Of a stretch of 39,464 nt of DNA, positions 1 to 39,464 are shown piece after piece (positions within the stretch are counted from its first letter, which is position 1; every line of letters begins with the position of its first letter). Under the pieces are notes generated by a model, which saw only the letters and a program-made list of their open reading frames with translations, had not been told where the DNA came from and made no database searches. A program made the position numbers and the translations under genes. The stretch lies in assembly GCF_934309415.1 (NCBI RefSeq), contig NZ_CAKRDI010000027.1, positions 1 to 39,464 on the forward strand. The letters run 5' to 3'. Source of the DNA: an uncultured Mediterraneibacter sp. (GTDB lineage Bacteria; Bacillota; Clostridia; Lachnospirales; Lachnospiraceae).

Positions 1-40
1 ATGGAGCTGACTGTTACTAATAGGTCGAGGGCATAACCAA
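1..40 (+). rRNA. 23S ribosomal RNA, 3' end (partial)
   Basis: The first ~40 nt match the conserved 3' terminus of bacterial 23S rRNA, including the block ACTAATAGGTCGAGGGC followed by ATAACC, which pairs with the 5' end of the molecule. The rest of the gene lies left of the window. No 5S rRNA gene follows before the terminator at 128-165, so in this operon 5S is upstream or elsewhere. The exact mature 3' end cannot be fixed from sequence alone. Confidence 0.9.
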
Positions 41-127
41 AGCAGTGATAGGTAATTGGATGATGATGTTGGTTGAAACTGTATGTAGTTTTGAAGGTAC
101 AATTTGAATTATACATGGAATGAGAGG

Positions 128-165
128 CACGTCTGGAGACAATTGTTTTCAGGCGTGTTTTGTTA
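128..165 (+). terminator. terminator of the rRNA operon
   Basis: A hairpin pairs 128-137 (CACGTCTGGA) with 148-157 (TTCAGGCGTG), with G-U pairs tolerated, and is followed by a T-rich tail (TTTTGTTAT). It sits about 90 nt after the 23S end, the expected place for an rRNA operon terminator. Confidence 0.65.
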
Positions 166-292
166 TAGTCAGACTGATCAGAAATTTGAGATTTTCCTTT
201 ATATAGGAATAGGACAATGGATGGAACACGGCAGGAGAAAAAGATGATTATGAAAACAGATGAGATTAGACCGGTTCTACAGATCTAATCTC

Positions 293-402
293 GTTACTGT
301 TCACAGCATAGCTGCAAACAGTAACGCATCTTGCCATTCAGGCCAAAACATGCATTCTCATAGCTAATCACTTTGCTGATTAGCTATGTTCTGAACAGTA
401 AC
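293..402 (-). repeat. dispersed palindromic element, full-length copy 1
   Basis: The element is bounded by GTTACTGTTCA at 293 and TGAACAGTAAC ending at 402. It contains a short hairpin with GTTACTGTT/AACAGTAAC arms (293-325) and a 12-bp hairpin (359-370 with 377-388, loop CTTTGC). Its reverse complement aligns with the copy at 13149-13291, including a conserved core that reads GTTTTG, G or T, CCTGAATG. A further small hairpin with GAGATTAGA/TCTAATCTC arms lies at about 262-292. The element fills the spacer between the rRNA operon and the 3' end of pdxT and could act as a transcript end for pdxT. Nothing else is seen in 166-448. Confidence 0.7.
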
Positions 403-448
403 CTAATCTCATCAAGTAGACTCAATTTAAAATTCTTTAATAGTAGTT

Positions 449-1030
449 TCAGTTATGGATCATATTCAGAAATGCTTCATGTATTCTTGTATCTGCATCC
501 AGTTCCGGATGGAATGCAAATCCCATCTGATTCTTATATTTTACTCCTACAATCTTATCCTGAACGGTGCAGAGGATTTCCGGTTTTTCTCCGGTAAGGT
601 CAGTGCGGACGTTTTCTACATAAGGTGCACGGATAAAGGTCATAGGTATCTCACCGATTCCGGCTGCATCAGCAGTAGTGTGGAAGCTTCCAAGCTGGCG
701 GCCGTAAGCATTACGTTTTACAGTCATTGGAATAGTTCCGAAATAGGTCTCCTCCTGTCCGTCAATCTGGTCTGCAAGCAGGATCAGTCCGGCACAGGTT
801 GCAAGAACAGGAAGTCCATTTTGAATCTGTTCCTTTAAAGTGTCAAACATTTCAAGATCTTTCAGAAGTTTTCCCTGAACAGTGCTTTCACCGCCCGGGA
901 GAATGAGACCATCATAGTGTTTGTTTAGATCTTCTGCTTTTCGCAGTTCAATGCAGTCTGCTCCGAGTTTTTTCATCATATGTTCGTGTTCGATAAATGC
1001 CCCCTGTAAGGCTAATACAGCGATTGTCAT
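449..1030 (-). CDS. pdxT: pyridoxal 5'-phosphate synthase, glutaminase subunit PdxT
   Basis: Glutamine amidotransferase subunit of the DXP-independent pyridoxal phosphate synthase. It hydrolyses glutamine and channels ammonia to PdxS in the cytoplasm. The 193-residue protein has the triad typical of the SNO/PdxT family: Cys79 in LATCAGLILL, and His174 and Glu176 in FHPE. The GGES oxyanion motif is at 46-49. The start was set at 1030 because AAAGGA lies about 10 nt upstream; a longer reading frame to 1051 would place this ribosome site inside the coding sequence. The gene lies downstream of pdxS on the same strand, about 220 nt away, so the two are probably cotranscribed. Confidence 0.96.
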   Translation of the reverse strand: MTIAVLALQGAFIEHEHMMKKLGADCIELRKAEDLNKHYDGLILPGGESTVQGKLLKDLEMFDTLKEQIQNGLPVLATCAGLILLADQIDGQEETYFGTIPMTVKRNAYGRQLGSFHTTADAAGIGEIPMTFIRAPYVENVRTDLTGEKPEILCTVQDKIVGVKYKNQMGFAFHPELDADTRIHEAFLNMIHN

Positions 1031-1073
1031 ATTTTTTAATATTCCTTTCATTTAAATATAAAAGATGTATCTG

Positions 1074-1163
1074 ACGCTGTATTACAAGTGTTCAGCGAAT
1101 CCATAATACAGCGTGTATTTCATTTGATTTAAGGAAAGGATTCTGACAGAGCAGAATCCTTTC
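1074..1163 (-). promoter_or_regulatory. two hairpins in the pdxS-pdxT spacer
   Basis: Two clean inverted repeats lie in the pdxS-pdxT spacer. The first is an 11-bp stem (1074-1084 with 1104-1114, 19-nt loop). The second is a 12-bp stem (1134-1145 with 1152-1163, 6-nt loop). Neither is followed on the minus strand by a strong T-run. They look more like processing or partial attenuation structures, which could lower pdxT relative to pdxS, than a full terminator. That role is inference. Confidence 0.5.
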
Positions 1164-1214
1164 TATGGTAGGTTTATAGAAAATGTCTTTTAGTTGTGAT
1201 GCACTACTTTATTT

Positions 1215-1247
1215 GTTACTGTCCAAAGCATGAGTATAAACAGTAAC
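1215..1247. repeat. short GTTACTG...CAGTAAC palindromic repeat
   Basis: A 33-nt short form of the dispersed element, with arms GTTACTG and CAGTAAC around a variable centre. It ends 2 nt before the pdxS stop codon. It has the same length and layout as the copy between the nitrogenase-like genes at 31331-31363. Confidence 0.6.
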
Positions 1248-1249
1248 CT

Positions 1250-2134
1250 TTATTTTCCTCTTTCAGCCATCAGAAGTGCAATTTCCTGCTCGTTGATTCC
1301 AACCATGGCTTCTCCGAGGTCAGCGGAAAGTTCAGCAATCAGTTTTGCATCTGTGTAGTTTGTGACAGCCTGTACAATTGCAGCGGCTCTCTTAGCCGGA
1401 TTGCCGGATTTGAAGATACCGGATCCTACAAAGACTCCTTCTGCTCCCAACTGCATCATAAGAGCAGCGTCAGCAGGAGTGGCAACACCACCGGCTGCGA
1501 AGTTTACAACCGGAAGCTTTCCGTTTTCATGTACATATAAAACAAGATCAAATGGAACCTGAAGCTGTTTGGCTGCTTCAAAGAGCTCATCTTCACGCAT
1601 ACTTACAAGGCGGGCAATCTCACTGTTCATCATTCTCATATGGCGGACAGCCTGTACGATATCACCTGTTCCAGGTTCCCCTTTTGTACGGATCATGGAT
1701 GCACCTTCATTGATACGTCTGAGTGCTTCTCCAAGGTCTTTTGCACCGCATACGAACGGAACATCAAAGTCTCTTTTATTAATATGGTAAACATCATCAG
1801 CAGGGGAGAGAACTTCACTTTCATCGATGTAGTCGATCTCGATTGCCTGAAGTACCTGTGCCTCTGCGAAATGTCCGATTCTGCATTTTGCCATAACTGG
1901 GATTGAAACAGCATCCTGGATACCGCGGATCATCTTTGGATCGCTCATACGGGATACACCGCCGGCAGCACGGATATCGGCCGGGATTCTCTCCAGAGCC
2001 ATAACAGCACAGGCACCTGCTGCTTCAGCGATCTTTGCCTGTTCTGGTGTTGTAACGTCCATGATGACGCCACCTTTTAACATCTGTGCAAGGTTTTTAT
2101 TTAATTCATATCTTTCGTTTGTAGTTGTACTCAT
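1250..2134 (-). CDS. pdxS: pyridoxal 5'-phosphate synthase, lyase subunit PdxS
   Basis: Synthase subunit that forms pyridoxal 5'-phosphate from ribose 5-phosphate, glyceraldehyde 3-phosphate and ammonia delivered by PdxT. At 294 residues it is the usual length of this very conserved (beta/alpha)8 family. Asp26 and the two catalytic lysines are visible: Lys83 in [10 protein letters not shown] and Lys151 in RTKGEPGTG, the swinging lysine. The start at 2134 has AAAGGAAAG close upstream. It is the first gene of a pdxS-pdxT unit and is divergent from the MocR-type regulator at 2420, the usual arrangement for PdxR control. Confidence 0.98.
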
Positions 2135-2147
2135 GTCTTTCCTTTTG

Positions 2148-2348
2148 TGTTACATTCATAGTTAAGAAACAAGGAATGTAACATTTCCTTTCTTTTTTTA
2201 TTTGTGTAACCCTGTTGATTAGAGCGTGTCTTAAAGGTGCTTTTTTAAGAAACATTTTAGCTCTGGAGCAAATGCCCATCACAAGATTGCAAATTTTAAA
2301 TTTCTTTTCATGGAAATGATTTACATTTCCGATGGGTATTAGTATACT
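2148..2348. promoter_or_regulatory. divergent pdxS/pdxR control region with candidate PdxR operators
   Basis: A perfect 10-bp inverted repeat, TGTTACATTC (2148-2157) and GAATGTAACA (2174-2183), lies just upstream of pdxS. The second arm continues into GGAATGTAACATTTCC (2173-2188). A related palindrome, GGAAATGATTTACATTTCC, is at 2312-2330. It overlaps the -35 of a good promoter for the regulator gene: TTTACA (2320-2325), 17-nt spacer, TATACT (2343-2348). The shared TTACATT(T)CC word makes these candidate PdxR sites. Binding is inferred, not shown. Confidence 0.5.
2220..2242 (+). repeat. decayed end of the TAGAGTGTGTC element
   Basis: TAGAGCGTGTCTTAAAGGTG, then CTTTTT, resembles the left end of the complete copy at 21614 with a few substitutions. 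No partner end is seen nearby, so this is a solo or decayed terminus inside the pdx control region. Confidence 0.45.
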
Positions 2349-2419
2349 TACAGAGTGACTATAAAAAAATATTCAATTTAAATATATTCAAAAAGGTCAG
2401 ATTGGAGAAAATAAGGTTT

Positions 2420-3988
2420 ATGTTAACTTACAATTTCCAGAATATAGGGTCAGATACGCTCTATGAATTTTTGTATAAATGTATAAAAAATGACATAATT
2501 CAGGGGAAAATCAAGAGTGGAGAGAAACTTCCTTCCAAGCGTGCACTTGCGAAAAATCTGGCCATAAGCGTGATCACTGTGGAAAATGCATATGGTCAGC
2601 TTGTGGCAGAAGGATATATTTATTCCATTCCGAAAAGCGGATATTATGTATCAGATCTTCGGGAGATTATTCTGCAGGGAGACAATTTTCAGCAGAAAGC
2701 GTCAGGAGAGAAAGAAATCGATTGGTCAGAGGGGAATAAAACAGGAAAAACAGGTGCAAACAGTGGGAAAAGAAGAACAAAACAGACACTTTCAATGAGT
2801 GGAAATCAGAGGGAATTCTCTTCCAGTCTGCAAAGCAGAGGAATAAACAGCAGTAAAGTATCACTGACGGGTGGAAAAAATGCATATATTGCTGATTTTA
2901 CAAGTAATCAGACAGAGAGCAGTGCATTTCCATTTTCTATTTGGACGAGAACTATGCGAGCTGTCATGAATGAATATCAGACGGAGATGATGATCAATCC
3001 TCCCTGTGGAGGGGTGCTGGAACTCAGACAGAGTATTGCGCGGTATCTCCAGGAATTTTGTGGAATGACAGTGCGGCCGGAGCAGATCATTGTAGGTGCC
3101 GGAACAGAGTATCTGTACAGTCTGCTGATCCAGCTTCTGGGACAGAATCTGAAATATGGGGTGGAAAATCCAGGATATCATAAAACTGCGCGGATCTACC
3201 GGAGTATGGGGGTAGAGTATGATTATGTTGAACTTGGAAAAGAAGGTCCTTCAGCAGAAGAACTTGAGGCGAAGAATATCAATGTAATGCACTGTTCCCC
3301 GTCTCATCATTATCCAACCGGAATTGTCATGCCGATCAGCAAAAGGTATGAACTGCTGGGATGGGTTACGAGAGAGAACGAGAGGTATATTATAGAAGAT
3401 GAGTATGACAGTGAGCTGCGTCTGACCGGAAAACCGATTCCTTCGCTACAAAGCATTGATGTATCCGGAAAAGTGATCTATATTAATACATTTTCAAAAA
3501 CGCTGTGTTCAACGGTCAGAATCAGTTATATGGTGCTGCCGGAAGAACTTGCAGAGCGATATTATAAAGAACTGTCATTTTATTCCTGTACAGTGTCGAA
3601 CTTTGAACAGTACACGCTTGCAGAATTTATAAATTCGGGTTCCTTTGAGAAGCATATTAACAGACTGCGCAATTATTATCAGCAGAAGCGCGATAAGATT
3701 CTGAACACGTTTCTGAAAGAACCGTTGGGAAAATATATCACGATCCGGGAGGAAGACGCAGGCGTACATTTTCTGATGCATGTGGATACGAAGTTAAGTG
3801 AGGAAGAATTTCAGGCAAGAATGCGTGCAAAAGGCATCCGGATGGCTACTTTGTCGTCCTTTTATCATTCTGAAGAAAAAGACCGGGAATATGAAAATAC
3901 CTATGTGATGAATTATTCCTTTGTGGACTGTGAACGGATGGAAGAAGTGGCGCAGATGATTTATAAACTGATTCTGTCGGCGGGGTGA
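2420..3988 (+). CDS. MocR-family (GntR/aminotransferase) regulator, probable PdxR
   Basis: A chimeric regulator of 522 residues. An N-terminal GntR-type winged helix (about 1-75, with the family phrase GEKLPSKRALAKNL and an SGYYVSD end) is followed by a polar linker and a class-I aminotransferase fold. The fold keeps EDEYDSELR, with the Asp that faces the PLP ring nitrogen, and the PLP lysine in NTFSKTL. Such proteins sense PLP and control pdxST; the divergent position next to pdxS supports that role. The start at 2420 is preferred over an in-frame TTG at 2402 because MocR proteins typically begin MLTY. The linker (about nt 2690-2880) is unusually long and rich in Ser, Lys, Gly and Asn. Exact effector not provable here. 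Confidence 0.88.
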   Translation: MLTYNFQNIGSDTLYEFLYKCIKNDIIQGKIKSGEKLPSKRALAKNLAISVITVENAYGQLVAEGYIYSIPKSGYYVSDLREIILQGDNFQQKASGEKEIDWSEGNKTGKTGANSGKRRTKQTLSMSGNQREFSSSLQSRGINSSKVSLTGGKNAYIADFTSNQTESSAFPFSIWTRTMRAVMNEYQTEMMINPPCGGVLELRQSIARYLQEFCGMTVRPEQIIVGAGTEYLYSLLIQLLGQNLKYGVENPGYHKTARIYRSMGVEYDYVELGKEGPSAEELEAKNINVMHCSPSHHYPTGIVMPISKRYELLGWVTRENERYIIEDEYDSELRLTGKPIPSLQSIDVSGKVIYINTFSKTLCSTVRISYMVLPEELAERYYKELSFYSCTVSNFEQYTLAEFINSGSFEKHINRLRNYYQQKRDKILNTFLKEPLGKYITIREEDAGVHFLMHVDTKLSEEEFQARMRAKGIRMATLSSFYHSEEKDREYENTYVMNYSFVDCERMEEVAQMIYKLILSAG

Positions 3989-4014
3989 GGATTCATATCT
4001 TTCATGAAAATCAG

Positions 4015-4125
4015 GTTGTTGTTCAGCATAGGCTGAACGGTTTGGTTTTGGGTTGTCCCGTCTATCGTTGCAGGCGATTCTAGATGGCGAGATGAACTTA
4101 TGTTTAAAGGTTACCTGTGAATATT
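4015..4125 (+). repeat. decayed copy of the GTTACTGTT element
   Basis: This stretch aligns with the 3' two-thirds of the copy at 13149-13291. Both share a GCAGGCGATTCTAGATGGCGAGAT-like block (GGCGATTCTA, A or G, ATGGCGAGAT) and then GGTTA, C or T, CTGTGAA. A GTTCAGC/GCTGAAC hairpin is near its start. It occupies most of the spacer between the pdxR-like gene and the histidine kinase gene. Confidence 0.5.
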
Positions 4126-4159
4126 AGAAAAACAGGAATCAATTAGGGGAAAAACAAAA

Positions 4160-5905
4160 ATGACATTGAGAAAAAAGTTGATGCTGTCATTTATTATGTT
4201 GGTTCTGATACTGGGATCGATCATTGGATATTTTTCTTATCAGAATGCAAAAAATCTTGTCCTGGATAATAAAGAACAGGAAATGGCAGACACAATCAAT
4301 CGAATTGATATATCGATCAATTATCAGATACAGCAGATTACGAGCCTTTCAGATAATGTAAAAGAGAGTCAGACGATTCTGTCCTATCTTGAAAAGCAAG
4401 ATCCGTCAGAAGAAATAAAAAAAGAGCTGGATGTTTGGTTTGACAGTCTGGTACGTCTGACCTCTTCCTGTTCTGATATCCTGTTAATGGATGAAGATGG
4501 AAATCTGAGCTACAGTTATTCAGGCAATGAGATGGTTCAGAATCAGGGAAGGATGCAGCAGTATCTGAAAGCAGCGGAAGATGTCGCAGGAGATGGCGTG
4601 TGGATCGGCAAGGGAACTGCAGTTTGTGGGGGAACAAGTGAGGATGTAGTAAGTTTCATAAGTCCGATTTACGAAAATCAGGGAGATCCGGAGAAGGAAG
4701 AGAAGATCGGAGTTCTGGCAATCGAACTGAATCCGGAAGTATTCAGTCTGCTGATGCTGAATAACTACAGCACGTTCCAGAATCAGTATACATATCTGAT
4801 GGATGGTCAGGAAAATGTACTTTGTTCCAATAAGACCAGTATTTACGAGTGGGTAGATATGGTAACGAAAGGAATGGAAAGCGGAGTACGAAGATATGCA
4901 TTTACCTGGGAAAATAAAGAATATTTTGCATGCCGGCAGTACAACGGACTGACCGGGTGGGAGACTTATACAGTTGTATCGATTGATGATTTCTTCCCAC
5001 AGGCAGAACGATTAAGAGAGGGAATCATCGGAATTGTGATGATGGCCATGCTTGTAGCATGTGCAGTGATCTATATTTTATGCTATACATTTACAAGACC
5101 GGTTGGCAGACTGAAAAATGCCATGAAACAGGTGGAGGCAGGAGATTTTGACGTACAGGTTGAGACAAGGGCAAAAGATGAGATTGGGCAGCTGGTGCAT
5201 TCTTTTAACTACATGGTGCAGCAGCTCCGTCAGCTGATCACGGAAGTCTACCAGCAGAAACTGGCGCAGAAGAATGCGGAACTGACTGCACTTCAGGCGC
5301 AGATCAACCCGCATTTTCTATATAATACGCTGGATTCGATCAACTGGATGCTGATCGAAAAAGGAGAGTGGGAGATCAGTGATGTAGTCGTTTCTCTGGG
5401 AGATATCCTGAAGTATTCTCTGCATGGGGAAGAAATGCTGGTTCTTTTTGAAGAAGAGATGAAATACATTGAGAGTTATCTGTGCATTCAAAAAAACCGT
5501 CTGGAAGACCGGCTTTCTGTACAGATGGAGATTGATGAGGAAGCAAAATACTGTATGGTACCGAAGCTGATCCTTCAACCGATTGTTGAAAATGCGATTA
5601 TTCATGGAATTGAGAAGAAAAAAGAAATGGGAACCATCTGGATTTGTGCAAAAGTCAGAGAGAATGTGTTTGAGATCGATGTGACGGATGACGGAATCGG
5701 AATGCAGGCAGAGGAGCTGATGCGGTTCAGAAAGAGCATACTGGCGGAAGAAGCAGGTGGAAAACATATCGGAATGAGGAATGTACACAGAAGAGTGCAG
5801 CTTCATTTTGGAGAGGCATATGGACTTACAATTGAGAGTGAGTGGGAGAGAGGGACAACCGTGAAGATCCTTCTTCCTGCAAAAGAGAGTTTGAAGGAGG
5901 CATAA
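4160..5905 (+). CDS. YesM-type membrane sensor histidine kinase
   Basis: A 581-residue sensor kinase. A membrane segment is at about 9-25, followed by an extracellular sensing region resembling a double Cache domain (about 30-280) and a second membrane segment at about 288-312. Then come HAMP (about 312-365), a His_kinase (YesM/LytS-type) phosphoacceptor with His385 in QINPHFLYNT, and a HATPase with QPIVENAIIHG, DDGIGM and a G2 box at GMRNVHRR. The start has AGGGG about 10 nt upstream. It ends 5 nt before the response regulator, whose ribosome site lies inside its last codons, so the pair is translationally coupled. The ligand is unknown; context (permease and hydantoinase-type enzyme) suggests a pyrimidine or hydantoin-like compound or a product of its breakdown. 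Confidence 0.93.
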   Translation: MTLRKKLMLSFIMLVLILGSIIGYFSYQNAKNLVLDNKEQEMADTINRIDISINYQIQQITSLSDNVKESQTILSYLEKQDPSEEIKKELDVWFDSLVRLTSSCSDILLMDEDGNLSYSYSGNEMVQNQGRMQQYLKAAEDVAGDGVWIGKGTAVCGGTSEDVVSFISPIYENQGDPEKEEKIGVLAIELNPEVFSLLMLNNYSTFQNQYTYLMDGQENVLCSNKTSIYEWVDMVTKGMESGVRRYAFTWENKEYFACRQYNGLTGWETYTVVSIDDFFPQAERLREGIIGIVMMAMLVACAVIYILCYTFTRPVGRLKNAMKQVEAGDFDVQVETRAKDEIGQLVHSFNYMVQQLRQLITEVYQQKLAQKNAELTALQAQINPHFLYNTLDSINWMLIEKGEWEISDVVVSLGDILKYSLHGEEMLVLFEEEMKYIESYLCIQKNRLEDRLSVQMEIDEEAKYCMVPKLILQPIVENAIIHGIEKKKEMGTIWICAKVRENVFEIDVTDDGIGMQAEELMRFRKSILAEEAGGKHIGMRNVHRRVQLHFGEAYGLTIESEWERGTTVKILLPAKESLKEA

Positions 5906-5910
5906 GAAAG

Positions 5911-6627
5911 ATGAAGATTGTAATCGTAGATGATGAGCCAAAGATACGAAATGGATTATCGAGACTGTTATCATCCAGACCGGGATTCGAGGTTGCAGGT
6001 GTATTTGACAATGCGGCAGAGGCGCTGGAACAGCTCTCGGTCTGTCATGCGGATGTAATCATTACGGATATTAAAATGCCGGAAATCAGCGGCCTGGAGC
6101 TCATTGACCGTATCCGTGAGAAAGATCAGGAGACGAAGATTATTATTTTAAGCGGTTACAGTGATTTCGCATTTGCACAGCGTGCCATCGAACTGGGAGT
6201 GATGCGGTATCTGACCAAGCCGACCAATGCAAGAGAGCTGATCGGAATTCTGGAAGGAATTCAGAAAGAATCAGAGGAAAAGCAGCAGGCAAAAGAGCCG
6301 GAAAAGAAGGTGACGAATCTGTTTGTCCAGAAAGCGATTGACTATATTTTACTGAATTATCCGGAGAAGCTTTCCCTGACAAAAATTGCGGAACAATTGT
6401 GTATCACACCGAATTATTTAAGTGAGCTGTTTAAAAAACATACCGGGAAAAATGTATCAGAATACATTATGGATTACCGTCTGGAGAAAGCGTGTCAGTA
6501 TCTGGAAAATCCACAGTTGCGAATTGGTGAAATTGCTGTTAAAGTAGGTATAAGCGATGTACGCTATTTCAGCAGTATGTTCAAGAAAAAGTATGAACTT
6601 ACACCAACAGAATATCGAAATCAGTGA
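5911..6627 (+). CDS. YesN-type response regulator (receiver + AraC DNA-binding domain)
   Basis: A 238-residue partner of the kinase upstream. The receiver has Asp7/Asp8, phospho-acceptor Asp53 in ITDIKMP, Ser81 and Lys103. A linker leads to a C-terminal AraC/XylS double helix-turn-helix (about 130-238) with TKIAEQLCITPNYLSELFKK-like and VGISDVRYFSSMFKK-like helices. The start at 5911 follows GAAGGAGG at the correct distance; an upstream in-frame ATG at 5842 would add an unrelated tail overlapping the kinase gene. AraC-type regulators of this kind usually activate adjacent transport and catabolic genes, so the permease/hydrolase pair downstream is the likely target. Confidence 0.93.
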   Translation: MKIVIVDDEPKIRNGLSRLLSSRPGFEVAGVFDNAAEALEQLSVCHADVIITDIKMPEISGLELIDRIREKDQETKIIILSGYSDFAFAQRAIELGVMRYLTKPTNARELIGILEGIQKESEEKQQAKEPEKKVTNLFVQKAIDYILLNYPEKLSLTKIAEQLCITPNYLSELFKKHTGKNVSEYIMDYRLEKACQYLENPQLRIGEIAVKVGISDVRYFSSMFKKKYELTPTEYRNQ

Positions 6628-6678
6628 AAACTTTACATAAAAACCGTAAAAAATAAACAAAAGTGGATATTTGTCACA

Positions 6679-6706
6679 TTGAAAAATAAACAGATTGTAC
6701 TAAGAT
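6679..6706 (+). promoter_or_regulatory. candidate promoter for the permease/hydrolase genes
   Basis: TTGAAA (6679-6684), a 16-nt spacer and TAAGAT (6701-6706) lie between the response regulator and the permease. The surrounding AT-rich tract (6628-6767) is where a YesN-type activator would be expected to bind. No clear direct repeat was identified. Confidence 0.4.
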
Positions 6707-6767
6707 TTAAGTATCAGATATCAATGCGCAAATGATATGAAAATCAGAAAATAGTTGGAGGTACAAA

Positions 6768-8222
6768 ATGGGAGTTTTTCAAAAACAAACAGGAGATATG
6801 GTAGAACTTACACCGGCTGGTGTAGACGAAATCCACAAATATAAAAACAATTATGCGGATGCAACAAAACCGCTTGGAGCATCAGAACGTAAATGGTCTG
6901 CATGGGATATGGGGAATCTGTGGATCGGAATGATTGTTTCAATTGCTGTTTACCAGGTGGCGAGTGGTCTGATCGTGTCAGGTATGTCCTGGGCACAGGC
7001 TCTGATTACGATTGTATTAGGTCACACACTGGTTATGATATTTGCAGTTGTACTGGGACATTTTGGTACAAAGTTTGGTCTTGGTTATCCAATGCTCAGT
7101 AAAATGGTGTTTGGATCAAAAGGTACCGTAGTTCCATCGATCGTCAGAGGTGTTCTTGGATGTTTCTGGTTTGGCGTACAGGCGTGGATCGGAGGTCAGG
7201 CACTGAACGCGATTATCTCAGCCATTATTCCGGCATGGGGCAATCTTGGATTTAAAGGTCTTTTCATTTCCTTCCTGCTGTTCTGGGCAATGAACGTGTA
7301 CATTGCAGGTTCTGGTTCAGGAGCAGTACAGAAGCTTGAGAAGTTTGCAGCACCGGTTCTGATCGTGCTGAGTTTTATCGTAATTATCTGGGGAATCAGA
7401 AGCGCAGACTGGAGCATTTCAAAACTGCTTTCAGATCCGTCCCTTCAGGGAGATCCGACGAAGAATTTTTGGACATTATTCTTCCCGGCACTTTCTTCTA
7501 TGATCGCATTTGACGGTGGAATTGCTCTTTCAATGGCAGACTTTACAAAGAACTGTAAGACACAGAAAGCACAGGCAGCAGGTCAGCTTGTCGGTGCACC
7601 GGTTATGACAGCATTTATCTCATTCGTAGGAATCTGCGGAACTGCAGGCGCAGCAATTGTATTTAAAGAAGCAATCTGGGAGCCGGCAGTACTGGTAAGT
7701 AAATTTGAAAATCCGCTGATCGTAATTATTTTCTCACTGTTCATTATTATGGCAGTACTGACAACAAACGTAGCAGCAAACCTTGTCCCACCGACAAACG
7801 TAATTGCAACGTTATTTGCAAAGAAGATCGATTACAGAAAAGCAGCTCTGATTGCAGCCGTTCTTGCATTATTTGCACAGCCGTGGAATGCACTGGCAAG
7901 TGCTTACGATCTGATTTATAATGTATGTGGAATGCTTGGAGCACTGTTAGGACCGATTTCAGGACTTTACCTTGTATCTTATCTGTTCGAGCATAAGAAA
8001 GAGGTTGACATGGTGGAAATGTACAGAGAAGACGGTGGAAGATACTATTATACAAAAGGATTTAATATTCCGATCATTGTAATCTTCGTTGCCGCTATGC
8101 TGATCATTTTCGCAGGAAAATACATTGCACCGTTGAAATGGATTTTTGATAATGCATATGTAGTAGGAAGTATTGGTGCAGGACTCGCATATTTTATTTA
8201 CATTAAAGTAACAAAGAAGTAA
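6768..8222 (+). CDS. NCS1-family nucleobase/hydantoin/allantoin permease
   Basis: A 484-residue polytopic membrane protein with about twelve hydrophobic segments after a ~45-residue cytoplasmic N-terminus. The family pattern is clear: SAWDMGNLWIGM in the first membrane helix, the FGLGYPMLSKMVFG loop, and the GVQAWIGGQALN helix that carries substrate-contacting Trp and Gln in NCS1 transporters such as Mhp1. Members carry cytosine, uracil, allantoin or hydantoins with Na+ or H+. The following gene encodes a dihydropyrimidinase-like hydrolase, which favours a cyclic ureide (dihydropyrimidine or hydantoin) as substrate. GGAGG precedes the start. Substrate identity is inference from context. Confidence 0.88.
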   Translation: MGVFQKQTGDMVELTPAGVDEIHKYKNNYADATKPLGASERKWSAWDMGNLWIGMIVSIAVYQVASGLIVSGMSWAQALITIVLGHTLVMIFAVVLGHFGTKFGLGYPMLSKMVFGSKGTVVPSIVRGVLGCFWFGVQAWIGGQALNAIISAIIPAWGNLGFKGLFISFLLFWAMNVYIAGSGSGAVQKLEKFAAPVLIVLSFIVIIWGIRSADWSISKLLSDPSLQGDPTKNFWTLFFPALSSMIAFDGGIALSMADFTKNCKTQKAQAAGQLVGAPVMTAFISFVGICGTAGAAIVFKEAIWEPAVLVSKFENPLIVIIFSLFIIMAVLTTNVAANLVPPTNVIATLFAKKIDYRKAALIAAVLALFAQPWNALASAYDLIYNVCGMLGALLGPISGLYLVSYLFEHKKEVDMVEMYREDGGRYYYTKGFNIPIIVIFVAAMLIIFAGKYIAPLKWIFDNAYVVGSIGAGLAYFIYIKVTKK

Positions 8223-8226
8223 GAAA

Positions 8227-8345
8227 TTACTGTTCACGCAGGAGCTGATTGCTTTGGTCATCAGCGCAGATAATATACAATTTGATTTGAACAGATTTTG
8301 TCCCATCGGCAGATGTGATTTAGAATGCAGGGATGATTCTGTTCA
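8227..8345. repeat. decayed GTTACTGTT-type element
   Basis: TTACTGTTCA at 8228 is followed by an imperfect GCTGAT/ATCAGC hairpin (about 8241-8265) and then by TTTGAACAG and TTTTGTCCC words that recall the conserved interior of the full copies. The element fills the 167-nt spacer between permease and hydrolase and could be a partial barrier or a stability element in their mRNA. Confidence 0.4.
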
Positions 8346-8389
8346 AAGTATATTGCGAATGGTAATTTAAGATGAGAGGAGCAAAGACT

Positions 8390-9784
8390 ATGAAAACACT
8401 TGTAAAAAACGGAAAAATCGTATCTCCGGAAGATATCTGTGAAGCCGATATTCTCATTGAGGATGGAGTGATCACATGTATCGGAAAGAATCTGGAAGAG
8501 AAAGCCGGGGAAGGAGAACTCAAGGTGATCGATGCGGCAGGTAAATATGTACTGCCGGGCGGAGTGGATGTTCATACACATATGGACATCGATGTTGGAA
8601 TCGCAAGAGCTGTCGATGATTTCTATACAGGAACTGTTGCAGCGGCATGTGGTGGAACAACAACGATCGTAGACCATATGGGATTTGGACCGGCCGGTGT
8701 ACCGCTTCATCATCAGTTAGACGTATATCATGGAATGGCAGATGGAAAAGCAGTCATCGATTATGGGTTCCATGGTGTTGTTCAGCATGTAGATGAGGAG
8801 ATTCTGAACGAACTGGAAACTATGATGGATGACGGTGTACAGAGTACAAAAGTGTATCTGACGTATGGATACAAGATTGATGATGATGGAGTTCTTGAAG
8901 TGCTCAAGAAGATGAAAGAGCTTCATGGCATCACGGCATTCCACTGTGAGAACCACAATGTAGTAGAGCATCTGAAGAAAGAGTATTCTGAATCAGGAAA
9001 GAAAGCACCGATCTATCATGCAAAGAGCAGACCGAACCTTGCAGAGGCAGAAGCGGTAAGACGTGTGCTGTATCTTGCAAAACTCGCAGGAGATGCACCG
9101 GTTTATATTGTACATTTGTCATGCAAAGAGAGTCTTGAGGCTGTAGAAGAGGCAAGAAGACTGGGACAGAAGAATATCTTTGTTGAGACATGTACACAGT
9201 ATCTGACACTGACAGAAGACAAATATAAAGATCCGGATGGAATCAAATACATTATGTCTCCACCGCTTCGTACACAGGCTGATATCGATGCTCTGTGGAA
9301 AGGAATGGAATCAGGAGAGATTCAGATCGTTGCGACAGACCACTGCCCATTCAACTATGAAAAAGAAAAACAGATGGGTAAAGATGACTTCACAAAATGC
9401 CCGAACGGAGCTCCGGGTGTAGAGGAAAGAATGATTCTTCTCTTCTCAGAAGGTGTAATGAAAGAGAAAATCAGTATCAACAAGCTGGTAGAAGTAGCTT
9501 GTACAAATCCTGCAAAAGTATATGGTATGTATCCGAAGAAAGGAATCATTGAACCGGGATCAGATGGTGACCTGATGATCATTGATGCAGATCAGGAACA
9601 GACTCTGACACACGAGATGATGCATGGAGCTGTTGATTATACTTCTTACGAGGGAACACCTCTGAAAGGTAAGATCGATCTTGTAATGCAGAGAGGAAAA
9701 GTCATCGCTGAGAACAATGAATTCAAGGGTGCACGCGGAGACGGACAGTATCTCCACCGTAAACCGTATCAGGGAAATCTGTAA
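8390..9784 (+). CDS. hydA: dihydropyrimidinase / D-hydantoinase-like amidohydrolase
   Basis: A cytoplasmic zinc amidohydrolase of 464 residues that opens the ring of dihydrouracil, dihydrothymine or 5-substituted hydantoins. The binuclear metal site is complete: His62 and His64 (DVHTHMD), Lys154 (carbamylated, STKVYLTYGY), His185, His242 (IVHLSC) and Asp318 (ATDHCPF). Tyr159 matches the conserved substrate tyrosine. The start at 8390 has GAGAGGAG at good spacing; the in-frame ATG at 8372 lies within that signal. It is probably cotranscribed with the permease. No dihydropyrimidine dehydrogenase or beta-ureidopropionase gene is in the window, so whether the true substrate is a dihydropyrimidine or another cyclic ureide is open. 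Confidence 0.92.
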   Translation: MKTLVKNGKIVSPEDICEADILIEDGVITCIGKNLEEKAGEGELKVIDAAGKYVLPGGVDVHTHMDIDVGIARAVDDFYTGTVAAACGGTTTIVDHMGFGPAGVPLHHQLDVYHGMADGKAVIDYGFHGVVQHVDEEILNELETMMDDGVQSTKVYLTYGYKIDDDGVLEVLKKMKELHGITAFHCENHNVVEHLKKEYSESGKKAPIYHAKSRPNLAEAEAVRRVLYLAKLAGDAPVYIVHLSCKESLEAVEEARRLGQKNIFVETCTQYLTLTEDKYKDPDGIKYIMSPPLRTQADIDALWKGMESGEIQIVATDHCPFNYEKEKQMGKDDFTKCPNGAPGVEERMILLFSEGVMKEKISINKLVEVACTNPAKVYGMYPKKGIIEPGSDGDLMIIDADQEQTLTHEMMHGAVDYTSYEGTPLKGKIDLVMQRGKVIAENNEFKGARGDGQYLHRKPYQGNL

Positions 9785-9823
9785 GATTCTAAAATGCTGT
9801 AAATCAAATAGCATAGAAATAAA

Positions 9824-9883
9824 AATATATCCTGTGGACAGGAAGAATCGCATCTGAATATGAGCTGTCTACAGGGATATATT
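9824..9883 (+). terminator. long hairpin after the hydantoinase gene
   Basis: Arms 9824-9841 and 9865-9883 pair over about 17 bp with one bulge (AATATATCC paired with GGATATATT, then TGT and GACAG blocks). Only a weak T/A tail follows (TTAAAATC), so it may act as an mRNA 3'-end stabiliser or a weak terminator before the lipoprotein gene. Confidence 0.45.
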
Positions 9884-9935
9884 AAAATCACTGTATAAAG
9901 AAACATCATAAGATAAGGCATAAGGGAACAGGAAT

Positions 9936-10937
9936 ATGAAGGGCTGGAACAGGAAGAAGAGAGAAAAAACGAGATGGATACTTCCGATGATTGCAGGAAT
10001 CTGCATTCTGGGAGGTTGTTGGTATTATACCCGTCAGAAGATTCTTCCTGCTGACCAGCCTAAAATTGTGGCTATTCTTCCGGGGGAGACGAATGACCAG
10101 AGCTGGAATGCGGCTAATTATGAAGGAATTCTGGAATGCCAGGAGAAATGCAGGAAAGACGGAAAAACAAATGTTACATTACAGTATCAGAGCAATGTTG
10201 CGGAGAAAGATTTTGAATCTGTGATTCGTAATTACGCAAGAAAAGATTATGATCTGATCATTCTTGCGGGATCTCAGTTTGAAGAAGTGGTTTCATCTGT
10301 GGCAGGAGATTATCCGGAGGTTGATTTCTGCATTTTGAATGGACGTTCAGATGTAGGAAAGAATGTATTTTCTGTGTATCCAAAAGAGGAAGAGGCGAGT
10401 CATCTTGCAGGGATTATTGCCGGGAACATGACGCAGACGGGAGTTATGGGCACGATCGCAGGTTATCCAAATGAGGCGATGGAAGAGCTTCTGAATCAGT
10501 ATGAACAGGATGTACGGATGATTGCACGGGAGCGGAATATTCCTCATCCGGAGGTGCTCAGAGCGTATGCGAACAGCTGGGAAGATGAATCGCTGGGAGA
10601 AGAGATTGCGAACCAGATGATCAATCATGGTGCGGATATTTTATTTATCTATGCCAATAAAGTGGGAAACGGCTGTATTGAAGCGGCTAAGGAACACGGT
10701 GTGAAGGTGATTGGTTTTTCGGAGAATCAGAATGAGATTGCACCTGGAACTGTGATTGCATCAATCCGATTTGATTTTGGAAAGATCTATTCCTGGATTC
10801 TGGATCATTATCTGGAAGGCAGTCTGAACGGAAATAAGGCTTATGGTGTTGGAATTGAAGATGAAATCTTTTCGCCGGTATTTACTGATGAAGTGCCTGA
10901 GGAGGTGCAGCAGGCGGTGGAAGAGGCGATGGAGTAG
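9936..10937 (+). CDS. BMP-family substrate-binding lipoprotein
   Basis: A 333-residue protein with a basic N-terminus, a hydrophobic segment and a lipobox-like ILGGC (Cys about residue 28), so probably membrane-tethered on the outer face. The body has the BMP/PnrA periplasmic-binding fold: VAILPGETNDQSWN near the start, LIILAGSQFE, an EEEASHLAGIIAGNMT segment and GVKVIGFSENQN. BMP proteins usually bind nucleosides for ABC importers. No permease or ATPase genes of such a transporter are beside it, so it is an orphan that may feed a distant transporter or sense a ligand. Placement after a pyrimidine-type gene pair fits nucleoside or base scavenging. AGGAAT serves as ribosome site. Confidence 0.82.
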   Translation: MKGWNRKKREKTRWILPMIAGICILGGCWYYTRQKILPADQPKIVAILPGETNDQSWNAANYEGILECQEKCRKDGKTNVTLQYQSNVAEKDFESVIRNYARKDYDLIILAGSQFEEVVSSVAGDYPEVDFCILNGRSDVGKNVFSVYPKEEEASHLAGIIAGNMTQTGVMGTIAGYPNEAMEELLNQYEQDVRMIARERNIPHPEVLRAYANSWEDESLGEEIANQMINHGADILFIYANKVGNGCIEAAKEHGVKVIGFSENQNEIAPGTVIASIRFDFGKIYSWILDHYLEGSLNGNKAYGVGIEDEIFSPVFTDEVPEEVQQAVEEAME

Positions 10938-10939
10938 TG

Positions 10940-10970
10940 AGCTGTCATCCAGAAGGATGGCAGCTGTTTT
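10940..10970 (+). terminator. intrinsic terminator after the BMP lipoprotein gene
   Basis: An 11-bp stem, AGCTGTCATCC (10940-10950) with GGATGGCAGCT (10955-10965) including one G-U pair, has an AGAA tetraloop and is followed by GTTTTG. It begins 3 nt after the stop codon and separates this gene from the convergent kinase gene. Confidence 0.8.
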
Positions 10971-10990
10971 GATATGGTATTCATTTAAAT

Positions 10991-12319
10991 TCAACTGATT
11001 ATCTGGTTTGCGCGTAGCATAATCTTAACTGTGAAACAGCCATCTTCATGAGTGAAGCTGCTGGATCCTCCATTCTTTTCTACCATTCTGCGGACAGACT
11101 GAATGCCGATTCCAGGTCCTTTCCGCTTGGAAGAATGGAAGAGATTGTTCTTCTCTTTGACATTCCCGTCAAAGTTATTCTCTACTTTTATTAATAGAAT
11201 TGAAGTCAGATGAGGATAGACTTCAACAAAAATCTGCTGCCGTGTTTTTGCTGTCTTCCGGCTGGCTTCCAATGCATTTTCCAGAAGATTGGAAAGAACA
11301 AGACACAGATCAGCTTCATCCAACAGAAGTGGAGCTGGAAGCTGGATCCTGGCATGAAACGGAATCTCCTCCTTTTGGGCAAGTGCATAATAATAGCCAA
11401 TCACCCGGTCAACAGCCTGATTTTCGCAAAAATGAAAATCAAGACTGGGAACTTTACTGATTGCAAGGCTGAGATAGTCTTTTATCTTCTCAAGATCGCC
11501 ATCTTCTGCCATTGCAGACAGTTGAAGAAAATGATGACGGGTATCGTGCCGTGCCTGTCTTGCATCTTCGATAGAAATGCGGAGATTTTCATATCGTTCC
11601 TGCTGGACGGAAAGAAAATGATTCTCCTGCTGTAGTTTCTTGTTTCTGTTCAAAATGTTAGCCATCATAAGGAACATGGTGTAAAACAGTGCAAGAATGA
11701 ATAGCAGTACAAGAATCATCGCAATGTATCCTTGCAGAATCTGTTGAGAATAAAATGTTCTGTGATATTTCGGAATCAGAAATAGATTCAACACGATCAC
11801 CAGAACCGGGAGAATCCAGAATACATACCAGGTCTGGGCCAGATTTTCATCTTCTACCATTGTTTTGGCAGTATGGGAAGCAGGATACCAGACCAGAAGG
11901 ACAAACAAAATACAGAAAAGATTGTACAGAATTTCAAAATATGAGAATCCTGGCAAGTTTAATCTTTCCAGATTCTTCTCAAACATTACAGCGATTGTTC
12001 TGGAAAGACTGTAAAAGCAGGAAAATGCAGCGCAGACGGCAAGGAATATATTGCCGGATTTCCAGAGAGAAATCTGGAGTGTACCGTGGTACAAAATCAA
12101 AAGAAGAAGTAAGAGTACTGGAAGCACGCACACAATTGGAAAATTCATTGTGTAGCAGAAGCATCCACAGAAAGCAGAAGTTCCCAGAAGAAGTGGAAAC
12201 ATCCAGGCAGCCAGTCTTCCGGGAGTCTGTTTCAGATAAGAACTGACCGGAAGGTATGCAAGCAGCATTCCAGGAAGCATGACCGTAAATTCAAGAGTCT
12301 GAAAAAATACAGCATTCAC
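10991..12319 (-). CDS. GHKL sensor histidine kinase of a LytTR two-component system (AgrC-like)
   Basis: A 442-residue kinase. The N-terminal half is a multi-pass membrane sensor (about six to seven hydrophobic helices, to about residue 225), followed by a short coiled coil. The phosphoacceptor region has the sequence ARHDTRHHFLQL, and the ATPase domain has LSNLLENALEAS and GPGIGIQSVRRMVE, as in the AgrC/GHKL subfamily. The reading frame begins at GTG 12319, which overlaps the regulator's TAG by one base and has GGGGGAA about 8 nt upstream; this is a coupled pair. The signal is unknown. AgrC relatives often sense peptides, but no peptide precursor gene was seen nearby. Confidence 0.9.
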   Translation of the reverse strand: MNAVFFQTLEFTVMLPGMLLAYLPVSSYLKQTPGRLAAWMFPLLLGTSAFCGCFCYTMNFPIVCVLPVLLLLLLILYHGTLQISLWKSGNIFLAVCAAFSCFYSLSRTIAVMFEKNLERLNLPGFSYFEILYNLFCILFVLLVWYPASHTAKTMVEDENLAQTWYVFWILPVLVIVLNLFLIPKYHRTFYSQQILQGYIAMILVLLFILALFYTMFLMMANILNRNKKLQQENHFLSVQQERYENLRISIEDARQARHDTRHHFLQLSAMAEDGDLEKIKDYLSLAISKVPSLDFHFCENQAVDRVIGYYYALAQKEEIPFHARIQLPAPLLLDEADLCLVLSNLLENALEASRKTAKTRQQIFVEVYPHLTSILLIKVENNFDGNVKEKNNLFHSSKRKGPGIGIQSVRRMVEKNGGSSSFTHEDGCFTVKIMLRANQIIS

Positions 12320-13038
12320 TAGAAATTCCCCCTTTGAAACAGAAAATCCATAAAACTTTGCTGTGCAGATTTTATCAGTTCACGGCTGACTGAAACCTTG
12401 CATTCATCGTCCAAAAGAAATATCGTCCCATCAAAATCAACAGCATGTTCCATATTGATGACGGTTCCTCTGTTACAGATAAAGAAGCGGGAATCCTTGT
12501 TCAACTGTTCAGTAAATGCGCGGAAAGACTGTCTTGTTACAAGTTCTTTCCCAATTGCTGTATGAATGTGGATCATATGGGAAAAATGATCTGCATGGAC
12601 AATACTCTTGAATGGAATCTGAAGCTCATTTCCATTTATTTTTACAGTAAGTGATTTATCCGGAGCCGGAATCCGGGCCAGAATCTCATCCGTCAGGGCA
12701 GAGAGATCCTCTTTAGTGTATGGTTTTACAAGATAATGCATGGCTCGTACCTGAAAACCTTCGAGCGCAAAGTCCTTTGATGTCGTAGTAAAGATCAGCA
12801 GACAGTCTTTGTCAGAATGCCGGAATTCTCTGGCAATCTCAATTCCGTTGGCGCCGTTCATGTAAATATCCAAAAATAAAACCGTGAAATTCTGATTTCT
12901 TGAAGCTGCGAGAAAAGATTCCCCATCTTCATATTCAAAAATCTGAAAATCAATCTTGTGCCGGTGAAGCTGTTCTTCCAGCCTTGCATGAAGCAGGGAG
13001 CGTTCCTCTGCAATATCATCAACAATTGCAATTGTCAT
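12319..13038 (-). CDS. LytTR-family response regulator
   Basis: A 239-residue regulator. The receiver domain has Asp7/Asp8 in IVDDIAEE, phospho-acceptor Asp57 in LFLDIYM, the Thr84-86 region and Lys105 in YLVKPYT. The C-terminal LytTR DNA-binding domain (about 135-239) includes SIVHADHFSHMIHIHT, FFICNRGTVINMEH and an end in FLFQRGNF. The start at 13038 has GGAGGAA at 9-nt spacing; an in-frame GTG at 13053 would overlap this signal. It lies divergent from the large surface protein, upstream of which two LytTR-type half-sites are present (13362-13390), so that gene is a probable target. Confidence 0.93.
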   Translation of the reverse strand: MTIAIVDDIAEERSLLHARLEEQLHRHKIDFQIFEYEDGESFLAASRNQNFTVLFLDIYMNGANGIEIAREFRHSDKDCLLIFTTTSKDFALEGFQVRAMHYLVKPYTKEDLSALTDEILARIPAPDKSLTVKINGNELQIPFKSIVHADHFSHMIHIHTAIGKELVTRQSFRAFTEQLNKDSRFFICNRGTVINMEHAVDFDGTIFLLDDECKVSVSRELIKSAQQSFMDFLFQRGNF

Positions 13039-13148
13039 CTGAAATTCCTCCACATTTGTATAACATTATTAGCTGACGTATATCACGAACCTACGCTTAC
13101 GCGCTCTATTGTCTGCTTCGCAGACTGTTCGTTCACTGATGGCGCAAG

Positions 13149-13291
13149 GTTACTGTTCACTCCCATGTCAATCACTCCGCTGATTGACATGGAGGATGCA
13201 CGTTTTGTCCTGAATGTATCTCGCCCATCGCCGTAGGCGATTCTAAATGGCGAGATACGTTACTGTTTGCAGGTTATCTGTGAACAGTAAC
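13149..13291 (+). repeat. dispersed palindromic element, full-length copy 2
   Basis: The element is bounded by GTTACTGTTCAC (13149) and GTGAACAGTAAC (ending 13291). Inside are an 11-bp hairpin, CATGTCAATCA/TGATTGACATG (13164-13191, loop CTCCGC), then the conserved GTTTTGTCCTGAATG core. A GTATCTCGCC/GGCGAGATAC hairpin follows, and last a GTTACTGTT/AACAGTAAC hairpin (13259-13291). Flanking DNA at 13080-13148 holds small palindromes such as GTCTGCTTCGCAGAC, and 13292-13340 holds GCCGC repeats. It fills most of the spacer between the LytTR regulator and the surface-protein promoter. Confidence 0.7.
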
Positions 13292-13361
13292 GGCGCAAGA
13301 AAAGTAAATGCCGCTTGCGGCGTCGCTTCCTTTTCTTTTGCACTCATTATATCATAGAATA

Positions 13362-13428
13362 ACGGTTCGTGCCATTTTTTGACAGTTCGTGCTATATGAA
13401 TTGAAAAAAATGGGAAGAAAAATATAAT
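13362..13428 (+). promoter_or_regulatory. LytTR binding site and promoter of the surface PI-PLC gene
   Basis: Two direct 9-bp repeats, ACGGTTCGT (13362-13370) and ACAGTTCGT (13382-13390), are separated by 11 nt. They fit the LytTR/AgrA half-site pattern built around A-C-A-GTT and spaced about two helical turns. They end 10 nt before a good promoter: TTGAAA (13401-13406), 16-nt spacer, TATAAT (13423-13428). This is the layout of an activated promoter. The expected transcript start is near 13435, about 45 nt before the ATG at 13482. Confidence 0.7.
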
Positions 13429-13481
13429 AAAAGAAAATGTGAATACAAAAAAGAACACAAATGAGAAGGGAGAAAGCAGCT

Positions 13482-16400
13482 ATGAGAAGAATGCAAGAGA
13501 TACTGGCGGTTCTCATGTGTATGGTAATCGTGCTGACGGGAATTCCTGTCAGTGTTCAGGCAGCAGATTCCGACGGAACGCTGAAAACAGATATGCCGAC
13601 AGGACAGGAATTGTTTATCATTTTAGAAGAGAACACGGATTACCGTTGGAATGCGAATGACAATGCAGAAAAGAGCAGTGTAGTGCATCTGGATACTTCC
13701 GGAGGAGATAACTGCAGGTTCCGGCTGGACAAAATCGAGAATGGATGGTATGGAATAAAACATATCAAGACGGATGGAACCGACCGTTTTGCGGATGTAG
13801 ATGAAAAAAGTAAAAACAGTGGTGCAGCAATCCATCTATGGGAATCAGATGACAGTAAAGTAAAGGGAAATAACCACCGTCAGTTCGCATTTTATTATCT
13901 TGGAGATGATGCGAATGGAAATGGAAGATACTACATTAAGAACAGAAACAGTGGAAAATGGCTTGGATATGAAGGAAAGCTGAATGGAAATCAACCGAAG
14001 ATCATTCAGACAGATACCAATAACAGAAAAGTATGGCTGATTACAAAATCAGTTGTTCCAAATACAGGAAAAGAAAGTATTGTTTTGGATAAAAATGATA
14101 CCAGCGGAATCTGTGAGATCTACAAAGCTGGACAGTTGGAGGCAATAAACAGAAAAGCAGACAGTCTGATTCCAGGCGGAGTTCCGCATTTCTACACAAT
14201 GGGAACGACAAGTAAATGGAGATTGAACTGGAAGGCAGATTATAATGCTTATCAGATTGAAAGTATCACGGACGGGGAATCCGATACAGGACTTTCCATG
14301 GATGTAAGCGGAGAGTCAGGAAGAGAAGGGGCAGCAATTAATTTCTGGTCAACAGAAAAATTTGACAAGAACCAGAATACCAGCCAGCTCTGGCGCTTTT
14401 TTAAACAAGATGATGGAACATATAAGATCCAAAATGCAAGAAGCGGACTGTTTCTCCAGGATAGTTCAGGTACATTGAAATTAGGAAAAACAGGAACGAA
14501 GATAGATTTGTCAATTCTAATGGGAGAAGCAGATGATACCATGTACAGCTATGCCGAAGAATGGATGAGCAGGATTCCGGATGATGCATTATTGTCATCG
14601 GTAAATATCCCGTCAACACATGACACGGGTACAGCGGCAGTATGGCAGGATGGTATCCCGCAGTTCTCATTTACTTCTTGTCAGAAGCTTTATTATGATG
14701 AGCAGTTAAATGTAGGAGCACGAAGTTTTGATATTCGTGGAAATGCGACAAAAGAAGATGCCTCTCCGAAAGATGTAAAGATTGTACATGGCGCAGAAAG
14801 AAACCAGTGTGCAGACAGAGACGATAATGATCTTACTTTAAAGGCAATCTTTGATATGAGTCTTGCGTTTCTGGAAAAACATCCTTCTGAAACAATTATT
14901 CTTACTGTAAAACCAGATTCAGGATCTGCGGTTGGAATGGAACATGCAGTTGCAGAATTTGTGAAGAAGAATGAAAATAGTGTTTACAGTGGTGGAAATA
15001 TTCCATCGATGAAAGAAGCTCGGGGAAAGATTGTTCTGATCAGGAGATTTGAATTAACCCAGAATTATGAAAAGTGGGTTGAGAACGCAATGGGACTTAA
15101 TCTTACGAATTGGGATGATGTGACATACAGGGATTATGAATATGCATATAAATCATATGATGATGGTACAAACCATGTTTATATCCAGGATGCATATAAT
15201 ACCTATGAATGTGAAAGCTATTCAAAAAAAATGGGGTACATCACAGGAACGATGAGACAGACAACAGGGCAGGATACGCAGCATCCAATTGTATATAATT
15301 CATGGATATATAATTATACTTCCTGTGCAAATGGGATTCCATTGAATATGACCAGGGATATTAATCCAGTATTATATAAGGATGAGGCAGGATATATCGA
15401 CAGCAGATTCCTTGGAATGGTAATGCTTAATTTTATTGATGAACCAATGTCACGACTGATTTACGAGACCAATCAGTCGCTGAAATTCGAACCAAAGCTG
15501 CCGACACCGGAGGTAGAACTGAATTATGGAGAGACACTGTCTGAGGCCAGTCTGAATGGAATTGAAGGAACTGTGGAAGGAACATGGTCATTTGTGGATG
15601 CCGGACATGTTGTGACTGAGGAAGAAGTGGCAAATCAGACAAAGTTCGAATTGAAATTTGAACCGAAGGATAAGCAACATTATAAAAGTGTTACAATGCA
15701 GGTTCCGGTTACAGCACTGAATAAAACAGGTACGATCACAGCGTATCTCGGATGTGAAGAAATTTCTTATGGAGAGATTCCACAGATTGATTATGCTGTT
15801 GAGCCGACAGAGATGCTGACGCAGGATGAACTGGATACATTGTTTGAAAATGTTACAGATGAGATGACGATTGCTGAGACAGGACAGTCTCTGAATGAGG
15901 TAATCGATGCAGGAAGCTATACGATCAATTGTCCGGAAACAGTCGGAGGATTCCAGGTAAACTGGATTCATTTGGATGAATATGATCTTGTCGTAAATCC
16001 AATCATCATAACGGGTGCACAAAATCAGGGAGATGATATGACTGCACAGGATCCGGAAGACAATGCGACTGCACAGGATCCGGAAGACAATACGACTGCA
16101 CAGGATCCGGAAGACAATACGATTGCACAGGATCCGGAAGACAATGCGACTGCACAGGATCCGGAAGACAATGCGACTGCACAGGATCCGGAAGACAATA
16201 TAACTGCACAAGATCCGGAAGGGGGTACAGCAGTTCAGAATGCGCAGAGAATCGTAGTCCGTGCGGAAAAGAAAACAAAAGATTATGGAGAAGCATGGGA
16301 CAATACGAATCTTACCTTTACAATGAGTGATGCAGAACAGGAAAAACTGCTTCCGGGAGATACGGTTGACAGTTTGGGACTGACATTGAAAGCGACAACG

Positions 16401-17771
16401 ATCGAAAGAGGAAATCTTCTGAATGGAAGTACTGCAGATTCGGATGGGGATGAGATTTTAGGAGCTTATGGAAATGCAGGAAATTATATCATTACAAAGG
16501 ACAGTGCTACAAACAGTAATTATAATGTTATAGTCATTCCGGCATTTTTGACCATAACACCAAAAGAGGTAAGTCTGGAATGGAATGCAGAAGAACAGTA
16601 TATATATACAGGAAATTCATTTGGAATACAGGCACAGGTAGCAGCAGACAGCCTTCTGGAAAATGACAGCTGTGAGATCAGGAAACTGTTGAATGCAGAA
16701 CATACAGATGCAGGAACTTACAGGGCAGTTGCAGTTGGTCTGACGAATGCCAATTATTATCTTCCGAAAACAAGGGAAGCCCATATCTGGAAATATGAGA
16801 TTTTACAGGCTGATCCTGAAGTCACATTCCCAAATGCTGAGGTAACTTATGGGGACAGCCTAAAGAAGGCGGTTCTTACTGACCAGGCTGGTGAAGGAGA
16901 ATTCCGGTTTACAAATGATGCGCTGATGCTTTCAACAGCAGAAAATCAAATGGAACAGGAAATGATCTTTACACCATCCGATCCAAATTATAAAACAGTG
17001 GTTACCGGAATTCCGGTAACAGTAAGTCCGAGAAAAGTTACAATCAAACCAGACCGTACAGAGAAAGAATACGGTCAGACAATCTCGGAATATACATGGT
17101 CAGTTTCCGAAGGAAGTCTGGCAGAGTCGGATCAGGTTGAAGATCTGCAAGTGGATGTAACGCTGACCGCGGGAGATGCGGAGAAAGAGAAGTGCAGCCC
17201 TGGAATCTATGAAATTACCGAAAAGGAAGAACTGACAGCAGGAAATGCAAATTATACCGTCGCATTTGAGTCAGGAACATTGATCGTACAGCCGAAACCG
17301 GTACAGATTGAATGGAATACAGATGGAACTGTGATCTATACAGGGAAAGAAGCAAATGTAGCAGCACAACTGAATGGGGTACTGGATGGAGATGACTGCA
17401 AAGCAGTCGTTGAAGGCGGCGATGCAGTGAAAACTGGAACTTATACAGCTGAAGTGACAGGACTAACAGGGGAAGAAAGCGATAATTATGTTCTTCACGA
17501 AGCGGAGGAGAACAGTCAGAAAGAGTATCAAATTGTAGCAAAGGATTTGGATAAGAATTCAGATAAGACAACTTCAGATGAGTCCAAAGACACTACAGGC
17601 GGAAAGAAGAATACAGGAAAAGGAACTGGTATCAATACTATGTCAGGAAAGAATGCCAAGACAGCAAAAACCGGAGATTCCATAGAGGGAATCTGGATTT
17701 TGGCAATGGCTGGGGCACTTGCAGTGATTGGCGGAGTTGCTTATCGCAGCAAGAGTAGAAAGAAAAGGTAA
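13482..17771 (+). CDS. wall-anchored surface protein with PI-PLC-like catalytic domain
   Basis: A 1429-residue secreted protein. A signal peptide (about 1-27, ending VQA-AD) is followed by two regions resembling ricin-type beta-trefoils (about 45-355). A phosphatidylinositol-specific phospholipase C X-like domain (about 365-650) has His380 in NIPSTHDTG, DIRG, and His436 in KIVHG, the catalytic pair expected for bacterial PI-PLC. The C-terminal half has MBG/Ig-like modules (KDYGEAW, VTYGDSLKKAV, KEYGQTISEY) interrupted by seven 9-residue TAQDPEDN-type repeats. It ends with a KTGDS sorting motif, a hydrophobic helix and RKKR, typical of sortase substrates in this group. The start at 13482 follows GAAGGGAG. 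Lipid or glycolipid cleavage at the cell surface is inferred; no sortase gene is in the window. Confidence 0.87.
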   Translation: MRRMQEILAVLMCMVIVLTGIPVSVQAADSDGTLKTDMPTGQELFIILEENTDYRWNANDNAEKSSVVHLDTSGGDNCRFRLDKIENGWYGIKHIKTDGTDRFADVDEKSKNSGAAIHLWESDDSKVKGNNHRQFAFYYLGDDANGNGRYYIKNRNSGKWLGYEGKLNGNQPKIIQTDTNNRKVWLITKSVVPNTGKESIVLDKNDTSGICEIYKAGQLEAINRKADSLIPGGVPHFYTMGTTSKWRLNWKADYNAYQIESITDGESDTGLSMDVSGESGREGAAINFWSTEKFDKNQNTSQLWRFFKQDDGTYKIQNARSGLFLQDSSGTLKLGKTGTKIDLSILMGEADDTMYSYAEEWMSRIPDDALLSSVNIPSTHDTGTAAVWQDGIPQFSFTSCQKLYYDEQLNVGARSFDIRGNATKEDASPKDVKIVHGAERNQCADRDDNDLTLKAIFDMSLAFLEKHPSETIILTVKPDSGSAVGMEHAVAEFVKKNENSVYSGGNIPSMKEARGKIVLIRRFELTQNYEKWVENAMGLNLTNWDDVTYRDYEYAYKSYDDGTNHVYIQDAYNTYECESYSKKMGYITGTMRQTTGQDTQHPIVYNSWIYNYTSCANGIPLNMTRDINPVLYKDEAGYIDSRFLGMVMLNFIDEPMSRLIYETNQSLKFEPKLPTPEVELNYGETLSEASLNGIEGTVEGTWSFVDAGHVVTEEEVANQTKFELKFEPKDKQHYKSVTMQVPVTALNKTGTITAYLGCEEISYGEIPQIDYAVEPTEMLTQDELDTLFENVTDEMTIAETGQSLNEVIDAGSYTINCPETVGGFQVNWIHLDEYDLVVNPIIITGAQNQGDDMTAQDPEDNATAQDPEDNTTAQDPEDNTIAQDPEDNATAQDPEDNATAQDPEDNITAQDPEGGTAVQNAQRIVVRAEKKTKDYGEAWDNTNLTFTMSDAEQEKLLPGDTVDSLGLTLKATTIERGNLLNGSTADSDGDEILGAYGNAGNYIITKDSATNSNYNVIVIPAFLTITPKEVSLEWNAEEQYIYTGNSFGIQAQVAADSLLENDSCEIRKLLNAEHTDAGTYRAVAVGLTNANYYLPKTREAHIWKYEILQADPEVTFPNAEVTYGDSLKKAVLTDQAGEGEFRFTNDALMLSTAENQMEQEMIFTPSDPNYKTVVTGIPVTVSPRKVTIKPDRTEKEYGQTISEYTWSVSEGSLAESDQVEDLQVDVTLTAGDAEKEKCSPGIYEITEKEELTAGNANYTVAFESGTLIVQPKPVQIEWNTDGTVIYTGKEANVAAQLNGVLDGDDCKAVVEGGDAVKTGTYTAEVTGLTGEESDNYVLHEAEENSQKEYQIVAKDLDKNSDKTTSDESKDTTGGKKNTGKGTGINTMSGKNAKTAKTGDSIEGIWILAMAGALAVIGGVAYRSKSRKKR
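16041..16229 (+). repeat. seven 27-bp tandem repeats in the surface-protein gene
   Basis: The repeat unit begins ACTGCACAGGATCCGGAAGA and encodes T-A-Q-D-P-E-D-N plus Ala, Thr or Ile. Six near-identical copies are followed by a diverged seventh. The copies keep frame, and the DNA identity exceeds what protein constraint requires, which suggests recent expansion and variable copy number. The segment is an acidic, Pro-containing spacer between domains. Confidence 0.9.
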
Positions 17772-17964
17772 AAGAAATACAAGAAAATAAAACAATCAAA
17801 ATTATTACATGGATTACCGGAATCCTGACAGTGGTATTAGGAATTTATACAAAAGATATCCGTTATTGACAATGTTCTCCGTTGGATATGTGATCGCATT
17901 CTCTATCCTGATGCAGGGAATCAACAGGATTATCCTTGCAGTAAATCTTGGAAAAATAAAATAA
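17771..17964 (+). pseudogene. frameshifted remnant of a small membrane protein
   Basis: Directly after the surface-protein stop, one frame reads KTIKIITWITGILTVVLGIY and runs to a stop at 17867-17869. Another frame, from ATG 17872 to the stop ending at 17964, continues with a hydrophobic stretch ending QGINRIILAV. Together they resemble two adjacent transmembrane helices of a DUF308/HdeD-like protein split by a frameshift. There is no convincing start for the first part. This could instead be unrelated noncoding DNA. Confidence 0.35.
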
Positions 17965-17974
17965 CTTCAAGGAT

Positions 17975-18033
17975 GACCGTCTGAGAATAAGGTGGGGAAT
18001 ATCACCTCGTCTCAGACGGTCTTGTATTTTTAC
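17975..18033 (+). terminator. intrinsic terminator downstream of the surface-protein region
   Basis: A perfect 12-bp stem, GACCGTCTGAGA (17975-17986) with TCTCAGACGGTC (18010-18021), is followed by TTGTATTTTTAC. The loop contains a second small GGTG/CACC pairing. Confidence 0.85.
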
Positions 18034-18034
18034 T

Positions 18035-18063
18035 TTGTTTGAAATCTCTTACCGCACTATAAG
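18035..18063 (+). promoter_or_regulatory. candidate promoter of the HAD gene
   Basis: TTGTTT (18035-18040), a 17-nt spacer and TATAAG (18058-18063) lie right after the terminator. This gives a leader of about 100 nt before the HAD gene. Confidence 0.4.
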
Positions 18064-18172
18064 TTAACTGGAAAAAAAGTTTAGTTTGTGCTAGACTATC
18101 AGAAGAACTTAAAACAAAAACATAGAGATCTCAAAGTGAAATCTCCAATTAATCCAAGATTCAAAAGGCAGG

Positions 18173-18871
18173 ATGAAAATGATGAAAGCAATTGTATTTG
18201 ATGTAGATGACACGTTATATGATTTATCACTTCCTTTTAAGGAGGCATTTGCAGAGGTATTTCCGGGAGAAAAGATTGATCTGGAAGGGGCGTTTTTGGC
18301 GAGCAGGAGATACAGTGATTCGGTTTATGCACGTTCCTTAAGTGGCGAGATGTCAATGGAAGAGATGTATATCTATCGATTTGAGAGTGCATTCAGAGAT
18401 TATGGAATGATCATTGATGCACAGGGGGCATTGGAATTTCAGGCAGTGTATGAAATGAAACAGCAGGAGATCTGTATGACGAAAGAGATGAAACAGTTGT
18501 TGCAGAAACTGAAAGGAAAAGCAAAGCTTGGAATTATCACAAACGGACCTGCACAGCATCAGTGGGACAAGATCAATGCACTGGGCGTAAAAGAATGGAT
18601 TCCGGTGGAACATATCTTTATATCAGGAGAGCAGGGCGTGGCAAAGCCGGATAAAGAAATTTTTGAACTTGCAGAGAAAAGATTAGGTTTACAGTCGGAA
18701 GAGATCTGTTATGTAGGAGATTCCTATGAAAATGATATGGCAGGCGCTAAAAAGGCCGGATGGAAGGCAGTCTGGTTTAATCACAGAGATCACAAATCAA
18801 CGGGAGAGATGGCACCGGATTATGTAGTTAAGTCCGAAAGAGAACTGGCTGAATTGCTGGAAGGTATTTGA
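18173..18871 (+). CDS. HAD-superfamily hydrolase (YjjG-like phosphatase)
   Basis: A 232-residue cytoplasmic phosphatase. HAD motif I is DVDDTLY (nucleophile and acid/base Asp). A helical cap follows, then motif II in IITNGPAQHQ (Thr), motif III lysine in GVAKPDKEIF, and motif IV in VGDSYENDMAGA. Length and cap type match the YjjG/pyrimidine-nucleotidase-like group, which act on small phosphorylated metabolites; the real substrate cannot be told. Three ATG codons lie close together (18173, 18179, 18182). AGGA at 18170 is best spaced for the third, which would give MKAIVFD, so the true start may be 9 nt later than shown. It is followed by a terminator at 18939, so it is probably monocistronic. 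Confidence 0.87.
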   Translation: MKMMKAIVFDVDDTLYDLSLPFKEAFAEVFPGEKIDLEGAFLASRRYSDSVYARSLSGEMSMEEMYIYRFESAFRDYGMIIDAQGALEFQAVYEMKQQEICMTKEMKQLLQKLKGKAKLGIITNGPAQHQWDKINALGVKEWIPVEHIFISGEQGVAKPDKEIFELAEKRLGLQSEEICYVGDSYENDMAGAKKAGWKAVWFNHRDHKSTGEMAPDYVVKSERELAELLEGI

Positions 18872-18881
18872 AAAGAGTTCT

Positions 18882-18912
18882 GGAGAGTGTCTGAAAAATA
18901 CTTTCAGCAAGG
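18882..18912 (+). repeat. solo end of the TAGAGTGTGTC element
   Basis: GGAGAGTGTCTGAAAAATA followed by a CTTTC..GCAA word matches the terminus of the MITE-like element. It lies 11 nt past the HAD stop codon, consistent with the family's preference for gene 3' ends. Confidence 0.45.
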
Positions 18913-18938
18913 AAAATTGTAATAAAAACGAACAGAAG

Positions 18939-18969
18939 CAGATACCATTTATATGATGGTATCTGTTTG
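18939..18969 (+). terminator. terminator between the HAD and GH2 genes
   Basis: A perfect 10-bp stem, CAGATACCAT (18939-18948) with ATGGTATCTG (18956-18965) and a 7-nt loop, is followed by TTTG. The T-run is short, so efficiency may be partial. Confidence 0.6.
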
Positions 18970-19008
18970 TACATGGTAGAAAGAAAAGCAGAAAAGGGGA
19001 CAGATCAT

Positions 19009-21045
19009 ATGGAGCAGCTTTATACTTGCTGGGGGGAGAATCTGGATCGGGATCATGTTTTAATGGAATATCCACGTCCATTGTTGGTCAGAGACAGTTA
19101 TCTGAATCTGAATGGATATTGGGATTATGCTTTTACAAAGGAATATAAACAGCCGGAGAGATATGAGGGAAAGATACTGGTTCCGTTTTCGCCGGAGGCG
19201 GTATTGTCTGGGGTGAACAGACAGTTACAGCCAGATGAATATTTATGGTATCATCGGGTAATTACAGAAGAGGAATTAGAAGAATTAGGAAAGAATGAGT
19301 TATTTTCAGCAGAAAATTCAAGTGAACAAAATGGATCCAAACAGGATGCGCTTAAAAGTTGTAATCAAGAAGATAGCAAAGGAAACGAAAATGATTCTAC
19401 AGAGATAAAGAGGGTTTTATTGCATTTTGGAGCAGTAGATCAGGCTTGCAGAGTGTTTGTGAATGGCAAAAACGCAGGTGCTCATACAGGCGGATATCTT
19501 CCCTTTGAACTGGATATTACAGAATATCTTCATGCAGGAGAGAATGAGTTGCTTGTAGCGGTAAAAGATCTTTCGGATACATCGTATCATGCGCGTGGAA
19601 AGCAGAAGTTAAAGAGCGGAGGAATGTTTTATACAGCGCAGAGCGGCATCTGGCAGACTGTGTGGATGGAGTGTGTTCCACAGCAGTATATTCGTTCTGT
19701 AGAGACAAAATCGGATCTTGAGAAAGGCGTCATTAAGATTAAAGTAAATACAGGGAAACATTCAAAAGAAGTAATGATTGAAATTCGAGAGCCTGAAATT
19801 TATAAAGACTCGATGCGGATGCCGCAGGATGTAGTAGAGAGTATGGCAATCTTTCAAAGAGCAACAGGAGTGAGTGACACATGGATTGAAATCCCTTTGA
19901 AAACTTTTAAATTATGGAACTGCGAAACTCCATATTTATACTATTTTACTGTTACAATGGGAGAAGATCAGATTGTCAGCTATTTTGCCATGCGTGAGTT
20001 TTCTCTTATAAAGCAAGTATCAAATCAAGAAAATAGCAAAGAAAACAATAAAAAAATTAACAACAATAAAATATGGGAAGAACAAATAGGTAATATAATA
20101 CAAAAATGGAATGCAAAGCTTAAAGAAGTAACAGAGAAAGGTAAACAGAAAGAAAAAAATCAGACTGAAAGTATAGAAGTCCCAAGAATCTGCTTAAACG
20201 GAGAAATTCAATTTCAGAACGGTGTCCTGGATCAGGGATACTGGCCGGACGGATTGTATACGGCGCCGTCAGACGAGGCTTTTATTTTTGATCTGGAAGA
20301 AATGAAGAAAACCGGGTTTAATATGGTGCGAAAGCATTTGAAAATCGAACCGCAGAGGTGGTATTATCATTGTGACCGTCTTGGCATGGTTGTGTGGCAG
20401 GATATGGTAAATGGCGGAAGCTGTTATAAACACTGGTTTGTGACATATCTGGCAACGTTAATGTCCTGGATGAAAATCTCAATGAGGGATATTTATCCAA
20501 AGCTGCTTTCCAGAGAGACCAGAGCCGGAAGACATGAATTTGTAAGAGAGATGAAAGAGACTGTTCAGCTTCTGAAAGGACATCCGAGTATTGCTGCATG
20601 GGTCATCTTCAATGAAGGCTGGGGACAGTTTCAGACAGAGGATATGACACGGATTTTGAGAGAGGAAGATCCGGACAGACTGATCGATCAGGCGAGTGGC
20701 TGGTTTGATCAGGGCGGCGGTGATTTCTCAAGTCTGCACAATTATTTTTTCAAGCTGTTTATCAGGACAGAGGAAAAGAGAGCCTCGGTTTTATCAGAGT
20801 TTGGCGGTTACAGCTACCGTGTAGAGGGACACAGTGCCTGCCCGAAGTTGTATGGTTATGGAATCTGTAAGAATGAGAAAGAGCTGAATCACAGATATCA
20901 GGACAGGGGAAAGAAGATGAGGGGGCTGATTCCGGAAGGATTGTGTGCCAGTGTGTATACACAGTGGTCAGATATCGAGGAAGAAGTAAACGGAGTTTAC
21001 ACCTATGACCGAAAGGTGAGAAAAATAAAGGAGAGTATAGATTAA
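19009..21045 (+). CDS. glycoside hydrolase family 2 protein (beta-glycosidase-like)
   Basis: A 678-residue enzyme without a signal peptide, so cytoplasmic. It has a sugar-binding jelly-roll (NGYWDYAF, VFVNGKNAGAHTGGYLPFE), an immunoglobulin-like middle domain and a TIM barrel. The catalytic residues expected for GH2 are present: acid/base Glu536 in VIFNEGWGQ and nucleophile Glu597 in LSEFGGYS. Members cleave beta-galactosides, beta-glucuronides or related sugars; specificity cannot be assigned. The start at 19009 has AAGGGGA about 9 nt upstream; longer in-frame TTG/ATG starts lack one. Two A-rich stretches (about nt 19285-19410 and 20014-20186) encode Asn/Lys/Glu/Ser-rich inserts that interrupt the normal fold. 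It is followed 4 nt later by the GNAT gene. Confidence 0.88.
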   Translation: MEQLYTCWGENLDRDHVLMEYPRPLLVRDSYLNLNGYWDYAFTKEYKQPERYEGKILVPFSPEAVLSGVNRQLQPDEYLWYHRVITEEELEELGKNELFSAENSSEQNGSKQDALKSCNQEDSKGNENDSTEIKRVLLHFGAVDQACRVFVNGKNAGAHTGGYLPFELDITEYLHAGENELLVAVKDLSDTSYHARGKQKLKSGGMFYTAQSGIWQTVWMECVPQQYIRSVETKSDLEKGVIKIKVNTGKHSKEVMIEIREPEIYKDSMRMPQDVVESMAIFQRATGVSDTWIEIPLKTFKLWNCETPYLYYFTVTMGEDQIVSYFAMREFSLIKQVSNQENSKENNKKINNNKIWEEQIGNIIQKWNAKLKEVTEKGKQKEKNQTESIEVPRICLNGEIQFQNGVLDQGYWPDGLYTAPSDEAFIFDLEEMKKTGFNMVRKHLKIEPQRWYYHCDRLGMVVWQDMVNGGSCYKHWFVTYLATLMSWMKISMRDIYPKLLSRETRAGRHEFVREMKETVQLLKGHPSIAAWVIFNEGWGQFQTEDMTRILREEDPDRLIDQASGWFDQGGGDFSSLHNYFFKLFIRTEEKRASVLSEFGGYSYRVEGHSACPKLYGYGICKNEKELNHRYQDRGKKMRGLIPEGLCASVYTQWSDIEEEVNGVYTYDRKVRKIKESID

Positions 21046-21049
21046 GTAT

Positions 21050-21616
21050 ATGTTGAGATTTGTAAATGCAAGAAATGATAAGAAGAAATTAAAAGAGATT
21101 AAAGAGCTGTATGATACCGCATTTCCGAAGGAGGAGAGAATGCCTTTCTGGCTGCTGCGTAAAAATGGACGGAAGTCAATTGCAGATCTGATGGGTGTTT
21201 ATGATAATGAGGAATTCGTGGGAATGATCCATCTGGTGTATTATGAGGATATTGTGTATCTGTTCTTCCTGGCAGTCAGTCCGGAAGCAAGAGGACAGGG
21301 ATATGGCAGCAGGATCATTCAGGCGCTGCACAGAAGATTTCCGTCCAGAAGAATCATTCTGAACATCGAACAGGTTGTGGAAGGATGCGATAGTTATGAA
21401 GAGCGCAGAAAGAGAAAAGAATTCTATCTCAGAAATGGACTGAAAGAAGCGGGATATCTGACGAAGGAATTCGATGTTGTGTATGAGATGCTTTATCTTG
21501 GAGAAACGGTAAGTTTTGATGAGTACTGGGCAATGATGAGCCGATATTTCGGAAAAATCGCAGCTAAAGTGATGAAAAAATGGTTCACTTATCATGGAGA
21601 GTGTGAAATTTTCTAG
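21050..21616 (+). CDS. GNAT-family N-acetyltransferase
   Basis: A 188-residue acyltransferase. The acetyl-CoA pyrophosphate loop RGQGYG (81-86) lies in the characteristic FLAVSPEARGQGYGSRII strand-helix. Substrate unknown. It begins 4 nt after the GH2 stop; AAAGGAGAG lies in the end of the GH2 gene at about 14 nt, so translation is probably coupled. The TAG stop (21614-21616) is the first three bases of the MITE-like element that follows, so the element either landed exactly at the stop or replaced the original 3' end. Confidence 0.87.
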   Translation: MLRFVNARNDKKKLKEIKELYDTAFPKEERMPFWLLRKNGRKSIADLMGVYDNEEFVGMIHLVYYEDIVYLFFLAVSPEARGQGYGSRIIQALHRRFPSRRIILNIEQVVEGCDSYEERRKRKEFYLRNGLKEAGYLTKEFDVVYEMLYLGETVSFDEYWAMMSRYFGKIAAKVMKKWFTYHGECEIF

Positions 21617-21777
21617 AGTGTGTCTTAAAAATGCTTTCTGCAAGATATATGTCACAATTTGTGGGAGATTTTGTTTGAATGAGGGCGGCGTAGCGGGCTA
21701 CGTCAACCGAATGAAGACAAAATATACCGCAAAGTGGGGCATGTAGATTGCAGGAATGATTTTTCAGACACACTCTA
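21614..21777. mobile_element. MITE-like element, complete long copy
   Basis: A 164-bp element with about 30-bp imperfect terminal inverted repeats. The left end starts TAGAGTGTGTCTTAAAAATG and the right end, read inward, starts TAGAGTGTGTCTGAAAAATC. The inner parts continue through CTG-CAA on both sides, so a transcript would fold into one long hairpin. Compared with the 85-bp copy at 30207-30291, it carries an extra internal segment of about 77 nt (21644-21720) with a GTAGCGGGCTAC hairpin. It has no coding capacity and no target duplication was established. Confidence 0.75.
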
Positions 21778-21790
21778 GAATACAGTCAAA

Positions 21791-21855
21791 AGTTCCCCTG
21801 CGAGGCAGACAAGAAAAATCATAGCAACTTGTCACCTGGCAGGGGAGCTTTTTTA
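21791..21855 (+). terminator. intrinsic terminator
   Basis: AGTTCCCCTGC (21791-21801) pairs with GCAGGGGAGCT (21839-21849), with a second GACAAG/CTTGTC helix inside, and CTTTTTTA follows. It would end the GH2-GNAT transcript after the inserted element. Confidence 0.75.
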
Positions 21856-21880
21856 TGTTTGAAAGTAAAATATTTGTTTT

Positions 21881-21941
21881 TAGAACATGTCTGAAAACGA
21901 TTCCTGTAATCTGCATGTCCTGCTTTCCGGTATATATTTCC
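21881..21941 (+). repeat. decayed copy of the MITE-like element
   Basis: TAGAACATGTCTGAAAACGA, then TTCCTGTAATCTGCATGTCC and a GGTATAT word, tracks one half of the 85-bp copy at 30207-30291 with substitutions. It ends exactly next to the stop codon of the minus-strand YhgE/Pip gene at 21942. Confidence 0.6.
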
Positions 21942-24131
21942 TTAAATCAGTTTTGTATCTTCCAGTTTTTCAATAAACGTATCATTTAATTTAATGATCG
22001 GTTTTCTGAGCAACAGTCCAAGTAACAGTGATGGAATCAGGAATGCGCCAAGCAGGCAGAGTTCTTTGATGTAAGTTGTTCCATAGAAACCTGCGATGCA
22101 CTCACGCATGGCGTTCATGCTGTGTGTAAATGGCAGCAGCGGATATACCACACGGAAGAATTTCGGTGCACACTGGATTGGGAATGTACCACCACTTCCG
22201 GCTACCTGCATAACCATCAGTACAACGGCTACCGCTTTTCCGATATCTCCGAAGGAAACGGTCAGTGCATAGATCAGATTGACGTATACAAAGCTGGTAA
22301 ACCATCCGGTTACGATGAACAGGAATGGATACTTGCATTGAATGCCCAGGAAATACAGATCTCCCAGACAGATCAGTCCGCTTTGGATCAGACCGATGCC
22401 GACAAACAGAAGAAGACGACCGATGTAAAGCTGATGTTCCTTTGGATGAAACAGGCGTCTCTTAGTGGATTCAGCAACATTTACTTTCAGCATGGCTGCC
22501 ATAACGACTGCTCCAACCCAGATTGCAAGAGTTGAGTAGAACGGAGCCATGGCAGTACCGTAATTTTCAATCGGATAGATCTTCGTCTCATCCAGCTGTA
22601 CCGGAGAAGACAGGAAGGATGCGATGGCATCCGGATCTTCTGAAAGAAGTTCACTTAAAAGTGCAATGCCCTCACTTCCGTTTTTGTTCAGTGTGTCAGA
22701 AGCTTTGGCAAGCTTGTCAGCGGATTCTGTAATCAGGTCAACAGAACTCTTCAGGGCTTTCTGAAGATCGGTCAGATTGCCGGAAGCAGAATCTGTCACA
22801 TCCGTGATATCTTTAATACTGTCATCCAACTGTCCCAGTAATGAGGAGACAGAAGAGCTGGTAGAATCCAGATTTGATGCGAGACTGCTCAGGTTTCCTT
22901 TTACCTGTTTTTCATAGTCTGTTTTTACAGAGCTTACAGAAGAGGTACTTGTGGCAATCAGATCATCCAGTTCCTTTTTCAGGGAAGATGCATCTGCTGT
23001 TGCACCTGTGATCGCTTCGGCAGCTTCATCCAGTTTGTTCTTTACACTGGTCTGAGCTTCGATCGCATTCTGAATCTGGCTGTTGATGCTGTTGACTCCT
23101 GCAGTCAGAAGTGTCAGATTCGGGTGTCTGTCAGCAATGGCAGTCAGCGATTCAGAAATCAGAGTGTATTTATCAATGACTTTCTGCACTCTTGCACTGA
23201 TATCAGACAGAGCATTTGCAGAAGCAGAAGCGTCTGTTGTGTAAGAATCAAGGGCACTGTCCACTGCATCAGAGATGGAAGTGTAGAATTCTTTATTCTG
23301 GCTCAGAGCCTGATTCACAGTGTCTGTAGTTCCTGCAAGTGCGGAAGTAAGGGAATCGATTCCGTCAGTGGAAGTCGCTTTTAAAGCATCTACACTGCTC
23401 TTTGTACCGGAACCTGACTGATTCAGGAACTCCGAGGTTGTGTTCAGCATGACGGTAGCGGCATCGGACAGATCTACAAAGCTCTGGATCGTGCCTGCTG
23501 TGGAATTCAGGTCGGAAGAAATCTGGGACAGGGAAGCAGAGAGTTTCTGTGTCAGAGATTCATCGCCTGAGTTTTCAGTCAGATTATTGACGGTCTGCAG
23601 GGCTTCCAGTGCAGTGGTGGATACAGTTTCAATAAAGGTACTGTTTACCTGCCGCTGTACTGCAGTAGCACCTTTCTGTGTGATCTTTGGTGCGATGGCA
23701 TTTTCTTTTTCGTTAATATAATAGGTAATCTTCGGATGGGTTACATCGGAAGAGAAAATACTCATCATATCTTTACTGAAATCTTTGGGAATTACGATAG
23801 CAGCGTAATATTTTCCGGATTTTACACCTTCTTTTGCCTTGTCAGCGCTTGTAAAAATCCAGTCAAGCTGTGAATTCTCGTGCAGTGCCGAGATAACCTG
23901 GTCTCCAAGATTCAGATTGACAGAGAGAAGTTCGCCTTCATATCCTTCATCGACGCTGGCAACGGCAACTTTCAGACTGCTTGTATTTCCATAAGGATCC
24001 CAGCTGGCTCCGATATTAAACCAGGCATACAGTGTAGGGATCACGGTAATTCCCATGATGACGATCATTGCAATTACATTTTTCTGAACTTTCTGCAGAT
24101 CGTATTTTAAAATTCGGAAAATATTTTTCAA
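21942..24131 (-). CDS. YhgE/Pip-family membrane protein (second of pair)
   Basis: A 729-residue envelope protein of the YhgE/phage-infection-protein family. It has an N-terminal membrane helix (about 18-38) and then the family signature region PTLYAWFNIGASWDPYGNTS. A long extracellular Ser/Thr/Asp-rich helical stalk (about 180-500) follows, and a C-terminal cluster of about five membrane helices resembling ABC-2 permeases. Relatives act as phage receptors or in type VII-like secretion or envelope export, but the function here is unknown. It starts at TTG 24131, overlapping the upstream gene's TGA (TTGA), with AAAGGAG 9 nt upstream, so it is translationally coupled to its paralogue. Confidence 0.88.
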   Translation of the reverse strand: MKNIFRILKYDLQKVQKNVIAMIVIMGITVIPTLYAWFNIGASWDPYGNTSSLKVAVASVDEGYEGELLSVNLNLGDQVISALHENSQLDWIFTSADKAKEGVKSGKYYAAIVIPKDFSKDMMSIFSSDVTHPKITYYINEKENAIAPKITQKGATAVQRQVNSTFIETVSTTALEALQTVNNLTENSGDESLTQKLSASLSQISSDLNSTAGTIQSFVDLSDAATVMLNTTSEFLNQSGSGTKSSVDALKATSTDGIDSLTSALAGTTDTVNQALSQNKEFYTSISDAVDSALDSYTTDASASANALSDISARVQKVIDKYTLISESLTAIADRHPNLTLLTAGVNSINSQIQNAIEAQTSVKNKLDEAAEAITGATADASSLKKELDDLIATSTSSVSSVKTDYEKQVKGNLSSLASNLDSTSSSVSSLLGQLDDSIKDITDVTDSASGNLTDLQKALKSSVDLITESADKLAKASDTLNKNGSEGIALLSELLSEDPDAIASFLSSPVQLDETKIYPIENYGTAMAPFYSTLAIWVGAVVMAAMLKVNVAESTKRRLFHPKEHQLYIGRLLLFVGIGLIQSGLICLGDLYFLGIQCKYPFLFIVTGWFTSFVYVNLIYALTVSFGDIGKAVAVVLMVMQVAGSGGTFPIQCAPKFFRVVYPLLPFTHSMNAMRECIAGFYGTTYIKELCLLGAFLIPSLLLGLLLRKPIIKLNDTFIEKLEDTKLI

Positions 24132-26695
24132 ACTTCATTCTCCTTTCCACGGAAATTTTCGAGCATCTCATCGAAGCTCATACCGGCAAGTTCCTGCTGT
24201 TCTTCCAGTTTGGCGTGAATAAATTCAACGATGATCAGGAAGACAGAAATTGTAATAATGGAGATGATCCACAGTACAAGGAACACGATCTTGGATTCCA
24301 GACTGAACATCAGAATCAGGAAGATCAGTGGAATGATAATAATCGCAAGGAATCCGTAGCGGATCATCCGTTTATAATTTTTCTCAAATGCCTGTGCTTT
24401 TGCTGCTGTGGAAAGCTGTAAATCCTCCTGGGAGAGGGATGCTTTCAGAAGCAGGGTAAGCTGGGTACTTCTGCTGACAGAGATTTCATGAGGTTCGCAG
24501 ATCATAAATTCTGTCTCGGCCAGTTTTTTGTCGAACAGATGATTTAGTCCGGCAAGCAGCGGGCGAAGTCCAAGTCCGATCAGAAGTGAGATCGGCACAT
24601 AGCAGAGAAGCAGGATCAGCAGGTCATTGCGGAAGATAGTTCCATACATACCGGCGATGGCCTCTCTCATAGCTCCAACTCCGTAAGTAAATGGAAGGAG
24701 CGGATGTACACGCTGGAAGAAGGCAGGTGTCATTTCCACCGGATAAGTTCCGGAAGAACCAGGAATCTGGAGGATTACAAGGATGACACATAATGCTTTT
24801 CCAATATGTTTAAATGTAAGAGAAAGTGCATAAATAATATTTACATATACAAAAGAACACACAACGCCGGTTAGGAGCATGGCACCCGGATGTACACACT
24901 GCACACCTGGCAGGAAGATGTCTCCGAGGCAGACGATGAATCCCTGGATCATTGCAAGAGTAACATACAGAAGCCAGCGTCCAAAATAGAAAGAGGCTGA
25001 ACTGTATCCACGCATGGATTCATCCCGGTCTACTTCCATTTTCAGAATGGCGATCAGTACGATACCGCCAACCCAGATGGCAAGGTTCGTATAGAACGGA
25101 GTCATGGAAGAACCATAGTTCTTTACCGGATAATAAGTCTCTGTTGTAATTTCCACAGGAGAAGACATGAATTCGGAAATTGTATCTTTGTCCAGTCCTT
25201 CCAGGGAGAGAAGTTTCTGATAAGTATCAGAACTTATAAGTGCATTCAGGTCAGCACGGATATTACCGAGTTTGTCACCAACAGATGAGAGTGCATCGCC
25301 TGTTCCATCCAGCGTATCACGGATATCGGACATACTTTTGTTCAGTTGTGTCAGGATACTCTCGAGCTGGTCTGCAGTTGCAGGTACGCCATTCAGGATT
25401 CCTGAGAGCTGTCCGGTCAGGGAAGAGAATGTATCCAGTGTTTTATTCAGATCCGGAAGAACATTCTGATCCAATGCGGAGCGCATGTCTTTGAGTCCGT
25501 TGATACTGTCTGCTGTAAGAGAAGCAATTTCCTGACGGGTTGATTCGGTAGTGGAAAGTGCATCTTTGATTCCCTGATTGCTTGAAATCAGACTGTTTAC
25601 CAGTTCCTGATCATCTGCATTTTTCTGTTCCAGTTCTACGATCGTAGCGTTCAGGTCAGAGATGGCAGCGCCAAGCAGATGAGAATCAATCTGTTCAGCA
25701 AGATCATCGGTCAGTTTCTGCATCTGGGCAAGAATTTCACCGTTGAGTGTGACAACGCGGTTGGCAGCGTCCAGTGCGGCACCGGCTTTGCCATTGATTG
25801 CTTCGGCTTTAGAGCCAAGCTGCGTCAGACCTGCGGAAACGGTATTATCTGCATCATTTAACACCTGTTCTCCATCGGAGATGGATTTGGAAAGTGCAGA
25901 AGACAGATCTCCGGCTGCATCGCGTGTATCCTGTAAAACAGAATCTGCATCACTCAGTGAAGCGGAACCGGATGCAGCAGCATCGTTCAGTGAATCAGCT
26001 GCTTTTTTCGCTTTTTTTACAAGTTTATCTGTGTTGTCTGAGGCAGAATCAAAACTTGAGAGCAGTTTTTCATACTGTGCAAGGTTTTCTTCTGCTTTTG
26101 TAAGTGTATCATTAATAGAAGAGTGGACGGAATCCACTTCACCGGAGATTTTTCCGATGGAATCTTTTAAAATCTCAGAAACAGATTCAGAAGCAATGGA
26201 TGAAAAGGTGCTGTTGATCTGTGTCTGGATTGTGCTTGCACCACTGTCGGTGATCTTGGGTGCAATTGCGTTGGCTTTTTCATTGATATAATAGCCAAGT
26301 TCCGGTGTCTCTACTTTCCCGGAGAGGATACTGAGCAGGGAGCTGCTGAAATCTTCAGGAATTACGATCGCTGCGTAGTATTTTCCGAATCTGACACCTT
26401 CGATCGCCTTTTTTTCGGAGGTGAAAGTCCAGCCAAGCTGATCATTTTCTTTTAGATTGTCAATAATCTGATTCCCTGCGTTGATCGTCAGATCATCGTG
26501 GGTGGCTTCCTGATCATTGTTTGCCACGGCGATTTTGATCCCGGATGTATTCGCATAAGGATCGATATTAGCCGCAATGTTAAACCATGCGTACAATGAG
26601 GGCAGGATGCAGACACCTGCCATGACAAGCATGGCTGCCGGACTCCGCAGAAGGCGTTTTAAGTCCCGGCGAAAGATTCGGAATGCATTTTTCAT
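24128..26695 (-). CDS. YhgE/Pip-family membrane protein (first of pair)
   Basis: An 855-residue paralogue of the next gene with the same plan: N-terminal helix with PSLYAWFNIAANIDPYANTS, a long coiled polar ectodomain (about 180-520), and a block of C-terminal membrane helices. It also has a unique C-terminal extension (about 745-855) with two more hydrophobic helices and a charged cytoplasmic tail ending GKENEV. AAAGGAGAA precedes ATG 26695. The two proteins may form a heteromeric complex, as the overlapping reading frames suggest. Transcription is probably controlled by the divergent TetR-type regulator through the palindromes at 26712 and 26803. Confidence 0.88.
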   Translation of the reverse strand: MKNAFRIFRRDLKRLLRSPAAMLVMAGVCILPSLYAWFNIAANIDPYANTSGIKIAVANNDQEATHDDLTINAGNQIIDNLKENDQLGWTFTSEKKAIEGVRFGKYYAAIVIPEDFSSSLLSILSGKVETPELGYYINEKANAIAPKITDSGASTIQTQINSTFSSIASESVSEILKDSIGKISGEVDSVHSSINDTLTKAEENLAQYEKLLSSFDSASDNTDKLVKKAKKAADSLNDAAASGSASLSDADSVLQDTRDAAGDLSSALSKSISDGEQVLNDADNTVSAGLTQLGSKAEAINGKAGAALDAANRVVTLNGEILAQMQKLTDDLAEQIDSHLLGAAISDLNATIVELEQKNADDQELVNSLISSNQGIKDALSTTESTRQEIASLTADSINGLKDMRSALDQNVLPDLNKTLDTFSSLTGQLSGILNGVPATADQLESILTQLNKSMSDIRDTLDGTGDALSSVGDKLGNIRADLNALISSDTYQKLLSLEGLDKDTISEFMSSPVEITTETYYPVKNYGSSMTPFYTNLAIWVGGIVLIAILKMEVDRDESMRGYSSASFYFGRWLLYVTLAMIQGFIVCLGDIFLPGVQCVHPGAMLLTGVVCSFVYVNIIYALSLTFKHIGKALCVILVILQIPGSSGTYPVEMTPAFFQRVHPLLPFTYGVGAMREAIAGMYGTIFRNDLLILLLCYVPISLLIGLGLRPLLAGLNHLFDKKLAETEFMICEPHEISVSRSTQLTLLLKASLSQEDLQLSTAAKAQAFEKNYKRMIRYGFLAIIIIPLIFLILMFSLESKIVFLVLWIISIITISVFLIIVEFIHAKLEEQQELAGMSFDEMLENFRGKENEV

Positions 26696-26711
26696 TGAAT
26701 GTTCTCCTTTT

Positions 26712-26816
26712 ATCTACTAATAGATATAATGTTGATTTTCTTGTCAAAAAGTATTATATTAATGTAGAAACTGAATTACAACCATTAATGCAAGTAAGAA
26801 ATGTCTAATAATAGAC
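26712..26816. promoter_or_regulatory. divergent promoter region with two TetR-type operators
   Basis: Two 14-bp palindromes share the same half-site: ATCTACTAATAGAT (26712-26725) and GTCTAATAATAGAC (26803-26816). Between them is a promoter for the regulator: TTGATT (26732-26737), 17-nt spacer, TATATT (26755-26760). On the minus strand a TTGACA (26742-26747) reads toward the YhgE pair, and its -10 region would overlap the first palindrome. This layout fits repression of both directions by the TetR-type protein. Confidence 0.6.
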
Positions 26817-26859
26817 GAAATGGAGAAAAATGTCTGATTAAGTGAGGAGGGGATCAAAA

Positions 26860-27480
26860 ATGCAGAAAAAAACAGATCGAAGAGTTCGAAAAACGAAGAG
26901 TCAGTTGAGAAAAGGGCTTGCACATCTTATGAAAGAAAAGAGTATCGGAGAGATTACTGTGAAAGAACTGGTGGATGAAGTAGACATTAACCGTTCTACG
27001 TTCTATCTTCATTATTCAGATATTCCGGGGCTTCTAAGTGAGATAGAAGATGAGATGATGGAGGAGATGCAACGGGCAATCCGCGAACATCCGATTCGTG
27101 ATCATTTGACAGAGGATGCAGAAGAATTGTCTACATTCTATTTTATACAGGATATCTTCCAGGTATTGGACCGAAACAGGGAACTGGGGTGTGCACTGAT
27201 CGGGCCTCATGGGGATATTGCGTTTATTCATAAGCTGGAGAATATTCTTGAGGAGAATTCCAAAGAGGTCCTGATGAAGCTGTTTCCGGAGAAGACAGGG
27301 GAAATGCAGTATTTCTATTCTTACTGTCTGAACGGATGTCTTGGATTTGTCAAGACATGGCTGGAGGATGAGTCGTTAAAGAGTCCGGAATATGCGGCAG
27401 ACATGGCGTATCGTATGGTTGTCAGTTCAGTTAAAGCATTTTACGAGACGAACGAAAAAAGAGAGGAAAATGAGAAATGA
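26860..27480 (+). CDS. TetR-family transcriptional regulator
   Basis: A 206-residue regulator with an N-terminal TetR helix-turn-helix (EITVKELVDEVDINRSTFYL, about 30-50) and a helical ligand/dimer domain. TetR proteins of this size next to YhgE/Pip genes are common in Clostridia and Lactobacillales. The start at 26860 follows GAGGAGGGG; the in-frame GTG at 26842 lies before that signal. The stop overlaps the symporter start by 4 nt (ATGA), so regulator and transporter are cotranscribed. Its likely sites are the twin palindromes in the upstream spacer. The ligand is unknown; a substrate of the symporter is one possibility. Confidence 0.9.
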   Translation: MQKKTDRRVRKTKSQLRKGLAHLMKEKSIGEITVKELVDEVDINRSTFYLHYSDIPGLLSEIEDEMMEEMQRAIREHPIRDHLTEDAEELSTFYFIQDIFQVLDRNRELGCALIGPHGDIAFIHKLENILEENSKEVLMKLFPEKTGEMQYFYSYCLNGCLGFVKTWLEDESLKSPEYAADMAYRMVVSSVKAFYETNEKREENEK

Positions 27481-28847
27481 AAAGAGAAAAATTCGGATCC
27501 CGTCTTGGTTTTATCCTGATCTCAGCAGGATGTGCCATCGGACTGGGAAACGTATGGCGCTTTCCGTATATTACCGGAAAGTACGGCGGGGCAGCATTCG
27601 TACTGATTTATTTGGTGTTCCTTCTGATTCTGGGACTGCCGATCATGGTCATGGAATTTTCAGTTGGACGTGCAAGCCAGTCCAGTATTGCCATGTCCTT
27701 TGACCGTCTGGAGCCACTGGGAACAAAATGGCACTGGTATAAATGGTTTGGAATTGCAGGAAATTATCTTCTGATGATGTTCTATACAACGATTGGTGGA
27801 TGGATTCTGTTGTATACGGCTAAGATGGCCGGCGGGGAATTTTCCGGTAAGAATGCAGAAGAGATTGCAGGCGTGTTCGGAGATCTGATGGGAAAACCGG
27901 TCACAATGACTATCTGTATGATGATTGTAGTAGCACTTTGCTTTGGGGTAGTCTGCATGGGACTTCAGAAAGGTGTAGAAGGAATCACAAAGAAGCTGAT
28001 GATTCTGTTATTTTTCTTAATGGTGATTCTTGCAGTTCGTTCTGTAACACTTCCGGGAGCCGGAGAGGGAATCAGATTCTATCTTCTTCCGGATTTCAAG
28101 AAGGCAGCAGAATCCGGACTGAAAGAAGTAATCTTTGCGGCTATGGGACAGTCGTTCTTCACACTGAGCCTTGGAATCGGCGCAATTGCGATTTTTGGAA
28201 GTTATATTGATAAATCCAGAAGACTGACAGGAGAAGCAATCTGTGTTACTGTTCTGGATACCTGTGTGGCACTGATTGCCGGAATGATCATCTTCCCGGC
28301 CTGTTTTGCATTCAATGTGCAGCCTGACAGTGGCCCGAGCCTGATCTTTATCACACTGCCGAATATTTTCAATTCCATGAGCGGCGGAAGAATCTGGGGA
28401 ACTATTTTCTTTCTGTGCATGCTCTTTGCAGCAGCTTCTACGATTATTGCTGTATTTGAGAATATTATTGCATTTGCAATGGATCTGACAAACTGTTCCA
28501 GAACAAAAGCAGTTGTGATCAACCTGATCGCAATCATCATTCTTTCACTTCCATGTATCCTGGGATTCAATATCTGGAGCGGATTCCAGCCGCTGGGAGC
28601 AGGAACCGGAGTTCTGGATCTGGAAGACTTTATAGTAAGTAACAACCTTCTCCCACTGGGAAGCCTGATCTATCTGTTGTTCTGTACAACACGTTACGGA
28701 TGGGGATGGAAAAACTTCTATAAGGAAGCAAATGAAGGAGAAGGAATCCGTTTCCCGAAATGGGCAAAAGTTTATGTATCCTATATCCTTCCACTGATCG
28801 TGCTGTTTATCTTTGTGCAGGGATACTGGAGTAAATTTACAGGATAA
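27477..28847 (+). CDS. sodium-dependent transporter, NSS (SNF) family
   Basis: A 456-residue polytopic membrane protein with about eleven to twelve helices. The first helix carries the neurotransmitter:sodium symporter signature (GFILISAGCAIGLGNVWRFP) followed by YGGAAF, where LeuT-type transporters place Na+ and substrate contacts. Bacterial relatives such as MhsT, LeuT and TnaT import amino acids with Na+. Substrate not assignable from sequence alone. Translation is coupled to the TetR gene by ATGA overlap, and GAGAGG is the ribosome site. A strong bidirectional terminator follows at 28921. Confidence 0.92.
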   Translation: MKREKFGSRLGFILISAGCAIGLGNVWRFPYITGKYGGAAFVLIYLVFLLILGLPIMVMEFSVGRASQSSIAMSFDRLEPLGTKWHWYKWFGIAGNYLLMMFYTTIGGWILLYTAKMAGGEFSGKNAEEIAGVFGDLMGKPVTMTICMMIVVALCFGVVCMGLQKGVEGITKKLMILLFFLMVILAVRSVTLPGAGEGIRFYLLPDFKKAAESGLKEVIFAAMGQSFFTLSLGIGAIAIFGSYIDKSRRLTGEAICVTVLDTCVALIAGMIIFPACFAFNVQPDSGPSLIFITLPNIFNSMSGGRIWGTIFFLCMLFAAASTIIAVFENIIAFAMDLTNCSRTKAVVINLIAIIILSLPCILGFNIWSGFQPLGAGTGVLDLEDFIVSNNLLPLGSLIYLLFCTTRYGWGWKNFYKEANEGEGIRFPKWAKVYVSYILPLIVLFIFVQGYWSKFTG

Positions 28848-28920
28848 TTCTGGAAAGTCGGTTATGAGCAAGTAGCGAAGCGGATTGCGAATATCCGCTT
28901 GACTCCGGAGAATACAGAAT

Positions 28921-28968
28921 AAAAAATGCAGCAGATATGAGTGAAATACTACATCTGCTGCATTTTTT
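28921..28968. terminator. bidirectional terminator between convergent genes
   Basis: A perfect 16-bp stem pairs 28921-28936 (AAAAAATGCAGCAGAT) with 28953-28968 (ATCTGCTGCATTTTTT). A-run and T-run on opposite arms let it work on both strands, for the NSS gene (plus) and the YczE-like gene (minus). A smaller hairpin, AAGCGGAT/ATCCGCTT, is at 28878-28900. Confidence 0.9.
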
Positions 28969-29012
28969 GTATGGATGGTTCAATAATAAAATTTCGGTTG
29001 AAAAGATCAGCT

Positions 29013-29032
29013 TATTTTTCAGACACACTCTA
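29013..29032 (-). repeat. solo end of the TAGAGTGTGTC element supplying a stop codon
   Basis: Read on the minus strand this is TAGAGTGTGTCTGAAAAATA, identical to the element's terminus. Its first three bases are the TAG stop of the YczE-like gene, just as at 21614 for the GNAT gene. No second end is found between here and the terminator. Confidence 0.65.
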
Positions 29033-29713
29033 ATCTGCTTCTGCCTCAGGACAGACATCGGAAGCGTTAAGTGGTTCTTTTCCGGCAATGAAGTCTTTCA
29101 GAAGTTTCTGGAAGACATTTACAAAAGATCCAACGAGAATGGAAGAGATAATGGTCCCCTCGCGGACACCGCGGAAAGTTCCAAACAGTACGAAAGAGGA
29201 AATAACAGCCAGAATCGTTAAAGTACTATCATAAGCAATTTTAATATTTCCAAATGGTTTCTTTGTGACATCAGAAAGTGCCTGTACGAAAGCATTTCCC
29301 GGGGTCATAACAAGGTTGGCACCAACTGCGAAGGTAATTCCCAGAGCCATTACGAGGCAGCCAAGAAGGAGCAGCAACAAAGAGTAGTAATAAGTTGCCG
29401 GTTTTACATTCTGGAAGATTCCCATAAATACATCGATCAATGCACTGAAGAAGAGCGTTACAGGAATCTGGAGAACCTGAATCTTTGGAAAGGATTTCTT
29501 CAGAAGAACCACCTGTCCGAAGAAGAAAAGCAGGTTAAATACAAAGGTCAGTGTACCAAATGACGGAGGAAGTCCAAGACTGAGTACAAATGGAAGGCTT
29601 GAGATTGGAGAAGTTCCAAGATAAGCTTTTGTGATCAGTGTGATTCCCAGTGCATTTAGTGTTGTGCCGACGAAGAAAAAGATAATTCGGCGTGTCAGAT
29701 TTTTTGTGTTCAT
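29030..29713 (-). CDS. YczE/YitT-like integral membrane protein
   Basis: A 227-residue membrane protein with about five to six hydrophobic helices. It opens with RRIIFFFVGTTLNALGITL and has the glycine-rich KAYLGTSPISSLPFVLS and GANLVMTPGNAFVQALS blocks seen in the YczE/YyaS/YitT group (often labelled DUF6198). Function is unknown for the family. The ribosome site is weak (GTGAG). The TAG stop is contributed by the end of a MITE-like element, so the C-terminus (EAEAD) may be altered relative to relatives. It is divergent from the nitrogenase-like operon across a spacer of about 830 bp, with no proof of a functional link. Confidence 0.82.
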   Translation of the reverse strand: MNTKNLTRRIIFFFVGTTLNALGITLITKAYLGTSPISSLPFVLSLGLPPSFGTLTFVFNLLFFFGQVVLLKKSFPKIQVLQIPVTLFFSALIDVFMGIFQNVKPATYYYSLLLLLLGCLVMALGITFAVGANLVMTPGNAFVQALSDVTKKPFGNIKIAYDSTLTILAVISSFVLFGTFRGVREGTIISSILVGSFVNVFQKLLKDFIAGKEPLNASDVCPEAEAD

Positions 29714-29904
29714 AATAATCTCACTTTCTTTTCTGATGAGTGGGTGAATACTGGATTGTTATAATTCATAATCCGGAAGCTGCATAGACAGAATAGCTGT
29801 TGATCACAAATCTGTAAACAGCAGTAGATTCTGTACACATGTTTCATTCTTGTGCGGCAGATGGATTCGTAATTCGGGTAATGCAGGCCGCTGTACTGTG
29901 AAAA

Positions 29905-30050
29905 CCTAAAAAAAATTTAGATAATTTTACAGGTGATTAAGAATATGTGTTGGATATATGGTAGAATATTAACAAAAAAATGTCAATAGGAAAAAGTAAA
30001 ATAACGATAATAAACAAAAATCTAAAAATTTTTTAGGTTAATTTCTAAAA
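29905..30050. promoter_or_regulatory. AT-rich palindromes with a TTAGGTTA word
   Basis: CCTAAAAAAAATTTAG (29905-29920) and CTAAAAATTTTTTAGG (30022-30037) are near inverted copies. The second runs on to form TTTTTTAG, 8 nt, CTAAAAAA (about 30029-30050). The TTAGGTTAAT word recalls DtxR/MntR-type metal regulator boxes. They lie between the YczE-like gene and the promoter of the nitrogenase-like genes. Metal control is a guess from motif resemblance only. Confidence 0.35.
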
Positions 30051-30077
30051 AAGAATCGTAATATTACATAAAATGCA

Positions 30078-30107
30078 TTGACCTTATGAAAGATGATAAG
30101 TTATAAT
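30078..30107 (+). promoter_or_regulatory. candidate promoter of the nitrogenase-like operon
   Basis: TTGACC (30078-30083), an 18-nt spacer and a consensus TATAAT (30102-30107) form the best promoter in this spacer. It would give a leader of about 435 nt before the NifH-like ATG. That leader would contain a half-site of the GTTACTGTT family (GTGAACAGTAAC, 30162-30173), a MITE-like copy and a possible RNA structure. Confidence 0.5.
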
Positions 30108-30206
30108 CAATAACAGATGGCTCAGACGAAGTGACAGATATGTTGCCGGCCACGAGATGTCGTGAACAGTAACACAGATTTCTATTCGAATGCGCAGATA
30201 CATTCC

Positions 30207-30291
30207 AGAGTATGTCTGAAAAATCATTCCTGCAATCTACATGCCCTACTTTACGGTATATTTTGCAGAAAGCATTTTTAAGACACACTCT
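30207..30291. mobile_element. MITE-like element, complete short copy
   Basis: An 85-bp element with ends AGAGTATGTCTGAAAAATCA and, on the other strand, AGAGTGTGTCTTAAAAATGC. Its reverse complement matches the 21614-21777 copy almost base for base outside that copy's 77-nt internal extra segment. It lies within the leader of the nitrogenase-like operon. Confidence 0.75.
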
Positions 30292-30370
30292 GATTCATAC
30301 AGATAAATAAAGCAGACTCTGACGGCAAGGAAGATCCGAGCGGGAAAAGTAACAGCAGGCGTTTTGAAAT

Positions 30371-30479
30371 AAAAAGGCTCTTTTTCCGTTGGCGGGGATA
30401 TGAGAATTCAGTTTTCTGATGTGTGACACAGTATGGAGAAGTGAATGTTCAGACCTGTTTTTCGGGAAAGAGTCTTTTT
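30371..30479 (+). ncRNA. possible structured leader upstream of the NifH-like gene
   Basis: AAAAAGGCTCTTTTTCC (30371-30387) can pair with GGGAAAGAGTCTTTTT (30464-30479): 13 contiguous pairs including one G-U, then a bulge and more pairs. The helix closes a domain of about 75 nt that contains a small TGTG-TGA-CACA hairpin. The 3' arm ends in a CTTTTT run, as in a terminator or attenuator, about 70 nt before the ATG. It matches no riboswitch class that I recognise. Without alignments this is only a candidate cis-regulatory RNA. Confidence 0.35.
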
Positions 30480-30547
30480 AAGTTTCTGATAGAAATAATA
30501 GAAGTAACGAGAAAAGAGCAAACGACAGTGGACATAAGGAGAAAAAG

Positions 30548-31315
30548 ATGTTAAAAGTAGCAGTTTATGGAAAAGGCGGAATTGGAAAATCAACGATTAC
30601 ATCAAATCTGGCGGCGGCATTTGCGGCGATGGGAAAACGGGTGATCCAGATTGGATGTGATCCGAAAGCAGATTCTACGATTAATCTTTTGGGAGGTGTT
30701 CCGCTTCGTCCGGTCATGAATTATATGCGGGAGGAAGATGAAGAACCGGAAAAACTGGAAGAGATAGCGAAAGAAGGATATGGAGGGATCCTCTGTATCG
30801 AGACAGGCGGACCGACACCGGGACTGGGATGCGCTGGACGTGGAATTATCGCAACATTTCAGTTACTGGAAGATTTGAAATTGTTTGAGACATATCAGCC
30901 GGATGTAGTGCTCTATGACGTATTGGGGGATGTAGTCTGTGGAGGATTTGCGGCACCAATCCGGGAAGGATATGCAGAGAAAGTGCTGATCGTGACTTCC
31001 GGGGAGAAGATGGCGCTTTATGCGGCAAATAATATTTCTAAAGCCGTTCGAAACTTTGAGGACCGCAGTTACGCGAGAATCTTTGGCCTGGTGTTAAACC
31101 ACCGGAATGTGGAGAATGAGACAGAGAAAGTACAGGCTTTTTCAGAAGAAAGTCAGATCCCGATCGTAGGAGAGATTCCGCGCAGCGATGAGATCATCCG
31201 CTGGGAAGATCAGGGAAAGACCGTGATCGAAGGCGATAAAAATTCAGAGATCAGTCAGAAATTCTTTAATCTTGCCCAGTGCCTGCTGGATGGGAGACAG
31301 AAGAGAACTGAATGA
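30548..31315 (+). CDS. NifH-like ATPase (nitrogenase iron-protein homologue)
   Basis: A 255-residue P-loop reductase, somewhat shorter than true NifH. It has GKGGIGKST (9-17), [11 protein letters not shown], and the two cysteines that hold the inter-subunit [4Fe-4S] cluster: Cys95 in PGLGCAGRG and Cys131 in GDVVCGGFA. The switch II-like [11 protein letters not shown] is intact, so ATP-driven electron transfer to a partner is expected. It is the first gene of a run with two NifD/NifK-like components, so the partner is probably encoded by the next two genes. True N2 fixation is unlikely because no nifB, nifE or nifN is present. GGAGAAAAAG precedes the start. Confidence 0.93.
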
Positions 31316-31330
31316 AACAGGGAGCAATTA

Positions 31331-31363
31331 GTTACTGTTCATAGGTAATCTGCAAACAGTAAC
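31331..31363. repeat. short GTTACTGTT...AACAGTAAC palindromic repeat
   Basis: A 33-nt copy with perfect 9-bp arms GTTACTGTT and AACAGTAAC around ATAGGTAATCTGCAA-like centre sequence. It sits in the 89-nt spacer between the NifH-like and first NifD/K-like genes, where a stem-loop could protect or separate the upstream message. Confidence 0.7.
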
Positions 31364-31404
31364 AGCAATTATACATCGTAGAAAATAAAAAGGAGTACAT
31401 AAAT

Positions 31405-32874
31405 ATGGGGCAGGAAGCTTATTATTGTACAGCAAAGGAACTGGTGGAGCGTGGGAGAGAGAATCTTCCGATGCAGTTCCGGTCAGGGGCGCATCTGATC
31501 TACAGTTCTCCGGCAACACTTGCGTTTAATTCTCCGGGAGCGGAAGGATTCGGAGTTAAGCGTGCAGGACTTGCCGTACCGGATTCGATCATGTTGATCG
31601 TAGCACCGGGATGTTGTGGAAGAAATACGTCTATGATCAGTTCTATGAGAGAATACAATCATCGGTTCTTCTATTTAATGATGGATGAGACAGACATTGT
31701 GACAGGAAGACATTTAAAAAAAATTCCGAAAGCAGTGGAAGAAATCTGTGATGCATGTGAAAAGAAACCATCCGTTGTGATGATCTGCATCACCTGTGTG
31801 GATGCGCTTCTGGGAACAGATATGGAGCGTGTCTGTAAAAAAGCAGAGGAACGTGTCGGTCTTCCGGTTCGTCCCTGCTATATGTATGCTCTTACAAGAG
31901 AAGGAAGAAAACCGCCGATGGTTCACGTAAGGCAGTCGTTATATTCTCTGCTTGAGCCGGCAAAGAAAAAAGGAAATGTGGTGAATCTGCTGGGATTTTT
32001 TGCGCCGCTTGTGGATGACTGTGAACTGTATGATCTGCTGCATCAGGCAGGCGTGAAGACAATCCATGAAATCTCACGCTGTAAGAATTATGCAGAGTAT
32101 CAGACCATGTCGGAGGCAAATTTTAATCTGGTATTGCATCAGGAGGCAAGGTTTGCTGCGGAGGATTTTAACGACCGTCTGAGCATTCCGTTTATTGAAT
32201 TGAGAAGACTGTATCAGACAGATAAGATCGCGAATCAGTATCAGGCTTTGGGAGCAGCACTGGGAGTGAAATTCGAGGACGAAATCTATCGGGAAGAGGC
32301 TGGAAAAGCTCTGGAAAAGTTCCGTGAAGTCTGTCCGGATCCGGTTTTTGCAATCGGAGAATGCATGAACGGGGATCCACTGGAACTGTCTTTGGCGCTT
32401 TTGAAATATGGATTTCAGGTGGCTGAGATTTATGCTACGATCACAGCGGAAAATTTTGTGTATTTGAAGCAGATTGAGAAGCTGAGTCCTGATACGAAAG
32501 TATTTTCGAACATGGAACCGACCATGCTGTACTATGATGAAGAAAAGAGTGGCGTTACTTTGACGATAGGAAAAGATGCGGGATATTATCATCAGAATTG
32601 TCCGAATCTGTTATGGAATGAGGATCGACAACCTTATGGATATGCAGGCGTGAGACGATTGTTTGAAGCACTACGTCAGGTTGTGTCAGGTGAGCAGGTG
32701 CTGACAGGAAGTCAGATTCAACTTGGAAAACAGCTGGTATCAGAAGTCAAAGTTGCAGAAATTCATGGACAGTCGACTGACCGTTTTGAAGCAGATTGCA
32801 TCATATCAGAAAGAAACAGGCAGGAAGCTAATAAAGAAAAGAAAGAACAGGAGGCGAAGTCATGCGTGGATTAA
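31405..32874 (+). CDS. nitrogenase component 1-like protein, NifD-type
   Basis: A 489-residue member of the nitrogenase component 1 / oxidoreductase superfamily. Recognisable parts are the VAPGCCGRNTS motif (Cys70, Cys71), the ICITCVDALLGTD segment (Cys128, Cys131) that corresponds to the T-C-x-x-x-x-GDD cysteine loop of NifD/BchN, and a C-terminal NEDRQPYGYAGVRRLFEALR typical of the third Rossmann domain. The position of the first P-cluster cysteine of NifD reads FNSPGAEG here, so cluster ligation must differ. The C-terminal ~35 residues are charged low complexity. The ribosome site is AAAGGAG. It overlaps the next gene by 13 nt. Substrate unknown; it is not a canonical nitrogenase. Confidence 0.85.
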   Translation: MGQEAYYCTAKELVERGRENLPMQFRSGAHLIYSSPATLAFNSPGAEGFGVKRAGLAVPDSIMLIVAPGCCGRNTSMISSMREYNHRFFYLMMDETDIVTGRHLKKIPKAVEEICDACEKKPSVVMICITCVDALLGTDMERVCKKAEERVGLPVRPCYMYALTREGRKPPMVHVRQSLYSLLEPAKKKGNVVNLLGFFAPLVDDCELYDLLHQAGVKTIHEISRCKNYAEYQTMSEANFNLVLHQEARFAAEDFNDRLSIPFIELRRLYQTDKIANQYQALGAALGVKFEDEIYREEAGKALEKFREVCPDPVFAIGECMNGDPLELSLALLKYGFQVAEIYATITAENFVYLKQIEKLSPDTKVFSNMEPTMLYYDEEKSGVTLTIGKDAGYYHQNCPNLLWNEDRQPYGYAGVRRLFEALRQVVSGEQVLTGSQIQLGKQLVSEVKVAEIHGQSTDRFEADCIISERNRQEANKEKKEQEAKSCVD

Positions 32875-33974
32875 GAAAATACCTGACACCATTTGCACCG
32901 GATCAGTCAGGAGCCGTCTCTGTATTATTTGAACTGGGTGGAATCCTTGTCATCTGTGATGCGGGTGGATGTACCGGAAATGTCTGTGGATTTGATGAAC
33001 CGCGCTGGTTTGAACGGAAAAGTGCCGTGTTTAGTGCCGGACTTCGTGATATGGATGCAATCCTGGGAAGAGATGACCGTCTGGTGGCAAAGCTGGCAGA
33101 CGCAGCAGGAAAGCTTGGAACAGATGCGAAATTTGCTGCAGTGATCGGAACTCCGGTACCGGCAGTGATTGGTACAGATTACCAGGCGTTGAAAAGAATG
33201 TGCGAGAAGAAAACGGACCTTCCGGTTCTTGCAGTTGATGCTAATGGAATGGAACTGTATGATGCCGGAGAAGAAAAGGCATATCTGGAACTGTTTCGTG
33301 TATTTGCCGGAAAAAATGAAAACAAGAATGATTTCTCGGAAAAGAAGGCTGGATGTTCAGAGGCAGAGGAAGTCGAGAGAGTGGGAATCCTTGGGATGAC
33401 ACCGCAGGATATGAGTGATTTAAACATTTCAGAGAGAATGAAAAAGGTTCTCTGGGACAATGAAAAACAGAAAGCGGTCTGTTATGGAATGGGAGATGGA
33501 CTGGAAGAAGTACGCAGAGCAGGAACTGTGAGTAGGAATCTGGTTGTGTCTCCGGCAGCGCTGAAAACTGCAAAATATCTGGAAGAAACATTCGGAACAC
33601 CGTATGAAGTGACGTATCCGCTGGCAGGAGAGCTGGTTCCTGATATGGATTATACAGGAAAGAAAATTCTGATCGTTCATCAACAGGTCATCGCGAATTC
33701 AATCAGGGAGGAAATTCGAAGACGATGTGCAGAAATTTCTGAGAATGAAGATGCAGCCCCAGAGGTGCAGGTTGCAGGATGGTTCATGATGAAACCGGAG
33801 CTGAAAGAAGAACAAGACAGATCCTTGCGTGATGAAGACGATTATATTTCTCTGGTTGAGCAAGAAGGATATGATGTGATCTTTGCAGATGGATGTATGA
33901 AATGCATGACACCGGGGCATCACGGAGTTTTTGTAAATACGGTACATTTTGCAGTGTCTGGAAAATTAGCATAA
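32862..33974 (+). CDS. nitrogenase component 1-like protein, NifK-type partner
   Basis: A 370-residue protein, short for this superfamily. The N-terminus has ICDAGGCTGNVCGFDEP with Cys32, Cys37 and Cys42, a plausible cluster-binding loop, then FSAGLRDMDAILGRDDRL, which lines up with the E-x-D-x-x-F-G-G-x-x-K-L segment of NifK-like subunits. The C-terminus contains DGCMKCMTPGHHG with two more cysteines. Two charged inserts (about nt 33310-33375 and 33735-33845) break the fold. The start has AGGAGG 8 nt upstream inside the previous gene, so the two subunits are probably made in equal amounts and form a complex reduced by the NifH-like protein. Catalytic role unknown. Confidence 0.78.
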   Translation: MRGLRKYLTPFAPDQSGAVSVLFELGGILVICDAGGCTGNVCGFDEPRWFERKSAVFSAGLRDMDAILGRDDRLVAKLADAAGKLGTDAKFAAVIGTPVPAVIGTDYQALKRMCEKKTDLPVLAVDANGMELYDAGEEKAYLELFRVFAGKNENKNDFSEKKAGCSEAEEVERVGILGMTPQDMSDLNISERMKKVLWDNEKQKAVCYGMGDGLEEVRRAGTVSRNLVVSPAALKTAKYLEETFGTPYEVTYPLAGELVPDMDYTGKKILIVHQQVIANSIREEIRRRCAEISENEDAAPEVQVAGWFMMKPELKEEQDRSLRDEDDYISLVEQEGYDVIFADGCMKCMTPGHHGVFVNTVHFAVSGKLA

Positions 33975-34086
33975 TGTACATGAAAAAATATGTCAGAGAA
34001 AAAGATCTTATTATTTAGGTTCAGATCAATCATTGTGATGATTAGACTGAATGTATTCAACAAGATGTTTGAATTAGGAGAAGAAA

Positions 34087-36594
34087 ATGGAAAATGAGAG
34101 AACCATGCAGATTCGGGTATATGGAATCGTGCAGGGGGTTGGATTCCGACCGACGGTGAGCAGACATGCAATGACCAGTGGAATCCGTGGAAGTGTGAGT
34201 AATAAAGGTCCTTATGTGGAGATTCTGGCACAGGGAAGTGAAAAACAGATAAATGATTTCCTGGAATTGTTGAAAAAACAGCCGCCAAAGCGTGCTGCGA
34301 TCCTGAAAATCAGTACAGAATTGCTGGATGACCGGAAAGCAGATCATCCTTCTTATGATTCTTTTGAGATCATTGAAAGTGAAAAGACAAAGGGAGAGAT
34401 CTTTGTGTCACCGGATATTGCAATCTGTGAGGAATGTAAAGAGGAGTTGTACAATCCAAAAGACCGGAGATATCTTCATCCATTTATTAACTGTACCTGC
34501 TGTGGCCCGAGGCTGACAATTTTAGAAGAACTGCCTTATGACAGAGAGCGGACCAGTATGAAAGAATTTCCAATGTGTCCGGAATGTGAGGCAGAATACA
34601 CAGATCCGGAGAGCAGAAGATACGATGCACAGCCGGTATGTTGTAATGAATGTGGACCGCAGGTTTATCTGATCGGAAGAGAAGAGCGGGGAGCGGAAGC
34701 GATTACATATGCACGTCGGACGATTGCCTCCGGTGGAATCGTGGCAGTGAAAGGAATCGGTGGATTTCATTTATGCTGTGATGCAACGAATAAAGCAGCG
34801 ATAGAAACTCTGAGAAAACGGAAGCGCCGCCCAATGAAACCATTTGCTGTGATGGCAAGAGATCTGGAAGTGGTGCAGCGGGAGTGTATCGTTGGTGAAC
34901 AACAAAAAGAAATATTAACAGGACATCAGAAACCGATTCTTTTACTGAAAAGACGAAAGACATCCGAAGAATCTCCGGAGACAAGACTTTGTGAGGCTGT
35001 GGCACCGGAAAATCCAAAAGTGGGAATGATGCTTCCATATGCACCGGTTCAATTGTTATTATTTCAATATGAAGATGAAGTTGAGATGCCGGATCTTCTG
35101 GTGATGACGAGCGGCAATATTTCAGGAGCGCCGATTTGCCGCGATGACAGAGATGCAATCGAGGAATTATCTGACCTGTGTGATTGTATGTTATCTCATG
35201 ACCGCAAGATTCTGATCCGTGCAGATGATTCGGTGATGGATTTTTATCAGGATGAACCTTATATGATTCGGAGATCCAGAGGATATGCACCACTTCCGGT
35301 CTTTCTTTCTCAGGAAATGAAAGGACAGGTGCTGGCAATCGGCGGTGAACTGAAAAACACGTTCTGTGTGGGATCTGAGAACCGGTTTTATCCATCGCCT
35401 TACGTGGGAGATCTGGAAGATCTCAGAACAGTAAAGGCATTGCAGGAGACATCAAAACGACTGTCTGATCTGTTAGAAGTTACCCCGGAAGTGGTGGCGT
35501 GTGATCTTCATCCGAAATACAATTCAACCCGTGTGGCAGAAGAAATGGGACTTCCGGTTGTGAAGGTACAGCATCATTATGCACATATTTTATCCTGTAT
35601 GGCAGAAAATGACTGCAGCGATCCGGTCATTGGAGTATCCTTTGACGGAACCGGTTATGGAACAGATGGAACTGTATGGGGCGGTGAAATATTACTGGCA
35701 GATTATCATGGATTTGAACGATATGGAAGTATCGAGCCATTTTTGCAGATCGGAGGAGACATTTCTGCGAAAGAAGGCTGGCGAATTGCGGTTTCACTGA
35801 TCTATTCACTGACAAAGGACAGAGAGAAAGCTGCGGAACTGATCAGAAAACTGAATCTGTGCAGTGAGACGGAAGCGAAAGTACAGCTTACAATGGCAGA
35901 ACGGAAGCTCAATGCAGTCAGCTCAACCAGTGCGGGAAGACTGTTCGATGGAATCAGTGCGATTCTCGGAATCAGACATTCTTCCACTTTTGAGGGGGAA
36001 GCCTCCATGGCACTGGAATTTGCAGCCAAAGAGTATGAGACTCGACAGAAATCGCTACAAGATGTGGAAAGTGAAAATGGAACCAATGAAAATGAAATAA
36101 AAGAAATCGATAGACAGAAAACATCAGAACAGAATGAAACAGCAGAATCTGGTACCAAGCAGGAAAGCGAGAGGAAGATCCTTCCGACACTTGAACTTGT
36201 GAGAGAAGCTGTTGAGGCTGCAGTTTCCTGGATAGAAAATGGTGAAAATAACACAGGTTCTGAGAGCGATGATGAAAAACTGGAAGATATAGAAAAATTT
36301 ACAGAAGATACGAAAAAGTTGTCACAGGAAAAGGCTGCATATGAATTTCACAGAGGACTCGCAGAGCAGGTCGTTGCGGTTTGTGAACAGGCGAGAACAG
36401 AGACAGGAAGAAATACAGTGGCACTCAGCGGCGGAGTGTTTCAAAATCGCTTGTTGTTGAAAATGACAGAAGAAGGATTAAGCGCGAGAGGATTTCAGGT
36501 GCTGAGACACAGGATGATTCCGCCGAATGACGGAGGTATCGCACTGGGACAGGCTGTGTATGCAATGGAGTATCTGAAAACAATTAAAAGTTAA
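34087..36594 (+). CDS. hypF: carbamoyltransferase HypF, cyanide-ligand synthesis
   Basis: HypF converts carbamoyl phosphate and ATP to a carbamoyl adenylate and loads it on HypE for CN ligand synthesis. At 835 residues it is longer than the usual ~750. Order: acylphosphatase domain (about 5-95, VQGVGFRPTV), two C-x2-C-x18-C-x2-C zinc fingers (Cys114/117/136/139 and 164/167/186/189), a YrdC-like domain (about 200-385), and a Kae1-like domain with VQHHYAHILS and GVSFDGTGYGTDGTVWGGE. About 80 extra Glu/Asn/Lys/Ser-rich residues (about nt 36050-36180 and 36235-36335) interrupt the last domain. It follows the NifK-like gene by 112 nt on the same strand and starts the hyp block. Confidence 0.95.
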   Translation: MENERTMQIRVYGIVQGVGFRPTVSRHAMTSGIRGSVSNKGPYVEILAQGSEKQINDFLELLKKQPPKRAAILKISTELLDDRKADHPSYDSFEIIESEKTKGEIFVSPDIAICEECKEELYNPKDRRYLHPFINCTCCGPRLTILEELPYDRERTSMKEFPMCPECEAEYTDPESRRYDAQPVCCNECGPQVYLIGREERGAEAITYARRTIASGGIVAVKGIGGFHLCCDATNKAAIETLRKRKRRPMKPFAVMARDLEVVQRECIVGEQQKEILTGHQKPILLLKRRKTSEESPETRLCEAVAPENPKVGMMLPYAPVQLLLFQYEDEVEMPDLLVMTSGNISGAPICRDDRDAIEELSDLCDCMLSHDRKILIRADDSVMDFYQDEPYMIRRSRGYAPLPVFLSQEMKGQVLAIGGELKNTFCVGSENRFYPSPYVGDLEDLRTVKALQETSKRLSDLLEVTPEVVACDLHPKYNSTRVAEEMGLPVVKVQHHYAHILSCMAENDCSDPVIGVSFDGTGYGTDGTVWGGEILLADYHGFERYGSIEPFLQIGGDISAKEGWRIAVSLIYSLTKDREKAAELIRKLNLCSETEAKVQLTMAERKLNAVSSTSAGRLFDGISAILGIRHSSTFEGEASMALEFAAKEYETRQKSLQDVESENGTNENEIKEIDRQKTSEQNETAESGTKQESERKILPTLELVREAVEAAVSWIENGENNTGSESDDEKLEDIEKFTEDTKKLSQEKAAYEFHRGLAEQVVAVCEQARTETGRNTVALSGGVFQNRLLLKMTEEGLSARGFQVLRHRMIPPNDGGIALGQAVYAMEYLKTIKS

Positions 36595-36667
36595 CTGAAT
36601 ATGACTTCTGAGTTTCTGAATCAGAAGAAACGAGAGGTTTAGAAATAAGAAAAAGGAGCGGAAAAAA

Positions 36668-36877
36668 ATGTGTGTCGGATTATCAGCAAAAGTAGTAAGA
36701 ATCAGTGATGGAACAGCGATGGTTGATGCAGGCGGTGCCAAAAGAGAAGTGTCTGCACAGCTTTTGGAAGATCTGGAACCGGGAGATTATGTGATGGTGC
36801 ATGCAGGTGTGGCGATTGCAAAGATCACAGATGAAGACGAGAATGAGACAGATCAGTTGCTGGATGACTTATTATAA
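36668..36877 (+). CDS. hypC: HypC-family Fe(CN)2CO chaperone
   Basis: A 69-residue small chaperone. The N-terminal MCVGL has the essential Cys2 that, after Met removal, binds the iron. A beta-barrel-type body reads EVSAQLLEDLEPGDYVMVHAGVAIAKI. HypC shuttles the Fe(CN)2CO group between HypD and its target protein, and in known systems it is specific for a hydrogenase large subunit. Here no such subunit is in the window, so the recipient is unknown. AAAAAGGAG serves as ribosome site. It lies between hypF and hypD with spacers of about 73 nt on each side. Confidence 0.95.
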   Translation: MCVGLSAKVVRISDGTAMVDAGGAKREVSAQLLEDLEPGDYVMVHAGVAIAKITDEDENETDQLLDDLL

Positions 36878-36951
36878 GGATTCAATGTTTGCAGTTACAG
36901 ATAGTTGTAAACATCGAAGCAGGGAAAATGGATAAAGGAGAGGAAAAAGGA

Positions 36952-38004
36952 ATGGAAGCTGCAAAGAAAGGCAGACGAACAGCGAAAGAAATTATAGAGC
37001 AATATGACGGACCGGCAGTGCGGATCATGGAAGTATGTGGAACGCATACCCATGAAATCTTTCGGCTTGGAATTCGGAAACTGCTTCCGAAACAGGTGGA
37101 ACTGATCTCAGGACCGGGATGTCCGGTCTGTGTGACCCCCGTCAGTTTTATCGATGAGGCGGTCTGGCTTGCACTGGAAAAGAAAGTGACGGTCTGTACG
37201 TTCGGAGATCTGGTACGTGTGCCGGGAACAGAGAAAAGTCTGGCGGGAGCAAGAGCGGAAGGGGCGAAGATCCAGATCGTATATTCACCGGCGGATGCAG
37301 AAAAATATGCGAAAGAACATCCGGAGGAAGAAGTGGTATTTCTTTCAGTCGGATTCGAGACGACCACTCCTGCATCCTGTCTTTCTGTGAAGCAGGCGAA
37401 AGCAGATGGAATTGAAAATTACTCGATTCTGACTGCAAATAAGACCATGCCGGGAGCCTATGAATCGTTGAAAGGAAGTGCAGATATCTTTCTTTATCCG
37501 GGACATGTCAATGCGATTACGGGAACAAAATTGTGTGAAGAACTGGTACAGGAAGGTGTCAGCGGAGTGGTAGCCGGTTTTACGGCAAAGGAACTGTTGA
37601 CTGCACTTGCGGTGGCGCTGACACGTTTTCAGGAGGGAAAACCATTTTTTGTAAACTGTTACCCGAGAGTAGTAACAGAAGACGGAAGTATAGAAGCACA
37701 GAAACTGGTAGAAGAGCTGATGGAAGTGTGTGACAGTGAATGGCGAGGCCTTGGAATGATTCCGAATTCAGGAAGCAGGCTGAAAGAAACCTGGGCGAAC
37801 TATGATGCAAGAAAGAAATATAACGTACCAGAGATTCATGGAAAACCAAATCCTGCCTGCCGATGTGGGGATGTTCTGCAGGGAAAATGCAAACCATCAG
37901 ACTGTAAGGTATTTGGAAAAGTCTGTACACCGCAGCATCCGGTGGGAGCATGTATGGTATCGAATGAAGGAGCATGTTCAGCTTATTATATGTATGGGCA
38001 ATAA
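36952..38004 (+). CDS. hypD: HypD, Fe(CN)2CO scaffold protein
   Basis: An iron-sulfur scaffold on which the Fe(CN)2CO group is assembled with HypC and HypE. The 350-residue protein shows the conserved cysteines Cys29 in MEVCGTHTHE and Cys57/Cys60 in GPGCPVC. A C-terminal cluster region (CRCGDVLQGKCKPSDCKVFG and later Cys) ligates a [4Fe-4S] cluster. The start at 36952 was chosen for AAAGGAGAGG about 9 nt upstream; in-frame ATG 36928 and TTG 36889 would add tails not expected in the family. All hallmark residues are present, so the protein is likely functional even though no hydrogenase genes are nearby. Confidence 0.95.
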   Translation: MEAAKKGRRTAKEIIEQYDGPAVRIMEVCGTHTHEIFRLGIRKLLPKQVELISGPGCPVCVTPVSFIDEAVWLALEKKVTVCTFGDLVRVPGTEKSLAGARAEGAKIQIVYSPADAEKYAKEHPEEEVVFLSVGFETTTPASCLSVKQAKADGIENYSILTANKTMPGAYESLKGSADIFLYPGHVNAITGTKLCEELVQEGVSGVVAGFTAKELLTALAVALTRFQEGKPFFVNCYPRVVTEDGSIEAQKLVEELMEVCDSEWRGLGMIPNSGSRLKETWANYDARKKYNVPEIHGKPNPACRCGDVLQGKCKPSDCKVFGKVCTPQHPVGACMVSNEGACSAYYMYGQ

Positions 38005-38165
38005 AAATTCCTATAAATTGTATAGTGTCTGCTGGAAATATAGTGTTCAGATTTAAGAAATCACTAAGGAAATATATCTGTAATAAACTAAAAAGATATA
38101 CTTACAATTTATAAAGAAATAAAATAATTAACAAACAGAACAAATATGGAAAAGAGGATGAAGAC

Positions 38166-39185
38166 ATGGAACATGGAATGAAAGATCAGACTGTGACAAT
38201 GGCGCATGGTGCCGGAGGAAAGCAGACTTCAGAATTGATTGATAAAGTATTTGCAGCGCATTTTGCAAATCCGGACCTGACGGCAGATGATGCAGCAGTA
38301 TTAGTACCGCCGGCAGGTAAAATGGCAGTATCAACAGATGGATTTATTGTCTCCCCGGCATTTTTTCCGGGAGGAAATATTGGAAAACTGTCAATCTGCG
38401 GAACAGTCAATGATCTGGCATGTATGGGAGCAAAACCGTTGTATCTGACCTGTGCATTTGTAATCGAAGAAGGATATCCGATGGAAAAACTGGAAGAGAT
38501 TGCTTGTGCAATGGAAAAAACAGCAAAAGAAGCCGGTGTCAGAATCGTTTCAGGTGACACCAAAGTTGCCGGAAAAGGTCAGGTGGACGGAGTCTTTATC
38601 ACAACAACAGGAATGGGACAGATAGAAGAAGGTGTAACTGTAGCCGGAGATCTTGCAAAGCCGGGAGATGCGATCATTGTTACCGGAGATATTGGAAGAC
38701 ACGGATGTACAATTCTTCTGGAAAGAGAAGAATTTGGAATTGAAGCAGATGTGACAAGTGACTGCGCGCCACTTTGGAAAACGGTAGAGGCTGTGATGAA
38801 CACAACGCATGATTTGCACGTAATCCGCGATGCTACAAGAGGCGGAGTCGGAACAGTATTATATGAAATTGCCGGCCAGAGTAATGTAGGAATTCAGATC
38901 GATGCATCCAAAGTTCCGGTAGCACTGGAAGTAAAAGGTGTCTGCGGAATGCTTGGACTTGAACCACTTTACCTCGCATGCGAGGGAAGAATGGTAATCA
39001 TTGCACCAAAAGCCGAGGCAGAAAAGATCGTAGAGACACTTCATCAGTGTCCATATTCACAGAATGCCGCAATCATCGGAGAAATAACCGAAGATCAGCC
39101 GGGCAAAGTAGTCATGCTAACAGAAATCGGAACCCAGTCACTCCTCCCACAACCAGGAGGAGAATTGTTGCCACGCATATGCTAA
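38166..39185 (+). CDS. hypE: HypE, carbamoyl dehydratase for cyanide ligand
   Basis: HypE takes the carbamoyl group from HypF on its C-terminal cysteine and dehydrates it with ATP to a thiocyanate, which gives CN to iron on HypD. The 339-residue protein has the PurM/AIR-synthase-like fold (GAGGKQTSELI, DDAAVL, GDTKVAGKG, RDATRGGVGTVL) and the invariant C-terminal PRIC, so the acceptor cysteine is intact. GAGG lies 8 nt upstream. The 161-nt gap after hypD is strongly AT-rich and could hold a weak extra promoter; no structure was recognised. No hypA or hypB follows before the repeat array at the window edge. Confidence 0.96.
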   Translation: MEHGMKDQTVTMAHGAGGKQTSELIDKVFAAHFANPDLTADDAAVLVPPAGKMAVSTDGFIVSPAFFPGGNIGKLSICGTVNDLACMGAKPLYLTCAFVIEEGYPMEKLEEIACAMEKTAKEAGVRIVSGDTKVAGKGQVDGVFITTTGMGQIEEGVTVAGDLAKPGDAIIVTGDIGRHGCTILLEREEFGIEADVTSDCAPLWKTVEAVMNTTHDLHVIRDATRGGVGTVLYEIAGQSNVGIQIDASKVPVALEVKGVCGMLGLEPLYLACEGRMVIIAPKAEAEKIVETLHQCPYSQNAAIIGEITEDQPGKVVMLTEIGTQSLLPQPGGELLPRIC

Positions 39186-39210
39186 ACCAGTTCGCACATG
39201 CGGTGTCAGA

Positions 39211-39257
39211 AACAAGAAGCCACGTTATAAGCTTGCTTATATAAGTGGGTTCTTGTT
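39211..39257 (+). terminator. hairpin after hypE, first member of the repeat array
   Basis: AACAAGAA, then CCAC and TTATAAG, pair with CTTATA, GTGG and TTCTTGTT around a CTTG loop, followed by TTTTGG. It lies 26 nt past the hypE stop and can end the operon transcript. It shares the CTTG loop and position with the unrelated-sequence hairpin at 39341-39380. Confidence 0.65.
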
Positions 39258-39263
39258 TTTGGC

Positions 39264-39464
39264 AACATATGGCGGACGCCATACAGTGAGATGTAGCCGG
39301 AGGCGGAATCGAGCTGCCGCATGAGCAAACGGACGGAGGAGAGCATTCCTTACACAAGCTTGCTTGTGTAAGGAATGCTCAGTCAATTTTAACATATGGC
39401 GGACGCCATACAGTGAGATGTAGCCGAAGGCGGAATCGAGCTGCCGCATGAGCGAACGGACGGA
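39264..39464. repeat. array of a 74-bp constant unit alternating with hairpins
   Basis: Two copies of a 74-bp unit (39264-39337 and 39391-39464) differ at only two positions and are 127 bp apart. The unit contains a TATGGCG-GA-CGCCATA hairpin and further GC-rich short pairings. Between the copies lies a perfect hairpin, 18 bp with loop CTTG (39341-39380), and another hairpin with the same loop precedes the first copy. The array is cut by the window edge. No protein explanation is convincing; the translated reading frames there are low complexity. Confidence 0.75.

Follow-up and report, generated by a model that had tools for sequence, protein, structure and literature searches.

HypF and HypE turn carbamoyl phosphate into cyanide, and HypCD assemble an Fe(CN)2CO unit; where Hyp obtains its CO in anaerobes is unsettled. 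HydG is regarded as supplying [FeFe]-hydrogenases with CO and cyanide. In the usual pathway, as outlined in two papers, HydG converts tyrosine to CO and cyanide and passes an Fe(Cys)(CO)2(CN) synthon to HydE, which builds a di-iron precursor that HydF completes and delivers (PMC11736057, PMC13360658). In the window (the whole stretch of 39,464 nucleotides analyzed, from an uncultured Mediterraneibacter sp.), nitrogenase-like genes nifH1, nifD1, and nifK1 are joined to hypFCDE, and related loci carry a second nitrogenase-like pair, D2-K2. This block is probably half of a HydG-independent maturation of [FeFe]-hydrogenase, in which a Hyp-derived Fe-cyanide-CO unit would be remodeled by the nitrogenase-like pairs. 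There is good genomic support for a replacement of HydG, in some bacteria of the gut and rumen, by a nitrogenase-like system, mostly together with HypCDEF; how the replacement works chemically is inferred.

The system shares HydE, HydF, TM1266, and a group A [FeFe]-hydrogenase, partly clustered, with HydE-HydF-HydG maturation, but HydG exceeds its cutoff in none of the 41 relative genomes and in none of the 23 D2 genomes of a class sample, and nitrogenase-like pairs stand in its place. With HypABCDEF maturation it has HypF, HypC, HypD, and HypE in common, complete members by curated cutoffs; it differs in the scarcity of HypA (7/41 relatives) and of a [NiFe]-hydrogenase large subunit (2/41) and in its linkage to [FeFe]-hydrogenase genes. 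NifEN, the scaffold for FeMo-cofactor assembly and also a nitrogenase-fold maturase, provides the nearest solved sequences to D1 and K1, yet D1 is without the presumed ligand cysteine and D1-K1 is partnered with Hyp and Hyd proteins. DPOR (BchLNB) and CfbCD likewise combine a NifH-type ATPase with a component-1 pair serving biosynthesis, whereas here no tetrapyrrole genes are among the named cluster genes and the predicted substrate is organometallic. Methylthio-alkane reductase (MAR) and the NFL sulfonate systems are further nitrogenase-like HDK operons beyond N2 fixation (PMC12552129, PMC11423573), but the best match of D2 to a MAR chain is 24.4 bits and the neighbors are different. Two sulfoquinovose papers only cite another nitrogenase-like enzyme. 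Among the CC-licensed PMC papers listed by our literature searches, none by title and abstract ties nitrogenase-like genes, Hyp, and HydG loss together; subscription journals were outside this scope, and prior description in print is possible.

Nitrogenase-like and hyp genes in the window

The block consists of seven intact genes, all on the + strand, preceded by a candidate leader motif:

30312..30350, + strand: conserved leader motif, a short RNA hairpin whose internal loops are conserved, located 198 bp ahead of nifH1
30548..31315, + strand: nifH1, ATP-dependent reductase component, NifH-like (PF00142, motifs)
31405..32874, + strand: nifD1, NifD/E-like subunit of the first component-1 pair (PF00148)
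32862..33974, + strand: nifK1, NifK/N-like short partner of D1 (PF00148)
34087..36594, + strand: hypF, carbamoyltransferase that starts cyanide synthesis (TIGR00143)
36668..36877, + strand: hypC, 69 amino acids, Fe(CN)2CO scaffold and chaperone (TIGR00074)
36952..38004, + strand: hypD, [4Fe-4S] scaffold (TIGR00075)
38166..39185, + strand: hypE, whose C-terminal Cys carries the carbamoyl/cyano group (TIGR02124)

The original prediction had placed NifH-like, NifD/K-like, and HypFCDE genes here, and strand, curated scores, and motifs agree with it. The open frame of hypD opens at 36889 (a mechanical TTG start); the start at 36952 was picked because it suits the length of homologues and has a site resembling a ribosome-binding site. 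All four Hyp proteins exceed their NCBIfam cutoffs: HypF with 758.6 bits against 466.1, HypC with 65.9 against 48, HypD with 395.3 against 192.8, and HypE with 423.8 against 251.6. HypE ends in PRIC, HypC begins with MC (Cys2 present), and HypD contains CGTHTH and GPGCPVC, while NifH1 carries a GKGGIGKS P-loop and a GCAGRG cluster-cysteine motif; we take these to be the residues expected of HypE, HypC, HypD, and NifH. On curated scores and catalytic residues, HypFCDE qualify as a predicted Fe(CN)2CO assembly set.

NifH1 scores 302 bits against PF00142 (Pfam) and falls short of the cutoffs for TIGR01287 (310.1 against 394.35, NCBIfam), BchL (211.2 against 345.15), and CfbC (299.7 against 402). 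PF00148 is the sole Pfam family matched by D1 (107.9 bits) and K1 (56.6 bits); D1 reaches 34.6 against the nifD equivalog cutoff of 653.55 and lies far under that of TIGR01283. We therefore rejected a canonical nitrogenase NifHDK, since both NifH1 and D1 miss the equivalog cutoffs, and membership in DPOR/CfbCD, since NifH1 is under the BchL and CfbC cutoffs. Among solved chains, D1 is nearest to NifE. Invariant cysteines are found at positions 70, 71, 128, 131, and 144 of D1 (20-row alignment), at 37 and 42 of K1 (18-row alignment), and at one position of K2, and Cys71 and Cys131 of D1 align opposite NifE cysteines. Opposite the NifE cysteine equivalent to NifD Cys275, presumably the cofactor ligand, D1 has His, Asn, or Asp in 20/20 rows of a profile alignment, and this lack of a cysteine at the presumed ligand position led us to reject canonical nitrogenase/NifEN as well. 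D2, in a weak alignment with MAR (24.4 bits), has Cys opposite the MAR cysteine in 4/14 or 6/19 rows and other residues in the remainder; the rows with Cys count against the proposed route. Since D1 is without the presumed cofactor cysteine and D2 is without a conserved one, we tentatively predict a DPOR-like site: electrons from an iron-sulfur cluster would pass directly to a bound organometallic substrate.

The predicted structure of D2 has a component-1 fold, and its fold search gave near-equal Z scores (about 22 to 23) to BchB, NifN, VnfK, and MAR chains, so that the search indicates the fold and not the nearest family. D1-K1 fusion proteins occur naturally; a fusion model with a mean pLDDT of 60.6 was too poor for checking cysteine placement, and one alignment (A4) was dropped because MAFFT had placed K1 rows over the D1 half. 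A more distant D-like family (199 to 327 bits with the D2 profile) was found in HydG-positive genomes, a point against the proposed route.

Conserved gene order in related loci

The window stops 279 bases past hypE, inside repeats, so the genes that follow in relatives were invisible to the original prediction; D2, TM1266, HydE, and HydF are not in the window and are known from relatives' loci. For 24 related loci, 9.9 kb or more of sequence beyond D1 is available. In every one of them D1, K1, hypF, hypC, hypD, and hypE share a strand and follow one another in that order. The D2-K2 pair, likewise nitrogenase-like, comes further along in 23/24 and a TM1266-type [FeFe]-hydrogenase gene in 21/24, while HydF is present in 7/24 and HydE in 3/24 within the available DNA; the cluster's TM1266, HydF, and partial HydE are named by NCBIfam. 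Two loci, L107 and L118, have a group A [FeFe]-hydrogenase gene within the cluster (TIGR02512, 475.2 and 490 bits, cutoff 405.95). Locus L032 differs, with another gene after hypF and with hypC onward on another contig of the same genome.

Because the order is kept in all 24 loci, the block is not a chance juxtaposition, and the alternative offered with the original prediction, that two modules are neighbors by chance, is not supported. Given that the joining of nitrogenase-like genes to hypFCDE is conserved, usually without HypA or a [NiFe]-hydrogenase, the prediction of an ATP-driven reductase linked to nickel-free Fe(CN)2CO chemistry is consistent with the data. The presence downstream of TM1266, D2-K2, and in some loci HydF or HydE, in genomes free of HydG, makes the H-cluster the likely product, rather than the Fe(CN)2CO-type cofactor for the reductase that had been envisaged.

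The partner of the block is an [FeFe]-hydrogenase

We searched 41 relative genomes for maturation proteins and hydrogenases. HydF was over its cutoff in 39 (under it in G021, where it is cut by a contig end, and in G023), and an [FeFe]-hydrogenase was found in 38 (not in G023, G026, or G033). HydG was over its cutoff in none of the 41, while the T. maritima control was over it. We considered whether weaker HydG matches might be disguised HydG and rejected them: the one example checked of the roughly 200-bit matches is ThiH (528.6 bits), and matches of 60 to 86 bits coincide with HydE places where compared. HypA and the [NiFe] large subunit exceeded their cutoffs in the 7 and 2 genomes given above. 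The partner of the block is thus an [FeFe]-hydrogenase, not a [NiFe] one; the claim that the block lacks hypA and a hydrogenase largely stands for HypA and [NiFe]-hydrogenase but missed this partner. It is highly improbable that the modules are unrelated or that the hyp genes work for a [NiFe]-hydrogenase encoded at another locus. Two Anaerobutyricum genomes do have a [NiFe] large-subunit match, group-4-type by our own reading, and HypA on one contig; against this stand the rarity of both genes among the relatives and the unbroken gene order.

The relation to HydG was examined in a class sample of 392 genomes, with list intersections made by hand. HydF is present in 258 genomes, 228 with HydG, 23 with D2, 7 with neither, and 0 with both, an exclusion with a hypergeometric p of about 5e-27 when kinship is ignored. 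D1 occurs in 17 genomes and D2 in 23, all of them HydF positive and HydG negative; every one of the 23 sampled genomes in which HydG is replaced carries D2. HydE was found in 47/47 D1/D2 genomes searched for it and an [FeFe]-hydrogenase in 22/23 D2 genomes of the sample, the one in which it was not found being the D2-only genome G374. Among the 7 HydF genomes without HydG and D2, 4 are also missing HydE; the other three (G168, G263, and G297) have HydE, HydF, and [FeFe]-hydrogenase, a gene content which implies that another route or an overlooked gene exists. In a HydE tree of 74 proteins, the D2 label requires 11 changes, at least 5 of them forced by strong branches. The tree includes 23 of 26 hand-picked HydG genomes (the 20 ranked highest for HydG and 6 lower scoring), with G368, G100, and G160 left out for weak HydE. 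Repeated switches are needed to account for this tree.

Alternatively, as in the original prediction, the pairs and HypFCDE may make or carry a cofactor for their own reductase, which would act on some other substrate, with an unrecognized enzyme maturing the HydG-free hydrogenases. The component-1 fold of the D2 model, the tie of D1 to HypD, the status of TM1266 as merely a putative regulator, and the three genomes with HydE, HydF, and [FeFe]-hydrogenase but neither HydG nor D2 are consistent with this reading. However, it does not account for the absence of any overlap between HydG and D2 among the 258 HydF genomes, for the repeated switches in the HydE tree, or for the clustering of hydE, hydF, and an [FeFe]-hydrogenase gene with the block, and we consider it unlikely.

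Genomes with D1 and Hyp and genomes with D2 only

HypD accompanies D1 in 17/17 genomes and was found in 0/8 D2-only genomes, so that a Hyp-made Fe(CN)2CO unit cannot be made in the latter. An ABC importer of the iron-complex type adjoins D2, sharing its operon, in 8/8 D2-only loci and in 0/24 D1 loci, and in 6/8 D2-only loci the importer ATPase has a C-terminal TM1266-like domain. In these operons the importer stands where relatives carry the block seen in the window, a pattern that would suit scavenging of a precursor. For D2-only genomes, neither CO nor cyanide has a known source, which counts against the HydG-independent route.

Proposed HydG-independent maturation

In the HydG-independent route that we favor, HypF and HypE would produce cyanide from carbamoyl phosphate and HypCD would assemble the Fe(CN)2CO unit. 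NifH1-D1K1 would then direct ATP-driven, low-potential electrons onto this unit or its CO supply, and NifH2-D2K2 would carry out the common step to a HydE-competent synthon, with a net change per iron of minus one cyanide and plus one CO. HydE and HydF would finish as usual. The CN:CO ratio of Fe(CN)2CO is the reverse of that of the HydG product, which also counts against this route. A bolder version, which we hold only tentatively, is that two nitrogenase-like reductases turn Fe(CN)2CO into the HydE substrate independently of tyrosine and that some bacteria, having lost the Hyp/D1 half, take up the iron-cyanide-carbonyl precursor from neighbors by way of the ABC importer with its frequent TM1266-like ATPase domain, so that the precursor would be a shared gut organometallic "vitamin."

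It is also conceivable, but quite improbable, that D1 and D2 act in H-cluster maturation at a point other than CO and cyanide, by passing low-potential electrons to HydE/HydF, by making the dithiomethylamine bridge, or by protecting intermediates, with CO and cyanide coming from Hyp alone (with D1) or from elsewhere (without it). In favor of this, each of the 23 HydG-replacing genomes carries D2, 17 of the 23 carry HypD, and an in vitro study obtained about 1% activation from HydE and HydF without HydG, with stray CO and cyanide (PMC9431212). On the other hand, HydG-type organisms handle electrons and bridge synthesis without D2, and the ligand source is what D2 genomes miss.

Should the HydG-independent route be correct, two hydrogenase cofactor pathways would be joined in a second route to the H-cluster, and the nitrogenase fold would gain a new role in organometallic assembly. 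The block occurs in records titled Blautia, Coprococcus, and Anaerobutyricum, among others, so a share of the hydrogen metabolism of the gut would then depend on an unrecognized cofactor pathway. The block might bear on the CO source for Hyp in anaerobes. The system may also bear on a puzzle noted in the same study, of some acetogens with HydE/HydF in which hydG was not found (PMC9431212), species that lie outside our sample.

A candidate leader RNA upstream of nifH1

The leader motif was found in 33/39 D1 loci by blastn and iterated nhmmer and additionally in L019 by a covariance model. An alignment (A7) retained 37/46 motif matches, excluding L085, L086, and L119 because other loci already represent their sites; L009, L028, L035, and L091 as near-copies; L017 as truncated; and an incomplete second match in L001. 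In these 37 rows, 95.9% of cells are paired, compared with 22 to 47% when slid, and the closing pair of the hairpin varies (GC/GU/AU/CG/UA). Leader regions with flanks have only a weak consensus fold (−6.4), and the structural support comes from the 37-row core. The motif had no Rfam match at the gathering threshold; two microRNA-type matches on the opposite strand at 30206-30292 (E up to 5) were dismissed as chance. The conservation and pairing of the motif make it a candidate cis-regulatory RNA of the operon.

Organization of the block and its continuation in relatives

The original observation of a nitrogenase-like gene set joined to hypFCDE is confirmed, and in the loci of relatives the block extends further than could be seen from the window. 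Within the window, the series runs on one strand with short gaps from nifH1 to hypE:

30548-31315 (+), nifH1 (H1), NifH-like
31405-32874 (+), nifD1 (D1), NifD/E-like PF00148 protein
32862-33974 (+), nifK1 (K1), NifK/N-like PF00148 protein
34087-36594 (+), hypF, over its curated cut-off
36668-36877 (+), hypC, over its curated cut-off
about 36952-38004 (+), hypD, over its curated cut-off
38166-39185 (+), hypE, over its curated cut-off

For each named nitrogenase family that they matched, D1 and K1 scored far under the cut-off, and their nearest relative by sequence among solved chains was NifE (58.9 and 44.4 bits, respectively, to a NifEN). On inspection, the four Hyp proteins retain the terminal and motif cysteines that a working protein should have. 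The window stops inside a repeat, 279 bases past hypE; directly after hypE (39264-39464) there is a 74-bp direct repeat, with two copies 127 bp apart and a perfect 19-bp hairpin between them. The continuation past hypE was read from relatives' loci, not from the window.

Searching species genomes with D1 as query returned 41 loci, 39 of the D1 type (≥55% identity) and two of another type (25-26% identity). Where 9.9 kb or more was available downstream of D1 (24 D1 loci), every locus showed the order D1-K1-hypF-hypC-hypD-hypE on one strand, followed in order by D2-K2, from a second nitrogenase-like set (H2-D2-K2), in 23; in the sole remaining locus, L001, the sequence ends after nifH2. In 21 of the 24, a gene for TM1266, a putative regulator, stands after hypE and before either D2 or the end of the locus. 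Within the locus sequence at hand, HydF occurs in 7 of these loci, HydE in 3, and an ABC importer in none. NCBIfam identified TM1266 (109.7 bits, cut-off 60.8) and HydF (553.2 bits, cut-off 325.55), while a partial HydE fell under its cut-off (240 bits versus 254.6) because the locus end cuts the gene. The order is hydrogenase-H1-D1-K1-hypFCDE-TM1266-D2-K2-HydF-HydE in L118 and hydrogenase-HydE-HydF-TM1266-H1-D1-K1-hypFCDE in L107, the hydrogenases being group A [FeFe] enzymes (TIGR02512, cut-off 405.95; 490 and 475.2 bits, respectively). The D2 set lies on a separate contig in two genomes (G312 and G407); the two halves are therefore separable modules, both retained. In one locus, L032, another gene follows hypF, and hypC onward lies on a different contig of the same genome. 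Natural fusions also occur: NifH2-D2 in one genome (L106:10709-12805, minus strand; 698 aa) and D1-K1 among homologues (four read, 773-854 aa).

Mutual exclusion of HydG and D2

Among the 41 genomes behind the D1-scan loci, none had HydG over the cut-off, while HydF was present in 39, an [FeFe]-hydrogenase in 38, HypA in 7, and a [NiFe] large subunit in 2. Weak HydG matches were rejected as resembling other radical SAM enzymes; the one that was examined is ThiH (528.6 bits), and the weakest coincided with HydE places where compared. In L077 (genome G004), a ferredoxin-domain oxidoreductase is encoded near HypA; judged by eye, it is similar to the oxidoreductase linked to HypA/HypB in PMC10134865. 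Such a linkage may account for the stray HypA of genomes that have no [NiFe]-hydrogenase.

The converse sample comprised 392 genomes from the class of G002 (a Blautia), with 95% completeness requested, although the genome lists give no completeness values; G002, G006, and G032 belong to both samples. HydG was found in 232, HydF in 258, D1 (≥480 bits) in 17, and D2 (≥448 bits) in 23, with all 17 D1 genomes falling within the 23. Every D2 genome was HydF positive and HydG negative, and 22 of the 23 had an [FeFe]-hydrogenase. By hand intersection of the genome lists, with totals that agree, the 258 HydF genomes divide into 228 with HydG, 23 with D2, 7 with neither, and 0 with both (hypergeometric p of about 5e-27, kinship ignored). 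On this evidence, the nitrogenase-like/Hyp system likely stands in for HydG, the CO- and cyanide-making enzyme of standard HydE-HydF-HydG maturation. HydE was present in all D1/D2 genomes (47/47) and HydG genomes (26/26) given. The seven genomes with neither all have an [FeFe]-hydrogenase, and four also lack HydE; the other three (G168, G263, and G297), with HydE and HydF, possibly reflect a third route or assembly gaps. Eight further genomes carry D-like proteins of a more remote family (199-327 bits against the D2 profile, a clear gap below D2). Six of these genomes are HydG positive (G160, G100, G129, G379, G251, and G417); the others are G154 and G352.

A maximum-likelihood tree was built from 74 HydE proteins, with 48 rows representing D1/D2 genomes, 23 HydG genomes, and 3 genomes with neither. 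HydE from D2 genomes forms no separate clade in it, suggesting that the kind of substrate HydE receives is the same in D2 and HydG genomes. The D2 label requires 11 changes on this tree, at least 5 of them forced by strongly supported branches, versus 21.5 when shuffled; therefore, on several occasions, either HydG and the nitrogenase-like system were swapped or HydE moved between such genomes.

Two versions of the system

HypD is present in 17/17 D1 genomes of the 392 and in 0/8 genomes with D2 and no D1 (six from that sample plus G040 and G041). All eight D2-only operons encode a substrate-binding protein, permease, and ATPase:

L095, L098, L040, L041, and L109-L112, BtuCDF/FecBCD-type importer beside nifH2-D2-K2

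These proteins are nearest by family to siderophore/heme/B12 importers and fall under those cut-offs where tested, in L095. As read from the sequence, a TM1266-like domain ends the importer ATPase in six (L098, L040, L041, L110, L111, and L112), a link between the importer and the hydrogenase system. What H2-D2-K2 needs thus appears to come from either of two suppliers, H1-D1-K1-hypFCDE or the importer. Where D1 occurs, Fe(CN)2CO made by the Hyp proteins is a plausible raw material, at roughly even odds.

A conserved leader motif

By nhmmer, a motif with a conserved hairpin precedes nifH1 in 33 of the 39 D1 loci, which range from Blautia to rumen clades; a covariance model added L019:

Window 30312-30350, leader motif, 39 nt, upstream of nifH1
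L118:4443-4482 and 9892-9935, leader motif copies
L122:12052-12088, leader motif copy

Across 37 sequences, 95.9% of cells pair versus 22-47% when slid; the closing pair occurs in five pair types, loop length varies, and three of the eight pairs are invariant. The motif matches no Rfam family, and every match of the covariance model up to E 0.1 in the 96 sources searched fell either in the window or in a locus of a D1 genome. We regard it as a candidate new riboswitch for the nitrogenase-like/Hyp pathway. In many rows, a second hairpin can be seen by eye, together with an AAGGAG-type sequence and a T run; it ends where nifH1 starts and would hide the ribosome-binding site. L118 and L122 have an extra motif copy upstream of hypC.
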